Shown piece by piece: positions 1 to 59,347 of a stretch of 59,347 nt of DNA. Numbering within the stretch: the first letter of the stretch is position 1; each line of letters begins with the position of its first letter. The position numbers and the translations under genes were made by a program. The notes beneath the pieces were generated by a model. That model was not told the origin of the DNA and ran no database searches. It worked only from the letters and a program-made list of their open reading frames with translations. This DNA comes from Faecalibacterium longum CLA-AA-H243 (lineage in GTDB: Bacteria > Bacillota > Clostridia > Oscillospirales > Ruminococcaceae), in the NCBI RefSeq assembly GCF_020687245.1, contig NZ_JAJEQG010000015.1, positions 1 to 59,347 of the forward strand. Direction: 5' to 3'.

Positions 1-32
1 GCGCTCTCCACAAAAATTTTTGTGGAGAGCGC
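1..32. terminator. Perfect 32-bp palindrome, probable terminator stem
   Basis: Positions 1-16 are the exact reverse complement of 17-32, giving a 16-bp stem with no loop bases. It is followed by a short T-containing stretch (TCTTTCCT). It probably terminates a gene lying left of the window. The window starts exactly at its left edge, so its full context cannot be seen. Confidence 0.55.
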
Positions 33-55
33 TCTTTCCTTGCTTTTTTTTCGAT

Positions 56-84
56 TTGATAGTAGAATAAGGTGTAATACTATC
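56..84 (+). promoter_or_regulatory. Candidate rfb promoter with inverted repeat
   Basis: A -35-like TTGATA (56-61) and a -10-like TACTAT (78-83) are 16 bp apart. The sequence GATAGTA (58-64) is repeated inverted as TACTATC (78-84), so the dyad overlaps both promoter elements. This is consistent with a repressor site or a coincidental stem. About 200 bases of leader with no recognised gene follow before rfbA. Confidence 0.45.
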
Positions 85-276
85 GCAAGCTTGCCAGTAG
101 TGCATAGCGAAATCCTGCCAGCGCGCGTGGCGCGGGAAGCCCGGCGGCTGGCGGCGTATTACCACCAACAATGTTTACAGCGGACGCAGCTCCGCTTTGA
201 ATCCATACAGGACCCAGCGGATACGCTGCCGGGCCTTGTACAAGCTGCACAACTTTTTTATTTCATAATATAAGGA
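85..276 (+). other. Untranslated leader upstream of rfbA
   Basis: About 190 bases lie between the candidate promoter and the rfbA ribosome-binding site. They hold GC-rich self-complementary segments around 117-155 (GCCAGC pairing with GCTGGC), but no recognised riboswitch class or convincing small gene. A reading frame runs through it without a ribosome-binding site, and I do not call it. Confidence 0.35.
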
Positions 277-285
277 GTGCACAAA

Positions 286-1173
286 ATGAAAGGTATCATT
301 CTGGCCGGCGGTGCCGGCACCCGGCTCTATCCGCTGACGATGGTCACCAGCAAACAGCTGCTGCCCGTCTATGACAAGCCGATGATCTATTATCCGCTGT
401 CCACCCTCATGCTGGCGGGCATCCAGGACATCCTCATCATCTCGACCCCCACCGACACGCCCCGCTTCGAGGCGCTGCTGGGCGATGGCAGCCAGTACGG
501 CATCCATCTGCAATATAAGGTCCAGCCGTCCCCGGACGGCCTGGCTCAGGCTTTCATCCTCGGTGAAGAGTTCATCGGCGACGACTGCTGCGCAATGATC
601 CTGGGCGACAACATCTTCTACGGCAACGGCTTCTCCAAGATTTTGAAGAGTGCTGTCTCCAATGCCGAGAACAAGGGCCGCTGCACCGTCTTCGGCTACT
701 ATGTGCCGGACCCCGAGCGCTTCGGCATCGTGGAGTTCGACGCAAACGGCAAGGTGCTGAGCGTCGAGGAAAAGCCCCAGCATCCCAAGAGCAACTACGC
801 CATCACCGGCCTGTACTTCTACAACAAGGAAGTCGTTAAGATGGCAAAGCAGGTCAAGCCCTCCGCCCGCGGTGAGCTGGAGATCACGACCCTGAACGAT
901 ATGTACCTCAAGCAGGATGAGCTGGACGTCCAGCTGCTGGGCCGCGGCTTTGCATGGCTGGACACCGGCACGATGGACAGCCTCGTGGAGGCAGCCGACT
1001 TTGTGCGGATGATCGAGAAGCGTCAGGGCATCAAGATCAGCGCCCCCGAGGAGATCGCATTCAAGTACGGCTGGATCGACCGCGACACCCTGCTGGAAAG
1101 CGCAGAGCGCTACGGCAAGAGCCCCTACGGCCAGCACCTCAAGAATGTGGCCGACGGTAAACTGAAGTATTAA
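286..1173 (+). CDS. rfbA: Glucose-1-phosphate thymidylyltransferase
   Basis: RfbA (RmlA) makes dTDP-glucose from dTTP and glucose-1-phosphate, the first step of dTDP-L-rhamnose synthesis for cell-surface polysaccharide; it is cytoplasmic. The 295-residue protein starts with the nucleotidyltransferase signature GGAGTRLYP (residues 8-16) and continues with [13 protein letters not shown] and ILGDNIFYG. Its length is typical of the family. I chose the ATG at 286 because AAGGAG (272-277) lies 8 bases upstream; a GTG at 277 falls inside that Shine-Dalgarno sequence. It is first of three co-directional rhamnose genes, 16 bases ahead of rfbD. Confidence 0.96.
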
Positions 1174-1189
1174 GAGAGGCGGTATCCGC

Positions 1190-2104
1190 ATGAAAATCAT
1201 TGTTACCGGCTGCAGAGGCCAGCTTGGCACCGAGATCATCAAGCAGCTCCGGGAAGGCCGCAGTGAGCTTGGCCCCATCCCCGAGAAGCTGGTGAGCGCC
1301 ACGGTCATTCCGGTGGACCTGCCGGAGCTGGACATCACCAACTACAAGATGGTGGATGACTTCATCCGCCGTCAGCGCCCGGACGTCATCATCAACTGCG
1401 CCGCTTTCACCAACGTGGATGGCTGCGAGGTGAACCATGACACTGCCTTCAAGGCCAACGCCATCGGCCCCCGCAATCTGGCACAGGCCGCCACCAAGAC
1501 CGGCGCACGTCTGGTACACGTCTCTACGGATTATGTCTTCTCCGGCCGCGAGAACGGCGGCATCCCGCAGGATGAGGCAACCATTCCCGGCCCCATCAGC
1601 GCCTACGGCTCCACCAAGCTCATGGGTGAGAAGTATGTGGAGCAGTTCTGCCACCGCCACTTCATCGTCCGCACGGCATGGCTCTACAGCTACTACGGCA
1701 AAAACTTCGTCAAGACCATCGTGAACGCCGGCAAAAAGTTCGGCAAGCTGGAAGTTGTCAACGACCAGTGCGGCAACCCGACCAACGCCGTCGATCTGGC
1801 CCACGAGATCCTGCAGCTCTGCGTGACCCACGAGTACGGCCTGTATCACTGCACCGGCGAGGGCATCTGCTCCTGGTATGATTTCGCATCGGAGATCATC
1901 CGCCTGTCCGGCGTGGACGCCACCGTGTCTCCCTGCACCAGCGAAGAGTACAAGGCAAAGCACCCGGACAGCGCCGACCGCCCCAAGTGGAGCGCTCTGG
2001 ACAACCGGATGCTCCGCTGCACCGTCGGCAACGACGTCCGCGACTGGAAGGACGCGCTGGCCTGCTTCTTTGAGCACTGGGACGGCGACAATGGGATGAA
2101 ATGA
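1190..2104 (+). CDS. rfbD: dTDP-4-dehydrorhamnose reductase
   Basis: RfbD (RmlD) reduces dTDP-4-dehydro-L-rhamnose to dTDP-L-rhamnose with NAD(P)H, the last step of the pathway. The 304-residue protein has the Rossmann glycine motif GCRGQLG (7-13), STDYVF (112-117) and the short-chain dehydrogenase pair Tyr139/Lys143 in YGSTK. GAGAGGCGG upstream is a plausible ribosome-binding site. It is translated between rfbA and rfbB; the 3,5-epimerase gene rfbC is not in the cluster. The length leaves no room for a fused epimerase. Confidence 0.93.
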   Translation: MKIIVTGCRGQLGTEIIKQLREGRSELGPIPEKLVSATVIPVDLPELDITNYKMVDDFIRRQRPDVIINCAAFTNVDGCEVNHDTAFKANAIGPRNLAQAATKTGARLVHVSTDYVFSGRENGGIPQDEATIPGPISAYGSTKLMGEKYVEQFCHRHFIVRTAWLYSYYGKNFVKTIVNAGKKFGKLEVVNDQCGNPTNAVDLAHEILQLCVTHEYGLYHCTGEGICSWYDFASEIIRLSGVDATVSPCTSEEYKAKHPDSADRPKWSALDNRMLRCTVGNDVRDWKDALACFFEHWDGDNGMK

Positions 2105-2135
2105 CCCTCTCAGTCACCGAAGGTTACGGAGAGGG
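2105..2135. repeat. Short inverted repeat related to the 8201-8335 element
   Basis: CCCTCTCAGTCAC (2105-2117) is followed after five bases by GTTACGGAGAGGG (2123-2135), its reverse complement at 11 of 13 positions. The arms match the termini of the larger element at 8201-8335 (CCTCTCAGTC ... GACGGAGAGG), so this looks like a minimal or internally deleted copy. It begins directly after the rfbD stop codon and lies in the rfbD-rfbB gap. Confidence 0.65.
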
Positions 2136-2178
2136 CAAGGCTGCTGAAAATGAAGAGAACACTGAGGAAAATCATATT

Positions 2179-3243
2179 ATGAAAAAATATCTTATCACCG
2201 GCTGCGCCGGTTTTATTGGTTCCAACTTTGTGCATTATATGCTCAAGAAGTACCCCGAGATCCTGCTGGTCAACCTCGATAAGCTGACCTACGCCGGCAA
2301 CCTCGAGAACCTGAAGGACGTTGAGGGCGACCCCCGCCACGTCTTTGTGCAGGGCGACATCTGCGACAAGGAGCTGGTCGAGAGCCTGTTTGCAAAGTAC
2401 GATTTCGATTACGTCATCAACTTTGCCGCTGAGAGCCATGTTGACCGCTCCATCAAGAACCCTGAAATTTTCGTCCAGAGCAACGTGATGGGTACCGTCA
2501 ACCTGCTGCAGCGCGCCAAGGAAGCCTGGTACGACGCCGACGCCAAGACCTGGAAAGAGGGCAAGAAGTACCTGCAGGTGTCCACCGATGAGGTCTACGG
2601 CGCTCTGGGCGCTGAGGGCTTCTTCATGGAGACCACCCCGCTCTGTCCCCACAGCCCCTACTCTTCCTCCAAGGCCAGCGCTGATATGTTCGTCATGGCA
2701 TTCCACGACACCTACGGTATGCCCATCAACATCACCCGCTGCTCCAACAACTACGGCCCCTACCAGTTCCCCGAGAAGCTCATCCCGCTGATGATCAACA
2801 ACGTCAAGCACCACAAGCAGCTGCCCGTCTACGGTGACGGTATGCAGATCCGCGACTGGCTGTACGTTGAGGACCACTGCAAGGCTATTGATATGGTCTG
2901 CAACGGCGGCAAGGTGGGCGAGGTCTACAATGTCGGCGGCCACAACGAGCGCCCCAACATCTTCATCGTCAAGACCATCATCGAGCAGCTGCACGACCGC
3001 CTGAAGGACGACGGCATCAGCGAAGACCTCATCAAGCACGTCGCTGACCGTCTGGGCCACGACCGCCGCTATGGCATCGACCCCACCAAGATCAAGAACG
3101 ACCTTGGCTGGTATCCTGAGACTCCCTTCGAGAAGGGCATCGTCCTGACCATTGACTGGTACCTCGACCACGAGGAGTGGATGGAGCACATCACCAGCGG
3201 CAACTATCAGAAATACTACGAGGAAATGTACAAGAATAAGTAA
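2179..3243 (+). CDS. rfbB: dTDP-glucose 4,6-dehydratase
   Basis: RfbB (RmlB) converts dTDP-glucose to dTDP-4-dehydro-6-deoxyglucose using bound NAD+. The 354-residue extended SDR protein shows GCAGFIGSNF near the N-terminus, STDEVYG in the active-site region, the YSSSK tyrosine-lysine pair, and the family segment NNYGPYQFPEKLIPLMI. An upstream in-frame ATG at 2101 would add residues encoded by the inverted repeat. The ATG at 2179, preceded by GAGGAAA (2164-2170), gives the canonical start MKKYLITG. It ends just before a strong terminator and is probably the last gene of the rhamnose transcript. Confidence 0.96.
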   Translation: MKKYLITGCAGFIGSNFVHYMLKKYPEILLVNLDKLTYAGNLENLKDVEGDPRHVFVQGDICDKELVESLFAKYDFDYVINFAAESHVDRSIKNPEIFVQSNVMGTVNLLQRAKEAWYDADAKTWKEGKKYLQVSTDEVYGALGAEGFFMETTPLCPHSPYSSSKASADMFVMAFHDTYGMPINITRCSNNYGPYQFPEKLIPLMINNVKHHKQLPVYGDGMQIRDWLYVEDHCKAIDMVCNGGKVGEVYNVGGHNERPNIFIVKTIIEQLHDRLKDDGISEDLIKHVADRLGHDRRYGIDPTKIKNDLGWYPETPFEKGIVLTIDWYLDHEEWMEHITSGNYQKYYEEMYKNK

Positions 3244-3267
3244 CTTCTTGTAAATAGCCTGAAAGCG

Positions 3268-3316
3268 AAAAAGAGCAGGGCGTGCGGCCGTATGGCTGCA
3301 CGCCCTGCTCTTTTTT
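3268..3316. terminator. Bidirectional terminator between rfbB and MATE gene
   Basis: A long hairpin (arms about 3269-3289 and 3294-3311, stem AAGAGCAGGGCGTGC/GCACGCCCTGCTCTT) is preceded by A residues and followed by six T residues. It can therefore stop transcription of both the plus-strand rfb genes and the convergent minus-strand transporter gene. Confidence 0.92.
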
Positions 3317-3323
3317 GTCGGAG

Positions 3324-4652
3324 TTAAAGTTTGTCCTCTTTCATGTAGCGGATGAGCAGGGGCAGCTCATAGACCAGCATGGACAGCCAGCCGATGCCGT
3401 AGCTCACAGGCATGATTTGAAGGTCTACCTTGAGTACCAGCACCAGCACAGCGGCGGCGGCCACGCGGAAGCCCATGTTGAGCATACTGCTGTTCAGGGT
3501 GATCTTCAAATCGCCGAGGCCGCGGAAGCCGCCCTGGATGCCGTTGGTCACGCCGGGCATCAGGTAGAAGAGGGAGGCGCACCGCAGGAACTTGACGCCC
3601 AGGTCGATGACGGCGGGGTCATCCACGAAGAGGGAGATGATGGGACGGGCGAAGAGCAGGCAGACGGCCATCAGGCAGAAACCGTAGATGAGCTCGATGC
3701 GCAGGCCGCAGAAAAAGCCCTGACGCACCCGCTCCTTTTTGCCGGCACCGTGGTTCTGAGCCATCAGGGTGGTCATAGCGTGGGCGATGTTCTGCTGGGG
3801 CATATAGGTGAAGTCGTCCACCCGGCTGGCGGCGGTGAAAGCGGCCATTGCGTTGATGCCCAGAGTGTTGACGATGGCCTGCACGGCAATCTTGCCCAGC
3901 TGGACGGTGGCCTGCTGCATGGCGCTGGTCCAGCCGTACTGGACGGTGCTGCGCAGCAGAGAGCCGTCAAAGACGAGCCAGCGTCGCCCCAGCTGAAGGA
4001 CGGGGACTTTGAACTGGATGTAGACGACGCAGAGCACACAGCAGAGCGCCTCGCTGAGGACGGTGGAGAGGGCGCAGCCTTCGCTGCCCCAGCCCAGCAC
4101 CTCGACAAAGAAGAGGTCGCCGCCGATGTTCAGCACCGAGCTTATCATCAAAAAGTAAAGGGCGCTCTTGCTGTCGCCCAGCGCCCGCATGGTGGCGGCG
4201 AGAAAGTTGTAAAAGAAGGTGAAGATGAGGCCCGCAAAGACGATGCGGAGGTACTGCACCGCGATGGGCAGGATCTCTTCCGGAACCTGCATCAGCCGGA
4301 GCAGCGGCGTCGCCAGCAGAACGCAGAGGGCCGAAAAGACCAGCGAGAACACCGTGCCTGCGATGGCAGTGGTGGAGACCTGACGCTCCACGCGCTGGGT
4401 GTCTCCGGCACCATAGGCCGTGCTGACAAGGATGCCGGCACCGAGGCAGAGACCGTTGATGAAGAGGATGGCCAGCGTCATCAGCGGGTTGGAGGTGCCG
4501 ACGGCGGCAAGGGCGTCTTCGCCAACAAATTTGCCCACGATGATGCTGTCGGCGGCGTTATAAGTGAGCTGGAACAGGTTGCCCAGCACCAGCGGGATGG
4601 TGAATTTGACCAGAAGGGGCGTGATGGCTCCGGTCGTCATGTCTTTTGTCAT
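3324..4652 (-). CDS. MATE-family multidrug/metabolite exporter
   Basis: The 442-residue protein is a polytopic membrane protein of the MATE family, which exports cationic compounds or metabolites using Na+ or H+ gradients. It has about 12 hydrophobic segments in two similar halves, and the N-terminal stretch LLVKFTIPLVLGNLFQLTYN, followed by ADSIIVGKFVG, is characteristic. AAGGAA sits just upstream of the ATG. It lies 21 bases downstream of the PLP-fold gene on the same strand, so the two are probably co-transcribed. The substrate cannot be told from sequence. Confidence 0.9.
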   Translation of the reverse strand: MTKDMTTGAITPLLVKFTIPLVLGNLFQLTYNAADSIIVGKFVGEDALAAVGTSNPLMTLAILFINGLCLGAGILVSTAYGAGDTQRVERQVSTTAIAGTVFSLVFSALCVLLATPLLRLMQVPEEILPIAVQYLRIVFAGLIFTFFYNFLAATMRALGDSKSALYFLMISSVLNIGGDLFFVEVLGWGSEGCALSTVLSEALCCVLCVVYIQFKVPVLQLGRRWLVFDGSLLRSTVQYGWTSAMQQATVQLGKIAVQAIVNTLGINAMAAFTAASRVDDFTYMPQQNIAHAMTTLMAQNHGAGKKERVRQGFFCGLRIELIYGFCLMAVCLLFARPIISLFVDDPAVIDLGVKFLRCASLFYLMPGVTNGIQGGFRGLGDLKITLNSSMLNMGFRVAAAAVLVLVLKVDLQIMPVSYGIGWLSMLVYELPLLIRYMKEDKL

Positions 4653-4673
4653 GGATTCCTTCTCGTTTCCTTT

Positions 4674-5582
4674 TTATAGTATGTTCTGGCGTGCGCTGAA
4701 CACGGCCAGTGCCGAACGGCTTTTGCCGTTTGCGATAAGCTGGGCCGCTGCGTGAAGGGCGGCACCTGCGCTGGGGGAGGCCGGGATGGCATCGGTGCGC
4801 AGGACCCGCTGCGCCGCCCGGACGGAATCGGCGGTGGTGACGGCAGCGATGTTGTCCACTACATAGGAGTTGTAGTTGCCGGGAACGAGGCCGAAGCCGA
4901 TGTCCGGGATGCCATGGGAGCCAGTGAGGCCGCTGCTCAGGGCCTGACTCTCGTAAGGCTCCACTGCAACGATGCGGACGTCATTCGTCCACGCCTTGAC
5001 CGTTTCGCCCACGCCGGTGATGGTGCCGCCGCTGCCCACGCCGATGACGATGCAGTCCACGATGCTGGAACCCTCCCGCGCGATGGAGCGCACCAGTGCA
5101 GGCCCTGTCACCCGGCGGTGATAGGTGGGGTTGTCGTCGTTGTTGAGCCAGTCCATATAGTACCAGCCCTTTTCGGCGGCGGTGGCTTTTGCCAGCGCCC
5201 GTGCGCCTGCAAGGCCCGCCTGGGCCGGGGTATGGATGATCTGCGCTCCGAGGCGGAGCAGGCTCTCCTGCCGCATGGCGGGGGCGTCCTCCGGCATGAC
5301 CAGCGTCACCGGGTGGCCCGCCGTCAGCCCCGCCAGCGTCAGCGCTGTGGCAAAAGGCCCTGACACGGCCTCCACGATGGTCTGGCCGGGGGTCAGCGCC
5401 CCGCGCTCAAGGGCCAGCGCCAGCATCCCCTCAGCCAGCTCGTCCCGCGCCGTGCCGGTGGGGCCGTTGTAGTTCAGATAGGCGTACAGCCGCCCCCGCA
5501 GCCCGCAGGCCGCAAGATAGCCCCGCAGCTCGACGATGGGGCCGGGCAGCAGGGTCTGGTAGATGTTGGGGTAGATAGGCAC
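4674..5582 (-). CDS. Cysteine-synthase-like PLP-fold protein lacking the catalytic lysine
   Basis: This 302-residue protein aligns throughout with O-acetylserine sulfhydrylase/cysteine synthase (fold-type II PLP enzymes). It has the pattern ERGALTPGQTIVEAVSG and the phosphate-binding loop GSGGTITG (about residue 185). The PLP-lysine motif, normally NPxxSxKDR, reads GPTGTARDE, so Arg46 stands where the Schiff-base lysine should be. The substrate loop TSGNT is VSGPF (73-77). The GCG-CGG-GAC codons were checked on the DNA. No other lysine occurs in the N-terminal domain. It is therefore likely a non-catalytic or repurposed homologue. It starts at GTG (5582) with AGGAG 7 bases upstream and heads a two-gene unit with a MATE exporter. 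Confidence 0.82.
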   Translation of the reverse strand: MPIYPNIYQTLLPGPIVELRGYLAACGLRGRLYAYLNYNGPTGTARDELAEGMLALALERGALTPGQTIVEAVSGPFATALTLAGLTAGHPVTLVMPEDAPAMRQESLLRLGAQIIHTPAQAGLAGARALAKATAAEKGWYYMDWLNNDDNPTYHRRVTGPALVRSIAREGSSIVDCIVIGVGSGGTITGVGETVKAWTNDVRIVAVEPYESQALSSGLTGSHGIPDIGFGLVPGNYNSYVVDNIAAVTTADSVRAAQRVLRTDAIPASPSAGAALHAAAQLIANGKSRSALAVFSARQNIL

Positions 5583-5624
5583 GGGCGGTCTCCTTTCGCG
5601 TCCGGGGGAAAGCTTACGCCTATA

Positions 5625-5653
5625 ACTTTAACGCAAAGGAGAGGAAGCGTCAA
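5625..5653 (-). promoter_or_regulatory. Promoter of the PLP-like/MATE operon
   Basis: On the minus strand, -35 TTGACG (plus positions 5648-5653) and -10 TAAAGT (5625-5630) are separated by 17 bp, about 40 bases upstream of the GTG start. Confidence 0.7.
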
Positions 5654-5716
5654 GCGGGGCTTGGGCAGAAAAGAGAAAGATCGGAAGAAAATTTGGCAAA
5701 ATGACGCAAAAAGTCC

Positions 5717-5745
5717 TTGACAAGGGACACCCCGTCTGCTATACT
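5717..5745 (+). promoter_or_regulatory. Sigma-A promoter of ylxM-ffh
   Basis: A consensus -35 TTGACA (5717-5722) and near-consensus -10 TATACT (5740-5745) have exactly 17 bp spacing. The predicted start is about 50 bases upstream of ylxM, consistent with constitutive expression of the SRP and ribosome-biogenesis genes. Confidence 0.88.
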
Positions 5746-5800
5746 CCGTATGTAAAGCAAAAAACCTTTACAAACAGCGGAGGTCAGAGCAGGACAGAAC

Positions 5801-6184
5801 ATGGCAAAAGACTTTGAAATGGGCTATCTGCTCGATTTTTACGGCGAAGTGCTCACGCCCAAACAGCGCGAGATGCTGCGCCAGTATTACAACGATGACC
5901 TCTCCCTCAGCGAGATCGGAGAAAACTTCGGCATCACCCGGCAGGGGGCGCGGGACGCCATCAAGCATGGCGAAACGGCCCTCAAGGAGCTGGAAGAAAA
6001 GGTCGGCTTCGCGGCCCGGTACCGCCGGGTGCAGCAGACACTGGAAGAGCTGGAGCAGCTGGTCATCGACGCCCGGTTTGAATGCACCGGCCCGAACGCC
6101 CGGCTGACCACCACCGAGTATGCCGCCACTCTGAATAAGATGCTGGGGCTCATCCGCTCCATCGACGAAGTGAATGAGAGCTGA
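5801..6184 (+). CDS. ylxM: YlxM-family putative SRP-associated DNA-binding protein
   Basis: The 127-residue protein belongs to the YlxM (UPF0122) family, encoded next to ffh in most Firmicutes and reported to act with the signal recognition particle. It has a sigma-70 region-4-like helix-turn-helix (LSEIGENFGITRQGARDAI, about residues 32-50) preceded by the typical LTPKQREMLRQYYNDDLS. GGAGG lies 17 bases upstream of the ATG with a weaker AGGAC closer. It is the first gene after a strong promoter and is followed 27 bases later by ffh. Confidence 0.9.
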   Translation: MAKDFEMGYLLDFYGEVLTPKQREMLRQYYNDDLSLSEIGENFGITRQGARDAIKHGETALKELEEKVGFAARYRRVQQTLEELEQLVIDARFECTGPNARLTTTEYAATLNKMLGLIRSIDEVNES

Positions 6185-6211
6185 AAACTGATTTGAGAGG
6201 AGCACCGAACA

Positions 6212-7567
6212 ATGGCATTTGAATCTTTGACCGACCGCCTTGCCGGTGTGTTCAAAAAGCTGCGCGGCCACGGCAAACTGAGCGAGGCGGACATCAAAGC
6301 CGCCATGCGCGAGGTCCGGATGGCCCTGCTGGAAGCCGACGTCAACTACAAAGTAGCGAAGGACTTCTGCGCAAAGGTCTCCGAGCGCGCCATGGGCCAG
6401 GAGGTCATGGAGAGCCTGACCCCTGCCCAGCAGGTCGTCAAGATCGTCAACGAGGAGCTGGTCGCCCTGATGGGCGGCGAGGAAGCCCCTCGTCTGGTCA
6501 TCAAGAACAAGGGCCAGACCATCATCATGCTCTGCGGCCTGCAGGGCAACGGTAAGACGACCCACGCAGCAAAGCTTGCAAAATACTACATCAAGCAGGG
6601 CCGCCGCCCGATGCTGGTGGCCTGCGACATCTACCGTCCGGCCGCTATCGACCAGCTGCAGGTGGTGGGCAAGCAGGCCGGTGCGCCGGTATTCACCCTG
6701 CCCGGCGAAAAGCCGCCTGCCATCGCCAAAAAGGCGCTGGCCCACGCCAAGGACTACGGCAACGACATCATCATCCTCGATACCGCAGGCCGTCTGCAGA
6801 TCGATGAAGTGCTGATGCAGGAGCTGGTCCAGATCAAAGAGGCTGTCCCCGTGGACGAGACTCTGCTGGTCGTGGACGCCATGGCCGGTCAGGACGCCGT
6901 GAACGTCGCCAAGACCTTCAACGAAACGGTCGGCATCGACGGCATCATCCTCACCAAGACCGACGGCGATACCCGCGGCGGCGCAGCCCTCTCGGTGCTG
7001 TCTGTCACCGGCAAGCCCATCAAGTTCCAGGGTACCGGCGAAAAGCTGGATGACCTCGAAGTCTTCCATCCCTCCCGCATGGCAAGCCGGATCCTCGGCA
7101 TGGGCGATGTGCTGAGCCTCATCGAGCGCGCACAGGATGCCGCCGACGAGAAGCTGGCCGAAGAGACCGCCAAGCGGATGATGGAAAACAAGTTCGATAT
7201 GAACGATATGCTGGCCCAGTTCGCCCAGATCCGCAAGATGGGCGGCGCGGGTGCCATGCTGAGCATGATGCCCGGAATGTCCGGCATCGACGCCAGCCAG
7301 ATCGACGAGAAAGCCTTCGACCGCATCGAGGCCATGATCTACTCGATGACCAAGGCCGAGCGCGAAGACCCCTCCATCATCAACCCCAAGCGCAAGCGCC
7401 GCATCGCTGCGGGCAGCGGCACTCAGGTGTCTGATGTCAACAAGCTGCTCAAGCAGTTTGAGATGATGCAGAAGATGATGAAGCAGTTCAAGAAGAGCCC
7501 CAAGGGCTTTGCCCGCAAGCTGGGCGGCCTGATGGGCAACCCGGGCGCCTTTAGAGGCATGAAATAA
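6212..7567 (+). CDS. ffh: Signal recognition particle GTPase Ffh (SRP54)
   Basis: Ffh binds 4.5S/scRNA and the signal peptides of nascent membrane and secreted proteins, and delivers ribosomes to FtsY at the membrane. The 451-residue protein has the N-domain, the G-domain P-loop GLQGNGKTT (109-117), DTAGR, and TKTDGDTRGGAALS. The C-terminal M domain is methionine-rich and ends in a Lys/Gly tail. All GTPase motifs are intact. AGAGGAG precedes the ATG. It shares the ylxM promoter and runs into rpsP; ftsY is not in this window. Confidence 0.97.
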   Translation: MAFESLTDRLAGVFKKLRGHGKLSEADIKAAMREVRMALLEADVNYKVAKDFCAKVSERAMGQEVMESLTPAQQVVKIVNEELVALMGGEEAPRLVIKNKGQTIIMLCGLQGNGKTTHAAKLAKYYIKQGRRPMLVACDIYRPAAIDQLQVVGKQAGAPVFTLPGEKPPAIAKKALAHAKDYGNDIIILDTAGRLQIDEVLMQELVQIKEAVPVDETLLVVDAMAGQDAVNVAKTFNETVGIDGIILTKTDGDTRGGAALSVLSVTGKPIKFQGTGEKLDDLEVFHPSRMASRILGMGDVLSLIERAQDAADEKLAEETAKRMMENKFDMNDMLAQFAQIRKMGGAGAMLSMMPGMSGIDASQIDEKAFDRIEAMIYSMTKAEREDPSIINPKRKRRIAAGSGTQVSDVNKLLKQFEMMQKMMKQFKKSPKGFARKLGGLMGNPGAFRGMK

Positions 7568-7654
7568 TTCCGGTATACACCCCGCTGTGGGGTTGTACAG
7601 ATAGATTTAATCCCCCGTAAACCGGGGAACAAGAAATTTTTGGAGGATATTACC

Positions 7655-7897
7655 ATGGCAGTTAAGATTCGTCTGCGCCGCGTCGGCGCCAAGAAGGCTC
7701 CCTTCTATCGTGTTGTTGTTGCTGACAGCCGCTTCCCCCGCGATGGCCGTTTCATCGAGGAGATCGGCACTTACGATCCCAACCAGGAGCCCTCTGTCGT
7801 GAGCATCGACGGCGAGAAGGCTAAGGCCTGGATCGCCAACGGCGCTCAGCCCACCGACACCGTTCGCGTGCTGCTGAAGAAGTCCAACATTCTGTAA
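7655..7897 (+). CDS. rpsP: 30S ribosomal protein S16
   Basis: S16 is a small primary-binding 30S protein. The 80-residue sequence begins [19 protein letters not shown] and includes [21 protein letters not shown], both family signatures. An upstream ATG at 7640 overlaps the GGAGG (7642-7646); the ATG at 7655, 8 bases after it, is the true start. The 87-base gap after ffh is GC-rich with small inverted repeats but no clear terminator. It lies in the conserved order ffh-rpsP-khpA-rimM-trmD. Confidence 0.97.
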
Positions 7898-7913
7898 GGT
7901 GGAGGGCTGACTC

Positions 7914-8147
7914 ATGCAGGAGCTGTTGCTGGCAGTTGCCCGCGGCCTCGTGGAGGATAAGGACGCCGTCAAGGTCACGGTGGACGCCCCCCGTGAGGAC
8001 GGCACCATCGTCTACCACCTGAGCGTGGCAGAGGGAGATATGGGCCGTGTCATCGGCAAGCAGGGCCGGATCGCAAAAGCCATTCGTGTGGTGATGCGCG
8101 CGGCTGCTGTGCGGGTCGATGAAAAGGTCCTTGTTGAGATCGACTAA
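7914..8147 (+). CDS. khpA: KH-domain RNA-binding protein KhpA
   Basis: KhpA is a 77-residue single KH-domain protein (YlqC family) that in related Firmicutes partners with KhpB and affects cell division through RNA binding. The GxxG loop is visible as GRVIGKQGRIAKAIRVVMRA. GGAGG (7901-7905 region) precedes the ATG. It is 16 bases after rpsP, in its conserved position, and is followed by a terminator, so rimM-trmD may have separate expression. Confidence 0.93.
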   Translation: MQELLLAVARGLVEDKDAVKVTVDAPREDGTIVYHLSVAEGDMGRVIGKQGRIAKAIRVVMRAAAVRVDEKVLVEID

Positions 8148-8156
8148 GCACCCTAC

Positions 8157-8189
8157 AGGCCCTTTGCTGTAATGGCAAAGGGCCTTTTT
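8157..8189 (+). terminator. Terminator after khpA
   Basis: AGGCCCTTTGC (8157-8167) pairs perfectly with GCAAAGGGCCT (8175-8185) around a 7-base loop and is followed by five T residues. Confidence 0.9.
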
Positions 8190-8200
8190 GTTATTAGGAA

Positions 8201-8335
8201 TAACCTCTCAGTCTGCCTTCGGCAGCCAGCTCCCCTACCGAGGGGAGCCTCTGGCGAAGAGATAAAGCTTTACGAAATGCCAAAGCCTCCCCTCGTTAGG
8301 GGAGGTGGCACGGCGTAAGCCGTGACGGAGAGGTT
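8201..8335. repeat. MITE-like palindromic element with four internal hairpins
   Basis: The element is bounded by TAACCTCTCAGTC (8201-8213) and GACGGAGAGGTTA (8323-8335), complementary at 12 of 13 positions. Inside are self-complementary units TGCCTTCGGCA, GCTCCCCTACCGAGGGGAGC, CCTCCCCTCGTTAGGGGAGG and CACGGCGTAAGCCGTG. It has no coding capacity. It sits between the khpA terminator and rimM, and its end lies only 15 bases before the rimM start. The element at 2105-2135 shares its termini. Confidence 0.75.
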
Positions 8336-8350
8336 AGACAGGAGTTTACA

Positions 8351-8887
8351 ATGCAGCAATATCTGGAAGCAGGCAAGGTCGTCACCACCCACGGTGTGCG
8401 CGGCGAAATGAAGCTGGAGCTGTGGTGCGACGGCGTGGATTTCCTCAAAAAGACGGGCCGTCTCTACGCCTCGGCAAAGGGCGGCAAGTGCTATAACATC
8501 ACCTCCATCCGCCCGCAGGGGCAGATGGCGCTGCTCCAGCTGGAGGGCGTGAACGATATGGACGCCGCCCGCGCGCTGCGGGGTCAGGTGTTTTACTTCG
8601 ACCGCAGCGACGCCACCCTGCCCGAGGGCCGGTGGTATGTGGCCGACCTTATCGGCTGCGAGGTGCGGGACGCCGACACCGGCAAGGTGTACGGCGTCGT
8701 CACCAGCGTGGACCACCCCGGCGCACAGGACATCTATACGGTCAAGTCCCCCAGCGGCAAGGAATATATATTCCCCGGTGTGGACGCCTTTCTCAAAGAG
8801 CGCAACCCGCCGGAAGGCTATATCCTCGTCACCCCCATCCCGGGCCTGCTGGACGACGATTTCGACAGTGAGCGGGAGGAGGAGTGA
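8351..8887 (+). CDS. rimM: 16S rRNA processing protein RimM
   Basis: RimM binds S19 and helps mature the 30S head. The 178-residue protein begins with the diagnostic LEAGKVVTTHGVRGEMKLE and has the C-terminal PRC-barrel with EVRDADTGKVYGVVTSVDHPG and LVTPIPGLLDDDFD. AGGAG is 9 bases upstream of the ATG. The palindromic element at 8201-8335 occupies its 5' region, so part of that repeat may be in the mRNA leader. trmD starts 3 bases after its stop. Confidence 0.95.
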   Translation: MQQYLEAGKVVTTHGVRGEMKLELWCDGVDFLKKTGRLYASAKGGKCYNITSIRPQGQMALLQLEGVNDMDAARALRGQVFYFDRSDATLPEGRWYVADLIGCEVRDADTGKVYGVVTSVDHPGAQDIYTVKSPSGKEYIFPGVDAFLKERNPPEGYILVTPIPGLLDDDFDSEREEE

Positions 8888-8890
8888 GCG

Positions 8891-10126
8891 ATGGGAATGC
8901 GTGTGGACATCGTGACCCTTTTCCCTGAGATGTGCCAGCAGGTGCTGGACGCCAGCATCATCGGCCGCGCAGCCAGGCGCGGCTACATCGAGACCCACTG
9001 CCATCAGATCCGGGATTACACCCTCAACAAGCAGAAGCAGACCGACGACTACCCCTATGGCGGCGGCTGCGGTATGGTGCTCTATGCCCAGCCCATCGCC
9101 GACTGCCTGCGCGCCGTCCAGAAAGAGGTAGCGGAACAGGGACGCCCGGCCCCGCATATCGTGTTCTTGACGGCGGGCGGTCAGCGTTACACCGAAGAGC
9201 ACGCCCGCAGGCTGGCCCAGTACGATAACCTGACGCTGGTCTGCGGCCACTATGAGGGCATCGACGAGCGCGTCATTGAAGCGTTTGCGGACGAAGAGAT
9301 CTCGATTGGCGACTATATCCTCACCGGCGGCGAGCTGGCCAGCCTCGTGGTGGCCGACAGCGTCCTCCGCCTCAAGCCCGGCGTTCTGGCGGAGCAGAAG
9401 GGCTACGAGGAAGAGAGCTACTGGGACGGCCTGCTGGAATACCCCCAGTACACCCGCCCCGAGGTCTGGGAGGGCCGCGCTGTACCCGACGTTCTGCTGG
9501 GAGGCGACCACCAGAAGATCGACGCATGGCGGGGCGAAAAGAGCCGGGAGCGCACCCGTCTGCGCCGCCCGGAGCTGTATGAGCAGTGGTGCGAGAGCCA
9601 CCCCATCACCGAGCTGCCCAAGTGGAAGCGGGGCGAGAATGTCCGCCTCGTCAAGACGGAAGAACAGTTTGCCGCTGCGGCAAAGCTGTTTGCGGAGGGA
9701 CGCCGCGCCGTCTGCGCCGGAAACTGGACGGAAGAGTATTGTGCAAGCCTGACAGAAGAGGAGTTTCTCGCTCAGCTCAAGGCGGAGAAAAAAGGCGGCT
9801 GGGCCTGCTACCTGCACACGACGAAAGATGTGCCGGACGGCATGGTGAGCGTAGACCACAAGACCGGCCGCATTGAGCATCTCTTTGTGTCTGGGAATGC
9901 CCGGGGAAAGGGCATCGGCCAGAAAATGCTGGATTTCGCCCGCAAAAAGCTGGAAGAGTATGAGCATCCCCGCCTGAGCGTGCTGGACACCAACGCCCGC
10001 GCCATCGCTCTCTATCGTCGGATGGGATGGAAATTCACAGGCGAAAAAGACATGGAATTTGACCCTGCGGAATATCCTTCTGTTGTAAAGAAATGCGCGC
10101 TGCTGTGGATGCAGTACGAGGGTTGA
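8891..10126 (+). CDS. trmD: TrmD tRNA (guanine-37-N1)-methyltransferase fused to a GNAT acetyltransferase
   Basis: Residues 1-235 are a complete TrmD, which methylates G37 of tRNAs with S-adenosylmethionine to prevent frameshifting. The SPOUT knot motifs CGHYEGIDERV (118-128) and SIGDYILTGGELA (138-150) are intact. After a short linker, residues 250-411 form a GNAT-like domain with the acetyl-CoA loop RGKGIG in VSGNARGKGIGQKMLDFA and a typical C-terminal LDTNARAIALYRRMGWKF. The reading frame is continuous, with no stop or frameshift. TrmD proteins are normally about 240 residues. GGAGGAG precedes the ATG. The acetylation substrate is unknown; a role on tRNA or ribosomal protein is only a guess. 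Confidence 0.9.
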   Translation: MGMRVDIVTLFPEMCQQVLDASIIGRAARRGYIETHCHQIRDYTLNKQKQTDDYPYGGGCGMVLYAQPIADCLRAVQKEVAEQGRPAPHIVFLTAGGQRYTEEHARRLAQYDNLTLVCGHYEGIDERVIEAFADEEISIGDYILTGGELASLVVADSVLRLKPGVLAEQKGYEEESYWDGLLEYPQYTRPEVWEGRAVPDVLLGGDHQKIDAWRGEKSRERTRLRRPELYEQWCESHPITELPKWKRGENVRLVKTEEQFAAAAKLFAEGRRAVCAGNWTEEYCASLTEEEFLAQLKAEKKGGWACYLHTTKDVPDGMVSVDHKTGRIEHLFVSGNARGKGIGQKMLDFARKKLEEYEHPRLSVLDTNARAIALYRRMGWKFTGEKDMEFDPAEYPSVVKKCALLWMQYEG

Positions 10127-10420
10127 GCAGAGTCTGCGGCAAACGTCATACTCTGCCGGATAAGCACAAAAGCAGTCGGAGTGCTGACCCTCTGTCGAAA
10201 AAATGTTGAAAACTTTTGTATTACCCCGCCAACACTGGGGGAATAATTTTGTTGTCTTTGTACAAAAGGTGGAAAATGCCCCCCTCATCCTTGGGAAAAC
10301 CGCCAAAAATGCGTCTGGGGTCTGTACAACGGTTTCGCTTTGCGTTAAAATAATCACAACGCAACAGGCGCAAAACATAATTGCATTCCCCAGAACGATA
10401 ATAGATAGGAGCGTTTTACT
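10127..10420 (+). other. Intergenic region upstream of ptsH
   Basis: This 294-base gap holds an inverted repeat GCAGAGT (10127-10133)/ACTCTGC (10150-10156) right after trmD, without a T-tract. It also holds two TGTACAA copies (near 10259 and 10323) and the ptsH promoter. No gene was seen. rplS, which usually follows trmD, is absent. Confidence 0.5.
10323..10351 (+). promoter_or_regulatory. Candidate ptsH promoter
   Basis: -35-like TGTACA (10323-10328) and -10 TAAAAT (10346-10351) are 17 bp apart, about 70 bases upstream of ptsH. The -35 matches consensus at four of six positions. Confidence 0.55.
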
Positions 10421-10684
10421 ATGTACGTCAAAGAAGTTACCGTTGAAAATCAGGTTGGTCTGCACGCCCGTCCGGCAACCTTCTTTATTCAGAAGGCCAA
10501 CGAGTTCAAGTCTTCCATCTGGGTCGAGAAGGAAGAGCGCCGCGTGAACGCTAAGAGCCTGCTGGGCGTCCTGTCTCTGGGCATCGTGGGCGGCACCACC
10601 ATCCGCATCATCGCTGATGGCGCAGACGAGCAGGCTGCTGTCGATGGCCTCATCAAGCTGGTGGAGTCCGGCTTCGCAGAGTAA
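10421..10684 (+). CDS. ptsH: HPr phosphocarrier protein
   Basis: HPr carries phosphate from Enzyme I to PTS EIIA domains, including FruA of this window. The 87-residue protein has the active-site GLHARPA with His15 and the regulatory region NAKSLLGVLSLGI with Ser46, the site of HPr kinase in Firmicutes. Both sites are intact, so this is HPr rather than the His-less Crh. TAGGAG precedes the ATG. It appears monocistronic; ptsI is not adjacent. Confidence 0.94.
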   Translation: MYVKEVTVENQVGLHARPATFFIQKANEFKSSIWVEKEERRVNAKSLLGVLSLGIVGGTTIRIIADGADEQAAVDGLIKLVESGFAE

Positions 10685-10705
10685 TTCAGTTCCATTTCGT
10701 GTATG

Positions 10706-10735
10706 AGCGGCGGGGATCATCCTTGCCGCTTTTTT
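10706..10735 (+). terminator. Terminator after ptsH
   Basis: AGCGGC (10706-10711) pairs with GCCGCT (10725-10730), with partial pairing inside the loop, and is followed by a run of T residues. The stem is short. Confidence 0.6.
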
Positions 10736-10768
10736 GGTATGATGCATCAGAATAAAGGAGGCAGCCTC

Positions 10769-11008
10769 ATGAAAGATTCGACGAAAGAAGCACTGTTCAA
10801 GTTTGGCGAGTTCTGTGATTCCGGCAAGCCGTGGTACTGCTTTTTTGGCGTCTATCTGGTGACGCTCATCGTCAATATCACCCTTCTGCTCACCTCGGAG
10901 CGGAAGCCCAAGTGGTGGAGCGTGGCCCTCGACGTGTGCGGTCTGGCGCTGGCGGCGTCGAATATTGCCAAGACTGAGATGATGCAGAAAGGCCGGCATA
11001 ACACCTGA
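10769..11008 (+). CDS. Small membrane protein of unknown function
   Basis: This 79-residue protein begins MKDSTKEALFKFGEFCDSG and has one clear hydrophobic segment (YCFFGVYLVTLIVNITLLL) and a second weaker one (VALDVCGLALAASNI). I do not recognise a family. The ATG at 10769 follows AAAGGAGG (10754-10761). An upstream in-frame start would include the ptsH terminator. Its stop codon overlaps the uvrC start (TGATG), so the two are probably translationally coupled. Confidence 0.65.
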   Translation: MKDSTKEALFKFGEFCDSGKPWYCFFGVYLVTLIVNITLLLTSERKPKWWSVALDVCGLALAASNIAKTEMMQKGRHNT

Positions 11009-12861
11009 TGACCAAGGCGGAACTTTACAAAAAGGCCTGTATGCTGCCGCTTCTGCCGGGTGTCTATATCATCCGGGACAAAAGCGGCACCATCATCTAT
11101 ATCGGCAAGGCCAAACGTCTGCGCATCCGGGTGAGCCAGTATTTCCGGGAGGGTGTGCCTCACGACAACAAGGTCAGCCAGATGATCGCCCACGCCTACG
11201 CGTTCGACGTCATCGTCTGCCAGAGCGAGTTCGAGGCGCTGGTGCTGGAAGCAAGCCAGATCAAAGCCCACACCCCGAAGTACAACATCCTGCTCAAGGA
11301 CGACAAGGGCTACAGCTATATCAAGGTGACAAAGGACGAGTGGCCGCGGTTGTCGTTCACGCTGCAAAAAGAGGACGACGGCGCGGAGTATATCGGCCCT
11401 TATACCTCGAGCTTTGCGGCCCGTCAGATGGCCGAGACGGCGATGGATGCTTTTCTGCTGCCCCGGTGCAGCCGGCGATTCCCGCAGGAAATTGGCCGAG
11501 GCCGCCCCTGCCTGAACGCCCACATCGGCAAGTGCATGGCGGTGTGCAGCGGCAAGATAAGCCGTGAAAACTACGAGCAGGCCGTCAAAAGCGCTGTCCA
11601 CCTCATCCGCTACGGCAAAAAGGATATTCTGAAAACCCTCAACGAGCGGATGCTGGAAGCCTCTGACCGGCTGGAATTTGAGACAGCGGCCCTCATCCGC
11701 GACCAGATCGCCGCCATTACCAAGGTGACGGCAGGGCAGAAGGTCGTGGTTGACCCCGACGTGGAGATGGACGTGGTAGCGCTGGCGGGTACGCCCGGCA
11801 GCGTCTGCGCGGCTGTCCTCCGCTTCCGGGAGGGGCGGCTGACCGACAAACGGGAGTTTCTGTTCCACGATACCGCCGACATCGCGGCGGTGCGGGAGGA
11901 ATTTCTGCCCCGGTACTACCTCGACGATGAACAGATACCGAAAGTCATTGCCGTGGACGAGCTGCCGCCGGATGTGGACGCCTTACAGCAGGCCCTCAAC
12001 GAGAAGCGGGGCAGTGAGGTGCAGCTCTATGTCCCTCAGCGGGGCGATAAGGCGCACCTCGTCGAGATGGCCCACACCAACGCCGTTGAGCGGCTGGCCC
12101 GCGAGAGCGGCCGCTATGCCCGGGAGGAAAAGCTTCTGGATGAGCTGGCGCAGGTGCTGGGCCTTCCCAAGCCCCCCCGCACCATCGAGAGCTACGATAT
12201 TTCCAACTGGGGCGACGGCACCAGCGTCTGCGGCATGGTGACGTTCCGGGACGGCAAGCCCTACAAGGCGGGCTACCGGAAGTTCAAGATGAAGACCGTC
12301 GCCGGGACCGATGACTACGCCTCGCTGGCGGAGACCGTCTCCCGCCGTGCGGCTGAATACGAAAAGTATTCCGAAATGGCCGCAAATGGCGAGCCGAGCA
12401 GCAACTACTTCGGCCAGAAGCCTGATCTGCTCCTGATGGACGGCGGCAGGGGACAGGTGAGCGCCGCGAAGGCCGCACTGGCCGGGACGGCACTGGCCGA
12501 TGTACCCCTCTACGGCATGGTGAAGGACGACCACCACCGCACCCGCGCCATCGTGGACAGCGAGGGCCGGGAGATCGCCATCAACATGAACCGCGGGACG
12601 TTCACCTTCGTCACCGCCATTCAGGACGAGACGCACCGCTTCGCCAACGCCTACCGCAAGCAGCAGATGAAGCAGAAGAGCTATTCGTCCACTCTCACCG
12701 AGGTGCCGGGCGTCGGCCCCAAGACGGCCAAGGCCCTGATGACCCAGTTCAAGAGCGTGGGCGCCGTCAAAGAGGCCACCCCTGACCAGCTGGAGAACAC
12801 CCCCGGCGTCGGACGGCAGATGGCCCAGACCATTTACGAATATTTCCACCCGCAGGGGTGA
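11008..12861 (+). CDS. uvrC: Excinuclease ABC subunit C
   Basis: UvrC makes the dual incisions in nucleotide excision repair after UvrA/UvrB damage recognition. The 617-residue protein has the N-terminal GIY-YIG nuclease (LPGVYIIRDKSGTIIYIGKA, then RVSQYF), a central UvrB-binding segment (about 205-240), the RNase-H-like C-terminal nuclease with ESYDISNWGDG, and a tandem helix-hairpin-helix ending (VPGVGPKTAKAL, TPGVGRQMAQTIYEYF). All domains are present at the normal length. It overlaps the preceding small gene by one base. uvrA and uvrB are not here. Confidence 0.96.
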   Translation: MTKAELYKKACMLPLLPGVYIIRDKSGTIIYIGKAKRLRIRVSQYFREGVPHDNKVSQMIAHAYAFDVIVCQSEFEALVLEASQIKAHTPKYNILLKDDKGYSYIKVTKDEWPRLSFTLQKEDDGAEYIGPYTSSFAARQMAETAMDAFLLPRCSRRFPQEIGRGRPCLNAHIGKCMAVCSGKISRENYEQAVKSAVHLIRYGKKDILKTLNERMLEASDRLEFETAALIRDQIAAITKVTAGQKVVVDPDVEMDVVALAGTPGSVCAAVLRFREGRLTDKREFLFHDTADIAAVREEFLPRYYLDDEQIPKVIAVDELPPDVDALQQALNEKRGSEVQLYVPQRGDKAHLVEMAHTNAVERLARESGRYAREEKLLDELAQVLGLPKPPRTIESYDISNWGDGTSVCGMVTFRDGKPYKAGYRKFKMKTVAGTDDYASLAETVSRRAAEYEKYSEMAANGEPSSNYFGQKPDLLLMDGGRGQVSAAKAALAGTALADVPLYGMVKDDHHRTRAIVDSEGREIAINMNRGTFTFVTAIQDETHRFANAYRKQQMKQKSYSSTLTEVPGVGPKTAKALMTQFKSVGAVKEATPDQLENTPGVGRQMAQTIYEYFHPQG

Positions 12862-12871
12862 AGCAAGTGGA

Positions 12872-12908
12872 AAAGTCCGGCGCAGACCAGTCTGCGGCCG
12901 GGCTTTTT
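12872..12908 (+). terminator. Hairpin terminator between uvrC and the DUF1653 gene
   Basis: The AAAGTCCGGC-GCAGA arm pairs with TCTGC-GGCCGGGCTTT (one G-U pair, 4-base loop) and leads into TTTTT. The downstream ribosome-binding site TAAGGAG follows at once, so it could act as an attenuator for the next gene. Confidence 0.7.
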
Positions 12909-12921
12909 GTAAGGAGTTTTT

Positions 12922-13152
12922 ATGTACCAGTTCCAATACGACATCAAGCCGGGCCGCTACCGGCACTTCAAGGGCAACGAATATCAGGTCATCGGGATGG
13001 CCCGCCACAGCGAGACCGAAGAGGAAATGGTGGTCTACCGCCCTCTGTACGGCGAGGGCGGGCTCTGGGTGCGTCCGGCGGCTATGTGGGCCGAAGAGGT
13101 GGAGCGGGACGGCAAGCGTCAGCCGCGCTTTGCCTACATTGGCGAAATGTAA
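12922..13152 (+). CDS. DUF1653 domain protein
   Basis: The 76-residue protein matches the small DUF1653 family, of unknown function: KPGRYRHFKGNEYQVIGMARHSETEEEMVVYR, then GLWVRPAAMW (both in shortened form of the family pattern). It is predicted soluble. AAGGAG lies about 7 bases upstream of the ATG. It is just downstream of the uvrC terminator and upstream of the dipeptidase gene. Confidence 0.85.
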   Translation: MYQFQYDIKPGRYRHFKGNEYQVIGMARHSETEEEMVVYRPLYGEGGLWVRPAAMWAEEVERDGKRQPRFAYIGEM

Positions 13153-13269
13153 GGGCTTGCGCCCGGAGGCCAAACGCGATACAATGGGTTTTGCAGAACA
13201 AACGCGCCTGCGAAACTGTATAAATGAGCACTATACATACAAGATGTAAAATTTTGGAGGATAACAGCT

Positions 13270-14751
13270 ATGGCTTGTACTACCATCCTTGTCGGCAAAA
13301 AAGCCTCGTATGACGGCTCTACCATGATCGCCCGGAACGACGATTCCGGCTCCGGCCACTTCACCGCGAAAAAGTTCGTTGTCGTTCAGCCGGAGGAGCA
13401 CCCGGCTGTTTACAAGTCGGTCATCTCTCATGTAGAAGTTCCCCTGCCGGGCAATGCCCTGCGGATGACCGCCATGCCCAACGCCGTGGAGGGCAAGGGC
13501 ATCTGGGCTGCTTCGGGCGTCAACGCCGCCAACGTCGGCATGACCGCCACCGAGACGATCACCTCCAACCCCCGCGTTCTGGGCGCAGACCCGCTGGTGG
13601 TCTACCAGCCCGCCAGAGACGGCCAGCCGGAAGTCCCCGGCGGCATCGGCGAGGAAGATATTGTTTACCTCGTCCTGCCCTACATCCACTCTGCCCGCGA
13701 GGGCGTGCTCCGTCTGGGCAAGCTGCTGGAAGAGTACGGCACCTATGAGATGAACGGCATCGCTTTCCAGGATGTGGACGAGATCTGGTGGCTGGAGACC
13801 ATCGGCGGCCACCACTGGATGGCCCGCCGTGTGCCGGACGACTCCTATGTGGTCATGCCGAACCAGCTGGGCATCGACGCCTTCGACCTCGACGACGCTT
13901 TCGGCGCACAGGAGAATTATCTCTGCTCTGCCGACCTGAGGGAGTTCATCCGGGACAATTACCTCGACCTCTCGCTGGATGGCCGTCTGAACCCGCGTGA
14001 CGCCTTCGGCAGCCACGACGACGCCGACCACGTTTACAACACCCCCCGCGCATGGTTCATGCTCCGCCACCTCAATCCCAACACCTGGGTCTGGGACGGC
14101 CCTGCCGCCGACTACGGCCCTCGCTCGGACGACCTGCCCTGGTGCATGGTGCCGGAGCGGAAGCTGACCCCGGAGGATGTGAAGTATGTGCTGTCCTCCC
14201 ACTATCAGGGGACTCCCTTCGACCCCTACGCCAGCTACGGCGACAAGAGCATGAAGGGAGCTTACCGCTCCATCGGCATCAACCGCAACGACTTCATGGC
14301 CCTCATCCAGATGCGGCCTGACGTGCCGGAAGACATCCGCGCTGTGGAGTGGATCGCCTACGCCTCCAATGCCTTCAATACCATGGTGCCGTTCTACGCC
14401 AACGTCGAGCGCACCCCGGCCTATCTGGCCTGCACCACCGGTGAAGTCTCCACCGACAGCTTCTACTGGGTGAGCCGGATGATCGCCGCCATGGCCGATG
14501 CCTCCTACGCCAAGAGCCTCATCCATGTGGAGCGGTACGAGGAGGGCGTCCTCTCCGCCAGCCGCGCACTGCTGAACCAGTACGATAAGAAAATCGCTTC
14601 TGCCGAGGAAAGCCAGCGCGCCGCCCTGCGGGAGGAGGCCAACACCGCCATCGCTGCCGAGCTGAAGAAGCGGGCTTCCGATACGCTGGATAAGGTCCTC
14701 TTCGAGCTGAGCAGCGGCATGAAGAACGCTTACGCCCGTTCGGACGCCTAA
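13270..14751 (+). CDS. C69-family dipeptidase
   Basis: The 493-residue protein belongs to peptidase family C69 (PepD type), N-terminal-nucleophile hydrolases that cleave dipeptides. It begins MACTTILVGKKASYDGSTMIARNDDSG; Cys3 would become the N-terminal catalytic nucleophile after removal of two residues. Further family segments are GIWAASGVNAANVGMTATET and the C-terminal helices. TTTGGAGG precedes the ATG. No secretion signal is visible. It could process peptides brought in by the Opp system of this window. Confidence 0.9.
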   Translation: MACTTILVGKKASYDGSTMIARNDDSGSGHFTAKKFVVVQPEEHPAVYKSVISHVEVPLPGNALRMTAMPNAVEGKGIWAASGVNAANVGMTATETITSNPRVLGADPLVVYQPARDGQPEVPGGIGEEDIVYLVLPYIHSAREGVLRLGKLLEEYGTYEMNGIAFQDVDEIWWLETIGGHHWMARRVPDDSYVVMPNQLGIDAFDLDDAFGAQENYLCSADLREFIRDNYLDLSLDGRLNPRDAFGSHDDADHVYNTPRAWFMLRHLNPNTWVWDGPAADYGPRSDDLPWCMVPERKLTPEDVKYVLSSHYQGTPFDPYASYGDKSMKGAYRSIGINRNDFMALIQMRPDVPEDIRAVEWIAYASNAFNTMVPFYANVERTPAYLACTTGEVSTDSFYWVSRMIAAMADASYAKSLIHVERYEEGVLSASRALLNQYDKKIASAEESQRAALREEANTAIAAELKKRASDTLDKVLFELSSGMKNAYARSDA

Positions 14752-14833
14752 ATCGCATCCGACCCGGAAGGAAAAATCATTTCCGGCAAAACCAAAACCG
14801 TCAAAAACGGTCAAATCAAACCACAAAACCGTC

Positions 14834-14872
14834 ATCCGCCCCGAAGCTGACCGCTCCGGGACGGATTTTTTT
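14834..14872 (+). terminator. Terminator after the dipeptidase gene
   Basis: ATCCGCCCCG (14834-14843) pairs with CGGGACGGAT (14857-14866) with one mismatch and is followed by seven T residues. Upstream, 14765-14811 carries two further small dyads (CCGGAA/TTCCGG and ACCGT/ACGGT). Confidence 0.75.
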
Positions 14873-14918
14873 GCGCTCTTTTGCGGGTTGTATCCCACTT
14901 ATTGTGCAGAATGCATGA

Positions 14919-14988
14919 TTTTGACGGAAATATTTTGGCAGATAAACTGACGGAAAGTGATTGATTTTGACGGAAAATTTGCTATAAT
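14919..14988 (+). promoter_or_regulatory. Fructose operon promoter with three TGACGGAAA direct repeats
   Basis: TGACGGAAA occurs at 14922-14930, 14948-14956 and 14968-14976. The promoter is -35 TTGATT (14961-14966) and consensus -10 TATAAT (14983-14988), spacing 16 bp. The third repeat lies between the two boxes and the second just upstream of -35. This is the expected placement for operators of the DeoR-family regulator encoded directly downstream. Confidence 0.75.
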
Positions 14989-15050
14989 ACAGACAGAAAC
15001 AGCCAAAATGATTCAAACACAGGCAGAAACGTGCAACAGGAGGGATGAAG

Positions 15051-15806
15051 ATGTTGGTAGAGGAGCGGCTTTCCCGCATCATGAAGCTGCTGAGCCAGCA
15101 GCGCACCGCGACGGTGCAGGAACTCTGCGAGGCGTTGGATGCCAGCGAGTCCACCATCCGCCGCGATTTGAACGAGCTGGACAGGATGGGCAAGGTGAAC
15201 AAGGTACACGGCGGCGCGACCCTGCCGGACAGCCAGTTCCTCGCCGACGAGCCGACGATGGCCGCAAAGGAAGCGCTGGCCGTCGTCCAGAAAAAGTGTA
15301 TCGCAAAGGCGGCAGCGGCCCTTATCACTGCAGAGGATTTCGTCTTTCTGGACGCCGGAAGCACCACGCTGGCGCTGGCCCGGGAGCTGAGCGGCCCGGC
15401 GCTGGACGCCCGGTACGTCACCAACGGCGTCGCTCACGCCCGTCTGCTGGCCCAGAAGGGCTGCAAGGTCTTTCTGGTGGGCGGTCTGCTGCGGCCCGAG
15501 ACGGAGGCCATCATCGGCGCTGCGGCTCTCCACAGCCTGCAGCAGTACAACTTCACGAAAGCGTTCCTGGGGGCAAACGGCGTGGCGCTGGACGCAGGAT
15601 TCACGACACCTGACCCCGAGGAAGCGGCTGTCAAGGCCACGGTCGTGCGCCGGGCGAGAGAAGCCTGGTTCCTCGTGGATGACTCGAAGTTCGCCCGCAT
15701 CTACCCGGCGGTCATCGCCGAGCTGTCCGGCGGCGCGATCCTGACGAATCATTGTCCGAATCCGAAATACAGACAATTCACTCTGGTAAAGGAGGCAACA
15801 GAATGA
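15051..15806 (+). CDS. DeoR/GlpR-family transcriptional regulator of the fructose operon
   Basis: The 251-residue protein has an N-terminal winged helix with the family pattern ATVQELCEALDASESTIRRDLNEL and a C-terminal sugar-phosphate-sensing domain (VFLDAGSTTLALARELSG, VFLVGGLLRPETEAIIG). It is probably the FruR repressor that responds to fructose-1-phosphate. I chose ATG 15051 because AGGAGGG (15038-15044) is 6 bases upstream; an ATG at 15045 is too close. It overlaps fruK by 4 bases (ATGA). Confidence 0.9.
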   Translation: MLVEERLSRIMKLLSQQRTATVQELCEALDASESTIRRDLNELDRMGKVNKVHGGATLPDSQFLADEPTMAAKEALAVVQKKCIAKAAAALITAEDFVFLDAGSTTLALARELSGPALDARYVTNGVAHARLLAQKGCKVFLVGGLLRPETEAIIGAAALHSLQQYNFTKAFLGANGVALDAGFTTPDPEEAAVKATVVRRAREAWFLVDDSKFARIYPAVIAELSGGAILTNHCPNPKYRQFTLVKEATE

Positions 15807-16708
15807 TCTATACCGTGACATTCAACCCGGCCATCGACTACGTCGTGCGGCTGGACACGCCGCTGGAAGTGGGCGAGGTGAACCGCGCCAAAGGCGAGGA
15901 CTGCGTGCTGGGCGGCAAGGGCATCAACGTGTCCGGTGTGCTGGCCGAGCTGGGCTGCCGGAACACGGCGCTGGGCTTTGTGGCTGGTGAGACGGGTGCG
16001 TGGCTCGAGCGGGGTCTGGCCGCGCAGGGCATCACCACCGACTTTATCCACCTCGAGCAGGGCATGACCCGCATCAACGTCAAGATAAAGGCGGGGCAGG
16101 AGACTGAGCTGAACGGCGCAGGCCCGGACATCCCCGAGAGCGCCATGGAGCAGCTGGAAGCACAGCTCGATAAGCTGGCCGAGGGCGACATCCTCATTCT
16201 GGCGGGGAGCATCCCGTCCAGCCTGCCCCAGACCACCTACGAGCGTCTGCTGGCCCGTCTGGAAGGCCACGGTGTGCATACGGTGGTGGACGCGACCCGC
16301 GACCTGCTGGTGAATGTGCTGCAGTATCACCCCTTCCTCATCAAGCCCAATAATCATGAGCTGGGTGAGATCGTGGGCCGCACCCTCACCACCGACACCG
16401 ACATCACCGCTGCCGCCCGCACCCTGCAGGAAAAGGGCGCCCGGAACGTACTGGTGAGCATGGCCGGTGACGGTGCGCTCCTGCTGGACGAGAAGGGCGA
16501 GGTCCACCGAATCGGCACGCCCAAGGGCAAGGTGGTCAACAGTGTGGGCGCAGGCGACAGCATGGTGGCCGGTTTCGTGGCAGGCTACCTGCGCAGCGGC
16601 AGCTATCTGGAAGCCCTGCGTCTGGGGACTGCCTGCGGCAGTGCCACTGCGTTCAGCCTCGGGCTGGCAAAGAAGGAAAAAATCGACGCCCTGCTGGCGA
16701 CGATTTGA
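15803..16708 (+). CDS. fruK: 1-phosphofructokinase
   Basis: FruK phosphorylates fructose-1-phosphate, the product of FruA transport, to fructose-1,6-bisphosphate. The 301-residue PfkB-family protein starts MIYTVTFNPAIDYVV. It shows the first signature GGKGINVSGVLAELG and the catalytic NSVGAGDSMVAGF with the base aspartate. An upstream start would lie inside the regulator gene; the ATG at 15803 has AAAGGAGG upstream and a 4-base overlap with the preceding stop. Confidence 0.94.
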   Translation: MIYTVTFNPAIDYVVRLDTPLEVGEVNRAKGEDCVLGGKGINVSGVLAELGCRNTALGFVAGETGAWLERGLAAQGITTDFIHLEQGMTRINVKIKAGQETELNGAGPDIPESAMEQLEAQLDKLAEGDILILAGSIPSSLPQTTYERLLARLEGHGVHTVVDATRDLLVNVLQYHPFLIKPNNHELGEIVGRTLTTDTDITAAARTLQEKGARNVLVSMAGDGALLLDEKGEVHRIGTPKGKVVNSVGAGDSMVAGFVAGYLRSGSYLEALRLGTACGSATAFSLGLAKKEKIDALLATI

Positions 16709-16741
16709 GCGATAGAAGGAAACAGGGAGAGGAGACACACT

Positions 16742-18664
16742 ATGCGAATCACGGAATTGTTCACGGCACAGTCCATTGCGCTGGACGAAGCCCAGCAGGA
16801 CCGCAGCCAGATCATCGACCGTCTGGTGGAGCTGCAGGCGACCCACGGCAACATCAGAGACAAGGAAGCCTACAAAAAGGGTCTGTATGAGCGCGAGGAC
16901 GAGGGCTCGACCTATGTTGATAACGGCATCACCGTCCCCCATGCCAAGTGCGACTGCGTGACCCGGCCCAGTCTGGCGGCCCTCCGCCTCAAGACCCCGG
17001 TGCAGTACAATGCCGAGGACGACGGCAAGACCGACCTGCTGTTTGCCATCGCAGCCCCCAAGAACGGCAGCCTCCACGTGGATATGCTGGCCCGCATGAT
17101 GCAGATGCTCATGAACGAGGACTTCGTGGAGAAGCTACGCACCGCCAAGACCCCGGAAGACTTCCTCGCCGCCATCGACGCGCAGGAAGAAGCCCAGTTC
17201 GGCGACGAGAGCTTCACCGACCAGGAGATCGAGCAGGCGGGCTACCGTGTGCTGGCCGTCACCGCCTGTGTCAACGGCATCGCCCACACCTACATGGCCG
17301 CTGAAGCCCTGAACAAGGCCGGTGCCAAGATGGGCGTGACCATCAAAGTCGAGACCAACGGCTCCGACGGCGCAAAGAATCTCCTGACGAAAGATGAAAT
17401 TGCAAACTGCGACGGCATCATCGTGGCAGCGGAGAAGAAGATCGAGACGGCCCGCTTCGACGGCAAGCCGGTCCTCTTCACCCGCGTGGACGACGGCATC
17501 CACAAGCCTGAAGAGCTCATCCATAAGATAACCTCCGGCGAGGTGCCGGAGTTCCACGCTAAGGGCGGCGCACAGGCCTCGGAGGACGCTTCTGCCTCCG
17601 ACAGCTTTGGCCGCAGCCTCTACAAGAATCTGATGAACGGCGTCTCCCATATGCTGCCCTTCGTGGTGGGCGGCGGCATCATGATAGCGCTGGCCTTCCT
17701 GCTGGACGATTACAGCATTGACCCCTCCAACTTCGGCATGAACACTCCGCTGGCCGCCTTCTTCAAGACGGTGGGTTCTGCGGCCTTCAGCTATATGCTC
17801 CCCATCCTGGCGGGCTTCATCGCCATGTCCATCGCAGACCGTCCGGGTCTGGCTGTCGGCTTCGCAGGCGGCGTGCTGGCCATGAACGGCACCAACTTCG
17901 CCGGTATCGCCGCTGGTGAGACCACCGGCATCTCCGGCGGCTTCCTGGCCGCTCTGCTGGCCGGTTTCGTGGCCGGTTATGTGGTGGAGTTCCTCAAGAA
18001 AATCACGGAGAAGCTCCCCGCCAGCCTGAACGGCATCCGTCCCATGCTCATCTACCCGCTGGGCGGCATCCTCATCGTGGGCGTGGTCATGTGCGGTATC
18101 AACCCCATCATGGGTATGATCAACACCGCCATGACCAACTGGCTGAACGCCATGGGCGGTACCTCCAAGGTTCTGCTGGGTGCTATCGTGGCCGGTATGA
18201 TGAGCATCGACATGGGCGGCCCCTTCAACAAGGCGGCTTACGTCTTCGGCACCGCAGCCCTCGCCTCCGGCAACTATGAGGTCATGGCCGCTGTCATGGT
18301 GGGCGGCATGGTGCCTCCCATCGCCATCGCCCTCTCCACCACCTTCTGCCCCAAGAAGTGGACTCCCGACGAGCGCCGCAACGGCATCGTCAACTACATC
18401 ATGGGCCTCTGCTTCGTCACCGAGGGCGCTATCCCTTACGCTGCCGCTGACCCGCTGCGCGTCCTGCCCAGCTGCGTCATCGGCGCAGCCCTCTCTGGTG
18501 CGCTGTCCATGACCTTTGGCTGCGCTCTCCGCGCCCCTCACGGCGGCATCTTCGTATTCCCGGTCGTTGACCACGCTGTGATGTACTGTGTGGCTCTGGC
18601 GGTCGGCAGCGTCGTGGGTGCGGTCATCCTGAGCCTGCTCAAGAAGACCCGCACCGAAGAATGA
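16742..18664 (+). CDS. fruA: PTS fructose transporter, EIIABC
   Basis: This 640-residue membrane protein imports fructose with phosphorylation at C1. Domain order is EIIA (1-150, phosphorylated His67 in ITVPHAKCD), EIIB (about 168-265, Cys176 in VTACVNGIAHTYMAAEAL) and EIIC (about 290-635, multiple membrane segments, with GGPFNKAAYVFGTAAL). The EIIB loop reads CVNGIAHT rather than the usual CPTGIAHT; the phosphorylated cysteine is kept. GAGAGGAG precedes the ATG. It is the last gene of the regulator-kinase-transporter operon. Confidence 0.95.
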   Translation: MRITELFTAQSIALDEAQQDRSQIIDRLVELQATHGNIRDKEAYKKGLYEREDEGSTYVDNGITVPHAKCDCVTRPSLAALRLKTPVQYNAEDDGKTDLLFAIAAPKNGSLHVDMLARMMQMLMNEDFVEKLRTAKTPEDFLAAIDAQEEAQFGDESFTDQEIEQAGYRVLAVTACVNGIAHTYMAAEALNKAGAKMGVTIKVETNGSDGAKNLLTKDEIANCDGIIVAAEKKIETARFDGKPVLFTRVDDGIHKPEELIHKITSGEVPEFHAKGGAQASEDASASDSFGRSLYKNLMNGVSHMLPFVVGGGIMIALAFLLDDYSIDPSNFGMNTPLAAFFKTVGSAAFSYMLPILAGFIAMSIADRPGLAVGFAGGVLAMNGTNFAGIAAGETTGISGGFLAALLAGFVAGYVVEFLKKITEKLPASLNGIRPMLIYPLGGILIVGVVMCGINPIMGMINTAMTNWLNAMGGTSKVLLGAIVAGMMSIDMGGPFNKAAYVFGTAALASGNYEVMAAVMVGGMVPPIAIALSTTFCPKKWTPDERRNGIVNYIMGLCFVTEGAIPYAAADPLRVLPSCVIGAALSGALSMTFGCALRAPHGGIFVFPVVDHAVMYCVALAVGSVVGAVILSLLKKTRTEE

Positions 18665-18697
18665 TCAGGCTATTCGCTCCCTTTTCAAGTATAAACA

Positions 18698-18741
18698 GCC
18701 AAAGGCCCCCATCCGGCAGATACCGGATGGGGGCCTTTGGC
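18698..18741. terminator. Long perfect hairpin after fruA
   Basis: GCCAAAGGCCCCCATCCGG (18698-18716) pairs perfectly with 18723-18741 around a 6-base loop. No T-tract follows directly, but the stem of 19 bp is strong. It is the first of three hairpins in this gap. Confidence 0.75.
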
Positions 18742-18759
18742 GTGTAAGATACAGTTAAA

Positions 18760-18784
18760 AAGGCTCTCCCAAGGGGAGAGCCTT
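18760..18784. repeat. Palindromic hairpin AAGGCTCTCCC/GGGAGAGCCTT
   Basis: AAGGCTCTCCC (18760-18770) and GGGGAGAGCCTT (18773-18784) form a near-perfect palindrome without a T-tract. Its GC-rich CTCCC/GGGAG core resembles the units in the 8201-8335 element. Confidence 0.55.
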
Positions 18785-18810
18785 GGCAGAACCATAAAAA
18801 CCTGTATAAA

Positions 18811-18844
18811 ACACAAAAACCCGCCTGGCAGCGGGTTTTTGTGT
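18811..18844. terminator. Bidirectional terminator
   Basis: ACACAAAAACCCGC (18811-18824) pairs with GCGGGTTTTTGTGT (18831-18844). It has A-runs on one side and T-runs on the other, so it can act in either direction. Confidence 0.85.
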
Positions 18845-19174
18845 ATAGAGGGGTGGGAAAGTATATAAAGTGGTGAATCGCGTGATCAGTCGGCAACATA
18901 TCGTACCCGAACACCGGGATCCCCGGCGGTACATCAGAACTTCAGTGACGCTGCCTTGCAGTATGTATTATACCCGAATTTGTTTTCTTGTCAAATGCAA
19001 AAATTTGGTTTCGCTTTAATTTAGCACTTTACTTTTTGACAAAAACTTTATATAATTAAAGACGGCAAAACGAAAACTGATTTTTGCACAGTTTGTGCTA
19101 TTGCTACAACAATAAAACTTTACTTTCAAAAAAATTTATGTAATGTAACATATTTCAAAAGGAGTACTTTTCCT
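18845..19174 (+). other. AT-rich gap upstream of the Lrp-type gene
   Basis: After the hairpins comes a GC-rich foldable segment (about 18901-18932, GTACC ... CCGGGATCCCCGG ... GGTAC) that matches no RNA family I know. A strongly AT-rich stretch with the promoter of the next gene follows. No coding gene is supported here. Confidence 0.4.
19028..19056 (+). promoter_or_regulatory. Candidate promoter of the Lrp-type regulator
   Basis: A consensus -10 TATAAT (19051-19056) is 17 bp from a weak -35 TTTACT (19028-19033). A better-looking TTGACA (19036-19041) is only 9 bp from the -10 box and cannot pair with it. Inverted CTTTAATT (19014-19021)/AATTAAAG (19054-19061) flanks the promoter, a possible autoregulatory site. 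Confidence 0.5.
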
Positions 19175-19615
19175 ATGGACGATTTGGACCGCAAGATTCT
19201 CGCCCTCCTCGCAAAGAACGCCCGTATGCCGGTGAAGGAGATCGCCGAAAAGGTGGCGCTGACCAGTCCCGCTGTCTCCAGCCGCATCCACAAGCTGGAA
19301 ACGGACGGCATCATCAGCGGCTATACCGTGATGCTCAACCGCCCGTCTGACCGGGTCTATGTGGATGCTCTCATCAGCCTCTCGGTGGCCCCGTCCCAGC
19401 GGGACGAGCTGGTGGAGCTGATGAAGAACAGCAAAGAGGTGCTGCAGTGCTACCACGTCACGGGCGCTTACACCTTCCTCATCAAGGTGAGCTGCGGCAG
19501 TATGCCCCAGCTGGAGCATCTTATCTTACAGTTCCAGAAGCTGGGTACCACCAGCACCCAGATCATCCTCTCGACGCCCGTCAATCACGGTGACCTTGAG
19601 GCCATGATGCTGTAA
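19175..19615 (+). CDS. Lrp/AsnC-family transcriptional regulator
   Basis: The 146-residue protein is a full-length Lrp/AsnC regulator. It has an N-terminal helix-turn-helix (DLDRKILALLAKNARMPVKE, then IAEKVALTSPAVSSRIHKLE) and a C-terminal RAM ligand-binding domain (VLQCYHVTGAYTFLIKVSC). Such proteins sense amino acids and bind AT-rich DNA. AAAGGAG precedes the ATG. It is apparently a lone gene with a long AT-rich upstream region, typical of autoregulated members. The target genes are unknown. Confidence 0.92.
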   Translation: MDDLDRKILALLAKNARMPVKEIAEKVALTSPAVSSRIHKLETDGIISGYTVMLNRPSDRVYVDALISLSVAPSQRDELVELMKNSKEVLQCYHVTGAYTFLIKVSCGSMPQLEHLILQFQKLGTTSTQIILSTPVNHGDLEAMML

Positions 19616-19752
19616 GCGTTCATAGAACTGTTACACTTGTGGGTGCAATTTTCGCCCGCCGTGGGTCGTTTACCGAATAGCAGGGATAAAACATCAAATA
19701 CTATCACTGCACACCGAAAACCTCACCCTGCGAACGAAAGGATAAATTGAAT

Positions 19753-20319
19753 ATGAAACGTATCATTGCTTGTCTGATGGCCGGCGTCATGCTGCTGGCT
19801 CTGGTGGGCTGCGGCGCGTCGGGCAGCTCCGGCAGCGCGTCTTCTGCCGCGAAGAAAGATTACACCCAGATCCTCCACGACGCCCGCAGCGACGAGGACA
19901 ACAAGTATGAGATGATATTCACCAAAGGCGAGGATGGCAAGTTCACGGCCCAGTACGGCTACAGCGCCGAGTATGAGGCCGACCAGCTCTCCGACGAGGT
20001 GGCCAACATGATGATGCCTCTGCTGGGCCTCGAGGACGATATGTACGACGACTTCGCCGCCTCAGTGTCCGGCATGATGGTCAGCGTCTACGGCGTGGCC
20101 ATCGTCAAGCCCGCCGAGGGCAAGACGCAGGACGTGGTGGATGCGATGGATGCCTATGTCCAGAGCCAGCAGAAGTCCATGGAGCATTACCTCGAAGACC
20201 AGTACCAGATCGCTTCTGCCGCCCGCGTGGCGACTGTCCCCACCGGCGAGGTGGTCATGGTCTGCTGTGAGGACAGCGACACCGTCTTTGAAAACATCAA
20301 AAAGGCTCTGGCCGCATAA
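19753..20319 (+). CDS. Predicted lipoprotein (DUF4358-like)
   Basis: The 188-residue protein has a lipoprotein signal peptide, MKRIIACLMAGVMLLALVGC, with lipobox LVGC and Cys20 as the lipidated residue. A Gly/Ser-rich linker and a soluble extracellular domain of about 150 residues follow. The fold resembles the DUF4358 group of Clostridia lipoproteins, but I am not sure of that assignment. Function is unknown. AAGGA lies 10 bases upstream of the ATG. A strong convergent terminator follows. Confidence 0.75.
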   Translation: MKRIIACLMAGVMLLALVGCGASGSSGSASSAAKKDYTQILHDARSDEDNKYEMIFTKGEDGKFTAQYGYSAEYEADQLSDEVANMMMPLLGLEDDMYDDFAASVSGMMVSVYGVAIVKPAEGKTQDVVDAMDAYVQSQQKSMEHYLEDQYQIASAARVATVPTGEVVMVCCEDSDTVFENIKKALAA

Positions 20320-20332
20320 CGTATTGTAGGAA

Positions 20333-20366
20333 AAAGCCCCCGCTTCCAGCTGGAAACGGGGGCTTT
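20333..20366. terminator. Convergent terminator
   Basis: AAAGCCCCCG (20333-20342) pairs with CGGGGGCTTT (20357-20366), with an inner TTCCAGCTGGAA dyad. It lies between the lipoprotein gene (plus) and the hydrolase gene (minus) and can serve both. Confidence 0.88.
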
Positions 20367-20380
20367 GCTGTATTTGTTGA

Positions 20381-21529
20381 TTACGGATTCTCGATGGCAT
20401 TCACGAGCTTGTTGGCGATGTACTGGTGGCCCTTGATGGTGGGATGCACGTCGAGGGTGGTCTCCGTGTTGGGGATGGCCACATAAGTCAAGTTATAAGT
20501 CTTGGCGATCTGCTTCTCAAACTTGTTCAGCTTGTTGAAGTAGCTGCGCCAGCAGGGGATGAGCGGCACAGGGTTGGTGTAGCCCACGAGGATGATCTGG
20601 GCATCCGGGTTCAGATTGCGGATCTCCTGCACGATGGAGATGAGGGCTGCGGTGGTCTTGGGGTAAGTCTCGTCGCAGATCTTGCTCATGCCGGAGAAGA
20701 GCAGATTCCAGGTGGCGTCCCTCTCGGCTTTGGTCAGATCCATCGCCTTGATGCTGCGGTAGATGGCGGACATGGTGGAGCCGGAACCTTCATTGCGCAG
20801 GTCGCCGGCCAGAATGGTAGCGGCCAGCTTCTCGCTCTTCCAGTTGGTGGCGTTGCCCAGAGCCACGATGCAGGGGACGAAGGCGTCGTTGGAGCCGATC
20901 TGGACGGAGACGACGTCGGCCTTGCGGATGTAGTCCTGGAACTCAGGGTAGTTGTACTCGCAGCCGGACGCCATGTTCATCTGGGGCATCTTGCCGTACC
21001 GGATCATGTCCGCGAGGTCGGGAGCCGTCAGGGCCGGCAGGCCGAGGTTGATGGCGTGGTCACGGTCGAGGCCGAGAGCTGCAGCCACCTTGCCGACATA
21101 GCAGTCGGGAGAATAGCCATGGAAGTTGGGAGTCATATCGACGCTGTAGCCGGAGCGCGCACTGTACTGGACATCGGCCAGGCCGACGCCGGCCACGATG
21201 CTGTCGCCCAGTGCGACGTAGGTGAGCTGCTCGTCCTTATCTTCCTCTTTGGTGTCATCGGCCTTGACCTCGGTCTCAGCAGCGGTCGCTGCCTCCTCTG
21301 CGTCGTCCGCAGAAGGGACCGGGTCAGCCTGAGCCGTCTCGGTGGCAGAAGCCGCGGCTTCCGCCGGAGTTTCGGGCTGCAGGGCAGCCTCCGGGTTCAG
21401 GGTGACGATGACATGATCATCGCCGGCGGCGTCCGCAGCGGCCTCGGTCCCCTCGGCCAGCGCGGGGACGCTGAGCAGGGAGACGAGCAGCAGGGCAGAG
21501 ACCGCCAGACTTGCAAAACGCTTGTTCAT
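20381..21529 (-). CDS. Secreted SGNH/GDSL-family hydrolase
   Basis: The 382-residue protein has a Sec signal peptide (LAVSALLLVSLLSVPALA), then an acidic Ala/Glu-rich linker (about 27-95) and an SGNH hydrolase domain. The blocks are visible in order: GDSIVAGVG (nucleophile Ser), the Gly block, IGSNDAF, and DVHPTIKGH with the catalytic Asp-His. Substrates may be acyl esters of surface polysaccharide or lipid. It is 24 bases downstream of an acyl-CoA ligase gene and probably co-transcribed with it. Confidence 0.87.
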   Translation of the reverse strand: MNKRFASLAVSALLLVSLLSVPALAEGTEAAADAAGDDHVIVTLNPEAALQPETPAEAAASATETAQADPVPSADDAEEAATAAETEVKADDTKEEDKDEQLTYVALGDSIVAGVGLADVQYSARSGYSVDMTPNFHGYSPDCYVGKVAAALGLDRDHAINLGLPALTAPDLADMIRYGKMPQMNMASGCEYNYPEFQDYIRKADVVSVQIGSNDAFVPCIVALGNATNWKSEKLAATILAGDLRNEGSGSTMSAIYRSIKAMDLTKAERDATWNLLFSGMSKICDETYPKTTAALISIVQEIRNLNPDAQIILVGYTNPVPLIPCWRSYFNKLNKFEKQIAKTYNLTYVAIPNTETTLDVHPTIKGHQYIANKLVNAIENP

Positions 21530-21553
21530 GGCAGAAGAGTCCTTTCATGGAAA

Positions 21554-23284
21554 TCAATAGTCGCGGGGGGAGATGTCAGCTTCGAGCTGACGGTAATCGA
21601 CCTTGCCCACAGGGGTCATGGGCATACTGGAAATAAACTTGTAGGCCACGGGCTGGACGTATTCGGGCAGCTCCTCGGCGCACATCCGCTCCAGCTCCCG
21701 TATCACCTGCTTTTTCTTGGCGGTGGTGTCGGCCTTGAGCACGATGTAGACGAAGGGCAGACGGCCCTGCACATGGTCCTTGTCGGTGCAGCCCACCACA
21801 GAGCACTGATGCACAGCGGGGTGGCGGCTGACGACATTCTCTATCATGGAGGGGAAGACTTTGAAGCCGTCGTGGCGGATGATGAGGCGCTTGATGCGGG
21901 AGTCGAGGTAGACGAAGCCGTCCTCGTCCAGATAGCCGATGTCGCCGGTGTGGACCCAGATGCGGCCATCCGGGTGGCGGCGAAGGATCATGGCCGTCTC
22001 GTCAGCCTTATTGTAGTAGCCCTTCATGGTGGTGGGGCCGGAGATGCACAGCTCGCCGCGCTCACCGATGGGCAGTTCCCTGTCGGTACCCGGCTCAAAG
22101 GCGGCAATGATGGTATTGACCATCGGGATGCCGACGCTGCCGGGCTTGTTGTCTGCGCCGGCAGCCACGGTAGCGGCAGAGGATACCTCGGTCATGCCGT
22201 AGCCCTTTGCCATCGGGTAGCGGACGCCATGGGCGGCGAGGAAGTCGTTGACGGTCTGCTCTGCGCCCCGGGCGATGGCATCGCCGCCGGCGGCGTAGTT
22301 CAGAATGAAGGAGAGGTCCTTATCCCGCAGCTTGGGGTCTGCGGCCAGCTGCTGATAGTGGGCCGGCACGCCGAACATATGCTCAGGCTTGTACTTCAGC
22401 ACCAGGCTGCCCAGCTTGGCCGGGTCGAGGTTGGGGATGATGATGACCGTGAAGCCCAGCACCAGCGGCAGATGGACGCCGCAGGCGTAGCCGTAGGCGA
22501 TGAAGGGGGGCATGATGTTCATGAGCTTCTGGCCCCGGTGGAACAGCTTGTCGTAGGCGCGGAACTGCTGCGCCAGAGCGTTGAAGCAGTTGTCGGTGAG
22601 CATGACGCCTTTAGGGGAGCCGGTAGTGCCGCCGGTGTGGACGACGACGCAGGCGTGGTCGGGGTCATAGGGCTCCGCAGCGGTGCTCTGGCCCTCGCCG
22701 CCCTTGATGAACTGCTTCCAGCGGATGACGTTGGAGGCATATTTGTTCTTGTCGGGGGTGGTCAGCTTGTAGCCTACGGCCATCACCGGGGGCAGAGAGT
22801 CGGCCGGAGAGAGGACGATGACCTTTTCCACGTTGGTGCGCTTTGCGGCCTGACGGCAGCGCTCGTACACGACGTTCAGGCAGACGAGAAGGTGGGAATC
22901 CACCTCCTCGATATACTCATGGATGCCCTCGACGCTGTAGCGGGGGTCCACAAGGTTCAGAGTGGCGCCGACCATGTCAGCGGCGTAGAACAGAGCGATG
23001 ACCTCAGGGGTCATGACGCTGACCACCGTCACGATGTCGCCCTTTTTGACCCCGACGCCCCGCAGGGCGGCAGCAGTCTTTTTGACATTGACGATGAGGT
23101 CGGCGTAGGTGAACTTCCGGCCATAGTAGTCCAGTGCCATATCGTTCAGATGGTTCCGGTTCCGGTGGCAGACATAATCGAATGCCGAAAGGGTGGGCAG
23201 GGTCTGGTCGATGTACTTCTGAGCGTAGTATTTGAGCCAGGGTTTGGCCTGGGATGCGTAAACAGGATTCTGCGTCGTCATCAA
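21554..23284 (-). CDS. AMP-dependent acyl-CoA synthetase/ligase
   Basis: The 576-residue protein is a full-length ANL-superfamily adenylating enzyme that would activate a carboxylic acid, probably a fatty acid, as acyl-AMP then acyl-CoA. The P-loop-like A3 motif HTGGTTGSPKGV, the A5 motif YGMTEVSS, the A7 motif HTGDIGYLDEDGF and the C-terminal catalytic lysine region TPVGKVDYRQLE are intact. AAGGA is 11 bases upstream of the ATG. It has its own promoter and leads a two-gene unit with the SGNH hydrolase. Confidence 0.9.
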   Translation of the reverse strand: MMTTQNPVYASQAKPWLKYYAQKYIDQTLPTLSAFDYVCHRNRNHLNDMALDYYGRKFTYADLIVNVKKTAAALRGVGVKKGDIVTVVSVMTPEVIALFYAADMVGATLNLVDPRYSVEGIHEYIEEVDSHLLVCLNVVYERCRQAAKRTNVEKVIVLSPADSLPPVMAVGYKLTTPDKNKYASNVIRWKQFIKGGEGQSTAAEPYDPDHACVVVHTGGTTGSPKGVMLTDNCFNALAQQFRAYDKLFHRGQKLMNIMPPFIAYGYACGVHLPLVLGFTVIIIPNLDPAKLGSLVLKYKPEHMFGVPAHYQQLAADPKLRDKDLSFILNYAAGGDAIARGAEQTVNDFLAAHGVRYPMAKGYGMTEVSSAATVAAGADNKPGSVGIPMVNTIIAAFEPGTDRELPIGERGELCISGPTTMKGYYNKADETAMILRRHPDGRIWVHTGDIGYLDEDGFVYLDSRIKRLIIRHDGFKVFPSMIENVVSRHPAVHQCSVVGCTDKDHVQGRLPFVYIVLKADTTAKKKQVIRELERMCAEELPEYVQPVAYKFISSMPMTPVGKVDYRQLEADISPRDY

Positions 23285-23361
23285 TTTCTCATTCCTTTAT
23301 GTTTGTAGACCCGCGCGGGGGCCAATGTTTTGTTTCGTATTGTTACAAAGCCACTCCTGTT

Positions 23362-23390
23362 ATTGTAGTAGAGCAGAGAACAAAAGTCAA
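23362..23390 (-). promoter_or_regulatory. Promoter of the acyl-CoA ligase/SGNH hydrolase unit
   Basis: On the minus strand, TTGACT (23385-23390) and TACAAT (23362-23367) are separated by 17 bp, about 80 bases upstream of the ligase start. This makes the unit independent of the opp genes. Confidence 0.72.
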
Positions 23391-23430
23391 TAAACAGAGA
23401 GGCCACAATGAGAAAAACGCAAGAAAAAGT

Positions 23431-24363
<933 letters not shown>

Positions 24364-24364
24364 G

Positions 24365-25417
24365 TTATTTGCCCTCCTCTTGCAGCATCCGCACAGCGGC
24401 GGGCGGTTCTATCTTGGGTGCGCGGGGGTCGAGAAGCCAGGTCTTGGCCCGGTGGGTCGTGCTGACATCAAAATAAGGGGGACGCTTGACAAAGTCGATC
24501 TTCAGCGCCAGCGGGTTGCGGGGCGCGAAAGCGTCGCCGTGAATTTCCGTGAAGAGGTTCGGGGGCGTACCCTGAATGTTGAACAGGTCTTCGCCCTTCA
24601 CGCCCATCTGGGGCATACTGGACAGCAGCGCCCAGGTGTAGGGATGGCGGGGGTCGTAGTAAATTTCGTCCGAAGTGCCGATCTCCACGATGTCGCCGGC
24701 ATACATGACGGCCACACGGTCAGCGATGTTGGCCACGACGCCGAGGTCATGGGTGATGAGGATGATGGTGAGGTTATATTTGACCCGCATCTCCTTCAGC
24801 AGCTCAAGGATCTGGGCCTGAATGGTCACGTCCAGAGCCGTCGTGGGCTCATCGCAGATAAGGATCTGCGGATTGCAGGCCACAGCGATGGCGATGACGA
24901 CGCGCTGGCGCATACCGCCCGAGAACTCGTGGGGATACTGCTTGAAGCGCACTTCCGGGTCGGCGATGCCGACATCCCGCAGGTACTCGAGGGTCTTCTC
25001 CCTGGCGGCAGCGCCCTTGAGGCCCTGATGGAGCTCCACGGCCTCCATGATCTGGTCGCCGATGGTCTTCAGAGGGTTCAGGCTGGTCATGGGGTCCTGC
25101 ATGATCATGGCGATCTCGTGGCCGCGCACTTTCAGCCAGTCCTTCTCCTTTTTCAACTCGGAGAGCCGGATGGGCTGGTGGTCGTCGGCACCGAAGTAGT
25201 CGATGGTGCCGGAAGTGATGGAGCCGTTGGAGTCCAGCAGGCCCATGAAGGACTTGGTGAACACGCTCTTGCCCGAGCCGGACTCGCCCACGATGGCGAG
25301 GACTTCGCCGTGGTAGACATCGAGGTCGATGCCCCGGATGGCGTGGAGGATCTTTCCACGCAGATTGAATTTGATGTTGAGATCCCGCACAGAGAGGATC
25401 AGTTCATTCTTTTTCAT
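24365..25417 (-). CDS. oppD: Oligopeptide ABC transporter ATP-binding protein OppD
   Basis: The second Opp ATPase, 350 residues. Walker A GESGSGKS, signature [15 protein letters not shown], Walker [14 protein letters not shown] and the H-loop [15 protein letters not shown] are intact. The C-terminal peptide-transporter region ([27 protein letters not shown]) is present but lacks the usual cysteine cluster that binds iron-sulfur in some Opp/Dpp ATPases. It follows oppC by 12 bases with AGGAGG in the gap. Confidence 0.93.
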
Positions 25418-25429
25418 GCCTGTTCCTCC

Positions 25430-26461
25430 TTACTGCAGATGGTTCTTGGGGTCGGCTGCGTCAGAGAAGGCGTTGCCGATGAGGTAGAACGCGATGGTGA
25501 CGAAGCTGAGGATGATGGTGGGGTAGAGCAGCTGATAGCGCAGGCCAGCCTGCATCATGACCTTGCGGCCATCGTTGATGAGGTTGCCCAGAGAAGGCAC
25601 CTCGACAGAGAGGCCGAGGCCGATGTAGGTGATGAAGACCTCGCTGCCGATGGCGGCGGGGATGGTCAGGGCCATGCGGAGCATGATGACCGACACGAGG
25701 TAGGGCAGCAGGTTGCGCACCACGATGCGGGAGGTGGGGGTGCCGATGCAGCGGGATGCCACGTTGTAGTCACGGTCACGGATGATGAGGATCTGGTTGC
25801 GGATAAAACGCGCCATGGCGATCCAGCCCGTGATGGACATGCCCAGGATCAGCGTCTGGACGCTGGGGCTGGCGACGTAGGAAATAAGGATCAGGATGAT
25901 GGTGGAAGGCACATTGTCGCAGATGTTGTACAGCTCGGTGAAGAAGAAGTCCAGCTGACGGACATAGCCCCAGAGCACACCCACCGTGATGCCCACCACG
26001 GCCTCGATGAGGGCCACGAAGAAAGCGATGGTCAGGCTGGTGCGGGCACCGGCCCAGATGCGGGCCCAGAGGTCCTGGCCGATGGCGTTGGAACCCCAGA
26101 TGAAGCCCTTTTCACCGGGGGCGATGTTGCGGTACTGGATGCCGGTGACGGGGTCCACGGCGCAGAGGTTGGGGTCTACCTGACCGGGCAGGTAGGGCTG
26201 CAAAAATGCAAACGCCACCACGGCGATGAGGGCGACGAGCAGCAGCACGGCCACGCGGTTCTTGAAGAAGGCGCGGAAGGTGCTGCCCCAGTAGCTGTAG
26301 TTGGAGTAGGACGTGGCCTCGGCCCGCTCTTCGCTGAACCCGGCGGGGGTGAACAGCTCTTCTTCGGGCAGCTTTGCCCATGCGGCGGGGCCGTCCGCCT
26401 GTAACTTATCCAGCTCTGCCTCGAGCTGGTGTGCTTTTTCATCTTTCATACGGAAAAGCAT
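25430..26461 (-). CDS. oppC: Oligopeptide ABC transporter permease OppC
   Basis: The 343-residue inner permease has a cytoplasmic N-terminal extension (about 75 residues, charged) and six membrane segments. The binding-protein-dependent permease motif around RNQILIIRDRDYNVASRCIG matches the EAA loop. The family sequence WGSNAIGQDLWARIWAGAR is present. Its start overlaps the oppB stop by one base, so it is translationally coupled to oppB. Confidence 0.92.
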   Translation of the reverse strand: MLFRMKDEKAHQLEAELDKLQADGPAAWAKLPEEELFTPAGFSEERAEATSYSNYSYWGSTFRAFFKNRVAVLLLVALIAVVAFAFLQPYLPGQVDPNLCAVDPVTGIQYRNIAPGEKGFIWGSNAIGQDLWARIWAGARTSLTIAFFVALIEAVVGITVGVLWGYVRQLDFFFTELYNICDNVPSTIILILISYVASPSVQTLILGMSITGWIAMARFIRNQILIIRDRDYNVASRCIGTPTSRIVVRNLLPYLVSVIMLRMALTIPAAIGSEVFITYIGLGLSVEVPSLGNLINDGRKVMMQAGLRYQLLYPTIILSFVTIAFYLIGNAFSDAADPKNHLQ

Positions 26462-27402
26462 TATCGGCCACCTTCTTTCTTGCCAAAGCTGATGCGGGGG
26501 TCAATGAGCACCATGAGCAGGTCGCCCAGAATCAGGCCGATGATGCCCACGCAGGCGTAGAGCAGAACGATGCCCTGCACCATCGTGTTGTCGTGGCGCT
26601 GGACACAGGTGACCAGCAGGCCGCCCATGCCCGGGATGCTGTAGAGGCTTTCGATGTAGATAGAGCCGACCACAGTGTTCAGAAAGGCGGAGGGAATATA
26701 CTGCACCAGCGGCACCATTGCGTTGCGGAAGATGTGGCGCAGGGCGATGTTGTTTTCACTCACGCCCTTGGCACGGGCAAGGCGGACATAGTCCTTGTTG
26801 CTCTCGTCCACCATGTACCGGCGCAGCCACATGGCGTAGAACGCCACGTTGCCCAGACTCATGGAGCAGACGGGCAGCACCCAGTATTTCCAGTTGGAAG
26901 CGTCGAAGAGCAGGCCCACGTTCAGCGCGGTGGTGCCGTACATCTGGATGTACAGATAATACACTGCCGCAGGCACAGCCTGGATGAGGACGATGATGGC
27001 CGTGCCAATCTTATCGGGCCAGCGGCTCTTGAAGCGGCCCATGAACAGGCCCATCGGGATGCCGATGACAAGGCTCAGCAGCATGGCGTACACGCCCATC
27101 TGGATGGAGATGGGCAGCTTCTTAGCGAGGATGCTGGTGACGGAGGCGTTGACCTTATAGATATGGCTCACGCCGAGGTCGCCGTGGAGCATATTGACCC
27201 AGAAGCGGCCGATTTGCACCGGCAGCGGGTCCAGCAGGCCCATGGACTGTAAGCCGGCCTGTATCTGGGCCTCGGTCATTTTTTCGTAGTTAGCAAAATA
27301 GCCTTCCACCGGCATCAGCCGCAAAAGGCAGAAAACGAGCGTGACGATAATAAACAGGGTCAGTATCGAGCGCCCGATGCGTTTCGCCAGATATTTGAGC
27401 AT
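26461..27402 (-). CDS. oppB: Oligopeptide ABC transporter permease OppB
   Basis: The 313-residue permease begins MLKYLAKRIGRSILTLFIIV, the canonical OppB start, and carries the loop sequence YVRLARAKGVSENNIALRH (EAA motif). The start at 27402 has AGAGGGG 11 bases upstream. A GTG at 27414 overlaps that site and is rejected. It follows oppA after about 190 bases that include a terminator-like hairpin. Confidence 0.92.
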   Translation of the reverse strand: MLKYLAKRIGRSILTLFIIVTLVFCLLRLMPVEGYFANYEKMTEAQIQAGLQSMGLLDPLPVQIGRFWVNMLHGDLGVSHIYKVNASVTSILAKKLPISIQMGVYAMLLSLVIGIPMGLFMGRFKSRWPDKIGTAIIVLIQAVPAAVYYLYIQMYGTTALNVGLLFDASNWKYWVLPVCSMSLGNVAFYAMWLRRYMVDESNKDYVRLARAKGVSENNIALRHIFRNAMVPLVQYIPSAFLNTVVGSIYIESLYSIPGMGGLLVTCVQRHDNTMVQGIVLLYACVGIIGLILGDLLMVLIDPRISFGKKEGGR

Positions 27403-27530
27403 ATCTGTGCGCACCCCTCTCTTTTATAAAATAAATGTCGGATAGGAATAGAATACAACAAAAAAACACTTTTGGAAAGTGATTTGGCAAAGTTCGTTAC
27501 AAAAATTCATGTAAGAGGCTTCAGAAACGA

Positions 27531-27568
27531 AAAGCTCTCCGCTTTCCCGTGGGAAAACAGAGAGCTTT
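27531..27568 (-). terminator. Terminator/attenuator between oppA and oppB
   Basis: AAAGCTCTC (27531-27539) pairs with GAGAGCTTT (27560-27568) with a nested TTTCCC/GGGAAA stem. On the minus strand it ends in TTTTC. It probably causes partial termination, so oppA is made in excess of the membrane components. Confidence 0.75.
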
Positions 27569-27591
27569 GGAGCAGACAGACTCAAAAAGTC

Positions 27592-29619
27592 TTAGCGGGC
27601 GTCGCGGTTGGCCTCGTACTCGCTCATGGAGATGTAGTGGTCGAGGACATGGATGCCCTTCAGACGCTTGTTGGAGAAGCCGGTGGAAGCGTACTGGCCC
27701 TCCCAGTAGTTCAGACGGGTGGCAATGTAGGCCGGGATGCTCATGCCCATGGGGACGACGAGGGCATTGTTGATAAGAGAAGCCTCGGCGTTGGCGAAGG
27801 CATCGTAGCGGGCGTTGATGTCGTCGGTGATCTTGACAGCCTCTTCGATGGCCTTCATGTAGTTCATGACGGCGTCCGCGGTGTCGCCGGTGATGAAGCC
27901 GTCCTCGACGCCAGTGCGCAGGAAGGCGTAGCGGCTGCCGCGTGCGCCCTCGGCCTGATAGAAGGGGTCGGTCTCGGTCTGGGGGTCGGAGTAGTCAGCG
28001 CCCCAGTTGCACTGCAGGAAAGCGAACTTGCCGTTGCGGCGGACGCTGGACAGGAAGCTGTCGGAGGGGCCGGCAGTGATGATGATGTCGATGAAATCGA
28101 AACCGTCGTTCAGCACACCCTCGAGCTGCTGCTTGAACACCTGGCACTGCTTGTCCCAGTCGGTGGAAGAGGGATTGTAGGGCATCTGCACCTTGATGGG
28201 GAAGGTCACACCAGCAGCGGTCAGCTCCGGGATGGCAGCGTCGCGGTACTCCTTGGCCTTCGCCTCGTCGAAGAACTCGGTGATGTTGGCCAGGTCGCCG
28301 CACTTGAGGTAGTCCACGCCGTCAGCGTTGGCACAGAAGCTGGGGGGCGTGATGGTGTTCAGCTTGTAGTTGTCGTAGCCCTCGGGTGCCTTGACGGCCA
28401 GCGTGACAGAGTTGTTGATGCCGTAGAGGAAGGACTTGCGGAAGTTGGTGTTGTTGATGGCCTTGGCCCAGTTCTCCGGCTCATACTCAGCGTCCATGCC
28501 CTCCACGCTCCAGTTGGAGAACTCGTGGGAGAAGGGCATGAAGTTGAACATATAGAAGTAAGTGTAGTTGGTGTTGGGGCGGTCCATGGACACCATGTCC
28601 TTGGTGGTGTCGTCGGACAGCCAGCTGTCGAGGATGTCGGAACCGATGGTGGCCTCGTCGATCTCGCCGCGCTTGATCATTTCGGGGCCGTTGACGCTGG
28701 CCTCGGCGTTGTAGATGCGGCTGATGGTGTCGATGAAGACGTTGTCAGCGTCGTAGTTCTCGGGGTTCTTCTTCATGACCCAGGTCTCCAGAGACTCGTA
28801 GGCGGCCAGATAGAAGGCACCGCAGCTGTAGGTGGTCTCTGCGCTGGTAGCGAACTGGTCACCGGTCTCTTCCAGCAGCGGGCCGTAAGCGGGCTCGTAG
28901 GGCAGATAGCACAGCAGGCTCAGGAAGCCCGGGAAGTCGTAGGTCAGGGTGTAGGTCAGGGTGTGGTCATCCACAGCGGTGACACCCACGGCGTCGAAGT
29001 CCACCGGTGCGTAGGTGGCGGGGTCAGAGTCGGGGGCAGTCACGGTGACGACGCCGCTGCCGTCCACGGTGTAGGTGGTGCCGTCATCGTCCACGACGCC
29101 GGTGTTGGCGTTGTTCAGATAGACGTGGTAGTTGTAGTAGTCGTCAGCGCCTGCGATGTAAGCGGTGACAAGGCCCACGTTGGAGGCGGCGTAGTCCGGG
29201 GTCAGGACGTACTTCAGAGCGTCCACGAAGTCCTGTGCAGTGACGGGGGCCACGACCTCGCCGTTGCAGTCCACCCAGTTCTCCTCACGCAGATGGAACG
29301 TCCAGGTCAGGGTGTCGACATCCCAGTCCCAGCTGGTGGCCAGGCCTTCGCGCATGACGCCCTTGTTGTCGTACTCGACCAGCGTATCCACGCAGTTTGC
29401 GCCCACGACCATCTCAAGGTCGGTGCCGGTGGTCAGGTAGTTCAGGGTAGCGGGCTGGCTGTCGTACAGGATGGTGTAGCTGGAGCCGGAAGAGGCTGCG
29501 CCGGAAGCGCTGCCGGAGGAAGAGCCGCCGCAGCCAGTCAGCAGGCCGGCTGCGCAGGCACCGGCGGCTGCCAGGCCGCTGGCCTTCAGGAACTGACGGC
29601 GGGAGATGGAAGTGTTCAT
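27592..29619 (-). CDS. oppA: Oligopeptide-binding lipoprotein OppA
   Basis: The 675-residue substrate-binding protein (SBP family 5) captures peptides outside the cell for OppBCDF. The N-terminus reads MNTSISRRQFLKASGLAAAG, followed by ACAAGLLTGC: a lipobox with Cys30, and Arg-Arg at 7-8 in a Tat-like SRRQFLK motif. Family-5 sequence such as LNYLTTGTDLEMVVGANCVD and GLATSWDWDVDTLTWTFHLRE (shortened) is present. It is larger than typical OppA (about 540). Two ATGs are adjacent (29622, 29619); 29619 has better spacing from AGAGGG. It is the first gene of the opp cluster. Confidence 0.9.
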   Translation of the reverse strand: MNTSISRRQFLKASGLAAAGACAAGLLTGCGGSSSGSASGAASSGSSYTILYDSQPATLNYLTTGTDLEMVVGANCVDTLVEYDNKGVMREGLATSWDWDVDTLTWTFHLREENWVDCNGEVVAPVTAQDFVDALKYVLTPDYAASNVGLVTAYIAGADDYYNYHVYLNNANTGVVDDDGTTYTVDGSGVVTVTAPDSDPATYAPVDFDAVGVTAVDDHTLTYTLTYDFPGFLSLLCYLPYEPAYGPLLEETGDQFATSAETTYSCGAFYLAAYESLETWVMKKNPENYDADNVFIDTISRIYNAEASVNGPEMIKRGEIDEATIGSDILDSWLSDDTTKDMVSMDRPNTNYTYFYMFNFMPFSHEFSNWSVEGMDAEYEPENWAKAINNTNFRKSFLYGINNSVTLAVKAPEGYDNYKLNTITPPSFCANADGVDYLKCGDLANITEFFDEAKAKEYRDAAIPELTAAGVTFPIKVQMPYNPSSTDWDKQCQVFKQQLEGVLNDGFDFIDIIITAGPSDSFLSSVRRNGKFAFLQCNWGADYSDPQTETDPFYQAEGARGSRYAFLRTGVEDGFITGDTADAVMNYMKAIEEAVKITDDINARYDAFANAEASLINNALVVPMGMSIPAYIATRLNYWEGQYASTGFSNKRLKGIHVLDHYISMSEYEANRDAR

Positions 29620-29720
29620 CATAAATTCCCTCTTTTCTTGTTTCTGCTGTACAAAAGACAGCATCGCGTTGTGCGGTGTCCGCTGTTTCCCGGCAACGGA
29701 CAAATGGACCGTTTTTTATG

Positions 29721-29752
29721 AAAAAAGAGCAACGGAAATCCATCCGTTACTC
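29721..29752 (-). terminator. Terminator after the polyferredoxin gene
   Basis: On the minus strand, GAGTAACGGA pairs with TCCGTTGCTC (plus 29743-29752 and 29727-29736, one G-U pair) and is followed by six T residues. It separates the ferredoxin operon from oppA. I did not find a clear oppA promoter in the remaining about 100 bases. Confidence 0.75.
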
Positions 29753-29819
29753 CTTTGTAACAGTCCCGGCCACCAAACAGTGTGGTCATGACTGAGTATA
29801 GCATTGATTTGCGGCCGCG

Positions 29820-31124
29820 TCAATCCTTTTCGGGTGCAGATGCTGTTTCTGCAACAGAAACAGCTGTTGCCGCCGCAGCGGCAGGTGCGGCAGAGACGGG
29901 AACCGCTGCCGTTTCGGCTGCGGCGGCACCGGAAGCATTTGCGGCATTTTCAGCGGCCAGCTCTGCGGCAGCGGCCTTTGCCGCCTCCTCCGCTGCCTTG
30001 CGGGCCTCGCGCTCGGCGATCCGCTCCTTGGCGCGGGCTGCGGCCTCCTCCTGACGCTGCTTGGTGCGGCGCTTGATGCGGCAGACCGAGCAGATGCCCT
30101 CGGAGCTGTTCGGCGCGATGGGCTTGCCGCAGTCAGCACAGAGGGTCTTGCTGCATTTGTAGACGCTCACCGGGCCGAGGGTGGTGAGCTGGCGCAGCTT
30201 CATGCCGTCGATGCCGCTGTTGGAGCAGGCCGCGACGCAGACGCCGCACTCACTGCACTTCCAGGGCGTGATGACCACGCGGGTCTGGCCGTCGGGCATA
30301 TCCTCGAGCTTGAGTGCGCCGGAGCGGCAGGCTTTCTCGCACTTGCCGCAGCCGAAGCACTTCTGGGTGAAGTTCGGCAGATACCAGCCGTAGCGCAGCG
30401 GCGTCTCGGAAGCAGCCTTGAGCTGCTTTGTCCGCTGGTGGAGCATGAGGCGGAAGTCGGCGGCGCTGTCCTCCTCGCTGCGCAGGCCGGGCAGCATCTG
30501 CAGCAGCTTCTTGGTGCCGGCGCGGGAGCCCTCGGTCATGTGGGAGAACATCTCCCGGCGGCTCAGCTCCTGTACATGGTAGGGCGCTTCGTCCTGCTCA
30601 TAGGCCAGCGTGACCCGGCTCTCGAAGAGCTGGGGGCCGAGGAACTCCACCAGACGGGTCAGCTCTTTGCGGAGCTGGGCGGCGCAGACGTCGTTCTCGC
30701 ACTCACCGCAGGGGGTCAGGTCAAGGACCAGCTTCTTGTTCAGAGCCAGATAGGCCAGCGTTTCCCACGAGAAGGAGGCGATGCAGGTGCGAACGGCGGT
30801 GTTCTTGCGGGTGCTTTTCTCGCAGCCCAGCCAGAGGGTGTCGTTGTCGGTATCAGCCAGCGAGGTGTCCCGCTGTACCTGCTCCGGCGAAGGGACAATA
30901 CAGCCCGAGCGGCAGGCGGACACGCAGAGGCCGCAGTCGGTGCAGGGGTCCCAGTCTTTAACGAGGTTGGGGCGGGTGAAGATGGCATCGCCGTAGGGGC
31001 AGATGTCCTTGCAGGCCGTGCAGGGGGTGCGGTGGGGGTGGAGATTCCAGCACTGACGGCGGATGACCTCGGGGTGGGAGGTCTTCATCAGGGCGTCCAT
31101 TGCATAACGGGTAAACAGACCCAT
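29820..31124 (-). CDS. Polyferredoxin-type 4Fe-4S protein with an alanine-rich tail
   Basis: The 434-residue protein has two paired ferredoxin-like regions, one near the N-terminus (CTACKDICPYGDAI, then CTDCGLCVSACRSGC) and one in the middle (CFGCGKCEKACRSGAL, then CSECGVCVAACSNSGI). It also has extra cysteines (CGECENDVC) and a zinc-ribbon-like CADCGK...CSVC. The last about 80 residues are an Ala/Glu/Arg helix-like segment followed by Ala/Val/Ser low complexity. It probably carries electrons between redox partners; none is encoded alongside. The start at 31124 has AAGGAG 10 bases upstream, formed by the end of the preceding gene. Confidence 0.82.
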   Translation of the reverse strand: MGLFTRYAMDALMKTSHPEVIRRQCWNLHPHRTPCTACKDICPYGDAIFTRPNLVKDWDPCTDCGLCVSACRSGCIVPSPEQVQRDTSLADTDNDTLWLGCEKSTRKNTAVRTCIASFSWETLAYLALNKKLVLDLTPCGECENDVCAAQLRKELTRLVEFLGPQLFESRVTLAYEQDEAPYHVQELSRREMFSHMTEGSRAGTKKLLQMLPGLRSEEDSAADFRLMLHQRTKQLKAASETPLRYGWYLPNFTQKCFGCGKCEKACRSGALKLEDMPDGQTRVVITPWKCSECGVCVAACSNSGIDGMKLRQLTTLGPVSVYKCSKTLCADCGKPIAPNSSEGICSVCRIKRRTKQRQEEAAARAKERIAEREARKAAEEAAKAAAAELAAENAANASGAAAAETAAVPVSAAPAAAAATAVSVAETASAPEKD

Positions 31125-31131
31125 AGCGGTA

Positions 31132-32109
31132 TCACTCCTTTTCGGGGGCATCGGTCACGGTAGTGACCTGTGCGTTGTCCAGCAGGAAGCGCTGCACCTT
31201 CTTTGCGGCCAGCGCTGCGGCGATGGTATCCTCGGGCAGGGCTTTCCGGATCTCAGCCTCGGGGGTGTCCTGCAGCTGGGACAGGCGGCGGTACTCGGCG
31301 TTGACTTCCTCGGGGTGGACGACGATGTTCTCTGCCTCGGCAATGGCACGGGCTGCCAGCACGAAGCGGATGCGGCTCTCGGCCTGTGCGCGGTAGTCCT
31401 TCTCGAGAGCTTCCGGAGTGGTGCGGCTGTTCTTGCAGTGCTGCTCGAGGGTGATGCCGCTGCGGGAGAGGCGCTCTTTCAGCAGCTTCATTTCGTTCTG
31501 GGCGGTGCGGTCGAGAATTTCGGCGGGCAGGTCCACGGTCATGTTGGCACCGGCCATGTCCAGCAGCTGCTTTCCGGCGGCGCGGTCAGCCCCTTCTTCG
31601 TGGATCTTCTGCTTTTTGGCGCGAAGGTCAGCCTTCAGCGCATCGAGGGAGTCGAAGCCCAGACTCTTGGCGAAAGCCTCATCCGGTGCGGGCGTGACTT
31701 TCTCGGCCAGAGAGCGGAGTTCGATCTCGAACTGTGCGGTCTTGCCGGACAGCTCCGGCAGGCGGAAGTCCTGCGGGTAAGTAAAGTCGAAGCGGAACAC
31801 CTCGCCGGCACGGTGGCCGTAGATGGCCTGCTCGGCAGCGGGCATCAGCTTGCCGTCGCCCAGCACGACCATGACCTTCTCCATCCGGCTGTCGGGGATC
31901 TCCTTGCCGTCCATGTAGCCGGCAAAGTCCAGCAGGGCGCGGAAGCCGCGCTTGGCAGGTTCGGTGGTGGGGTGGTAGACGGCGTGCATCCGGGTCTGGT
32001 GGACAAGCTCGATGTCCACAGTCTTGTCGGTGACGGGGCGGACGTGACGGGTGACAGCCAGGCCCTTGTACTGGCCCAGCTTCACTTCAGGCGTGTTCTT
32101 CTTATCCAT
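31132..32109 (-). CDS. Trigger-factor-like protein lacking the ribosome-binding domain
   Basis: The 325-residue protein matches trigger factor from the FKBP-type domain onward: about residues 55-150 (FAGYMDGKEIPDSRMEKVMV ... LSGKTAQFEIELRSL) and the helical chaperone arms (150-325, PDEAFAKSLGFDSLDALKADL). Trigger factor is normally about 430 residues. The N-terminal ribosome-binding domain with its GFRxGxxP loop is absent, replaced by about 45 unrelated residues. It could be a ribosome-free chaperone. Its stop is 7 bases from the polyferredoxin start, suggesting co-expression and perhaps a role in folding that protein. Confidence 0.82.
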   Translation of the reverse strand: MDKKNTPEVKLGQYKGLAVTRHVRPVTDKTVDIELVHQTRMHAVYHPTTEPAKRGFRALLDFAGYMDGKEIPDSRMEKVMVVLGDGKLMPAAEQAIYGHRAGEVFRFDFTYPQDFRLPELSGKTAQFEIELRSLAEKVTPAPDEAFAKSLGFDSLDALKADLRAKKQKIHEEGADRAAGKQLLDMAGANMTVDLPAEILDRTAQNEMKLLKERLSRSGITLEQHCKNSRTTPEALEKDYRAQAESRIRFVLAARAIAEAENIVVHPEEVNAEYRRLSQLQDTPEAEIRKALPEDTIAAALAAKKVQRFLLDNAQVTTVTDAPEKE

Positions 32110-32177
32110 AGTGGCGTACTCCTTATGACGTAAGCAGGCCGGCGGGCGGCGCTGCAGGTTTTATAGCAATCAATCGA

Positions 32178-32206
32178 ATTATACACGTTTTCGGCAGAAA
32201 GGGCAA
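32178..32206 (-). promoter_or_regulatory. Promoter of the trigger-factor-like/polyferredoxin operon
   Basis: On the minus strand, TTGCCC (32201-32206) and consensus TATAAT (32178-32183) have 17 bp spacing. The -35 box lies almost at the end of the preceding membrane-protein gene, for which no terminator is visible. Confidence 0.7.
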
Positions 32207-32208
32207 GC

Positions 32209-34131
32209 TCACAGCCCGTGAGCGGTGAGCCAGGCTTCGGCCACCTGGGAGAACATTTCAGGGTACTGGGCGTCTTCCTCAGCGAAAGCGCTCAGATAAT
32301 ATTCCACTTCCTCCCGGGTGGGGGCAGCGGTGCGCTTCCAGATGGTAAAGGTGGTGCCATTGCCCATATCGAAACTCTGCTCAAAGGCGAAGTACTGGTC
32401 TCTCACGGCGAGGAACTGGTCGTTCAGCTTGATGGACATCTCGCCGCTGCCGACGTAAGTCTGGGGGAAGGGCTCGCAGGTGATAACGTATTTGGCCTCA
32501 AAGAACTGCATGGGGAAATTGTGGGTGCCGGGGACCGAGAAGCCGAAGGCCAGCTTGTCGTTGATGGGGGCGTCCGGCAGGCGGCAGTTCTTGAAGTGGT
32601 CGGGGTTGTAGAGCATATCGTGGGGGATCATGTAGCACAGCTCCCCCTCATCGCAGTGGGTGTCGATCCAGTCGGCGATGACCTGTATCTGGCCGATGTC
32701 CTTCCTATCGTAGATGAGCTTGTCCAGCGAGATGAAATACTCGGTGGCCGGAATTTGAATCGGGAAATGCTCGATGACGAAACCCGGCATGGCCAGCGTA
32801 GTCAGCGGCGAACACCGCACTGACATGGACAGCATCAGCACGAAGGCCCAGCAGCCCAGCTTGAGGTTCCGGCGGCGCGTGATGCCCTCGGCCAGCGCGG
32901 CGGCACCCAGCAGAAAGAGAATGAAGTATCCCGGCAGGAAGAGCAGGAACTGATGCGAGCCGGTGTTCTGCACTCGGGTGAAGAGCAGGATGCTCACCAC
33001 CAGCTCACACCCGGCGAGACAGGGCAGAGAGGGCGCTCTGTGCTTCGCCGCAAAGGCGAGACCCAGCACCATGAGGAGAATGTTGAACAGGCCCATCCGG
33101 CCGATGTGATAGAACGCCTCGAGGGCCAGACCGCCGCCGTTATAATAGGAGTAGCGGCCTGCGTAGTTGTAGGCGAGGATGTGGGACACCATCGGCCAGA
33201 GCAGGATGACCATCGCCACGACGGACGCAAGGCCGAAGAGGACGAGGTTTTTGATTCGAACAAGGGCGGCGCTTTTTTCGCCGCCCTTCGCCAACCGCAC
33301 ACAGCCCGCGATGAGCAGCAGCGCGTAGGCGAAGTAGTAGCCCACCACAAAGTAGAGGAACCACCGGCGGGCGAGGATGATGGCGGCAGTGGCCAGAAAG
33401 ATGAGGCCGAACCGCACCGGCTCCAGTTTGTCGAATCGGAGATCCAGCGTCAGTAGAAGAATCGCAAACGCGAAGATGAGTCCGAACCAGTCCGGCTGGG
33501 CCAGCACCGCGCTCATCCGCAGGAAGGGATAAGCCGCCGTGAGCGTCATCCCGAAGAGAAAATAGTATATCCGGTTCTTCACATTCAGGATCTGCCCGAC
33601 CTTGACGACGAGGCCCGCCAGCAGCACCAGCAGGGTCGGCAGGATGCAGAACACCTGACTGAAGGAATAGGCGTCGCCGGTGTGGCTCGTGAGGCAGAAC
33701 GGGAACTCGGTGAAGAGGGTGATGAAATTGGTGTAGTCGTCGGCCATGGAGCCGAAGATGTATGCAAGGCCCGCGCCTGCACTCTGGGCAAAGGCGGCTT
33801 CGGCGTCGTACTGCTTGAGCAGGTAGTTGGCGTAATCCCAGACGTATACAAAGCTCCGGCTCGATAATGTCCAGTAAAAATAGACGACAGCCACAGCCCA
33901 GATGCCGAAGACGACGGCTTTGTGGAAGAAGTCCAGCTCTGCGCCTGCCACACGGAGAGCGCAGAGGGCCAGAACAAAGAGCCCCACGCTGGCCCAGAGA
34001 CTGAGCAGCGGGAAAAAGAAGGCGCTGGCCGGTGCAAGCAGCCCCAGAAGAGCCAGCAGCACCGCACAGCCGCCCAGACCGACCCCCGCCCATTGCAGAG
34101 GCGAGAGCCGGCGAACAGCAGCAGATGGCAT
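32209..34131 (-). CDS. Large polytopic membrane protein, possible GT-C-type glycosyltransferase
   Basis: The 640-residue protein has about 12 hydrophobic segments in the first 460 residues and a C-terminal soluble domain of about 180 residues, probably outside the membrane. The first loop (YVWDYANYLL) contains an aspartate in the position typical of GT-C mannosyl/arabinosyltransferase-like enzymes. This layout is similar to polyprenyl-phosphate-dependent glycosyltransferases, but I recognise no firm family. I chose the ATG at 34131 (AAGGA 11 bases upstream); an in-frame ATG at 34176 is possible. It is monocistronic between oppositely regulated units. Confidence 0.65.
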   Translation of the reverse strand: MPSAAVRRLSPLQWAGVGLGGCAVLLALLGLLAPASAFFFPLLSLWASVGLFVLALCALRVAGAELDFFHKAVVFGIWAVAVVYFYWTLSSRSFVYVWDYANYLLKQYDAEAAFAQSAGAGLAYIFGSMADDYTNFITLFTEFPFCLTSHTGDAYSFSQVFCILPTLLVLLAGLVVKVGQILNVKNRIYYFLFGMTLTAAYPFLRMSAVLAQPDWFGLIFAFAILLLTLDLRFDKLEPVRFGLIFLATAAIILARRWFLYFVVGYYFAYALLLIAGCVRLAKGGEKSAALVRIKNLVLFGLASVVAMVILLWPMVSHILAYNYAGRYSYYNGGGLALEAFYHIGRMGLFNILLMVLGLAFAAKHRAPSLPCLAGCELVVSILLFTRVQNTGSHQFLLFLPGYFILFLLGAAALAEGITRRRNLKLGCWAFVLMLSMSVRCSPLTTLAMPGFVIEHFPIQIPATEYFISLDKLIYDRKDIGQIQVIADWIDTHCDEGELCYMIPHDMLYNPDHFKNCRLPDAPINDKLAFGFSVPGTHNFPMQFFEAKYVITCEPFPQTYVGSGEMSIKLNDQFLAVRDQYFAFEQSFDMGNGTTFTIWKRTAAPTREEVEYYLSAFAEEDAQYPEMFSQVAEAWLTAHGL

Positions 34132-34243
34132 AGAAGGATGATTCCTTTCATTTAACTTCCGGAAAATGCAAAACACAACTTTCCATCTAACAGTATAACG
34201 GCTCCGTCAAGGCTTGTCCAGCCGCAGACCGCGCCAGAACGCA

Positions 34244-34279
34244 GAATATCCCGCTGCGTTTTCAGCAGACGGGATATTC
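34244..34279 (-). terminator. Hairpin downstream of glgB
   Basis: GAATATCCCGCTGC (34244-34257) pairs with GCAGACGGGATATTC (34265-34279) with a one-base bulge. There is no T-tract on the minus strand, so it may act as a stabilising 3' stem rather than a classic terminator. Confidence 0.6.
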
Positions 34280-34290
34280 CGAAACAAATA

Positions 34291-36255
34291 TTACTTTTTG
34301 GAGTTGTATGCAGCGGCATCCGCCTTGGCGTTCTGGGTGCGGGCTGCCTTGCGGCGTGCGGCAGCGGCCCGGCGGGCGCTGGCCTGTGCAGCCTCGGGGC
34401 GGGGCGCTTCGGGGGTGAGCCGGAACATCCGGCTGCCCATGGCGGGCAGGTCCACGGTGAGGGTGTAGTCCCGGCCATAGACGCCGCCGTCCGAGGTGTG
34501 GAGGGGTTTGGGCTTCGATTTGTCCGCGCCGCCCCAGCAGGGGGCCTCAGTGTTCAGAAGTTCTTCGGCCCCGGCGGGGAAGCTCAGGTAGAGCGGGAAC
34601 TTTTTGTGGGCAGTGTTCTGGGTGTTCATGACGCAGAGGATGGTCTGTCCCGCACCCTTGCGCAGCCAGGCGTACACGCCCTCGTCCCGGCTCTCGCTGG
34701 CCACCCACTCGAAGCAGCGGGGGTCATACTCGCCCGCGTAGAGGGCAGGCTGGGTGGCGTAAAGGCGGCTCAGAGCGCCGAAATATTTCTGGAATGCATC
34801 GTGGAAGGGGTACTTGAGCAGATCCCAGTCCAGCTCCCGCTTTTCGTCCCACTCCCGGAAATGCCCCAGCTCGTTGCCCATAAAATTGAGCTTTTTGCCC
34901 GGGTGCGCATACATATAGAAATAGAGGGTGCGCAGCTGGGCGCATTTTTCCTCGTAGGTGCCCCAGAGCTTGTCGATGACTGTCTTTTTGCCGTGGACGA
35001 CCTCGTCGTGGCTCAGCGCCAGCAGGTAGAGCTCGTTGTAGAAATAGTGCATACTGAAAATGATCTTTCCGTATGCGTCGGGCCGCTGGCCGAAGGGGGT
35101 GGCGAAGTAGTCCAGCGTATCGTGCATCCAGCCCATGTCCCACTTGTAGTCGAAGCCGATGCCGTCGTAGCGGGTGGGGGCCGTGACTTTGAGGAAGTTG
35201 GTGGAATCTTCGGCCATGTAAACGCCGGTGGGCCAGCGATCGTTCAGGCCGTGGTTGAGGTTCCGCAGGAAGGTGACGGCGCCCTCGTTGACGCCCCGGG
35301 CAGGGTCGCCCTGCCAGTAGAGGGCGCGGGAGATGGCGTCCATCCGGATGCCGTCGCAGTGGTAGACCTCCATCCAGAGGGCGGCGGCGCTGTTCAGGAA
35401 GCTGCACACCTCCCGGCGGTAGTAGTTGAAGTTGCAGGTACCCCACTCGCTGTGGCCCACATCGCTGTCGTACTCGTAGAGGTGGGTGCCGTCAAAGTTG
35501 GCCAGCGCGTCGGCGTTGGCCGCAAAGTGGACGGGGACAAAGTCCATGATGACGCCGATGCCCATCCGGTGGCAGGCGTTGACAAAGGAGGCAAACTGGG
35601 CCGGGGTGCCGTACCGGCTGGTGACGGCGAAGTAGCCGGTGGTCTGGTAGCCCCAGCTGCCGTCGAAGGGGTGTTCTGCCAGCGGCAGAAGCTCTACATG
35701 GGTGAAGTGGTGTTCCAGCAGCCAGGGGATGAGCTCCCGGGCCAGCTCTTCGTAATCGTACCAGCCGTCCGAGCCGTCGGGCTGGGTGGAGTTGGGCTTA
35801 TGCTTCCAGCTGCCGGCATGGAGTTCGTAGATGTTCATGGGCAGATTACGGCATTTATCCCGCCGCTCCATCCATGCGCTGTCGTCAAAGGAAAAGTCCA
35901 GTTTGGTCAGGCGGCTGGCGTTGGCGGGGCGGACTTCGGACGCGAAAGCGTAGGGGTCGGCCCGCATGACCACGCTGCCGTCGGCTCCGTGGATGCGGTA
36001 TTTGTAGAGCTCCCCCTCGCACAGCCCGGAGACAAAGCCGCTCCACACGCCGGTGTCGGCTTTCTGGAGCGGGATCCCTGCGCCCCAGCCGTCAAAGCCG
36101 CCGCAGACCTCCACGGCAGTGGCATCGGGAGCCCAGACTGCAAAGCGCCAGCCCTCTTCGCCGTGGTCACCCTGCCAGGGGTGCGCACCGAGGATGCGGT
36201 AGGCGTCGAAGCAGTCGCCGTTGAAGAAGGATTTGGGGATGGAGGGAAGATTCAT
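34291..36255 (-). CDS. glgB: 1,4-alpha-glucan (glycogen) branching enzyme
   Basis: GlgB introduces alpha-1,6 branches into glycogen. The 654-residue protein has an N-terminal CBM48 domain (about 15-110), a GH13 barrel with catalytic Asp306 (DGIRMDAIS), Glu349 (MAEDST) and Asp417 ([10 protein letters not shown]), and a C-terminal beta domain. All catalytic residues are present. The last about 35 residues form a basic Ala/Arg/Lys tail ([20 protein letters not shown]) not usual for the family. AAAGGAG precedes the ATG. It is divergent from the amylase gene. Confidence 0.94.
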
Positions 36256-36337
36256 ACGAAAGACTCCTTTTATCGCAATTTTTACAGAACACGGACGATG
36301 AAATATGTAAAATGAGAAATATACAACACTTTTACCA

Positions 36338-36401
36338 CACTTTTGTCGGAAAATGTGCTATACTGAATACGACACAGATGCACTTTTGTCGGAAAAGTGC
36401 T
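36338..36401 (+). promoter_or_regulatory. Amylase promoter flanked by two operator-like repeats
   Basis: Two copies of CACTTTTGTCGGAAAA lie at 36338-36359 (ending ATGTGCT) and 36381-36401 (ending GTGCT). The second is a dyad, GCACTTTT-GTCGG-AAAAGTGC. Between them is an extended -10 promoter, TG-N-TATACT (TATACT 36359-36364). One repeat upstream and one just past the start point fit a repressor that blocks transcription unless a sugar is present. Confidence 0.7.
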
Positions 36402-36438
36402 CTGCTGTAACTTTTTGAAAACAGGAGCGGTACAGACA

Positions 36439-37797
36439 ATGGCTTGGTATGACAATGCGGTATTCTATCACATCTATCCTCTGGGATTGTGCGGCTGCGC
36501 GCATGAAAACGACGGACAGCCTGTCCCCGGGGCTTTCAAAAAGCTGGATGCGTGGGCAGAACACGCGGCAAAGCTTGGCTGTACGGCGATCTATATCGGC
36601 CCGCTGTTCGAGAGCGGTTCCCACGGCTATGACACCATCGACTACCGTCTGGTAGACCGGCGTCTCGGCACCAACGAGGAGTTCAGGGAATTTGTCGCCG
36701 CCTGCCATGAGCGCGGCCAGAAGGTCATCGTGGACGGCGTGTTCAACCATGTTGGCCGCGATTTCTTCGCGTTCCAGGAGCTGAAGGAGCACCGCGAGAA
36801 CGCCCGCTACCGCGACTGGTTCTGCGACGTGAATTTCTGGGGCAACAACGAGTACAACGACGGCTTCTCTTACGGCAACTGGGGCGGCTTCAACCTGCTG
36901 GTCAAGCTGAACCAGCGCAACCCCGAGGTGCAGAACTACCACTTCGACACCATCCGCTTCTGGGTGGATAAGTTCGATATTGACGGCATCCGTCTGGACG
37001 CTGCCGATGTGCTGGACTTCGACTTCATGAAGGGCCTGCGCCGCGTTGCCAACGAGGTGAAGCCCGAGTTCTGGCTGATGGGCGAGGTCATCCATGGCGA
37101 CTACAGCCGCTGGGCCAACCCAGAGATGCTCCACTCCGTCACCAACTACGAACTGCATAAGGGTCTGTGGAGCGGCCACAACGACCACAACTATTTCGAG
37201 ATCGCCCATACCATGCGGCGTCTGCAGGGCCTCTGCCACGATACCCGGCTCTATAACTTCTCGGATAACCACGATGTGGAGCGGCTGCCCAATAAACTGC
37301 GCAACCGCGACCACATCCGGCATATTGCTCTTCTAGTATATACGCTTTGGGGCATTCCGTCCATCTATTATGGCTCGGAATTTGGCATCGAGGGCAAAAA
37401 AGAGTGGGGCAGCGACTGGCCGCTCCGCCCCTGCCTCGAGCTGGCCGACTACACCGACGCCGAGAAGACGAACCCTGTCACCAGCATCTATGCCGCACTG
37501 GGCAGGCTGAAAGCGGAGTGTCCCGAGTTGAGCTGGGGCGAGTTCAAGGAGCTGACGCTGACCACCCAGAGCTACGCCTACGCCCGGGTGCTGGACGGCA
37601 AGGCTGTCGTGGCGGTGTACAATAACGGTGACAGCCCGGTTTCGATGGAGTTCCAGCTGCCGGTGGAGGCTTCGGGTGTCGAAGACCTGCTGGCCGACTG
37701 TGTGGGCAGTCAGCCCATCCTGACGCAGGTGGAGTGGGGTAAGCTGAAAGTCCAGCTGCCCTCCAACTACGCCACCCTGCTGCGGCTGGTAGGATAA
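36439..37797 (+). CDS. GH13-family alpha-amylase/cyclomaltodextrinase-type glycosidase
   Basis: The 452-residue cytoplasmic protein (no signal peptide) hydrolyses alpha-glucosidic bonds. GH13 motifs are DGVFNHVG (99-106), GIRLDAADV with nucleophile Asp187, MGEVIHG with acid/base Glu216, and FSDNHDVERL with Asp279. It is shorter than many amylases and lacks a clear N-terminal carbohydrate-binding domain. AGGAG is 11 bases upstream of the chosen ATG. With glgB divergent, the pair probably handles maltodextrin and glycogen turnover. Confidence 0.91.
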   Translation: MAWYDNAVFYHIYPLGLCGCAHENDGQPVPGAFKKLDAWAEHAAKLGCTAIYIGPLFESGSHGYDTIDYRLVDRRLGTNEEFREFVAACHERGQKVIVDGVFNHVGRDFFAFQELKEHRENARYRDWFCDVNFWGNNEYNDGFSYGNWGGFNLLVKLNQRNPEVQNYHFDTIRFWVDKFDIDGIRLDAADVLDFDFMKGLRRVANEVKPEFWLMGEVIHGDYSRWANPEMLHSVTNYELHKGLWSGHNDHNYFEIAHTMRRLQGLCHDTRLYNFSDNHDVERLPNKLRNRDHIRHIALLVYTLWGIPSIYYGSEFGIEGKKEWGSDWPLRPCLELADYTDAEKTNPVTSIYAALGRLKAECPELSWGEFKELTLTTQSYAYARVLDGKAVVAVYNNGDSPVSMEFQLPVEASGVEDLLADCVGSQPILTQVEWGKLKVQLPSNYATLLRLVG

Positions 37798-37815
37798 AAA
37801 GGGGGAGTGCGGAAG

Positions 37816-38337
37816 ATGAATGCTGCGCAGCGCAGAAAAGTGATCTTAGAGCGGCTGACGGAGGCCGATGCACCGCTGAGTGCCAGTGTACTGGCCGGGG
37901 AACTGGGGGTCTCGCGGCAGATCGTGGTGGGTGATGTGGCCCTGCTGCGGGCGTCGGGGACGCAGATCGACGCAACGCCCCGGGGTTATCAGCTCCACCC
38001 GGCGGCGCGGGGCTACACGGGCATTCTCGCCTGTGTCCACAGCACTGCAGACCAGATGCGGGAGGAGCTGTATACCGTGGTGGACCAGGGCGGCATCGTG
38101 GTGGATGTGGCCGTGGAGAACCCGCTTTACGGTGAGCTGCGCGGCAACCTCAACCTCGCCAGCCGGTACGACGTGGACCATTTTATCCAGCAGGCGGCGG
38201 ACACGCCCGAGTGCCTGCTGAGCCGGATGACCGGCGGTGTGCATCTGCACACCTTGAGCTGCCCCACGCCGGAGGCGTTCCGCCGCATCGAAGCGGCACT
38301 GGACGCCAAGGGACTGCTCTATAAAAAAGAAGAATAA
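37816..38337 (+). CDS. NiaR-like (3H-domain) transcriptional repressor
   Basis: The 173-residue protein has an N-terminal HTH_11 domain (SASVLAGELGVSRQIVVGDV) and a C-terminal 3H domain with the conserved histidines in ACVHSTADQMREEL and GGVHLHTL. In Bacillus and Clostridia the NiaR family represses niacin uptake and NAD synthesis and binds nicotinate with metal. GGGGGAG lies 8 bases before the ATG. It follows the amylase gene by 18 bases and may share its transcript; no NAD genes are nearby, so the target is elsewhere. Confidence 0.87.
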   Translation: MNAAQRRKVILERLTEADAPLSASVLAGELGVSRQIVVGDVALLRASGTQIDATPRGYQLHPAARGYTGILACVHSTADQMREELYTVVDQGGIVVDVAVENPLYGELRGNLNLASRYDVDHFIQQAADTPECLLSRMTGGVHLHTLSCPTPEAFRRIEAALDAKGLLYKKEE

Positions 38338-38436
38338 GGGTACTGCTTTCATTGTAAAAAATCCACGGGGTCTTGTCCATCGACGAAAGACGAAAACCGT
38401 TGGATAATCAACTAAAACACGGAAGAGGTGGATTTT

Positions 38437-38979
38437 GTGGACATCCGTATCGCCCGTACCGACCGCGCCATCGAACAGGCTTTCATGGAACTGCGGGAGA
38501 AGAACCCTCTGGAAAAAATCAAGATAAAAGACTTGTGTGCGATGGCCTGCATCAACAAATCGACGTTCTATGCCCACTATGAGGACATCTACGCGCTGGC
38601 CAATGCACTGGAAAACAAGCTCATCGAGTCTATCCTGGCCAGCGTACCCCGCACCAACGACAGCGTGGCACTGCATCAGGCAGAGACGCTGACGCGGGAG
38701 CTGTTCCATGCCTTCATGCAGAACCAGCGGGCCGTGAACATCCTCTTTTCGGGCAGTCGGCAGGGCATCTTCGCCAACAGCATCGAGAAGGGGCTGCGCC
38801 AGCGCTTTGAGGAAGCCGACCCGACCTTCGCGGCTGATTTGAACCGGGGCATCCTGCTCTCGTTCTGCGTGCAGGGCTGCTTCTACGCCTTTGCCAACAA
38901 CAGCAGCCGGATGGACGAGAGCAAGCTGGTGGAGCTGCTGGGAGCCATCGCCAAGGCGGCGCAGAGCATCGAGTTTTAA
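38437..38979 (+). CDS. TetR-family transcriptional regulator
   Basis: The 180-residue protein has the TetR helix-turn-helix at the N-terminus (IKDLCAMACINKSTFYAHYEDIY, about 30-52; shortened) and a variable helical ligand domain. AGAGG is 8 bases before the GTG at 38437, my chosen start; a GTG at 38428 overlaps that site. The ligand and targets are unknown. A bidirectional terminator follows. Confidence 0.85.
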   Translation: MDIRIARTDRAIEQAFMELREKNPLEKIKIKDLCAMACINKSTFYAHYEDIYALANALENKLIESILASVPRTNDSVALHQAETLTRELFHAFMQNQRAVNILFSGSRQGIFANSIEKGLRQRFEEADPTFAADLNRGILLSFCVQGCFYAFANNSSRMDESKLVELLGAIAKAAQSIEF

Positions 38980-38984
38980 GAAGC

Positions 38985-39020
38985 AAAAAATGGCTCCGGC
39001 AGATGCCAGAGCCATTTTTT
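38985..39020. terminator. Convergent terminator between tetR and pepT
   Basis: AAAAAATGGCTC (38985-38996) pairs with GAGCCATTTTTT (39009-39020) with inner GGC/GCC pairs. A-run and T-run flanks allow both directions. Confidence 0.92.
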
Positions 39021-39031
39021 ACGATGCGAAG

Positions 39032-40249
39032 TTATTTAGAATAAAGTTCAACGATATTCAGCAGGATCTCGGTGGCCTTGTCCATCCGCTCGACGGTGGT
39101 GCATTCGCAGACGCCGTGGAAGTTGAAACCGCCGGTGCCGAGGTTGGGGCAGGGCAGACCCTTCCAGCTCAGGACAGCGCCGTCGGTGCCGCCGCGGACG
39201 GGGATCTCTTCCGGGGTCAGGCCGGCCTTCTCGATGGCCTTGCGGGCCGTCTCCACAAGGTGGAAGTGGGGCTTGATCTTCTCCAGCATATTGCGGTAGC
39301 TGTCCTTGATCTCGACTTCCACCGTGCCGGGGCCGTACTTGCCGTTGAGGTAGCAGGCGATGTGGAGAAGGTTGTCCTTCTTGAACTGCAGCTTGCCGGC
39401 GTCGTGGTCGCGGAGGATGTAGCCCAGCTTTGCCTCGGTGACGTCGCCGTACATCTGGCACAGGTGGTAGAAGCCCTGATAGCCCTCGGTGGTCTCGGGG
39501 CGGGCCATGACGGGCAGGGCCATGTGGAACTCCATTGCCACGTTGGAGGCGTTGATCATAGCGTCCTTGGCGCTGCCGGGGTGGACGGAGAAGCCGTGGA
39601 TGGTGACAGTGGCAGATGCGGCGTTGAAGTTCTCGTACTCGATGCCGCCCACGTCGCCGCCATCGACGGTGTAGGCGAAGTCTGCGCCGAAGCCCGGGAT
39701 GTCGAAGAGAGAAGCGCCCTCGCCGATCTCCTCATCGGGGGTAAAGGCGATGCAGAGCTTGCCGTGGGGCAGCTTCTTTTTGATAAGGGTCTCGGCAGCG
39801 GTCAGGATCTCAGCGACGCCGGATTTATCGTCAGCGCCCAGCAGGGTGGTGCCGTCGGTGGTGATGAGAGTCTCGCCCTTCAGCTCCTTCAGAAAGGGGA
39901 AGGTGGAGGTCTTCATGACCATGCCGGTGCCGGGCAGGGTGACATCGCCGCCGTCGTAGTTCTCGTGGAGGATGGGCTTGACGTTCTCGCCGGAAGCGTC
40001 GGGGGCGGTGTCCATGTGGGCGATGAGGCCCAGCGCGGGCTTCTTCTCGCAGCCCTTGGTGGCGGGAATGCTGCCGTAGACGTAGCAGTGCTCGTCCACA
40101 AAGGCGTCCTCAATGCCGATGGATTTCATCTCTTCCACCAGCAGGTGGGCGAGGTCGAATTCCCGTGCGGCAGAAGGATGGGTGCCGGACTCGGGGTCCG
40201 AGGTGGTGTATACTTTGGCATATTTCAGCAGTCGCTCGTAAGCACGCAT
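39032..40249 (-). CDS. pepT: Peptidase T (tripeptide aminopeptidase)
   Basis: PepT is a zinc M20-family enzyme that removes N-terminal residues from tripeptides. The 405-residue protein begins MRAYERLLKYAKVYTTSD and has the metal-ligand blocks GLIAHMDTAPD, GADDKSGVAEI, TPDEEIGEGA and the C-terminal GGTDGAVLSWKGLPCPNLGTG (shortened). All are intact. I chose 40249 since CTCCTT (plus strand, 40258-40263) places AAGGAG 8 bases upstream. It may finish digestion of peptides imported by Opp. Confidence 0.95.
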   Translation of the reverse strand: MRAYERLLKYAKVYTTSDPESGTHPSAAREFDLAHLLVEEMKSIGIEDAFVDEHCYVYGSIPATKGCEKKPALGLIAHMDTAPDASGENVKPILHENYDGGDVTLPGTGMVMKTSTFPFLKELKGETLITTDGTTLLGADDKSGVAEILTAAETLIKKKLPHGKLCIAFTPDEEIGEGASLFDIPGFGADFAYTVDGGDVGGIEYENFNAASATVTIHGFSVHPGSAKDAMINASNVAMEFHMALPVMARPETTEGYQGFYHLCQMYGDVTEAKLGYILRDHDAGKLQFKKDNLLHIACYLNGKYGPGTVEVEIKDSYRNMLEKIKPHFHLVETARKAIEKAGLTPEEIPVRGGTDGAVLSWKGLPCPNLGTGGFNFHGVCECTTVERMDKATEILLNIVELYSK

Positions 40250-40327
40250 AAGTAAGGCTCCTTTGTTTTTTTCTTTATGATACCCTTTTTGAAGGCTTTT
40301 TACAAGGGCAGAGCGCTTTTTCATTAA

Positions 40328-40763
40328 GGCTAATTGTTCTCTTTTGGTGTCAAAAGAGAACCAGAAAACCACCAGCGATTTCGATGCGCTGGATCCACGA
40401 GAAAGGGGCTGCTCGCCCCTTTCAGACCCCGAAGGGGAAGTCGAAGTGGAAAAAAGCTAGCCGCTTCGCTAAACGCATTTTTCTCACTTCTCCGATTTGC
40501 TGCTCCGCAGCTGGTGTTACCTCTCTGCTGGCGGTAAAGTTCTGCTAAAGCCTGAAATCTTCGGCAAAGCCGTAAAACGGTGGAGGCTCAAAATGCGGTT
40601 AAGAGATCTTCACGCCGAATGGCGTGAATCTCCAGCATTTTGAGTTGGAGCCCACCTCTGTGGGATTATCAAGGGCGAGCAGCCCTTGATTCGTGCCTCC
40701 CGCGCCTCGAAAGTAGCGGGCACTTTTCTGGTTCTCTTTTGGTGCGCAAAAGAGAACTTAGCC
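40328..40763. repeat. Large noncoding foldback element with structured arms
   Basis: The ends match as inverted repeats: GGCTAATTGTTCTCTTTTG ... AAAAGAGAACCAGAAAA on the left (40328-40367) and the reverse complement TTTTCTGGTTCTCTTTTG ... AAAAGAGAACTTAGCC on the right (about 40724-40763). Each end is itself a palindrome (GTTCTCTTTTG/CAAAAGAGAAC). Similarity between the arms continues inward, including GGGGCTGCTCGCCCC (left) and AGGGCGAGCAGCCCT (right, inverted). Internal hairpins include TTCACGCC-GAAT-GGCGTGAA (40609-40628), enclosed by CAAAATGC/GCATTTTG. No gene is visible inside. Confidence 0.75.
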
Positions 40764-40807
40764 CAGCGTAAAAGCGCTCTAACCCCGCGCACCGGCGCGC
40801 GATGCCG

Positions 40808-41383
40808 TCAATCAGTAACGACCATCATCTCCGCGTTCTCCTCAATGGAGTAATTTGCAAAATACCCCTCTTCCAGCGGGATCCACCGCTCCACAAAATT
40901 CGAATACCGCTCCCCCTCCCGTCTGCGGAGCCGCCGGGCCTGCTCATCGGGAGAGCAGGTGACGAATATTCTTATATCATAATAGGGTGCAAGGCTGGGA
41001 TGATGGCTGTAGCTTCCCTCCACGATGACTAGCGGCGCAGAGCCGAGGGGACGCGGCGGCAGATAGACACCTTCGCGGCAGGAGTAGGCCTGGTAGGAGA
41101 ACGCCTGCCCTGCCCGGGCGGGAGCGACGACCTCATTCCGCAGGCGCTGGATGTCCATGTTGGCGCAGGGAATCTTCTCCCAGCCCGTGACACGCCGGGA
41201 TGGCGGGAGATAGAAGTCATCGGTGTGGACGGTGATGCTTTGAGGAAAACGCTCTGTCAGCTGTGCGGCCAGCGTCGTTTTGCCGCTGCCGCAGCGGCCA
41301 TCCAGTGCGATGAGGACGGCAGACTGTCGGGCCAGACGGTCGGCGATGGTCGAGGTCAGCTCTTCGGGTGAGATAAGATGCAT
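40808..41383 (-). CDS. P-loop kinase of the uridine/nucleoside-kinase type
   Basis: The 191-residue protein has Walker A GRCGSGKT (29-36), a VHTDDFYLP segment typical of uridine kinase and related enzymes (phosphate acceptor region), a central VIVEGSYSHHPSL, and the lid arginines ARRLRRREGER. It is probably a nucleoside or pantothenate-type kinase; the substrate is not certain. AAAGGA is about 11 bases before the ATG. It is monocistronic. Confidence 0.8.
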   Translation of the reverse strand: MHLISPEELTSTIADRLARQSAVLIALDGRCGSGKTTLAAQLTERFPQSITVHTDDFYLPPSRRVTGWEKIPCANMDIQRLRNEVVAPARAGQAFSYQAYSCREGVYLPPRPLGSAPLVIVEGSYSHHPSLAPYYDIRIFVTCSPDEQARRLRRREGERYSNFVERWIPLEEGYFANYSIEENAEMMVVTD

Positions 41384-41397
41384 GGGGATACCATTCC

Positions 41398-41427
41398 TTT
41401 ATATCGCAAGTCAAGAAATTAGTGCAA
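41398..41427 (-). promoter_or_regulatory. Candidate promoter of the kinase gene
   Basis: On the minus strand, TTGCAC (41422-41427) and TATAAA (41398-41403) are 18 bp apart. Upstream, a dyad CAATTCAAC (41454-41462)/GTTGAATTG (41485-41493), extended by GATAT/ATATC, may be an operator or stem. Confidence 0.55.
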
Positions 41428-41560
41428 CGTCCAAACAGCATAGCTGCGATATGCAATTCAACGCTGTTGCTGTTGCATTAAAAAGTTGAATTGCTATATC
41501 AGCTTTGGCTCAGTATAGCACGGCGGAGAAAATGGAGCAAATATTTTTACAAAAAAGGTG

Positions 41561-41589
41561 TTGACACAGAGCTGGACCTATGGTAAGAT
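41561..41589 (+). promoter_or_regulatory. Promoter of the DUF3793 gene
   Basis: Consensus -35 TTGACA (41561-41566) and -10 TAAGAT (41584-41589) are 17 bp apart. An operator-like dyad follows directly after. Confidence 0.82.
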
Positions 41590-41597
41590 AATGCCAC

Positions 41598-41685
41598 GTT
41601 AGAAATGACTAACCCGGAAGCGGAAGAAGCTCGAGATGAGCAGGCTGCCGCATTCTTTTTGAAATTTTGGTTAGCTTTTTCTAAC
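41598..41685 (+). promoter_or_regulatory. Two GTTAG-N6-CTAAC dyads, candidate metalloregulator sites
   Basis: GTTAG-AAATGA-CTAAC (41598-41613) overlaps the predicted transcription start, and GTTAG-CTTTTT-CTAAC (41670-41685, extended to GGTTAG/CTAACC) lies further into the leader. The half-site resembles the GTTAG/CTAAC core of DtxR/IdeR operators. A DtxR-family gene is encoded at 45872-46267. Confidence 0.65.
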
Positions 41686-41752
41686 CGTATCTCCTGCATA
41701 AGCACCACACGGCAGGAGACAATAGTGGAAAACGGGCAGGGAGGCCGAAGAC

Positions 41753-42331
41753 ATGGAACGCAACTTTGAGACAGTCATGATCGAACAGTGCGCCCCGGTG
41801 CTGGCCAGCTTAAAGCCTGCGGGACTTTTCCGCTACGAGACGAGCGACTGCGCCGACCTTGCCCGCCGCGTCCGCAGCTGGAACGAACAGCTGGGCGAAA
41901 AGGGCCTCTGCGTCCGCGTCCTCAAGGGCTGTGTGCAGACCCACCGGTATCTGGTGTACGTCTACCGCGAGAGCAAGCTCCGCGCTGTGCTGGCCCAGCC
42001 GCAGGTGCGGGATTTCCTGTGCAAGGAAGGCTACACTCTGCCTGAGCAGTCGGACGACTACGCGCCGCTTTTGCAGCAGCTGTCCCGCCGGCTCTGCTGC
42101 GAGGCCGATTTTCCCCATGAAATCGGCGTATTTCTGGGCTATCCGCTCCACGATGTGGTGGGCTTTATCGAAAATGCGGGCCGCAACTTCACCTGCTGCG
42201 GCTGCTGGAAAGCCTATGGTGACCCCAATGCCGCCCAGCGGCATTTTGCTCAGCTGAACAAGTGTACGGCAGTATATCTCCGTCTGTTCCGCAGCGGAAC
42301 GTCCATCCAGCGTCTGGCTGTCGCAGCCTGA
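41753..42331 (+). CDS. DUF3793 family protein
   Basis: The 192-residue protein matches DUF3793, a Clostridia family of unknown function often found near iron and flavodoxin genes. Recognisable blocks are CAPVLASLKPAGLFRY, FLGYPLHDVVGFIENAGRNF and CCGCWKAYGDPNAA. It is soluble, with several cysteines. The ATG is preceded by a GGGAGG (about 41740). It has its own promoter with iron-box-like dyads and lies just upstream of feoA, which supports a role in iron handling. Confidence 0.85.
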   Translation: MERNFETVMIEQCAPVLASLKPAGLFRYETSDCADLARRVRSWNEQLGEKGLCVRVLKGCVQTHRYLVYVYRESKLRAVLAQPQVRDFLCKEGYTLPEQSDDYAPLLQQLSRRLCCEADFPHEIGVFLGYPLHDVVGFIENAGRNFTCCGCWKAYGDPNAAQRHFAQLNKCTAVYLRLFRSGTSIQRLAVAA

Positions 42332-42616
42332 CGCCCCTGAATTTTGACATTCTCTTCCAAATACTCTCTTTTTATCCTGGCGCCCGCCAGAGCGAAACCA
42401 CGCACTGGCGGGAAGAATCCTCCTTTTGACACGCGGCCGCTCGTTGCAGAATACCCCCTGCACCGGGCGGCTGTGTCATTTGCGGGGAGTGTAAAAGAGA
42501 AAAATCGTAAATATGTGCAAACAAAGTTAGCATATAGAAACTGTAAAAATCTTCTTGAAATAAGGGAAGAAAATTTGTTTGTTCATACAAACTAACTTTT
42601 TTGAGCCGGAAAATGG
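42332..42616 (+). other. Gap between DUF3793 gene and feo promoter
   Basis: It contains a stem CCCGCCAG/CTGGCGGG (about 42383-42412), and AAAGTTAG (42523-42530) with its inverse CTAACTTT (42592-42599). It also has a dyad TTTGTTTGTTCATACAAAC leading into TTTTTT (about 42574-42603) that could terminate the DUF3793 transcript. No gene was seen. Confidence 0.5.
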
Positions 42617-42674
42617 TTGACAATGCGGGTTAGTAAGTATAAACTATCCATGCTGATAGTTGCGACTGACTAAC
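42617..42674 (+). promoter_or_regulatory. feo promoter overlapped by a symmetric 46-bp dyad
   Basis: -35 TTGACA (42617-42622) and -10 TAAACT (42640-42645) are 17 bp apart. A nested dyad covers the -10 and start point: GTTAGT (42629-42634), N7, AACTATC (42642-42648), N6, GATAGTT (42655-42661), N7, ACTAAC (42669-42674). Both half-pairs are exactly equidistant from the centre at 42651/42652. This fits two regulator dimers. Confidence 0.75.
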
Positions 42675-42815
42675 TGCCGTAGCTTTTCGGAGGGGGACGC
42701 GGGCATGAGCGAGCGCGTTGCGGCGTCTGGCTGGTGCGACCATCCCCGAGGACGAAAAAAAGCGAACCGAAAAGCTCCCCGCAGAATGGGGAGCACGAAT
42801 GGGAGTGGAACAATT
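42675..42815 (+). other. Structured 5' leader of the feo operon
   Basis: About 160 bases of leader precede feoA. It has GGGG (about 42690) that can pair with CCCC (about 42752), an internal CGCG...CGCG segment, and a clear hairpin GCTCCCC/GGGGAGC (42774-42794). I do not recognise a known riboswitch. Confidence 0.45.
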
Positions 42816-43031
42816 ATGATGCCTTTGACTATGGCAAAAGCAGGCGATACCGTCACCATCCAGAAGATCACCGGCAAGGATGAAGTGCGTCTGCATCTGG
42901 CAGAGCTTGGTTTCGTGGTGGGTAGTCAGGTGACTGTCGTCAATGAGATCGCAGGCAACCTCATCGTTCAGGTCAAGGAGAGCCGTCTGGCCCTCGACAA
43001 GACGATGGCAAACCGCATTATGGTTGGCTGA
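42816..43031 (+). CDS. feoA: FeoA-domain ferrous iron transport protein (first copy)
   Basis: The 71-residue protein is a single FeoA (SH3-like) domain: MPLTMAKAGDTVTIQKITG, then LAELGFVVGSQVTVVNEIAG and a C-terminal MANRIMV. FeoA assists the FeoB iron channel. Adjacent ATGs at 42816 and 42819 both follow GGGAG (42801-42805). Upstream in-frame codons lack a ribosome-binding site and are excluded. It is first in the feoA-feoA-feoB-peptide operon. Confidence 0.9.
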   Translation: MMPLTMAKAGDTVTIQKITGKDEVRLHLAELGFVVGSQVTVVNEIAGNLIVQVKESRLALDKTMANRIMVG

Positions 43032-43111
43032 GCAGCGGCAAAACGCTGTTTGGGAGACGCTCCGAAACTGGATAGTCTCTGAATAGAAAGACAAGTAGAG
43101 GAGGATTTTTT

Positions 43112-43333
43112 ATGAAGACTCTGAAAGACGTTAAGGTCGGCGAGACTGCCACCGTGGCGCGCCTGCACGGCGAAGGCCCGGTCAAACGCCGCATCATGGA
43201 CATGGGCATCACCAAGGGTGTGGAGATCTACGTCCGCAAGGTCGCCCCTCTGGGCGACCCGATGGAGCTGACCGTGCGCAACTACGAACTGAGCGTGCGC
43301 AAGGCCGACGCCGAAATGATCGAAGTCGTTTGA
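43112..43333 (+). CDS. feoA: FeoA-domain ferrous iron transport protein (second copy)
   Basis: A second, different FeoA domain of 73 residues: LKDVKVGETATVARLHGEGP, RRIMDMGITKGVEIYVRKVAPLGDP, and the typical ending LSVRKADAEMIEV. This copy has the classical FeoA pattern with the MGI...APLGDP motif. AGAGGAGG precedes the ATG. feoB follows after 25 bases. Two FeoA proteins next to FeoB are common in Clostridia. Confidence 0.94.
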   Translation: MKTLKDVKVGETATVARLHGEGPVKRRIMDMGITKGVEIYVRKVAPLGDPMELTVRNYELSVRKADAEMIEVV

Positions 43334-43358
43334 TCGTAACGAGAGGAAAGGAGTTGCA

Positions 43359-45551
43359 ATGAGCATTAAAATTGCACTGGCCGGCAACCCGAACTGTGGT
43401 AAGACTACCCTGTTCAACAATCTGACCGGCTCTAATCAGTACGTCGGCAACTGGCCCGGCGTTACCGTCGAGAAGAAGGAAGGCAAGCTGAAGGGCGAGA
43501 AGGATGTCATCATCCAGGACCTGCCCGGTATCTACTCCCTGTCTCCGTACACTCTGGAAGAAGTCGTCTCCCGTACTTATCTGGTCAAGGAGAAGCCCGA
43601 TGCCATCCTGAACATCATTGATGGCACCAACATCGAGCGCAACCTGTACCTGACCACTCAGCTCATCGAGCTGGGCATCCCCGTGGTCATGGCTGTCAAC
43701 ATGATCGACCTCGTCCGCAAGAACGGCGATAAGATCGACCTGAAGAAGCTGAGCGCCGAGCTGGGCTGTCAGGCTGTTGAGATCAGCGCACTGAAGGGCG
43801 AAGGCACCGAGGCTGCTGCAAAGGCTGCTATGGCTGCTGCAAAGGCTGGCAAGGGCGGCGAGCTGCCCCACGTCTTCACCGGCAGCGTTGAGCACGCCAT
43901 CGCTCACATCGAGGAGTCCATCCAGGGCAAAGTCGATGACCGCTTCCTGCGCTGGTACGCTGTCAAGCTGTTCGAGCGCGACGACAAGGTCATGGATGAG
44001 CTGAAGCTCTCCTCCGACCTGATCGCTCACATCGACCAGCACATCAAGGACTGCGAGGCTGAGATGGACGATGACGCCGAGAGCATCATCACCAACCAGC
44101 GTTACGCATACATCAACGGCGTCGTCGATAAGGCTGTCAAGAAGAAGGCCCGCGTCGAGCACCTGACCGTTTCCGATAAGGTCGACCAGATCGTCACCAA
44201 CCGTGTGCTGGCTCTGCCCATCTTCGCAGTCATCATGTACCTGATGTACTCCCTGTCTATGGGTACTTCCATCGCCGACGGCGGCTGGGCCATCGGCACG
44301 TTTGCGACCGACTGGACCAACGACGTCCTGTTCGGTGAGATCGTTCCTGATGCTCTGGGCGGCTTCCTCGAGAGCATCGGCGTGGCAGGCTGGCTGTACG
44401 GCCTGATCATGGACGGTATCGTCGCCGGTGTCGGCGCGGTCCTGGGCTTCGTTCCCCAGATGCTGGTCCTGTTCTTCCTGCTGTCCATCCTGGAGGACAT
44501 CGGCTATATGTCCCGTGTTGCCTTCATCATGGACCGTATCTTCCGTAAGTTCGGCCTGTCCGGTAAGAGCTTTATCCCCGTGCTGGTCGGCACGGGCTGC
44601 GGCGTCCCGGGCGTCATGGCTTCCCGTACCATTGAGAACGAGCGTGACCGCCGCATGACCATCATGACCACCTGCTTCATCCCCTGCGGCGCAAAGATGC
44701 CCATCATCGGCCTGATCGCAGGTGCGATGTTCGGCGGTTCTTCTCTGGTGGCTGTCTCTGCTTACTTCATCGGCATGGCTGCCATCATCTGCTCCGGCAT
44801 CATCCTGAAGAAGACCAAGGCCTTTGCGGGTGACCCCGCTCCCTTCGTTATGGAGCTGCCCGCATACCACATCCCCGCCTGGGGCAACGTCTTCCGTGCT
44901 ACCTGGGAGCGCGGCTGGTCCTTCATCAAGCGTGCTGGTTCCGTCATTCTGGCTGCTACCGTCGTCCTGTGGTTCCTGCAGGGCTTCGGCTTCGAGAACG
45001 GCGCCTTCGGCATGGTGGAGGATCAGGACAACTCCGTGCTGGCTGCTATCGCAACCAAAGTCGCTTGGATCTTCGCTCCTCTGGGCTTCGGCAACTGGAA
45101 GGCTACCGTCGCTTCTGTCTCCGGCCTGATCGCAAAGGAGAACGTCGTTGGCACCTTCGGCGTCCTGTACCACTTCGGCGGCGAGGAGCTGTCTGAGAAC
45201 GGCGACGAGATCTGGAACCTCGTTGCGGCAGATTACACCGCTCTGAGCGCTTACGCATTCATGATCTTCAACCTGCTGTGCGCTCCCTGCTTCGCTGCTA
45301 TGGGCGCTATCAAGCGTGAGATGAACAACGGCAAGTGGACGGCATTCGCCATCGGCTATATGTGCGCACTGGCCTACTGCTCCGCTCTGGTCGTGTACCA
45401 GCTGGGCGGCATCATCACCGGCGAGCTGAGCTTCAACTTCTTCACCATCGTGGCTGCTGTCATCCTGGTGGCCTTCATCTACCTGATGGTCCGTCCCAAC
45501 AAGTATGTGAACGACAACGAGGTCAAGATCGACGTTTCCAAGATCAAGTAA
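43359..45551 (+). CDS. feoB: Ferrous iron transport protein B
   Basis: FeoB imports Fe2+ across the membrane. The 730-residue protein has the N-terminal G domain (GNPNCGKTT at 9-17, DLPGIYSL, NMID), an insertion/helical region, and a C-terminal Gate-containing membrane domain with about 10 segments. The motifs GTGCGVPGVMASRTI and CFIPCGAKMPI hold the conserved cysteines. Length and motifs are complete. AGAGGAAAGGAG precedes the ATG. Confidence 0.96.
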   Translation: MSIKIALAGNPNCGKTTLFNNLTGSNQYVGNWPGVTVEKKEGKLKGEKDVIIQDLPGIYSLSPYTLEEVVSRTYLVKEKPDAILNIIDGTNIERNLYLTTQLIELGIPVVMAVNMIDLVRKNGDKIDLKKLSAELGCQAVEISALKGEGTEAAAKAAMAAAKAGKGGELPHVFTGSVEHAIAHIEESIQGKVDDRFLRWYAVKLFERDDKVMDELKLSSDLIAHIDQHIKDCEAEMDDDAESIITNQRYAYINGVVDKAVKKKARVEHLTVSDKVDQIVTNRVLALPIFAVIMYLMYSLSMGTSIADGGWAIGTFATDWTNDVLFGEIVPDALGGFLESIGVAGWLYGLIMDGIVAGVGAVLGFVPQMLVLFFLLSILEDIGYMSRVAFIMDRIFRKFGLSGKSFIPVLVGTGCGVPGVMASRTIENERDRRMTIMTTCFIPCGAKMPIIGLIAGAMFGGSSLVAVSAYFIGMAAIICSGIILKKTKAFAGDPAPFVMELPAYHIPAWGNVFRATWERGWSFIKRAGSVILAATVVLWFLQGFGFENGAFGMVEDQDNSVLAAIATKVAWIFAPLGFGNWKATVASVSGLIAKENVVGTFGVLYHFGGEELSENGDEIWNLVAADYTALSAYAFMIFNLLCAPCFAAMGAIKREMNNGKWTAFAIGYMCALAYCSALVVYQLGGIITGELSFNFFTIVAAVILVAFIYLMVRPNKYVNDNEVKIDVSKIK

Positions 45552-45588
45552 AAAACTTCTCAAAACGCGCTGAAAGGAGTGCATTGTT

Positions 45589-45771
45589 ATGATGGAGTTC
45601 CTGGCTGCTAATTTCAATCTGCCGACGATCATCGTCGGAGCCATCGTGTTTGGCGGTGTAGGCTGGATCACCTGGCACTCTCATAAGCATGGCGGCTGCA
45701 GTGGATGCAGCGGCGGCTGTGACAGCGGTTGCAGTGGAAACTGCAGCAGCTGCGGCGGTGGCTGCCACTGA
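45589..45771 (+). CDS. FeoB-associated cysteine-rich membrane peptide
   Basis: The 60-residue protein has one N-terminal membrane segment (LPTIIVGAIVFGGVGWITW) and a Cys/Gly-rich tail with repeated CSGC/CSGG units, eight cysteines, ending in His. It matches the FeoB-associated Cys-rich membrane protein family. AAAGGAG lies 9-10 bases before the first of two ATGs. The tail may bind iron; its position after feoB is conserved. Confidence 0.9.
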   Translation: MMEFLAANFNLPTIIVGAIVFGGVGWITWHSHKHGGCSGCSGGCDSGCSGNCSSCGGGCH

Positions 45772-45789
45772 GCGATCGCGTAGGAGAAG

Positions 45790-45825
45790 GGGGCGCGGGT
45801 CAAGGCTTTGGCCCGCGCCCCTTTT
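45790..45825 (+). terminator. Terminator of the feo operon
   Basis: GGGGCGCGGG (45790-45799) pairs perfectly with CCCGCGCCCC (45812-45821), followed by TTTT. Confidence 0.92.
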
Positions 45826-45871
45826 ATAAACCAAAAGTTCGTGTGATATAACGAAAAGAGAGTGATACGAG

Positions 45872-46267
45872 ATGGAACTGACGCCAGCACACCTGCGGTA
45901 CCTGCTCGCGATCTATGAGGTCTCGCAGACCCATCTTGACATCAGCTCCCGCAGCATCGCCGAGAAGCTGGGCGTGACCAAACCCTCGGTGGTGCGGGTG
46001 ATGAACCTGCTGATGGAGCGGGGGATGATCGTCAAGGAGTATTACGGCAAGATCTACCTCACCGACCGGGGCATCTTCGTGGCCCGGGAGGTCAAAAAGC
46101 AACTGGACGAAGTGCTCGCGCACTTCCCACCGGTGGAGGAAGCGCTGACCGATGAGGAGCGGTTCACCGCCGCCCTCGCCCTGACGGCGGCCCTGCCGGA
46201 ACGGGTGTTCACCGGCCGGTACGACCAGCTGATGGGCGCAGAGGAAGCGCCTCCTGCCGCAGGCTGA
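45872..46267 (+). CDS. DtxR/MntR-family metal-dependent regulator
   Basis: The 131-residue protein has an N-terminal winged helix (LTPAHLRYLLAIYEVSQ; ISSRSIAEKLGVTKPSVVRV) and a dimerisation region (YYGKIYLTDRGIFVAREV) of the DtxR/MntR type. It lacks the C-terminal SH3-like domain and is shorter than IdeR, nearer MntR in size; the metal ligands cannot be assigned by eye. It is separated from feo by a terminator but sits next to it, and is the likely reader of the GTTAG/CTAAC dyads. Confidence 0.85.
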   Translation: MELTPAHLRYLLAIYEVSQTHLDISSRSIAEKLGVTKPSVVRVMNLLMERGMIVKEYYGKIYLTDRGIFVAREVKKQLDEVLAHFPPVEEALTDEERFTAALALTAALPERVFTGRYDQLMGAEEAPPAAG

Positions 46268-46280
46268 TGCCTTGAAAGGC

Positions 46281-46314
46281 AAAAGAACCGGACTCCGCGG
46301 AGTCCGGTTCTTTT
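46281..46314. terminator. Perfect 34-bp convergent terminator
   Basis: AAAAGAACCGGACTCCG (46281-46297) is the exact reverse complement of 46298-46314. It lies between the DtxR-type gene and hflX and can act in both directions. Confidence 0.92.
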
Positions 46315-46327
46315 CGTATGCGGGTCC

Positions 46328-47593
46328 TCAGACCAGATAGCCCTCGAAGCAGTGGAGGTCTTCGGTCTTGACGATGCCTTCGAGATAAAGGCCGTCTTCA
46401 CGGTACTCCTCGAGCTGGACGCTGCCGCGCTCCCGCATGGGGGCGGCGAGGTCCAGCTTATCGTAGGGCAGGAGAACGCGGATGGTGTGGACGCGGTCGC
46501 TGAGGGTCTCGTCCAGCTTGGCCAGCAGCTTGTCGAGGCCGTAGCCGGTCTTGGCGCTGGTGAGCAGGATGTCGGGGTCGAAGCTCAGCGCGCCGGGCTT
46601 GTCGCACTTGTTGTAGACGGTCAGGCGGGGAATGTCGGCGCAGTCGAGGCCGTCCAACACTTCGTCGGTGACGGCCAGCTGCTCCTCCCGCTGCTCATCG
46701 CCGGCGTCGGCCACCCGGACGATGACGTCCGACCATGCGGCCTCTTCCAGCGTGGACTTGAATGCTTCCACCAGATTGTGGGGCAGACGGGAGACGAAGC
46801 CAACGGTGTCCACCAACAGCACGGCCATGCCGCTGGGCAGGACGAGCTTCCGGCTGGTGGGGTCGAGGGTGGCAAAGAGCATATCGGCCTCGGCGACGCT
46901 GGGGCCGCAGAGGGCGTTCATCAGGCTGGATTTGCCCACGTTGGTGTAGCCCACGAGGCTGACCACCGGCATTCCGGTCTTGGCGCGGGCTTTCCGGCTC
47001 TCGCCCCGGCGCTTTTCCATCTCGGCCAGTTTCTCAGCCAGTGCGTCGATGCGGGCGTGGACGTGGCGGCGGTCAAGCTCGAGCTTCGTTTCACCGGCAC
47101 CACGGCGGGCGCCGCCGCCACCGCCACCGCCGCCGCCCTGACGGCTCAGGCTTTCGCCCATGCCCTGCAGGCGGGGCAGACGGTAGCGCAGGAGCGCCAG
47201 CTCGGTCTGCAGCTTGCCTTCGTTGGTCACGGCACGGCTGCGGAAGATCTCGAGGATGAGCATGGTGCGGTCGATGACCTCGAGGCCGCCGAGGGCCGTG
47301 GAGATGTTGCGGATCTGGCTGCCGGTCAGCTCACCGTCGAAGACGGCGCACTCGGCCCCCAGCTCTGCTGCGGCCGCAGCGGCTTCTTCCAGCTTGCCGC
47401 TGCCCAGCACGATGCCGGTCTCAGGGGTCTGGCGCTTCTGGGTGACTTCGGCCACGGCCTCCATGTGGTTGGCCTCACACAGCGCAGCCAGCTCGGCAAG
47501 GCTGCGCTCGCAGTCCCACAGGCCCTGGTCGAGGGCGAGAAGGATGACCTTCGTCGGGGGAGTTTCGACTAAAATATCGTAAAGTTCGCTCAA
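46328..47593 (-). CDS. hflX: GTPase HflX
   Basis: HflX is a ribosome-splitting GTPase linked to stress recovery. The 421-residue protein has the HflX N-terminal domain, the Gly-rich linker, G1 GYTNVGKSS, G3 DTVGF, and NKCD. The linker before RGAGETKLELDRR holds nine consecutive glycines, longer than the usual GGxGxRGxGE. Its ATG follows AGGAAT. It ends just after the bidirectional terminator, and lies 15 bases downstream of a GNAT gene in the same orientation. Confidence 0.94.
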   Translation of the reverse strand: MSELYDILVETPPTKVILLALDQGLWDCERSLAELAALCEANHMEAVAEVTQKRQTPETGIVLGSGKLEEAAAAAAELGAECAVFDGELTGSQIRNISTALGGLEVIDRTMLILEIFRSRAVTNEGKLQTELALLRYRLPRLQGMGESLSRQGGGGGGGGGARRGAGETKLELDRRHVHARIDALAEKLAEMEKRRGESRKARAKTGMPVVSLVGYTNVGKSSLMNALCGPSVAEADMLFATLDPTSRKLVLPSGMAVLLVDTVGFVSRLPHNLVEAFKSTLEEAAWSDVIVRVADAGDEQREEQLAVTDEVLDGLDCADIPRLTVYNKCDKPGALSFDPDILLTSAKTGYGLDKLLAKLDETLSDRVHTIRVLLPYDKLDLAAPMRERGSVQLEEYREDGLYLEGIVKTEDLHCFEGYLV

Positions 47594-47608
47594 AATGATT
47601 CCTTTCTG

Positions 47609-48220
47609 TCATTTGTTTGGAGAATATAGCGATTCGTAGTGTTCTCGCGTCAGGGCATAGCACTTGCAGGGTATCGCTGTACCGTCGAATTTGTGGTAGA
47701 CGGCCTCGTGGTCGTAAACAAAGCCTGCTTTCATCATGACTTTGCCGCTGGCGGGGTTCTCCACGGCGTGGGAGCAGGCAAGCCAATTACTGTCTGTATT
47801 CTTGAACCAGTATTCTACCAGAGCTTTCAGAGCTTCGGTGGTGCAGCCTTTGCCCCACCATGCTCTGCCAATGCAGTAGCCCGGCTCCCAGATGCCCTCG
47901 GAGAGGTCGAATCCCGGCCATTCATTTCGCTGTGCCGGTTCTCCCAGCAGGCTGTTGTAGATGCTGATGGAACCGAACACCTGCCCGGTGGCCTTTTCCA
48001 CGATGGCCCACTGGTAGTAGTCCTCGTTGGGATAGAGCAGCGCCCATGCGCTCAGAAGCTCCTGCGTCTCGGCCACATCCTTGTGCGGCGTCCAGCGCAG
48101 CCAGCGGGTGACTTCCGGGTCGTTGGCCCAGTTCGAGTACATCATCGGGGCATCCGACGGCATAAGGCGGCGTAGAAGCAGCCGCGGCGTTTCGATTTCC
48201 TGTGTGCCGGCGTGGCGCAT
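47609..48220 (-). CDS. GNAT-family (RimJ/RimL-like) acetyltransferase
   Basis: The 203-residue protein shows the RimJ/RimL pattern: ETPRLLLRRLMPSDAPMMY, GSISIYN, GYCIGRAWWGKGCTTEALKA (acetyl-CoA loop WGKGCTTEA) and NPASGKVMMKAGFVYD. It would acetylate an N-terminus or small molecule. The ATG at 48220 has GGGAGGAA about 7 bases upstream; an upstream reading-frame extension has no such site. It lies upstream of hflX with a 15-base gap. Confidence 0.88.
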   Translation of the reverse strand: MRHAGTQEIETPRLLLRRLMPSDAPMMYSNWANDPEVTRWLRWTPHKDVAETQELLSAWALLYPNEDYYQWAIVEKATGQVFGSISIYNSLLGEPAQRNEWPGFDLSEGIWEPGYCIGRAWWGKGCTTEALKALVEYWFKNTDSNWLACSHAVENPASGKVMMKAGFVYDHEAVYHKFDGTAIPCKCYALTREHYESLYSPNK

Positions 48221-48358
48221 GATACATTCCTCCCAACCATTGTAAATATGCATAGAATAGCACAAAACCGGCTTCGGCGCAAGCAAAATGGGCTGCTTCG
48301 GGGCAAAAATGCTTGACAAGTGCGCAAACTTCATTAAACTGAAGATGACTGCATAAAA

Positions 48359-48387
48359 ATTCTCCCCGGCAAAGGGCCGGGGAGAAT
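48359..48387 (-). terminator. Terminator of the toxin-antitoxin genes
   Basis: ATTCTCCCCGGC (48359-48370) pairs perfectly with GCCGGGGAGAAT (48376-48387). On the minus strand it is followed by TTTTT. Confidence 0.88.
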
Positions 48388-48389
48388 GC

Positions 48390-48722
48390 TCAGGTTGAAA
48401 GAACATCCGCCCGCAGGATAGCCTGCCAGTCGCTATGACCATACAGGAAGCGGAGGATGTGGACGGTCTGGGTGGAAGAGTCGACTTTATAAAATGCAAG
48501 ATAGTTTTGAACTGGAATGAGCCGGATTCCCAAAGAGGAAAGAAATGGGTCATTCACAAGTGAAAAACGCTGTGGGAAGGTGTCGAGAGAACGGAATTTC
48601 TTCCATGCGATGGCAACCAACTTGTCGGCAGCAGAGGGATTTTTCAAGGTCAGGTCGATATAGTCGAAGGCATCTGCAAGGTCACGCTGAGCAGAAGCGG
48701 CAACATCGATAAAGTAGTTCAT
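48390..48722 (-). CDS. RelE/ParE-family toxin
   Basis: The 110-residue protein matches the RelE/ParE fold: DVAASAQRDLADAFDYIDLTL, LSSLGIRLIPVQNYLAFYKVD and VHILRFLYGHSDW. Toxins of this type cleave ribosome-bound mRNA or poison gyrase; which applies is unclear. It overlaps the antitoxin stop codon by 4 bases, the usual antitoxin-first order, so translation is coupled. Confidence 0.88.
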   Translation of the reverse strand: MNYFIDVAASAQRDLADAFDYIDLTLKNPSAADKLVAIAWKKFRSLDTFPQRFSLVNDPFLSSLGIRLIPVQNYLAFYKVDSSTQTVHILRFLYGHSDWQAILRADVLST

Positions 48723-48985
48723 CGAAGACTCCTTCTGTTTTGCAGTTCCTGCATGAACTCATCCAGCGGGCGCGTCCTTCCCGCCGCCACGTCATCCAGA
48801 CCTTCCTGCAATTTCGCATACAAATCGAACCGGGCGGTCAGGGCCTCGTAGGTCTCGATGCTCATCACGGCAAGGTCACCTTTGCCGTTTTTGGTGATGA
48901 ACACCGGCTCGGCGTAGTCGTGGCAGAAGGTGGAGATCTCATTGTAGTTGTTGCGCAGGTCTGCGCTGGAACGAATCTTGGGCAT
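48719..48985 (-). CDS. Phd/YefM-family antitoxin
   Basis: The 88-residue protein begins MPKIRSSADLRNNYNEISTF and includes EPVFITKNGKGDLAVMSIE, the Phd/YefM DNA-binding fold. A toxin-binding helical tail ends in RRSLR. The start at 48985 has GAGGTG 7 bases upstream; upstream in-frame ATGs lie beyond the promoter and are excluded. It should neutralise the adjacent toxin and repress its own promoter. Confidence 0.88.
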   Translation of the reverse strand: MPKIRSSADLRNNYNEISTFCHDYAEPVFITKNGKGDLAVMSIETYEALTARFDLYAKLQEGLDDVAAGRTRPLDEFMQELQNRRSLR

Positions 48986-49012
48986 CCAAAAGCACCTCAC
49001 TTTCATACAAAA

Positions 49013-49041
49013 ATTATACCTGAATTTCTTTATAAAATCAA
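49013..49041 (-). promoter_or_regulatory. Toxin-antitoxin promoter
   Basis: On the minus strand, TTGATT (49036-49041) and consensus TATAAT (49013-49018) have 17 bp spacing, about 28 bases from the antitoxin ATG. It faces away from the metH/F-type gene that starts at 49068. Confidence 0.75.
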
Positions 49042-49067
49042 GGAAAATAAAAAAGGAGAACCTTTCT

Positions 49068-50861
49068 ATGACGGACATCCGAGAGTATCTTGCCCGCAAG
49101 CCGCTTTTGTTCGACGGCGGCATGGGTACCTATTATAAAGCGGCACCGGGCGCGGACTGCGAAATGGCCAACCTCACCGACCCCGAGGGCGTGAAGAAAG
49201 TCCATGCGGAATATCTGGCCGCAGGTGCGCAGGCCATCAAGACCAACACCTTCGGTCTGCCCCGGATGGCGGCGGCCCAGATGCCGGGCTGGGAAGAGCT
49301 GGCCGAGGCGGGCTGGAAGCTGGCCTGTGACGCTGCTGCCGAGAAGGACGCCGCCGTTTTCGCTGACCTCGGCCCTGCCCCGGACACTGAAGCTGCCCCG
49401 GCCAGCAGCGCCTACGGCCTTGTGGCGCAGCAGTTCGCCGCACTGGGTGCAAAGAACTTTCTGTTCGAGACGCTCAGCTCCGATGTGGGCATTGTGGAGG
49501 CGGTAAAGGCACTGCGTGTGGCCGTGCCGGACGCCTTTGTCATGGTGTCCTTCGCGGTGCTGCCGGACGGCTACACCCGCGAGGGTCTGCTGTTCCGCGA
49601 CCTGCTGCGCCGGATGGAGCAGAGCGGCGTGGTGGACGCCGTGGGCCTGAACTGCGTCTCGGCCCCCGGCGCGATGAAGAAACTGGTGCAGAGCCTTGGT
49701 GAGACGCTGCTGCCTCTGTCGGTGATGCCCAACGCGGGCTATCCGGTGGTCACCCGGGCGAGGGTGCTGTATCAGGGCAAGCCCGCGTATTTTGCCCGGG
49801 AGATGGGGCAGATCGCCGCTGCGGGCGTCCGTATTTTGGGCGGCTGCTGCGGCACGACGCCCGCCCACATCGCGGCCCTGCGTGCAGAGCTGGATGCCCT
49901 GCCCCAGCAGACCGAAGCCGCTCCGGCAGCGAAACTTTCCACCGGGACTGCACCGGCGGTGGAAAAAGACGACACTTTCCTGCGGAAACTGAACGCAGGT
50001 GAGAAGGTCATCGCCATTGAACTGGATTCGCCCCGGGTGGCCGACCTGAGCGGCTATCTAGACGGCGCACGGCGGCTGCAGGCCGCAGGCGCTGACCTGC
50101 TGACCATCGCCGACTGCCCCATCGCGCAGGCCCGGATGGATTCCTCCCTCGTGGCCTGCCGGATACACCGGGAACTGGGAATGTGTGCTCTGCCCCACAT
50201 GACTTGCCGTGACCGCAACCTCAACGCCACCAAGGCCCTTCTGCTGGGCCTTTACGCCGAGGGCGTGCGGGAGGTGCTGGCCATCACCGGCGACCCCATC
50301 CCCACCGCAGAGCGGGACGAGGTGAAGAATGTCTACCAGTTCAACTCCCGCAAACTGGCCCAGTACATCGTCTCGCTGGCCGGGGAGGGCCGGGAGATGC
50401 CCTCGGCCATGACCGTCTTTGGTGCGCTGAATCTCAACGCCCGGAACTTTGAGGTGGAGCTGCGCCGGGCTGTGGAAAAGCTGGAAAACGGGATGTCGGG
50501 CTTTTTGACCCAGCCGGTGCTGTCGGCACAGGCGGTGGAAAATCTCCGCAAGGCCCGGCAGACACTGGGCGAACGGGCTAAAATTCTGGCCGGCATCATG
50601 CCCGTGGTCAGCCAGCGGAACGCAATCTTTATGGAAAACGAGATCAACGGCATCCATGTGGAGGAGGACATCATCCAGCGCTTCGCGGGCCTCGACCGGG
50701 AGCAGGGCGAGGCGCTGGGCCTTGAGGTGTCGATGCAGATGGCCCGGGAGGCTCTGCCCTACGCCGACGGCTTCTATCTCATGACCCCCTTCAACCGTGT
50801 GGCCCTGATGGAGCGGCTCATTGCCCGGCTGAAAACGGAGCTTCTGGACGCGGAAGGCTGA
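49068..50861 (+). CDS. Bifunctional homocysteine S-methyltransferase / methylenetetrahydrofolate reductase
   Basis: The 597-residue protein fuses an N-terminal homocysteine methyltransferase (residues 1-290; FDGGMGTYY, zinc cysteines in GGCCGTTPAHI) to a C-terminal MetF-type methylenetetrahydrofolate reductase (about 305-597; VLAITGDPIPTAER, FLTQPVL). The Bacillus YitJ type has the same layout. It couples methyl-THF formation with methionine synthesis. AAGGAG is about 10 bases before the ATG; the longer reading frame upstream overlaps the toxin-antitoxin promoter and is rejected. Confidence 0.93.
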   Translation: MTDIREYLARKPLLFDGGMGTYYKAAPGADCEMANLTDPEGVKKVHAEYLAAGAQAIKTNTFGLPRMAAAQMPGWEELAEAGWKLACDAAAEKDAAVFADLGPAPDTEAAPASSAYGLVAQQFAALGAKNFLFETLSSDVGIVEAVKALRVAVPDAFVMVSFAVLPDGYTREGLLFRDLLRRMEQSGVVDAVGLNCVSAPGAMKKLVQSLGETLLPLSVMPNAGYPVVTRARVLYQGKPAYFAREMGQIAAAGVRILGGCCGTTPAHIAALRAELDALPQQTEAAPAAKLSTGTAPAVEKDDTFLRKLNAGEKVIAIELDSPRVADLSGYLDGARRLQAAGADLLTIADCPIAQARMDSSLVACRIHRELGMCALPHMTCRDRNLNATKALLLGLYAEGVREVLAITGDPIPTAERDEVKNVYQFNSRKLAQYIVSLAGEGREMPSAMTVFGALNLNARNFEVELRRAVEKLENGMSGFLTQPVLSAQAVENLRKARQTLGERAKILAGIMPVVSQRNAIFMENEINGIHVEEDIIQRFAGLDREQGEALGLEVSMQMAREALPYADGFYLMTPFNRVALMERLIARLKTELLDAEG

Positions 50862-50919
50862 AATACAGATAAATCGTTGAAAGCGCCGCAATGAGATAAT
50901 ATTATAATAAAGAATAACG

Positions 50920-50943
50920 AACAGGGTCCCTGTGGACCCTGTT
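50920..50943 (+). terminator. Hairpin between the metH/F-type gene and flippase gene
   Basis: AACAGGGTCC (50920-50929) pairs with GGACCCTGTT (50934-50943) with a 4-base loop. Only two T residues follow, so it may be a weak terminator or attenuator. AT-rich TATAAT-like sequence just upstream (about 50896-50910) might be a promoter for the flippase. Confidence 0.55.
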
Positions 50944-50991
50944 GCAGCGAATGCAGCGGGCCACACTCGAAAAGGAAGGGACATAAGAAAA

Positions 50992-52521
50992 ATGCGGACA
51001 CGGTATACCCTTATCAATATGGTCGTCAATGTGGGTGGACAGCTCATGAATCAGGTGCTGCTGTTCATCAGCCGGATGGTGTTCATCCACTATCTGTCGG
51101 CGGCATATCTGGGTGTCAACGGACTGTTCACCGATGTGCTGGGCATCCTGAACCTTGCAGAGCTTGGCGTCGGCACGGCGATGATATACAGCCTGTATGA
51201 GCCGGCTGCGAAGAATGATGAGCATCGGCTGGCGCAGCTGATGAATCTTTACCGGCTCCTCTACCGTATCGTGGCGGTCGTGGTGCTGCTCGTGGGCCTT
51301 GCACTGATGCCGTTTCTGGGCTTTTTCATCAAGGACAGCAGCGGCATCGAGCATCTGCGGCTCATCTATCTGATGTATGTGGCAAACTCGGTCTGCTCCT
51401 ATCTGCTGAGCTATAAAAACTCCATCTATCTGGCCTACCAGAAAGCCTATGTCCGCAACCTCTGGGCGCAGCTCTGCGACGCGGTCAAGACTCTGTTCCA
51501 AATCGTCCTCATCGTGCTGACCGGAAACTTTATCCTTTATCTGGCGGTGCAGTTTGTGATGCAGTTCATCCCGAACATCATCGTATCGGTCAAGGTGGAT
51601 AAGGAATTTCCCTACCTGAAAGAGTGCAGGGAGCTGCCGGAAAAAGAAAAATTTCACGGCATCCTGCGGAACGTCGGTGCCATGAGCTTCCACAAGCTGG
51701 GAACGGTCATCGTCCGGAACACGGACAGCCTGCTGATGTCCAGCTTCGTGGGTTTGTTGTCAGTGGGCATCTACTCCAACTACAAGCTCGTTCTGTCCGG
51801 CATCAACAACCTGATGGATAAATTCTCGAATGCCTTTACCGGAAGTCTGGGCAATCTGGGGGCCATTGAAGATGAGACACGGGTGTACAGCATCTACCGG
51901 GAACTGGATCTGCTCTTCTTCGTCATTTACGCTTACTGGACGGTGGGATTGTTCGCGCTGTTCAACGCTTTTATCACCCTCTGCTTCGGCGCGGAATACT
52001 GCTTCTCCACGGCGACAGTCGCCGTCCTCGTGACGGAATTTTATGTTTCGGGTCAGCGGAAGGTCAACCTGCTCTTCCGTGAAGCCAAGGGCCTGTTCTG
52101 GTACGACCGGTATAAGCCGCTGTTCGAATCGGCCATCAATCTGGCAGCGTCGCTGCTGCTGGTGCAGAAGTTCGGCGTGGCAGGCATTCTGGGCGGAACG
52201 GTCATCAGCACCGTGACGACCTGCCTCTGGATGGAGCCTTACATCCTGATGCGCTACGGCATTCGGGAAGACTGGCAGGGCAAGCTGAAAGACTACTTTG
52301 TCCGCTACGCCGAACGCGTTGCTGTCGTCGCGGCGCTGGCCGCTGTGTCCTACGGATGGGTGTGCTTCTGCCCGGCGAAGAACATCGGCTGGTTTCTGCT
52401 GGACGGTGTGCTGTATACGCTGCTGTTCGGGGCTGTCATGGTGGTGCTCCACCGGAACGCGCCGGAGTTCAATCAGCTCAAGGGCCGTGTCACGGCTATC
52501 ATGAAAAGGAGGGAAAGCTGA
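50992..52521 (+). CDS. Polysaccharide flippase (Wzx/PST-type transporter)
   Basis: The 509-residue membrane protein has about 13-14 hydrophobic segments and the polysaccharide-transport N-terminus (LINMVVNVGGQLMNQVLLFI; GVNGLFTDVLGILNLAELGV). Such proteins flip lipid-linked sugar units to the outer membrane face for surface polysaccharide assembly. AAGGAAGGG lies 12 bases before the ATG at 50992. It stands alone here, far from the rfb genes, but could use dTDP-rhamnose-containing lipid-linked units. Confidence 0.87.
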   Translation: MRTRYTLINMVVNVGGQLMNQVLLFISRMVFIHYLSAAYLGVNGLFTDVLGILNLAELGVGTAMIYSLYEPAAKNDEHRLAQLMNLYRLLYRIVAVVVLLVGLALMPFLGFFIKDSSGIEHLRLIYLMYVANSVCSYLLSYKNSIYLAYQKAYVRNLWAQLCDAVKTLFQIVLIVLTGNFILYLAVQFVMQFIPNIIVSVKVDKEFPYLKECRELPEKEKFHGILRNVGAMSFHKLGTVIVRNTDSLLMSSFVGLLSVGIYSNYKLVLSGINNLMDKFSNAFTGSLGNLGAIEDETRVYSIYRELDLLFFVIYAYWTVGLFALFNAFITLCFGAEYCFSTATVAVLVTEFYVSGQRKVNLLFREAKGLFWYDRYKPLFESAINLAASLLLVQKFGVAGILGGTVISTVTTCLWMEPYILMRYGIREDWQGKLKDYFVRYAERVAVVAALAAVSYGWVCFCPAKNIGWFLLDGVLYTLLFGAVMVVLHRNAPEFNQLKGRVTAIMKRRES

Positions 52522-52632
52522 ATGGCAGGGCGGGACAGCCACGTCCGGCCCATCCGGCAGAAGAACGGCGGTCTGAGCGCGGCCCGTACGCTGAACGGCA
52601 GCTGTGAAAATTTTGTTCCGGACAAAAAGAGA

Positions 52633-52661
52633 TTGACAAAACGCACAAAAAACGCTATATT
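52633..52661 (+). promoter_or_regulatory. valS promoter
   Basis: Consensus -35 TTGACA (52633-52638) and -10 TATATT (52656-52661) are 17 bp apart, about 20 bases upstream of the T-box leader. Confidence 0.88.
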
Positions 52662-52669
52662 CTTTTTAT

Positions 52670-52920
52670 AAATGCAAGGAAAAAGAGTGTGCGTCGTTTT
52701 CGCCATCCAGAGAGCCGGGGGCTGCTGAAAACCCGGTATGGCGGTGCGGCGTGCTGTCGCTTTTGAGCAGAGGCGGGGAAACAGGAGTAGTCGCCTCCGG
52801 GTCTGCCCCACGTTATCGGGGCATCAAGGGGCATACGGCAGAAAGCCGTGTGCAATTTGGGTGGTACCGCGGTTATATTACAGCCGTCCCATGGAACGCT
52901 CCGTGGGGCGGCTTTTTTCG
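52670..52920 (+). ncRNA. T-box leader of valS
   Basis: The leader has the T-box antiterminator sequence TTTGGGTGGTACCGCGG (52856-52872), which pairs with uncharged tRNA. It is followed by the terminator GCCG...CGGC stem (52883-52912) and TTTTTT. Stem I is recognisable by AGAGAG near 52710. I place the specifier codon as GUC (52756-52758) in the lower internal loop opposite GAGT, which matches valine. An alternative GUG (52744-52746) is in the next loop; both are valine codons. Low charged tRNA-Val would allow read-through into valS. Confidence 0.9.
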
Positions 52921-52952
52921 TCCCACTCCAATTATTCATCTGGGAGGATACT

Positions 52953-55658
52953 ATGAAAGAACTCGCAAAACAGTATGATCCGAGCCAGGTGGAAGACCGC
53001 ATCTACCAGTTCTGGCTGGATGGCGGCTACTTCCACACCAAGGCCGACCCCGACAAGAAGCCCTACACCATCGTGATGCCCCCTCCGAACGTCACCGGCC
53101 AGCTCCACATGGGCCACGCCGTGGATAACACCATGCAGGACATCCTCATCCGCACCAAGCGGATGCAGGGCTATGCCGCCCTGTGGGTGCCTGGCACGGA
53201 CCACGCTTCCATCGCTACGGAGGCCAAGGTCGTGGAGGCCATGCGTGCTGAGGGCCTGACCAAGGAAATGGTGGGCCGCGACGGCTTCCTGGAGCGCGCC
53301 TGGGCCTGGAAGACCAAGTACGGCAACCGCATCGTCAGCCAGCTCAAGAAGCTGGGCAGCAGCTGCGACTGGGAGCGTGAGCGCTTTACCATGGACGAGG
53401 GCTGCTCTGAGGCCGTCAAGGAAGTCTTTGTCCGCCTGTACGACAAGGGCCTCATCTACCGCGGCAACCGCATGGTCAACTGGTGCCCCCACTGCAACAC
53501 CTCCATTTCCGACGCCGAGGTGGAGTATGAGGAAAAGGACGGCAGCTTCTGGCACCTGCTCTACCCGGTCAAGGAGACCGGCGAGATGCTGGAACTGGCT
53601 ACCACCCGTCCCGAGACCATGCTGGGCGATACCGCTGTTGCCATCAACGGCGATGACCCCCGCTATGCTCATCTGCACGGCTGCCATGTCATCCTGCCCC
53701 TGCTGAACAAGGAGATCCCCATCGTCTGCGACGAGCACGCCGACATGACCAAGGGTACCGGTGTCGTGAAGATCACCCCGGCCCACGACCCCAACGACTT
53801 TGAGGTCGGTCTGCGCCATGACCTGCCCATCGTCCGCGTCTTCACCTACGACGGTCGCATGACCGGCGCCGCCGACAAGGCTGCTGCCGACGCTCTGTTT
53901 GCTGCAGGCAAGAACACCGTCAACGAGCCTCATGTGCTGGACTGCGGCAAGTATGCCGGCATGACCACCCTCGAGGCCCGCAAGGCTATCCTCGCTGACC
54001 TGAAGGAGGGCGGCTTCCTGAAGGAGATCGAGCCTCTGAAGCACGAAGTCGGCACCTGCTACCGCTGCCACTCCACCATCGAGCCCATGGTGTCCAAGCA
54101 GTGGTTCGTCAAGATGGAGCCTCTGGCCAAGCCCGCCATCGAGAGCGTGGAGAAGGGCGACATCAAGTTCGTGCCGGAGCGCTTCACCAAGAACTATATG
54201 AACTGGATGAAGAACACCCGCGACTGGTGCATCAGCCGCCAGCTGTGGTGGGGCCACCAGATCCCGGCCTGGTACTGCGACGACTGCGGCGAGACTGTGG
54301 TCGCCAAGAGCGCACCCTGCACCTGCCCCAAGTGCGGCGGCACCAGGCTCACCCAGGACCCCGATACCCTCGACACCTGGTTCTCTTCTGCTCTGTGGCC
54401 CTTCAGCACTCTGGGCTGGCCCAATGAGGAGAGCGAAGACCTCAAGTATTTCTATCCCACCAACACCCTCGTCACCGGCTACGACATCATCGGCTTCTGG
54501 GTCAGCCGCATGATCTTCTCCGGTCTGGCTTACACCGGCAAGGCTCCCTTCGACACCGTCTGCATCCACGGCATCGTCCGCGACAGCCAGGGCCGCAAGA
54601 TGTCCAAGAGCCTCGGCAACGGCATCGACCCGCTGGAAGTCATCGCCCAGTACGGCGCTGACGCCCTGCGCTTCATGCTCGTGGACGGCTCTACCCCGGG
54701 CAACGACATGCGCTACAGCGAGAAGAAGGTGGAGGCTGCCCGCAACTTTGCAAACAAGCTGTGGAACGCTACCCGCTTCGTGCTGATGAACCTGCCCGAG
54801 GACTTCCAGCCCGGCCTGCCCAGCGAGGAGAAGCTGGACATGAGCGATAAGTGGGTGCTGACCAAGCTGAATCAGGTGGCCGGCGCCATGAGCGACAACC
54901 TCGACCACTACGAGATGGGTCTGGCCGCTGCCAAGATCAACAGCTTCATCTGGGACGTCTACTGCGACTGGTTCATCGAAATCGCAAAGCCCCGCCTGAA
55001 CTCCGGCGACGCCGAGCAGGCCGACACGGCCCGCCGCGTGCTGGTGTATGTGCTGGACAAGGCCCTCAAGTTGCTGCACCCCTTCATGCCCTTCATCACC
55101 GAGGAGCTGTATCAGGCTCTGCCCGGCTCTGCCGAGACCATCATGACCCAGAGCTGGCCCACCTTCGATGAAGCTCACAACTGGGCCGACGAAGAGGAAG
55201 CTTTCGAGAAGGTGATGGACTACATCAAGGCTGTGCGTACCATGCGCACCGAGATGAACGTCCACCCCGCCAAGAAGACCAGCATGATCATCGAGACGGC
55301 TGACCCGGCTCCCTTCCAGAGCGCCGAGGTCTATCTGGCAAAGTTCGCCTTCGCCACCGATGTGACCTTCACCGAAAAGTATGAGGGCAGCACCGACGGC
55401 ATGGTGCAGGTGTCCACCCACGCCGCCCGCGGCTTTATCCCCATGATGGAGCTCATCGACCGCGACAAGGAGCTGGCCCGTCTGAACAAGGAAAAGGCCA
55501 AGGCCGAGAAGGAACTGGCCATGTTCGAGAACCAGCTCAACAACCCCAAGTTCGTCGAGCGCGCTCCCGCCGCTCTGGTGGAGGACATCCGCAATAAGCA
55601 CGCCAAGAGCCAGGATAAACTTGCCAACATTGAGCAGAGCATCAAGGCCCTGGGCTGA
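52953..55658 (+). CDS. valS: Valine-tRNA ligase
   Basis: ValRS charges tRNA-Val. The 901-residue class I synthetase has the HIGH-type motif in PPNVTGQLHMGHAVDN, the KMSKS motif in GRKMSKSLGN, an editing domain, and the C-terminal coiled coil (KEKAKAEKELAMFENQLNNP). GGAGG precedes the ATG at 52953; upstream in-frame ATGs lie inside the T-box terminator and are rejected. Regulated by the T-box in the leader. Its stop overlaps the next start (TGATG). Confidence 0.97.
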   Translation: MKELAKQYDPSQVEDRIYQFWLDGGYFHTKADPDKKPYTIVMPPPNVTGQLHMGHAVDNTMQDILIRTKRMQGYAALWVPGTDHASIATEAKVVEAMRAEGLTKEMVGRDGFLERAWAWKTKYGNRIVSQLKKLGSSCDWERERFTMDEGCSEAVKEVFVRLYDKGLIYRGNRMVNWCPHCNTSISDAEVEYEEKDGSFWHLLYPVKETGEMLELATTRPETMLGDTAVAINGDDPRYAHLHGCHVILPLLNKEIPIVCDEHADMTKGTGVVKITPAHDPNDFEVGLRHDLPIVRVFTYDGRMTGAADKAAADALFAAGKNTVNEPHVLDCGKYAGMTTLEARKAILADLKEGGFLKEIEPLKHEVGTCYRCHSTIEPMVSKQWFVKMEPLAKPAIESVEKGDIKFVPERFTKNYMNWMKNTRDWCISRQLWWGHQIPAWYCDDCGETVVAKSAPCTCPKCGGTRLTQDPDTLDTWFSSALWPFSTLGWPNEESEDLKYFYPTNTLVTGYDIIGFWVSRMIFSGLAYTGKAPFDTVCIHGIVRDSQGRKMSKSLGNGIDPLEVIAQYGADALRFMLVDGSTPGNDMRYSEKKVEAARNFANKLWNATRFVLMNLPEDFQPGLPSEEKLDMSDKWVLTKLNQVAGAMSDNLDHYEMGLAAAKINSFIWDVYCDWFIEIAKPRLNSGDAEQADTARRVLVYVLDKALKLLHPFMPFITEELYQALPGSAETIMTQSWPTFDEAHNWADEEEAFEKVMDYIKAVRTMRTEMNVHPAKKTSMIIETADPAPFQSAEVYLAKFAFATDVTFTEKYEGSTDGMVQVSTHAARGFIPMMELIDRDKELARLNKEKAKAEKELAMFENQLNNPKFVERAPAALVEDIRNKHAKSQDKLANIEQSIKALG

Positions 55659-56176
55659 TGCGGAAAACGGGTCCTGATATGCAAAAAACTTCTCCCTGGC
55701 TCATTGCGGCACGAGTCATCTTTACCTTTGCGCTCATTGCCTGCATCGTCTTCATCTTTTCCAACTCCATGCAGATCGGTGACGTCTCGGAATCGGCAAG
55801 CGGACGAGTATTGCTCCTGATGAAAAAGGTGTTCACCCGTCTGGGAATGCCCGGCGTGGCGAACCATCTGACAGACCACATCGTGCGCAAGCTGGCACAT
55901 TTCTGCGAGTATGCGCTGGAAGGCTTCCTGCTCACTCTCTGCCTGCGGGTCTATACCCGGCACTTTTTCGTTCACATCTCGTGGCCGATCCTGGGCGGTC
56001 TGCTCACGGCTCTGACGGACGAGACCATCCAGATGTTCAGCGATGGCCGGAGCAGCCAGCTCACCGACGTCTGGCTGGATTTTTCAGGCGCGATGGCCGG
56101 TATTCTGGTGGGGTTAATCTGTCTGGCCCTGTGCAGGATGTGCTGGCTGCTCTACAAACATCGAAACGAGGATTGA
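55658..56176 (+). CDS. VanZ-family membrane protein
   Basis: The 172-residue protein has four to five membrane segments and the VanZ family signature: FIFSNSMQIGDVS, HIVRKLAHFCEYALEGFLL, and LTDETIQMFSDGRSSQLTDV. The family includes teicoplanin-resistance VanZ, but most members have unknown roles. It is translationally coupled to valS by a one-base overlap and is between valS and the FolC-like gene. Confidence 0.9.
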   Translation: MRKTGPDMQKTSPWLIAARVIFTFALIACIVFIFSNSMQIGDVSESASGRVLLLMKKVFTRLGMPGVANHLTDHIVRKLAHFCEYALEGFLLTLCLRVYTRHFFVHISWPILGGLLTALTDETIQMFSDGRSSQLTDVWLDFSGAMAGILVGLICLALCRMCWLLYKHRNED

Positions 56177-56180
56177 CGCA

Positions 56181-57446
56181 ATGACCATCGAACAGGCAAA
56201 CGAATATTTCTCTTCTCTGCCCGAGGGCTTTGCCCCGGCGGAGGAGCTGCGCGCTGCCCTGACGGCGGATGTCCAGAAGGTGCAGTTCGTCGGTGTGGCC
56301 GGCACGGCGGGCAAGACCGCTGCTGCCGGTCTGCTGGCGGCTATCCTGCGGGAGGCGGCGTTCCACGTCGGCTTCTACCGCGCCGGCTGTGAGCCGCTGT
56401 CCGCCCGCATCGCCATCGGCGGCGTGTCGGTGGACCCGGTGCTGCTTTGTCAGGCTGCCGAGGCTCTCAATGCCGCAAAGCCTCTGCCCCGTGAGGCGGC
56501 AGAGCTGGCGGCTGCGGCCCGCTGCTTCGGTGCGGCGGGCTGCAAGCTGGCTGTGGTGGAGCTGCCGGATGCCGGTCTGGCATCGGCCCTGCCCCAGATG
56601 CCGGTCTGCGCCGTCACGGCCATCGGCCCGGACGGTGTGAGCCGCTCAGTGGAGCGTCTGGCCGCACTGGCCGCAGGCGTTATGCGGAAAGACGCCGTCT
56701 GTGTCACCGCGCCGGAGCAGCCGAAGGCTGTTCTGAGTGAGCTGGTGGTGGCGGCGGCCAAGGCCGAGTGTGAGCTCGTCGTCCCCGACGCCGAGGACAT
56801 CACCTTCCTCGAGGCGGAAAAGTTCACCAGCAAGGTGGACTACGGCGGATACACCGCCCCGCTGGCCTTCCTGGGCCGTCATGCGGCGGGCAATGCCGCC
56901 GTCGCGGTCGAGCTGGCGCTGGCCCTCTGGCGCAAGGGCTTTGAGATTCCTGATGAGGCCATTCTGGCGGGCCTTGCCGCTGTGGAGAACCGCAGCAGCA
57001 TCCGCGTTCTGTCCCAGAAGCCCCTCATCATCCTCGACGCCTGCCGTACTCCGCAGCAGGCTGCAGCCCTTCTGCGCGTCCTCAATATGGCGAAAGTACG
57101 CCATATGAGCGCCGTTATCGGCCTGACTGAGGAGGAAGGCGCGGAGTCGTTCCTTGCCGCACTGGAGACCGGACTGACTTCAGAAGAGCAGAAGAAGGAC
57201 AAGAGCACTATGCCCGGCATGGGCGAGAACCCCTTCGACAAAGTCTTCCTTGTCGCCCCGGCGGGAACGGAAGCGGCGCTGGCAGAGCGCCTGACCGAAA
57301 AGGCACGGTATCACTTCGACGCGGTGTTCTGCCCGACGCTGGCCGAGGCCGTGGAGCAGGCGAAAGCCAACAGCCGCCGCGGCCTGCTGGTCTGCGGCAG
57401 TGAGGCCATCGCCCTCGAGGCGGAAAAGCTGCTGGAGAACCGCTGA
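56181..57446 (+). CDS. Degenerate FolC/Mur-ligase-like protein
   Basis: The 421-residue protein has a Mur-ligase-like layout and sits where folC normally follows valS. The P-loop reads GVAGTAGKTAAAG (39-51; GTAGKT in place of FolC GTNGKGS). The following segment that in FolC includes the substrate-binding TSPHL and NG motifs is replaced by FYRAGCEPLSARIAIGG. Parts of the FolC pattern remain (VERLAALAAGVMRKDAVCVT and FLGRHAAGNAAVAVELAL). Key catalytic residues appear lost or altered, so polyglutamate synthesis is doubtful; it may have another ligase role. Confidence 0.75.
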   Translation: MTIEQANEYFSSLPEGFAPAEELRAALTADVQKVQFVGVAGTAGKTAAAGLLAAILREAAFHVGFYRAGCEPLSARIAIGGVSVDPVLLCQAAEALNAAKPLPREAAELAAAARCFGAAGCKLAVVELPDAGLASALPQMPVCAVTAIGPDGVSRSVERLAALAAGVMRKDAVCVTAPEQPKAVLSELVVAAAKAECELVVPDAEDITFLEAEKFTSKVDYGGYTAPLAFLGRHAAGNAAVAVELALALWRKGFEIPDEAILAGLAAVENRSSIRVLSQKPLIILDACRTPQQAAALLRVLNMAKVRHMSAVIGLTEEEGAESFLAALETGLTSEEQKKDKSTMPGMGENPFDKVFLVAPAGTEAALAERLTEKARYHFDAVFCPTLAEAVEQAKANSRRGLLVCGSEAIALEAEKLLENR

Positions 57447-57474
57447 GCGACACCGTTCTCTAAAAAATAACCCG

Positions 57475-57512
57475 AAAGACCTGTACACTGAAAAGGTGTA
57501 CAGGTCTTTTCT
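57475..57512 (+). terminator. Terminator after the FolC-like gene
   Basis: AAAGACCTGTACAC (57475-57488) pairs with GTGTACAGGTCTTT (57496-57509), followed by T residues. Confidence 0.9.
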
Positions 57513-57539
57513 TTATGCCAGAAAAAAGGAGATGAGGAT

Positions 57540-57866
57540 ATGGCGACAGTGACATTCAGCGCGGCAGATGATGTGCTCTACGCCTATCTGGCCGGCGAGA
57601 TCGACCACGACGCGGCGCAGGGGCTTCGCATCCAGCTGGACGACGCCCTGCTCACCCGCAGCCCGCGCATTCTGGTGATGGACCTCGGCGGAGTGGGATT
57701 CATGGATTCGTCGGGCATCGGGCTGATATTGGGGCGGCAGCGCTGCGCCCGGACGCTGGGCGGCAGTCTGCGCATCCAGCACGCGCCGGAACAGCTCCGG
57801 CGGGTCTTACAGCTTGCAAGCATCCCCTGCACCGAGCCGGGCGGGGAAGTATCAGGAGGGGTATAA
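57540..57866 (+). CDS. spoIIAA: Anti-sigma F factor antagonist SpoIIAA
   Basis: SpoIIAA is a STAS-domain protein that, when dephosphorylated, releases sigma F from SpoIIAB in the forespore. The 108-residue protein has FMDSSGIGLILGR with Asp56-Ser57-Ser58; Ser58 matches the phosphorylation site of Bacillus SpoIIAA. GGAGATGAGG precedes the ATG. It begins a three-gene operon, with stop codon directly adjacent to the spoIIAB ATG. Confidence 0.92.
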   Translation: MATVTFSAADDVLYAYLAGEIDHDAAQGLRIQLDDALLTRSPRILVMDLGGVGFMDSSGIGLILGRQRCARTLGGSLRIQHAPEQLRRVLQLASIPCTEPGGEVSGGV

Positions 57867-58304
57867 ATGAAAGCGGAAAACAGTGCAAAGATCCAATTTG
57901 ATTCGCTCAGTGCCAACGAGGCCTTTGCCCGGGGCGCAGCGGCGGCCTTTCTGGCTCGGTATGACCCCACCGTGCCGCAGCTGGCCGACATCAAGACGGC
58001 GGTGTCCGAGGCAGTGACCAACTGCATCGTCCATGCCTACCCGGATGCCATCGGTCCCGTGACCCTGAGCATCGCCGTCTACCCGGAGCGGCTGGTGAAG
58101 ATAACGGTGACGGATAAGGGAATCGGCATCCCGGACGTCGAAAAGGCCATGGAGCCTCTCTTCACCACCGGCAACCCGGAAGAGCGTTCCGGTCTGGGCT
58201 TTGCGGTGATGCAGAGCTTTATGGATAAGGTCAAGGTGTCCTCTCAGCCCGGAAAGGGGACGCGGGTGGTGCTGACCAAGCGTCTGGATGAGCGCTCTAC
58301 ATAA
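57867..58304 (+). CDS. spoIIAB: Anti-sigma F factor / serine kinase SpoIIAB
   Basis: The 145-residue GHKL-type kinase binds and inhibits sigma F and phosphorylates SpoIIAA. The N box EAVTNCIVHAYPD, the G1 box VTDKGIGIPDVEKA, and the G2 box EERSGLGFAVM are intact. It starts at the base after the spoIIAA stop codon, with AGGAGGGG upstream. Length and motifs agree with functional SpoIIAB. Confidence 0.93.
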   Translation: MKAENSAKIQFDSLSANEAFARGAAAAFLARYDPTVPQLADIKTAVSEAVTNCIVHAYPDAIGPVTLSIAVYPERLVKITVTDKGIGIPDVEKAMEPLFTTGNPEERSGLGFAVMQSFMDKVKVSSQPGKGTRVVLTKRLDERST

Positions 58305-58326
58305 TAAAGAGAAAGAGGGCGTCGCA

Positions 58327-59001
58327 ATGGTAACGGACAAGACCCGGCGGAGCACATTCATCGAGCAGAATCTGGGACTGGTGCATTCCTGTGCCGGACG
58401 GTTCCGGGGGAGAGGCATTGAATACGACGACCTCTACAGCGCCGGGTGTATGGGGCTGGTAAAAGCGTATGACGGGTTTGATGAGTCGCGTGGCGTCTGT
58501 TTTTCCACCTACGCCGTGCCGGTCATTCTGGGCGAGATCAAAAAGCTGTTCCGGGACGGCGGCACCGTAAAGGTGAGCCGGTCACTCAAAGAGCTGAGCC
58601 TGCGCATCAATGCGGCCCGGGAGCATCACAGCAAGCTTTGCGGAGCAGAGCCTACTCTGTCGCAGCTGGCAGAGGAGCTGGGAGAAAGCGTGGAGAATAT
58701 CACACTGGCTATCCAGGCAGCGCAGCCTGCGTTGAGTCTGACGCCGGAGAACCGGGAAGAGGGCGACCGTCAGATGGATATTCCGGTAGAGTCGCCGGAG
58801 GAAGAGCTTGCGGATAAGATAGGTCTGGCGGAGGTATTGAAGAGCCTGCCCGAAGAGGACAGGCTTATTATCCAGCTTCGCTTTTATGGGGGCAAGACCC
58901 AGAGCGATACGGCAAAACTGCTCCATACCACGCAGGTACAGATCTCCCGGCGGGAGCGCAAGATATTAAAGGTGATGCGGGACAGGCTGTTGGACGAATG
59001 A
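58327..59001 (+). CDS. sigF: Sporulation sigma factor SigF (SpoIIAC)
   Basis: The 224-residue sigma-70-family protein has region 2 (YDDLYSAGCMGLVKAYDGFD, FSTYAVPVILGEIKKLF), region 3 (SLKELSLRINAARE) and region 4 (LPEEDRLIIQLRFYGGKTQS, with TTQVQISRRERKIL). Together with the two genes upstream it is a complete spoIIA operon. AGAAAGAGGG precedes the ATG at 58327; an earlier in-frame start lies within the end of spoIIAB. The close SigG paralogue is the main alternative, but gene context favours SigF. Confidence 0.92.
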   Translation: MVTDKTRRSTFIEQNLGLVHSCAGRFRGRGIEYDDLYSAGCMGLVKAYDGFDESRGVCFSTYAVPVILGEIKKLFRDGGTVKVSRSLKELSLRINAAREHHSKLCGAEPTLSQLAEELGESVENITLAIQAAQPALSLTPENREEGDRQMDIPVESPEEELADKIGLAEVLKSLPEEDRLIIQLRFYGGKTQSDTAKLLHTTQVQISRRERKILKVMRDRLLDE

Positions 59002-59083
59002 TGGACAGAGCGGCCAAATCTGAGAGAAAAAACTGGGCAAAAAGACGAACCGCAAAATAATTCAAAAAAAGTGAAAAAAGGAC

Positions 59084-59112
59084 TTGCTTTTTGAGGGGGT
59101 CTGTGCTAAAAT
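59084..59112 (+). promoter_or_regulatory. Upstream promoter (P1) of the predicted rRNA operon
   Basis: -35 TTGCTT (59084-59089) and -10 TAAAAT (59107-59112) have 17 bp spacing, preceded by A-rich sequence that could be an UP element. Confidence 0.65.
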
Positions 59113-59222
59113 ACATTACTGTCAGGCGGACGTCTGGCACAAACACCTCCGAAAAAGTGACAGGAAAAGTACGAAGGTCGATTAGTTCTCCTAAGAACTT
59201 CAAAAAATCTTCAAAAAAGTGC

Positions 59223-59251
59223 TTGACAATCTGGTGCTTCGGTGGTAAAAT
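59223..59251 (+). promoter_or_regulatory. Downstream promoter (P2) of the predicted rRNA operon
   Basis: Consensus -35 TTGACA (59223-59228) and -10 TAAAAT (59246-59251) have 17 bp spacing, about 140 bases from P1. A dyad AGTTCT-CCTA-AGAACT (59185-59200) lies between the two promoters. Confidence 0.8.
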
Positions 59252-59347
59252 AAATAAGCTGTCAGCCGCATGGCTGAGGCGCTACAGGACCTTGAAAATT
59301 GAACAATATCGAAAAACTTGTAACGGAACCTATTTTCGTGTTGGAAA
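59252..59347 (+). other. Leader sequence likely preceding 16S rRNA
   Basis: The last 96 bases hold a stem CAGCC/GGCTG (about 59262-59277) and TTGAAAATTGAACAA, a phrase common in the leader or spacers of clostridial rRNA operons. No mature rRNA sequence is present before the window ends. Confidence 0.6.

Follow-up and report, generated by a model that had tools for sequence, protein, structure and literature searches.

The window, a stretch of 59,347 nucleotides from Faecalibacterium longum CLA-AA-H243, carries on its minus strand an open reading frame that translates into 302 residues, among them ...NYNGPTGTARDELAEG..., ...VEAVSGPFATAL... and ...GVGSGGTITG.... A ribosome-site-like sequence, AAAGGAG (5590–5596), stands ahead of the GTG start, and a promoter-like site was recognized as well. 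On the same strand, 21 bases past the stop codon, lies a gene for a MATE family exporter, and a ylxM-like gene and ffh form a divergent operon on the other side (Table 1). At gathering scores, Rfam detects nothing in the window apart from a T-box leader at 52668–52894 (+), with 104.1 bits. As this sole match is distant, control of the gene by a known RNA leader was rejected.

Table 1. Genes and sequence features at the locus, in window coordinates.
Feature	Position	Strand	Evidence and remarks
MATE family exporter gene	3324–4652	−	TIGR00797, 233 bits against a cut-off of 147; possible operon partner
Putative R-type OASS-fold pseudoenzyme gene	4674–5582	−	302 aa, GTG start, stop included; Pfam PALP, PDB alignment, model
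Codon 271, Ser at the PLP-nitrogen serine, kept in the window copy	4770–4772	−	Alignment; ungapped stretch against PDB chains
Codons 183–187, GSGGT phosphate-binding loop, kept in the window copy	5022–5036	−	Alignment
Codon 145, Trp at the OASS Gln142 position	5148–5150	−	Alignment
Codons 73–78, VSGPFA replacing the substrate loop TSGNTG	5349–5366	−	Alignment
Codon 46, CGG, Arg at the PLP lysine position	5445–5447	−	Alignment, genus motif lines, codons
Promoter-like site TTGACG-N17-TAAAGT	5625–5653	−	25 of 26 distinct genus rows have a site of this form
ylxM-like gene, divergent neighbour	5801–6184	+	YlxM model, 78.5 bits, just below the cut-off of 80
ffh (SRP54), second gene of the divergent operon	6212–7567	+	TIGR00959, 588.7 bits, over the cut-off

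The 302-residue protein matched Pfam PALP (PF00291, fold type II) with 146.4 bits against a cut-off of 35 (1.5e-42), and alignment with PDB chains identified cysteine synthases as its nearest solved relatives. An AlphaFold2 model built from 53 natural sequences reached a mean pLDDT of 95.1 and a pTM of 0.92, and the PDB structures closest to it are CysK chains (TM-score about 0.9, about 30% identity). Two NCBIfam CysK models gave 199.6 and 183.4 bits, far below their cut-offs of 344.15 and 350.95. Among the OASS features, the phosphate loop G[TS]GGT is present at residues 183–187, and both the lysine of PxxSVKDR and TSGNT are absent. In an alignment with OASS chains of known structure, the Schiff-base lysine of NPxxSxKDR corresponded to Arg46, the Asn of TSGNT to Pro76 and the phosphate loop to GSGGT. 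The preliminary description of this DNA had read an arginine in place of the PLP lysine and a phosphate-binding loop that is kept, and it was correct in both. The lysine that binds PLP as a Schiff base in OASS is Lys41, as described in PMC3141655; a protein without Lys46 would therefore form no internal aldimine. Sequence and model together suggest a pseudoenzyme, in which an essential catalytic residue is replaced and the fold is otherwise intact. Annotation by similarity alone would name the product a 'cysteine synthase' and so give a wrong picture of sulfur metabolism in a major genus of the human gut.

Orthologues with at least 58% identity were detected in 28 of the 31 genomes of our genus set (the window's own included; some Faecalibacterium records, such as L102, L111 and L150, lie outside this set), and all 28 are free of internal stops. 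Residue 46 is Arg in 25 of them and Lys in three (G008, G017 and G018); the Arg codon is CGG in 19 of the 23 distinct Arg sequences and CGC in the other four. The gene is missing from G019, G023 and G027, where the sequence ahead of ylxM holds no remnant of it, and it is thus dispensable in these three genomes. One of them, G027 (L192), is 99% complete and belongs to the same genus group; a search with the window protein at 0.001 found nothing in it, hence no CysK, and it has no cysE over the cut-off either. This genome may have an unusual sulfur metabolism or may be misplaced.

Beyond the genus, 51 of the 396 genomes drawn from the wider family matched at 1e-52, covering 14 of 126 genera, with residue 46 read in those loci among them that were fetched. 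An order-wide draw gave matches in eight of 394 genomes, and the two that lie outside the family are Asn-loop, Lys-bearing proteins. Other genera with members among the best 80 of at least 526 relatives are Fournierella, Gemmiger, Ruthenibacterium and Subdoligranulum. In the open-access literature, no title or abstract start dealt with a lysine-less OASS paralogue in Faecalibacterium, which is not proof of absence.

After identical cores had been collapsed (31 of 146 sequences, then nine of the 20 added, were dropped), 126 sequences were sorted by position 76 into 30 rows with the substrate-loop Asn and 96 that lack it by construction. Ser (46 rows), Thr (20), Ala (18), Pro (8), Gly (3) and His (1) take its place in the Asn-less rows, whose position 46 is Lys in 68, Arg in 24, Ala in two and Leu and Val in one each. 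All 30 Asn-loop rows carry Lys46. A tree made by a quick method comprised 109 rows, namely 95 Asn-less rows and 14 of the 30 Asn-loop rows; L149, which is short (237 aa), was left out. The Asn-less rows, which span several genera, formed one clade against the 14 Asn-loop rows (SH-aLRT 100), in a tree that carried a warning of long branches meeting at the base of this clade. Sorting by position 76 hence reflects descent. Three CysK-like proteins with the odd loops SAGNAG, TGGNCG and SGGNQG (L155, L172 and L173) keep both Lys and Asn and group among the Asn-loop rows. The replacement of TSGNT by VSGPF, singled out in the preliminary description, is present in the window protein but not peculiar to it, since loss of the loop is common to the whole clade and predates that of the lysine.

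Within the Asn-less clade, a genus clade (SH-aLRT 100) contains 23 Faecalibacterium Arg rows and three Lys rows. The Arg rows form a clade of their own (SH-aLRT 100), referred to here as the R clade, with the Lys rows L026, L027 and L028 outside it. Arg had a separate origin in L061, and the rows with Leu, Ala or Val make up another clade (SH-aLRT 95). The Lys/non-Lys label needs three changes on the tree, so the lysine was lost at least three times, twice to Arg and once in the Leu/Ala/Val clade. As the sequences place it, the order is loss of the substrate-loop Asn first and of the lysine later, at least three times. The separate clade with Ala, Val or Leu at the PLP lysine position (L065, L146, L066 and L062) has GSAGT or GTSGT loops and is not beside ylxM-ffh where this was testable.

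That close relatives might keep the lysine had been named in advance as a sign of a sequencing error or strain mutation. It is indeed kept in three species of the genus, but they branch outside the Arg clade; this and the presence of Arg in 25 genomes, found when the same substitution was sought in relatives, identify it as an evolutionary step and rule out either an error or a strain mutation. The state before (Lys) and the state after (Arg) occur in one genus, for the most part at a single locus, and are surrounded by a Lys-bearing clade; this coexistence is the main interest of the window protein. It makes the order substrate loop, lysine, phosphate loop directly testable with present-day orthologues.

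Several other positions changed along with the lysine. Gly185 of the phosphate loop is replaced by Ala, Cys or Ser in 12 of the 28 rows without Lys46; none of the 98 Lys rows deviates from Gly there (68/68 Asn-less, 30/30 Asn-loop). The 23 R-clade rows have GSGGT in 16 cases and GSAGT in seven. At the position of OASS Gln142, all 24 Arg rows have Trp, L061 with its separate origin among them; the 72 other Asn-less rows never do. Ser271 aligns with the serine that contacts the PLP nitrogen, which is Ser275 in the cysteine synthase of T. cruzi according to PMC10233618; it is kept in 62 of the 67 readable Asn-less Lys rows versus 18 of the 28 rows without Lys46, and it has become Ala or Cys in six of the 23 R-clade rows. 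An independent-pairs test gave p 0.5 for both Gly185 and Trp145, where three losses put 0.05 out of reach, and p 1 for Ser271, with one pair opposite in direction. Besides position 46, by which the Lys and Arg groups were sorted and at which the Lys group is invariant by construction, none of the 302 positions fully separates the 68 Lys rows from the 23 Arg-clade rows. That Arg46 never varies in the R clade says little by itself, as 125 of the 302 positions are invariant there. Our own reading is that Lys-type members probably still bind PLP and that Arg-type members need not.

A lysine elsewhere in the protein that might form the Schiff base, the other refutation foreseen at the outset, was sought by alignment and not found. 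Only Lys196 among the four lysines is Lys in 23/23 R-clade rows, and across all 126 rows, those of CysK among them, its column contains nothing but Lys or Arg. It is therefore not a substitute that arose with the loss of Lys46, and a replacement lysine was rejected. The loss of Schiff-base chemistry in the Arg-type (R-type) protein is well supported at the sequence level.

Selection has acted on the gene after this loss. The 23 Arg rows give 253 pairs, and dN/dS (NG86) across all of them ranged from 0.02 to 0.44 with a median of 0.29; the three closest rows gave 0.02–0.03. Asn-less Lys pairs have a lower median (0.15, 386 usable close pairs) than the R clade; Asn-loop pairs had a median of 0.27 (81 usable). 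The promoter-like site has the form TTGAC-N17/18-TA with a conserved spacer in 25 of the 26 genus rows, from which the pattern itself was drawn without a chance control. The strict pattern occurs in none of the 70 other Asn-less rows, and similar sites are found in Fournierella-type rows. One or both of ylxM and ffh adjoin the gene in 85 of the 96 Asn-less rows; they were not found beside it in ten, and one contig was too short. Sorted by residue 46, adjacency holds for 24/24 Arg, 61/68 Lys and 0/3 Ala/Val rows. A functional tie to SRP through ylxM-ffh was discarded, the arrangement being taken as inherited gene order. That the gene works is indicated by purifying selection together with the conservation of the promoter-like site and of the gene order, and such selection makes a non-catalytic role likely.

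The MATE gene has a narrower distribution. It lies on the same strand, 17–203 bases beyond (match end to match end), in 21 of the 28 genus genomes that carry the OASS-like gene, or 21/25 of the Arg-type and 0/3 of the Lys-type genomes. MATE orthologues with at least 72% identity occur in 21 of the 31 genus genomes, always beside an Arg-type gene and nowhere else. The three genus genomes without the OASS-like gene are also without such an orthologue, and two Lys-type genomes have only a 44–45% relative located elsewhere. No MATE gene was flagged anywhere in the loci read from other genera, where the loci alone were read. The orthologue is missing from four of the 25 Arg-type genomes, so it is not an obligate partner, and because the Arg rows form one clade, the adjacency may trace to a single event.

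We consider it probable that the Arg-type protein is an OASS-fold pseudoenzyme with a ligand-binding or regulatory role, and that it signals ligand occupancy to a partner, for which the MATE exporter is the most plausible choice. The sequences show that a CysK-like clade lost the substrate-loop Asn, most of its members retaining the PLP lysine. Within Faecalibacterium, three Lys lineages split off before Lys changed to Arg, with Trp at the Gln142 position in all Arg rows. Since then purifying selection has preserved the gene next to the neighbours it had before, and the genome encodes a canonical CysK besides. The Arg-type product would form neither an internal aldimine nor an alpha-aminoacrylate and would carry out no beta-replacement chemistry. 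Arg46, the surviving anion-binding GSGGT loop and the stacking face of Trp145 may together hold a small anionic ligand, perhaps aromatic or B6-like, and an open/closed movement of the OASS type might report its presence to the partner, for which MATE is the best candidate. Non-covalent PLP binding by the window copy, which keeps GSGGT and Ser271, is possible. The pair of Arg46 and Trp at the Gln142 position is found in two independent lineages. A bolder version, that the paired changes of Lys to Arg and Gln142 to Trp made a cofactor-free ligand sensor that forms a sensing and export unit with a newly acquired MATE protein, seems to us quite unlikely.

Other roles have to be weighed against this. 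As an allosteric or decoy subunit, the protein could tune CysK or CysE by pairing with it, much as plant TSB-like does for tryptophan synthase alpha. Candidates for pairing are at hand, as the window genome encodes a canonical CysK (462 bits against a cut-off of 351) and a CysE over the cut-off, the latter present in 29 of the 31 genus genomes; moonlighting as partners is known for OASS proteins, as PMC5562914 recounts, and PMC12727527 describes a pseudoenzyme of PLP-enzyme origin in such a subunit role. The groove residues, however, are replaced. In OASS, the carboxylate of the CysE C-terminal Ile bonds with Thr68 and Thr72, and Asn71 and Gln142 line the groove, according to PMC3805590; the corresponding residues of the window protein are Val73, Phe77, Pro76 and Trp145. 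With these four positions replaced, neither an amino-acid carboxylate nor a CysE C-terminal Ile would be held in the OASS manner. The CysE frame of the window genome moreover ends in ...QRKH and not in Ile, and no cysE or second cysK was noticed beside the gene, in neighbourhoods that were not searched for cysE. We regard pairing of this kind as unlikely but not far-fetched. A catalytic role is less probable still. The protein would then remain a PLP or PMP enzyme whose chemistry needs no internal aldimine; Arg46 would serve as an electrostatic catalyst, and the Lys-bearing relatives would represent the ancestral enzyme. The GSGGT and Ser271 retained by the window copy agree with it, as do the relatives: outside the R clade, Lys occurs in 68 of the 73 Asn-less rows, and because all 68 keep Gly185 and 62 of the 67 readable ones Ser271, they probably bind PLP. 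Yet the substrate-loop Asn is gone throughout the Asn-less clade, and the loss of Lys was accompanied by relaxed PLP contacts.

Binding without Schiff-base chemistry, with a sensor, scaffold or PLP-carrier role, was the suggestion of the preliminary description. Its general part stands, as no internal aldimine is possible at residue 46 and the gene is under purifying selection; the PLP-carrier version is weaker. A non-covalent carrier or B6 reservoir could be useful to a genus in which PdxS (TIGR00343) was over the cut-off in none of the 31 genomes, so that dependence on B6 salvage is probable as far as the PdxS pathway, the only one searched, can tell. The window copy keeps GSGGT and Ser271, and GSGGT is intact in 16 of the 23 R-clade rows. 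A carrier should nevertheless keep its PLP contacts, and these are relaxed in several rows without Lys46, Gly185 being lost in seven and Ser271 in six of the 23 R-clade rows. B6 dependence does not explain the change from Lys to Arg either, since the three Lys-bearing congeners also lack PdxS. We hold a carrier role to be very improbable, and the same is true of a paralogue decaying without function, to which we give hardly any credence. Its absence from G019, G023 and G027, with no trace before ylxM, would suit decay, but the uninterrupted reading frames in 28/28 orthologues, the low dN/dS (median 0.29; 0.02–0.03 in the closest three rows), the promoter-like site and the conserved gene order all argue against it.

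The ligand-binding or regulatory pseudoenzyme that we favour can be set beside known systems. CysK/OASS (PF00291; TIGR01139, TIGR01136) has the same fold, order of motifs and phosphate loop, and the window protein is 31% identical to the CysK of its own genome. It differs from CysK/OASS in having no PLP lysine, in the replacement of the Asn and Thr of TSGNT, in the change of Gln142 to Trp and in the loss of the Arg of KDR. Two further systems are CYSL-1 of C. elegans, which presumably retains the PLP lysine, and TSB-like of eudicots, a paralogue of tryptophan synthase beta that shares fold type II. CYSL-1 is a CysK homologue that acts with EGL-9 in the H2S/hypoxia response, and it resembles the window protein in that it is said to lack biosynthetic activity and to work by protein binding (as given in PMC5562914). 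It binds the C-terminal Ile of its partner, whereas the OASS residues that grip the carboxylate are replaced in the window protein. The likeness to TSB-like is that of a dead PLP-enzyme paralogue with a working role; TSB-like is dead through positions 190 and 386, and loss of the PLP lysine is not reported for it in the parts of PMC12727527 drawn on here. The partner of TSB-like is known, and for the window protein the adjacency of the MATE gene alone suggests one. By analogy, the fate proposed here, from enzyme to binding or regulatory pseudoenzyme, would have precedents in both CYSL-1 and TSB-like.
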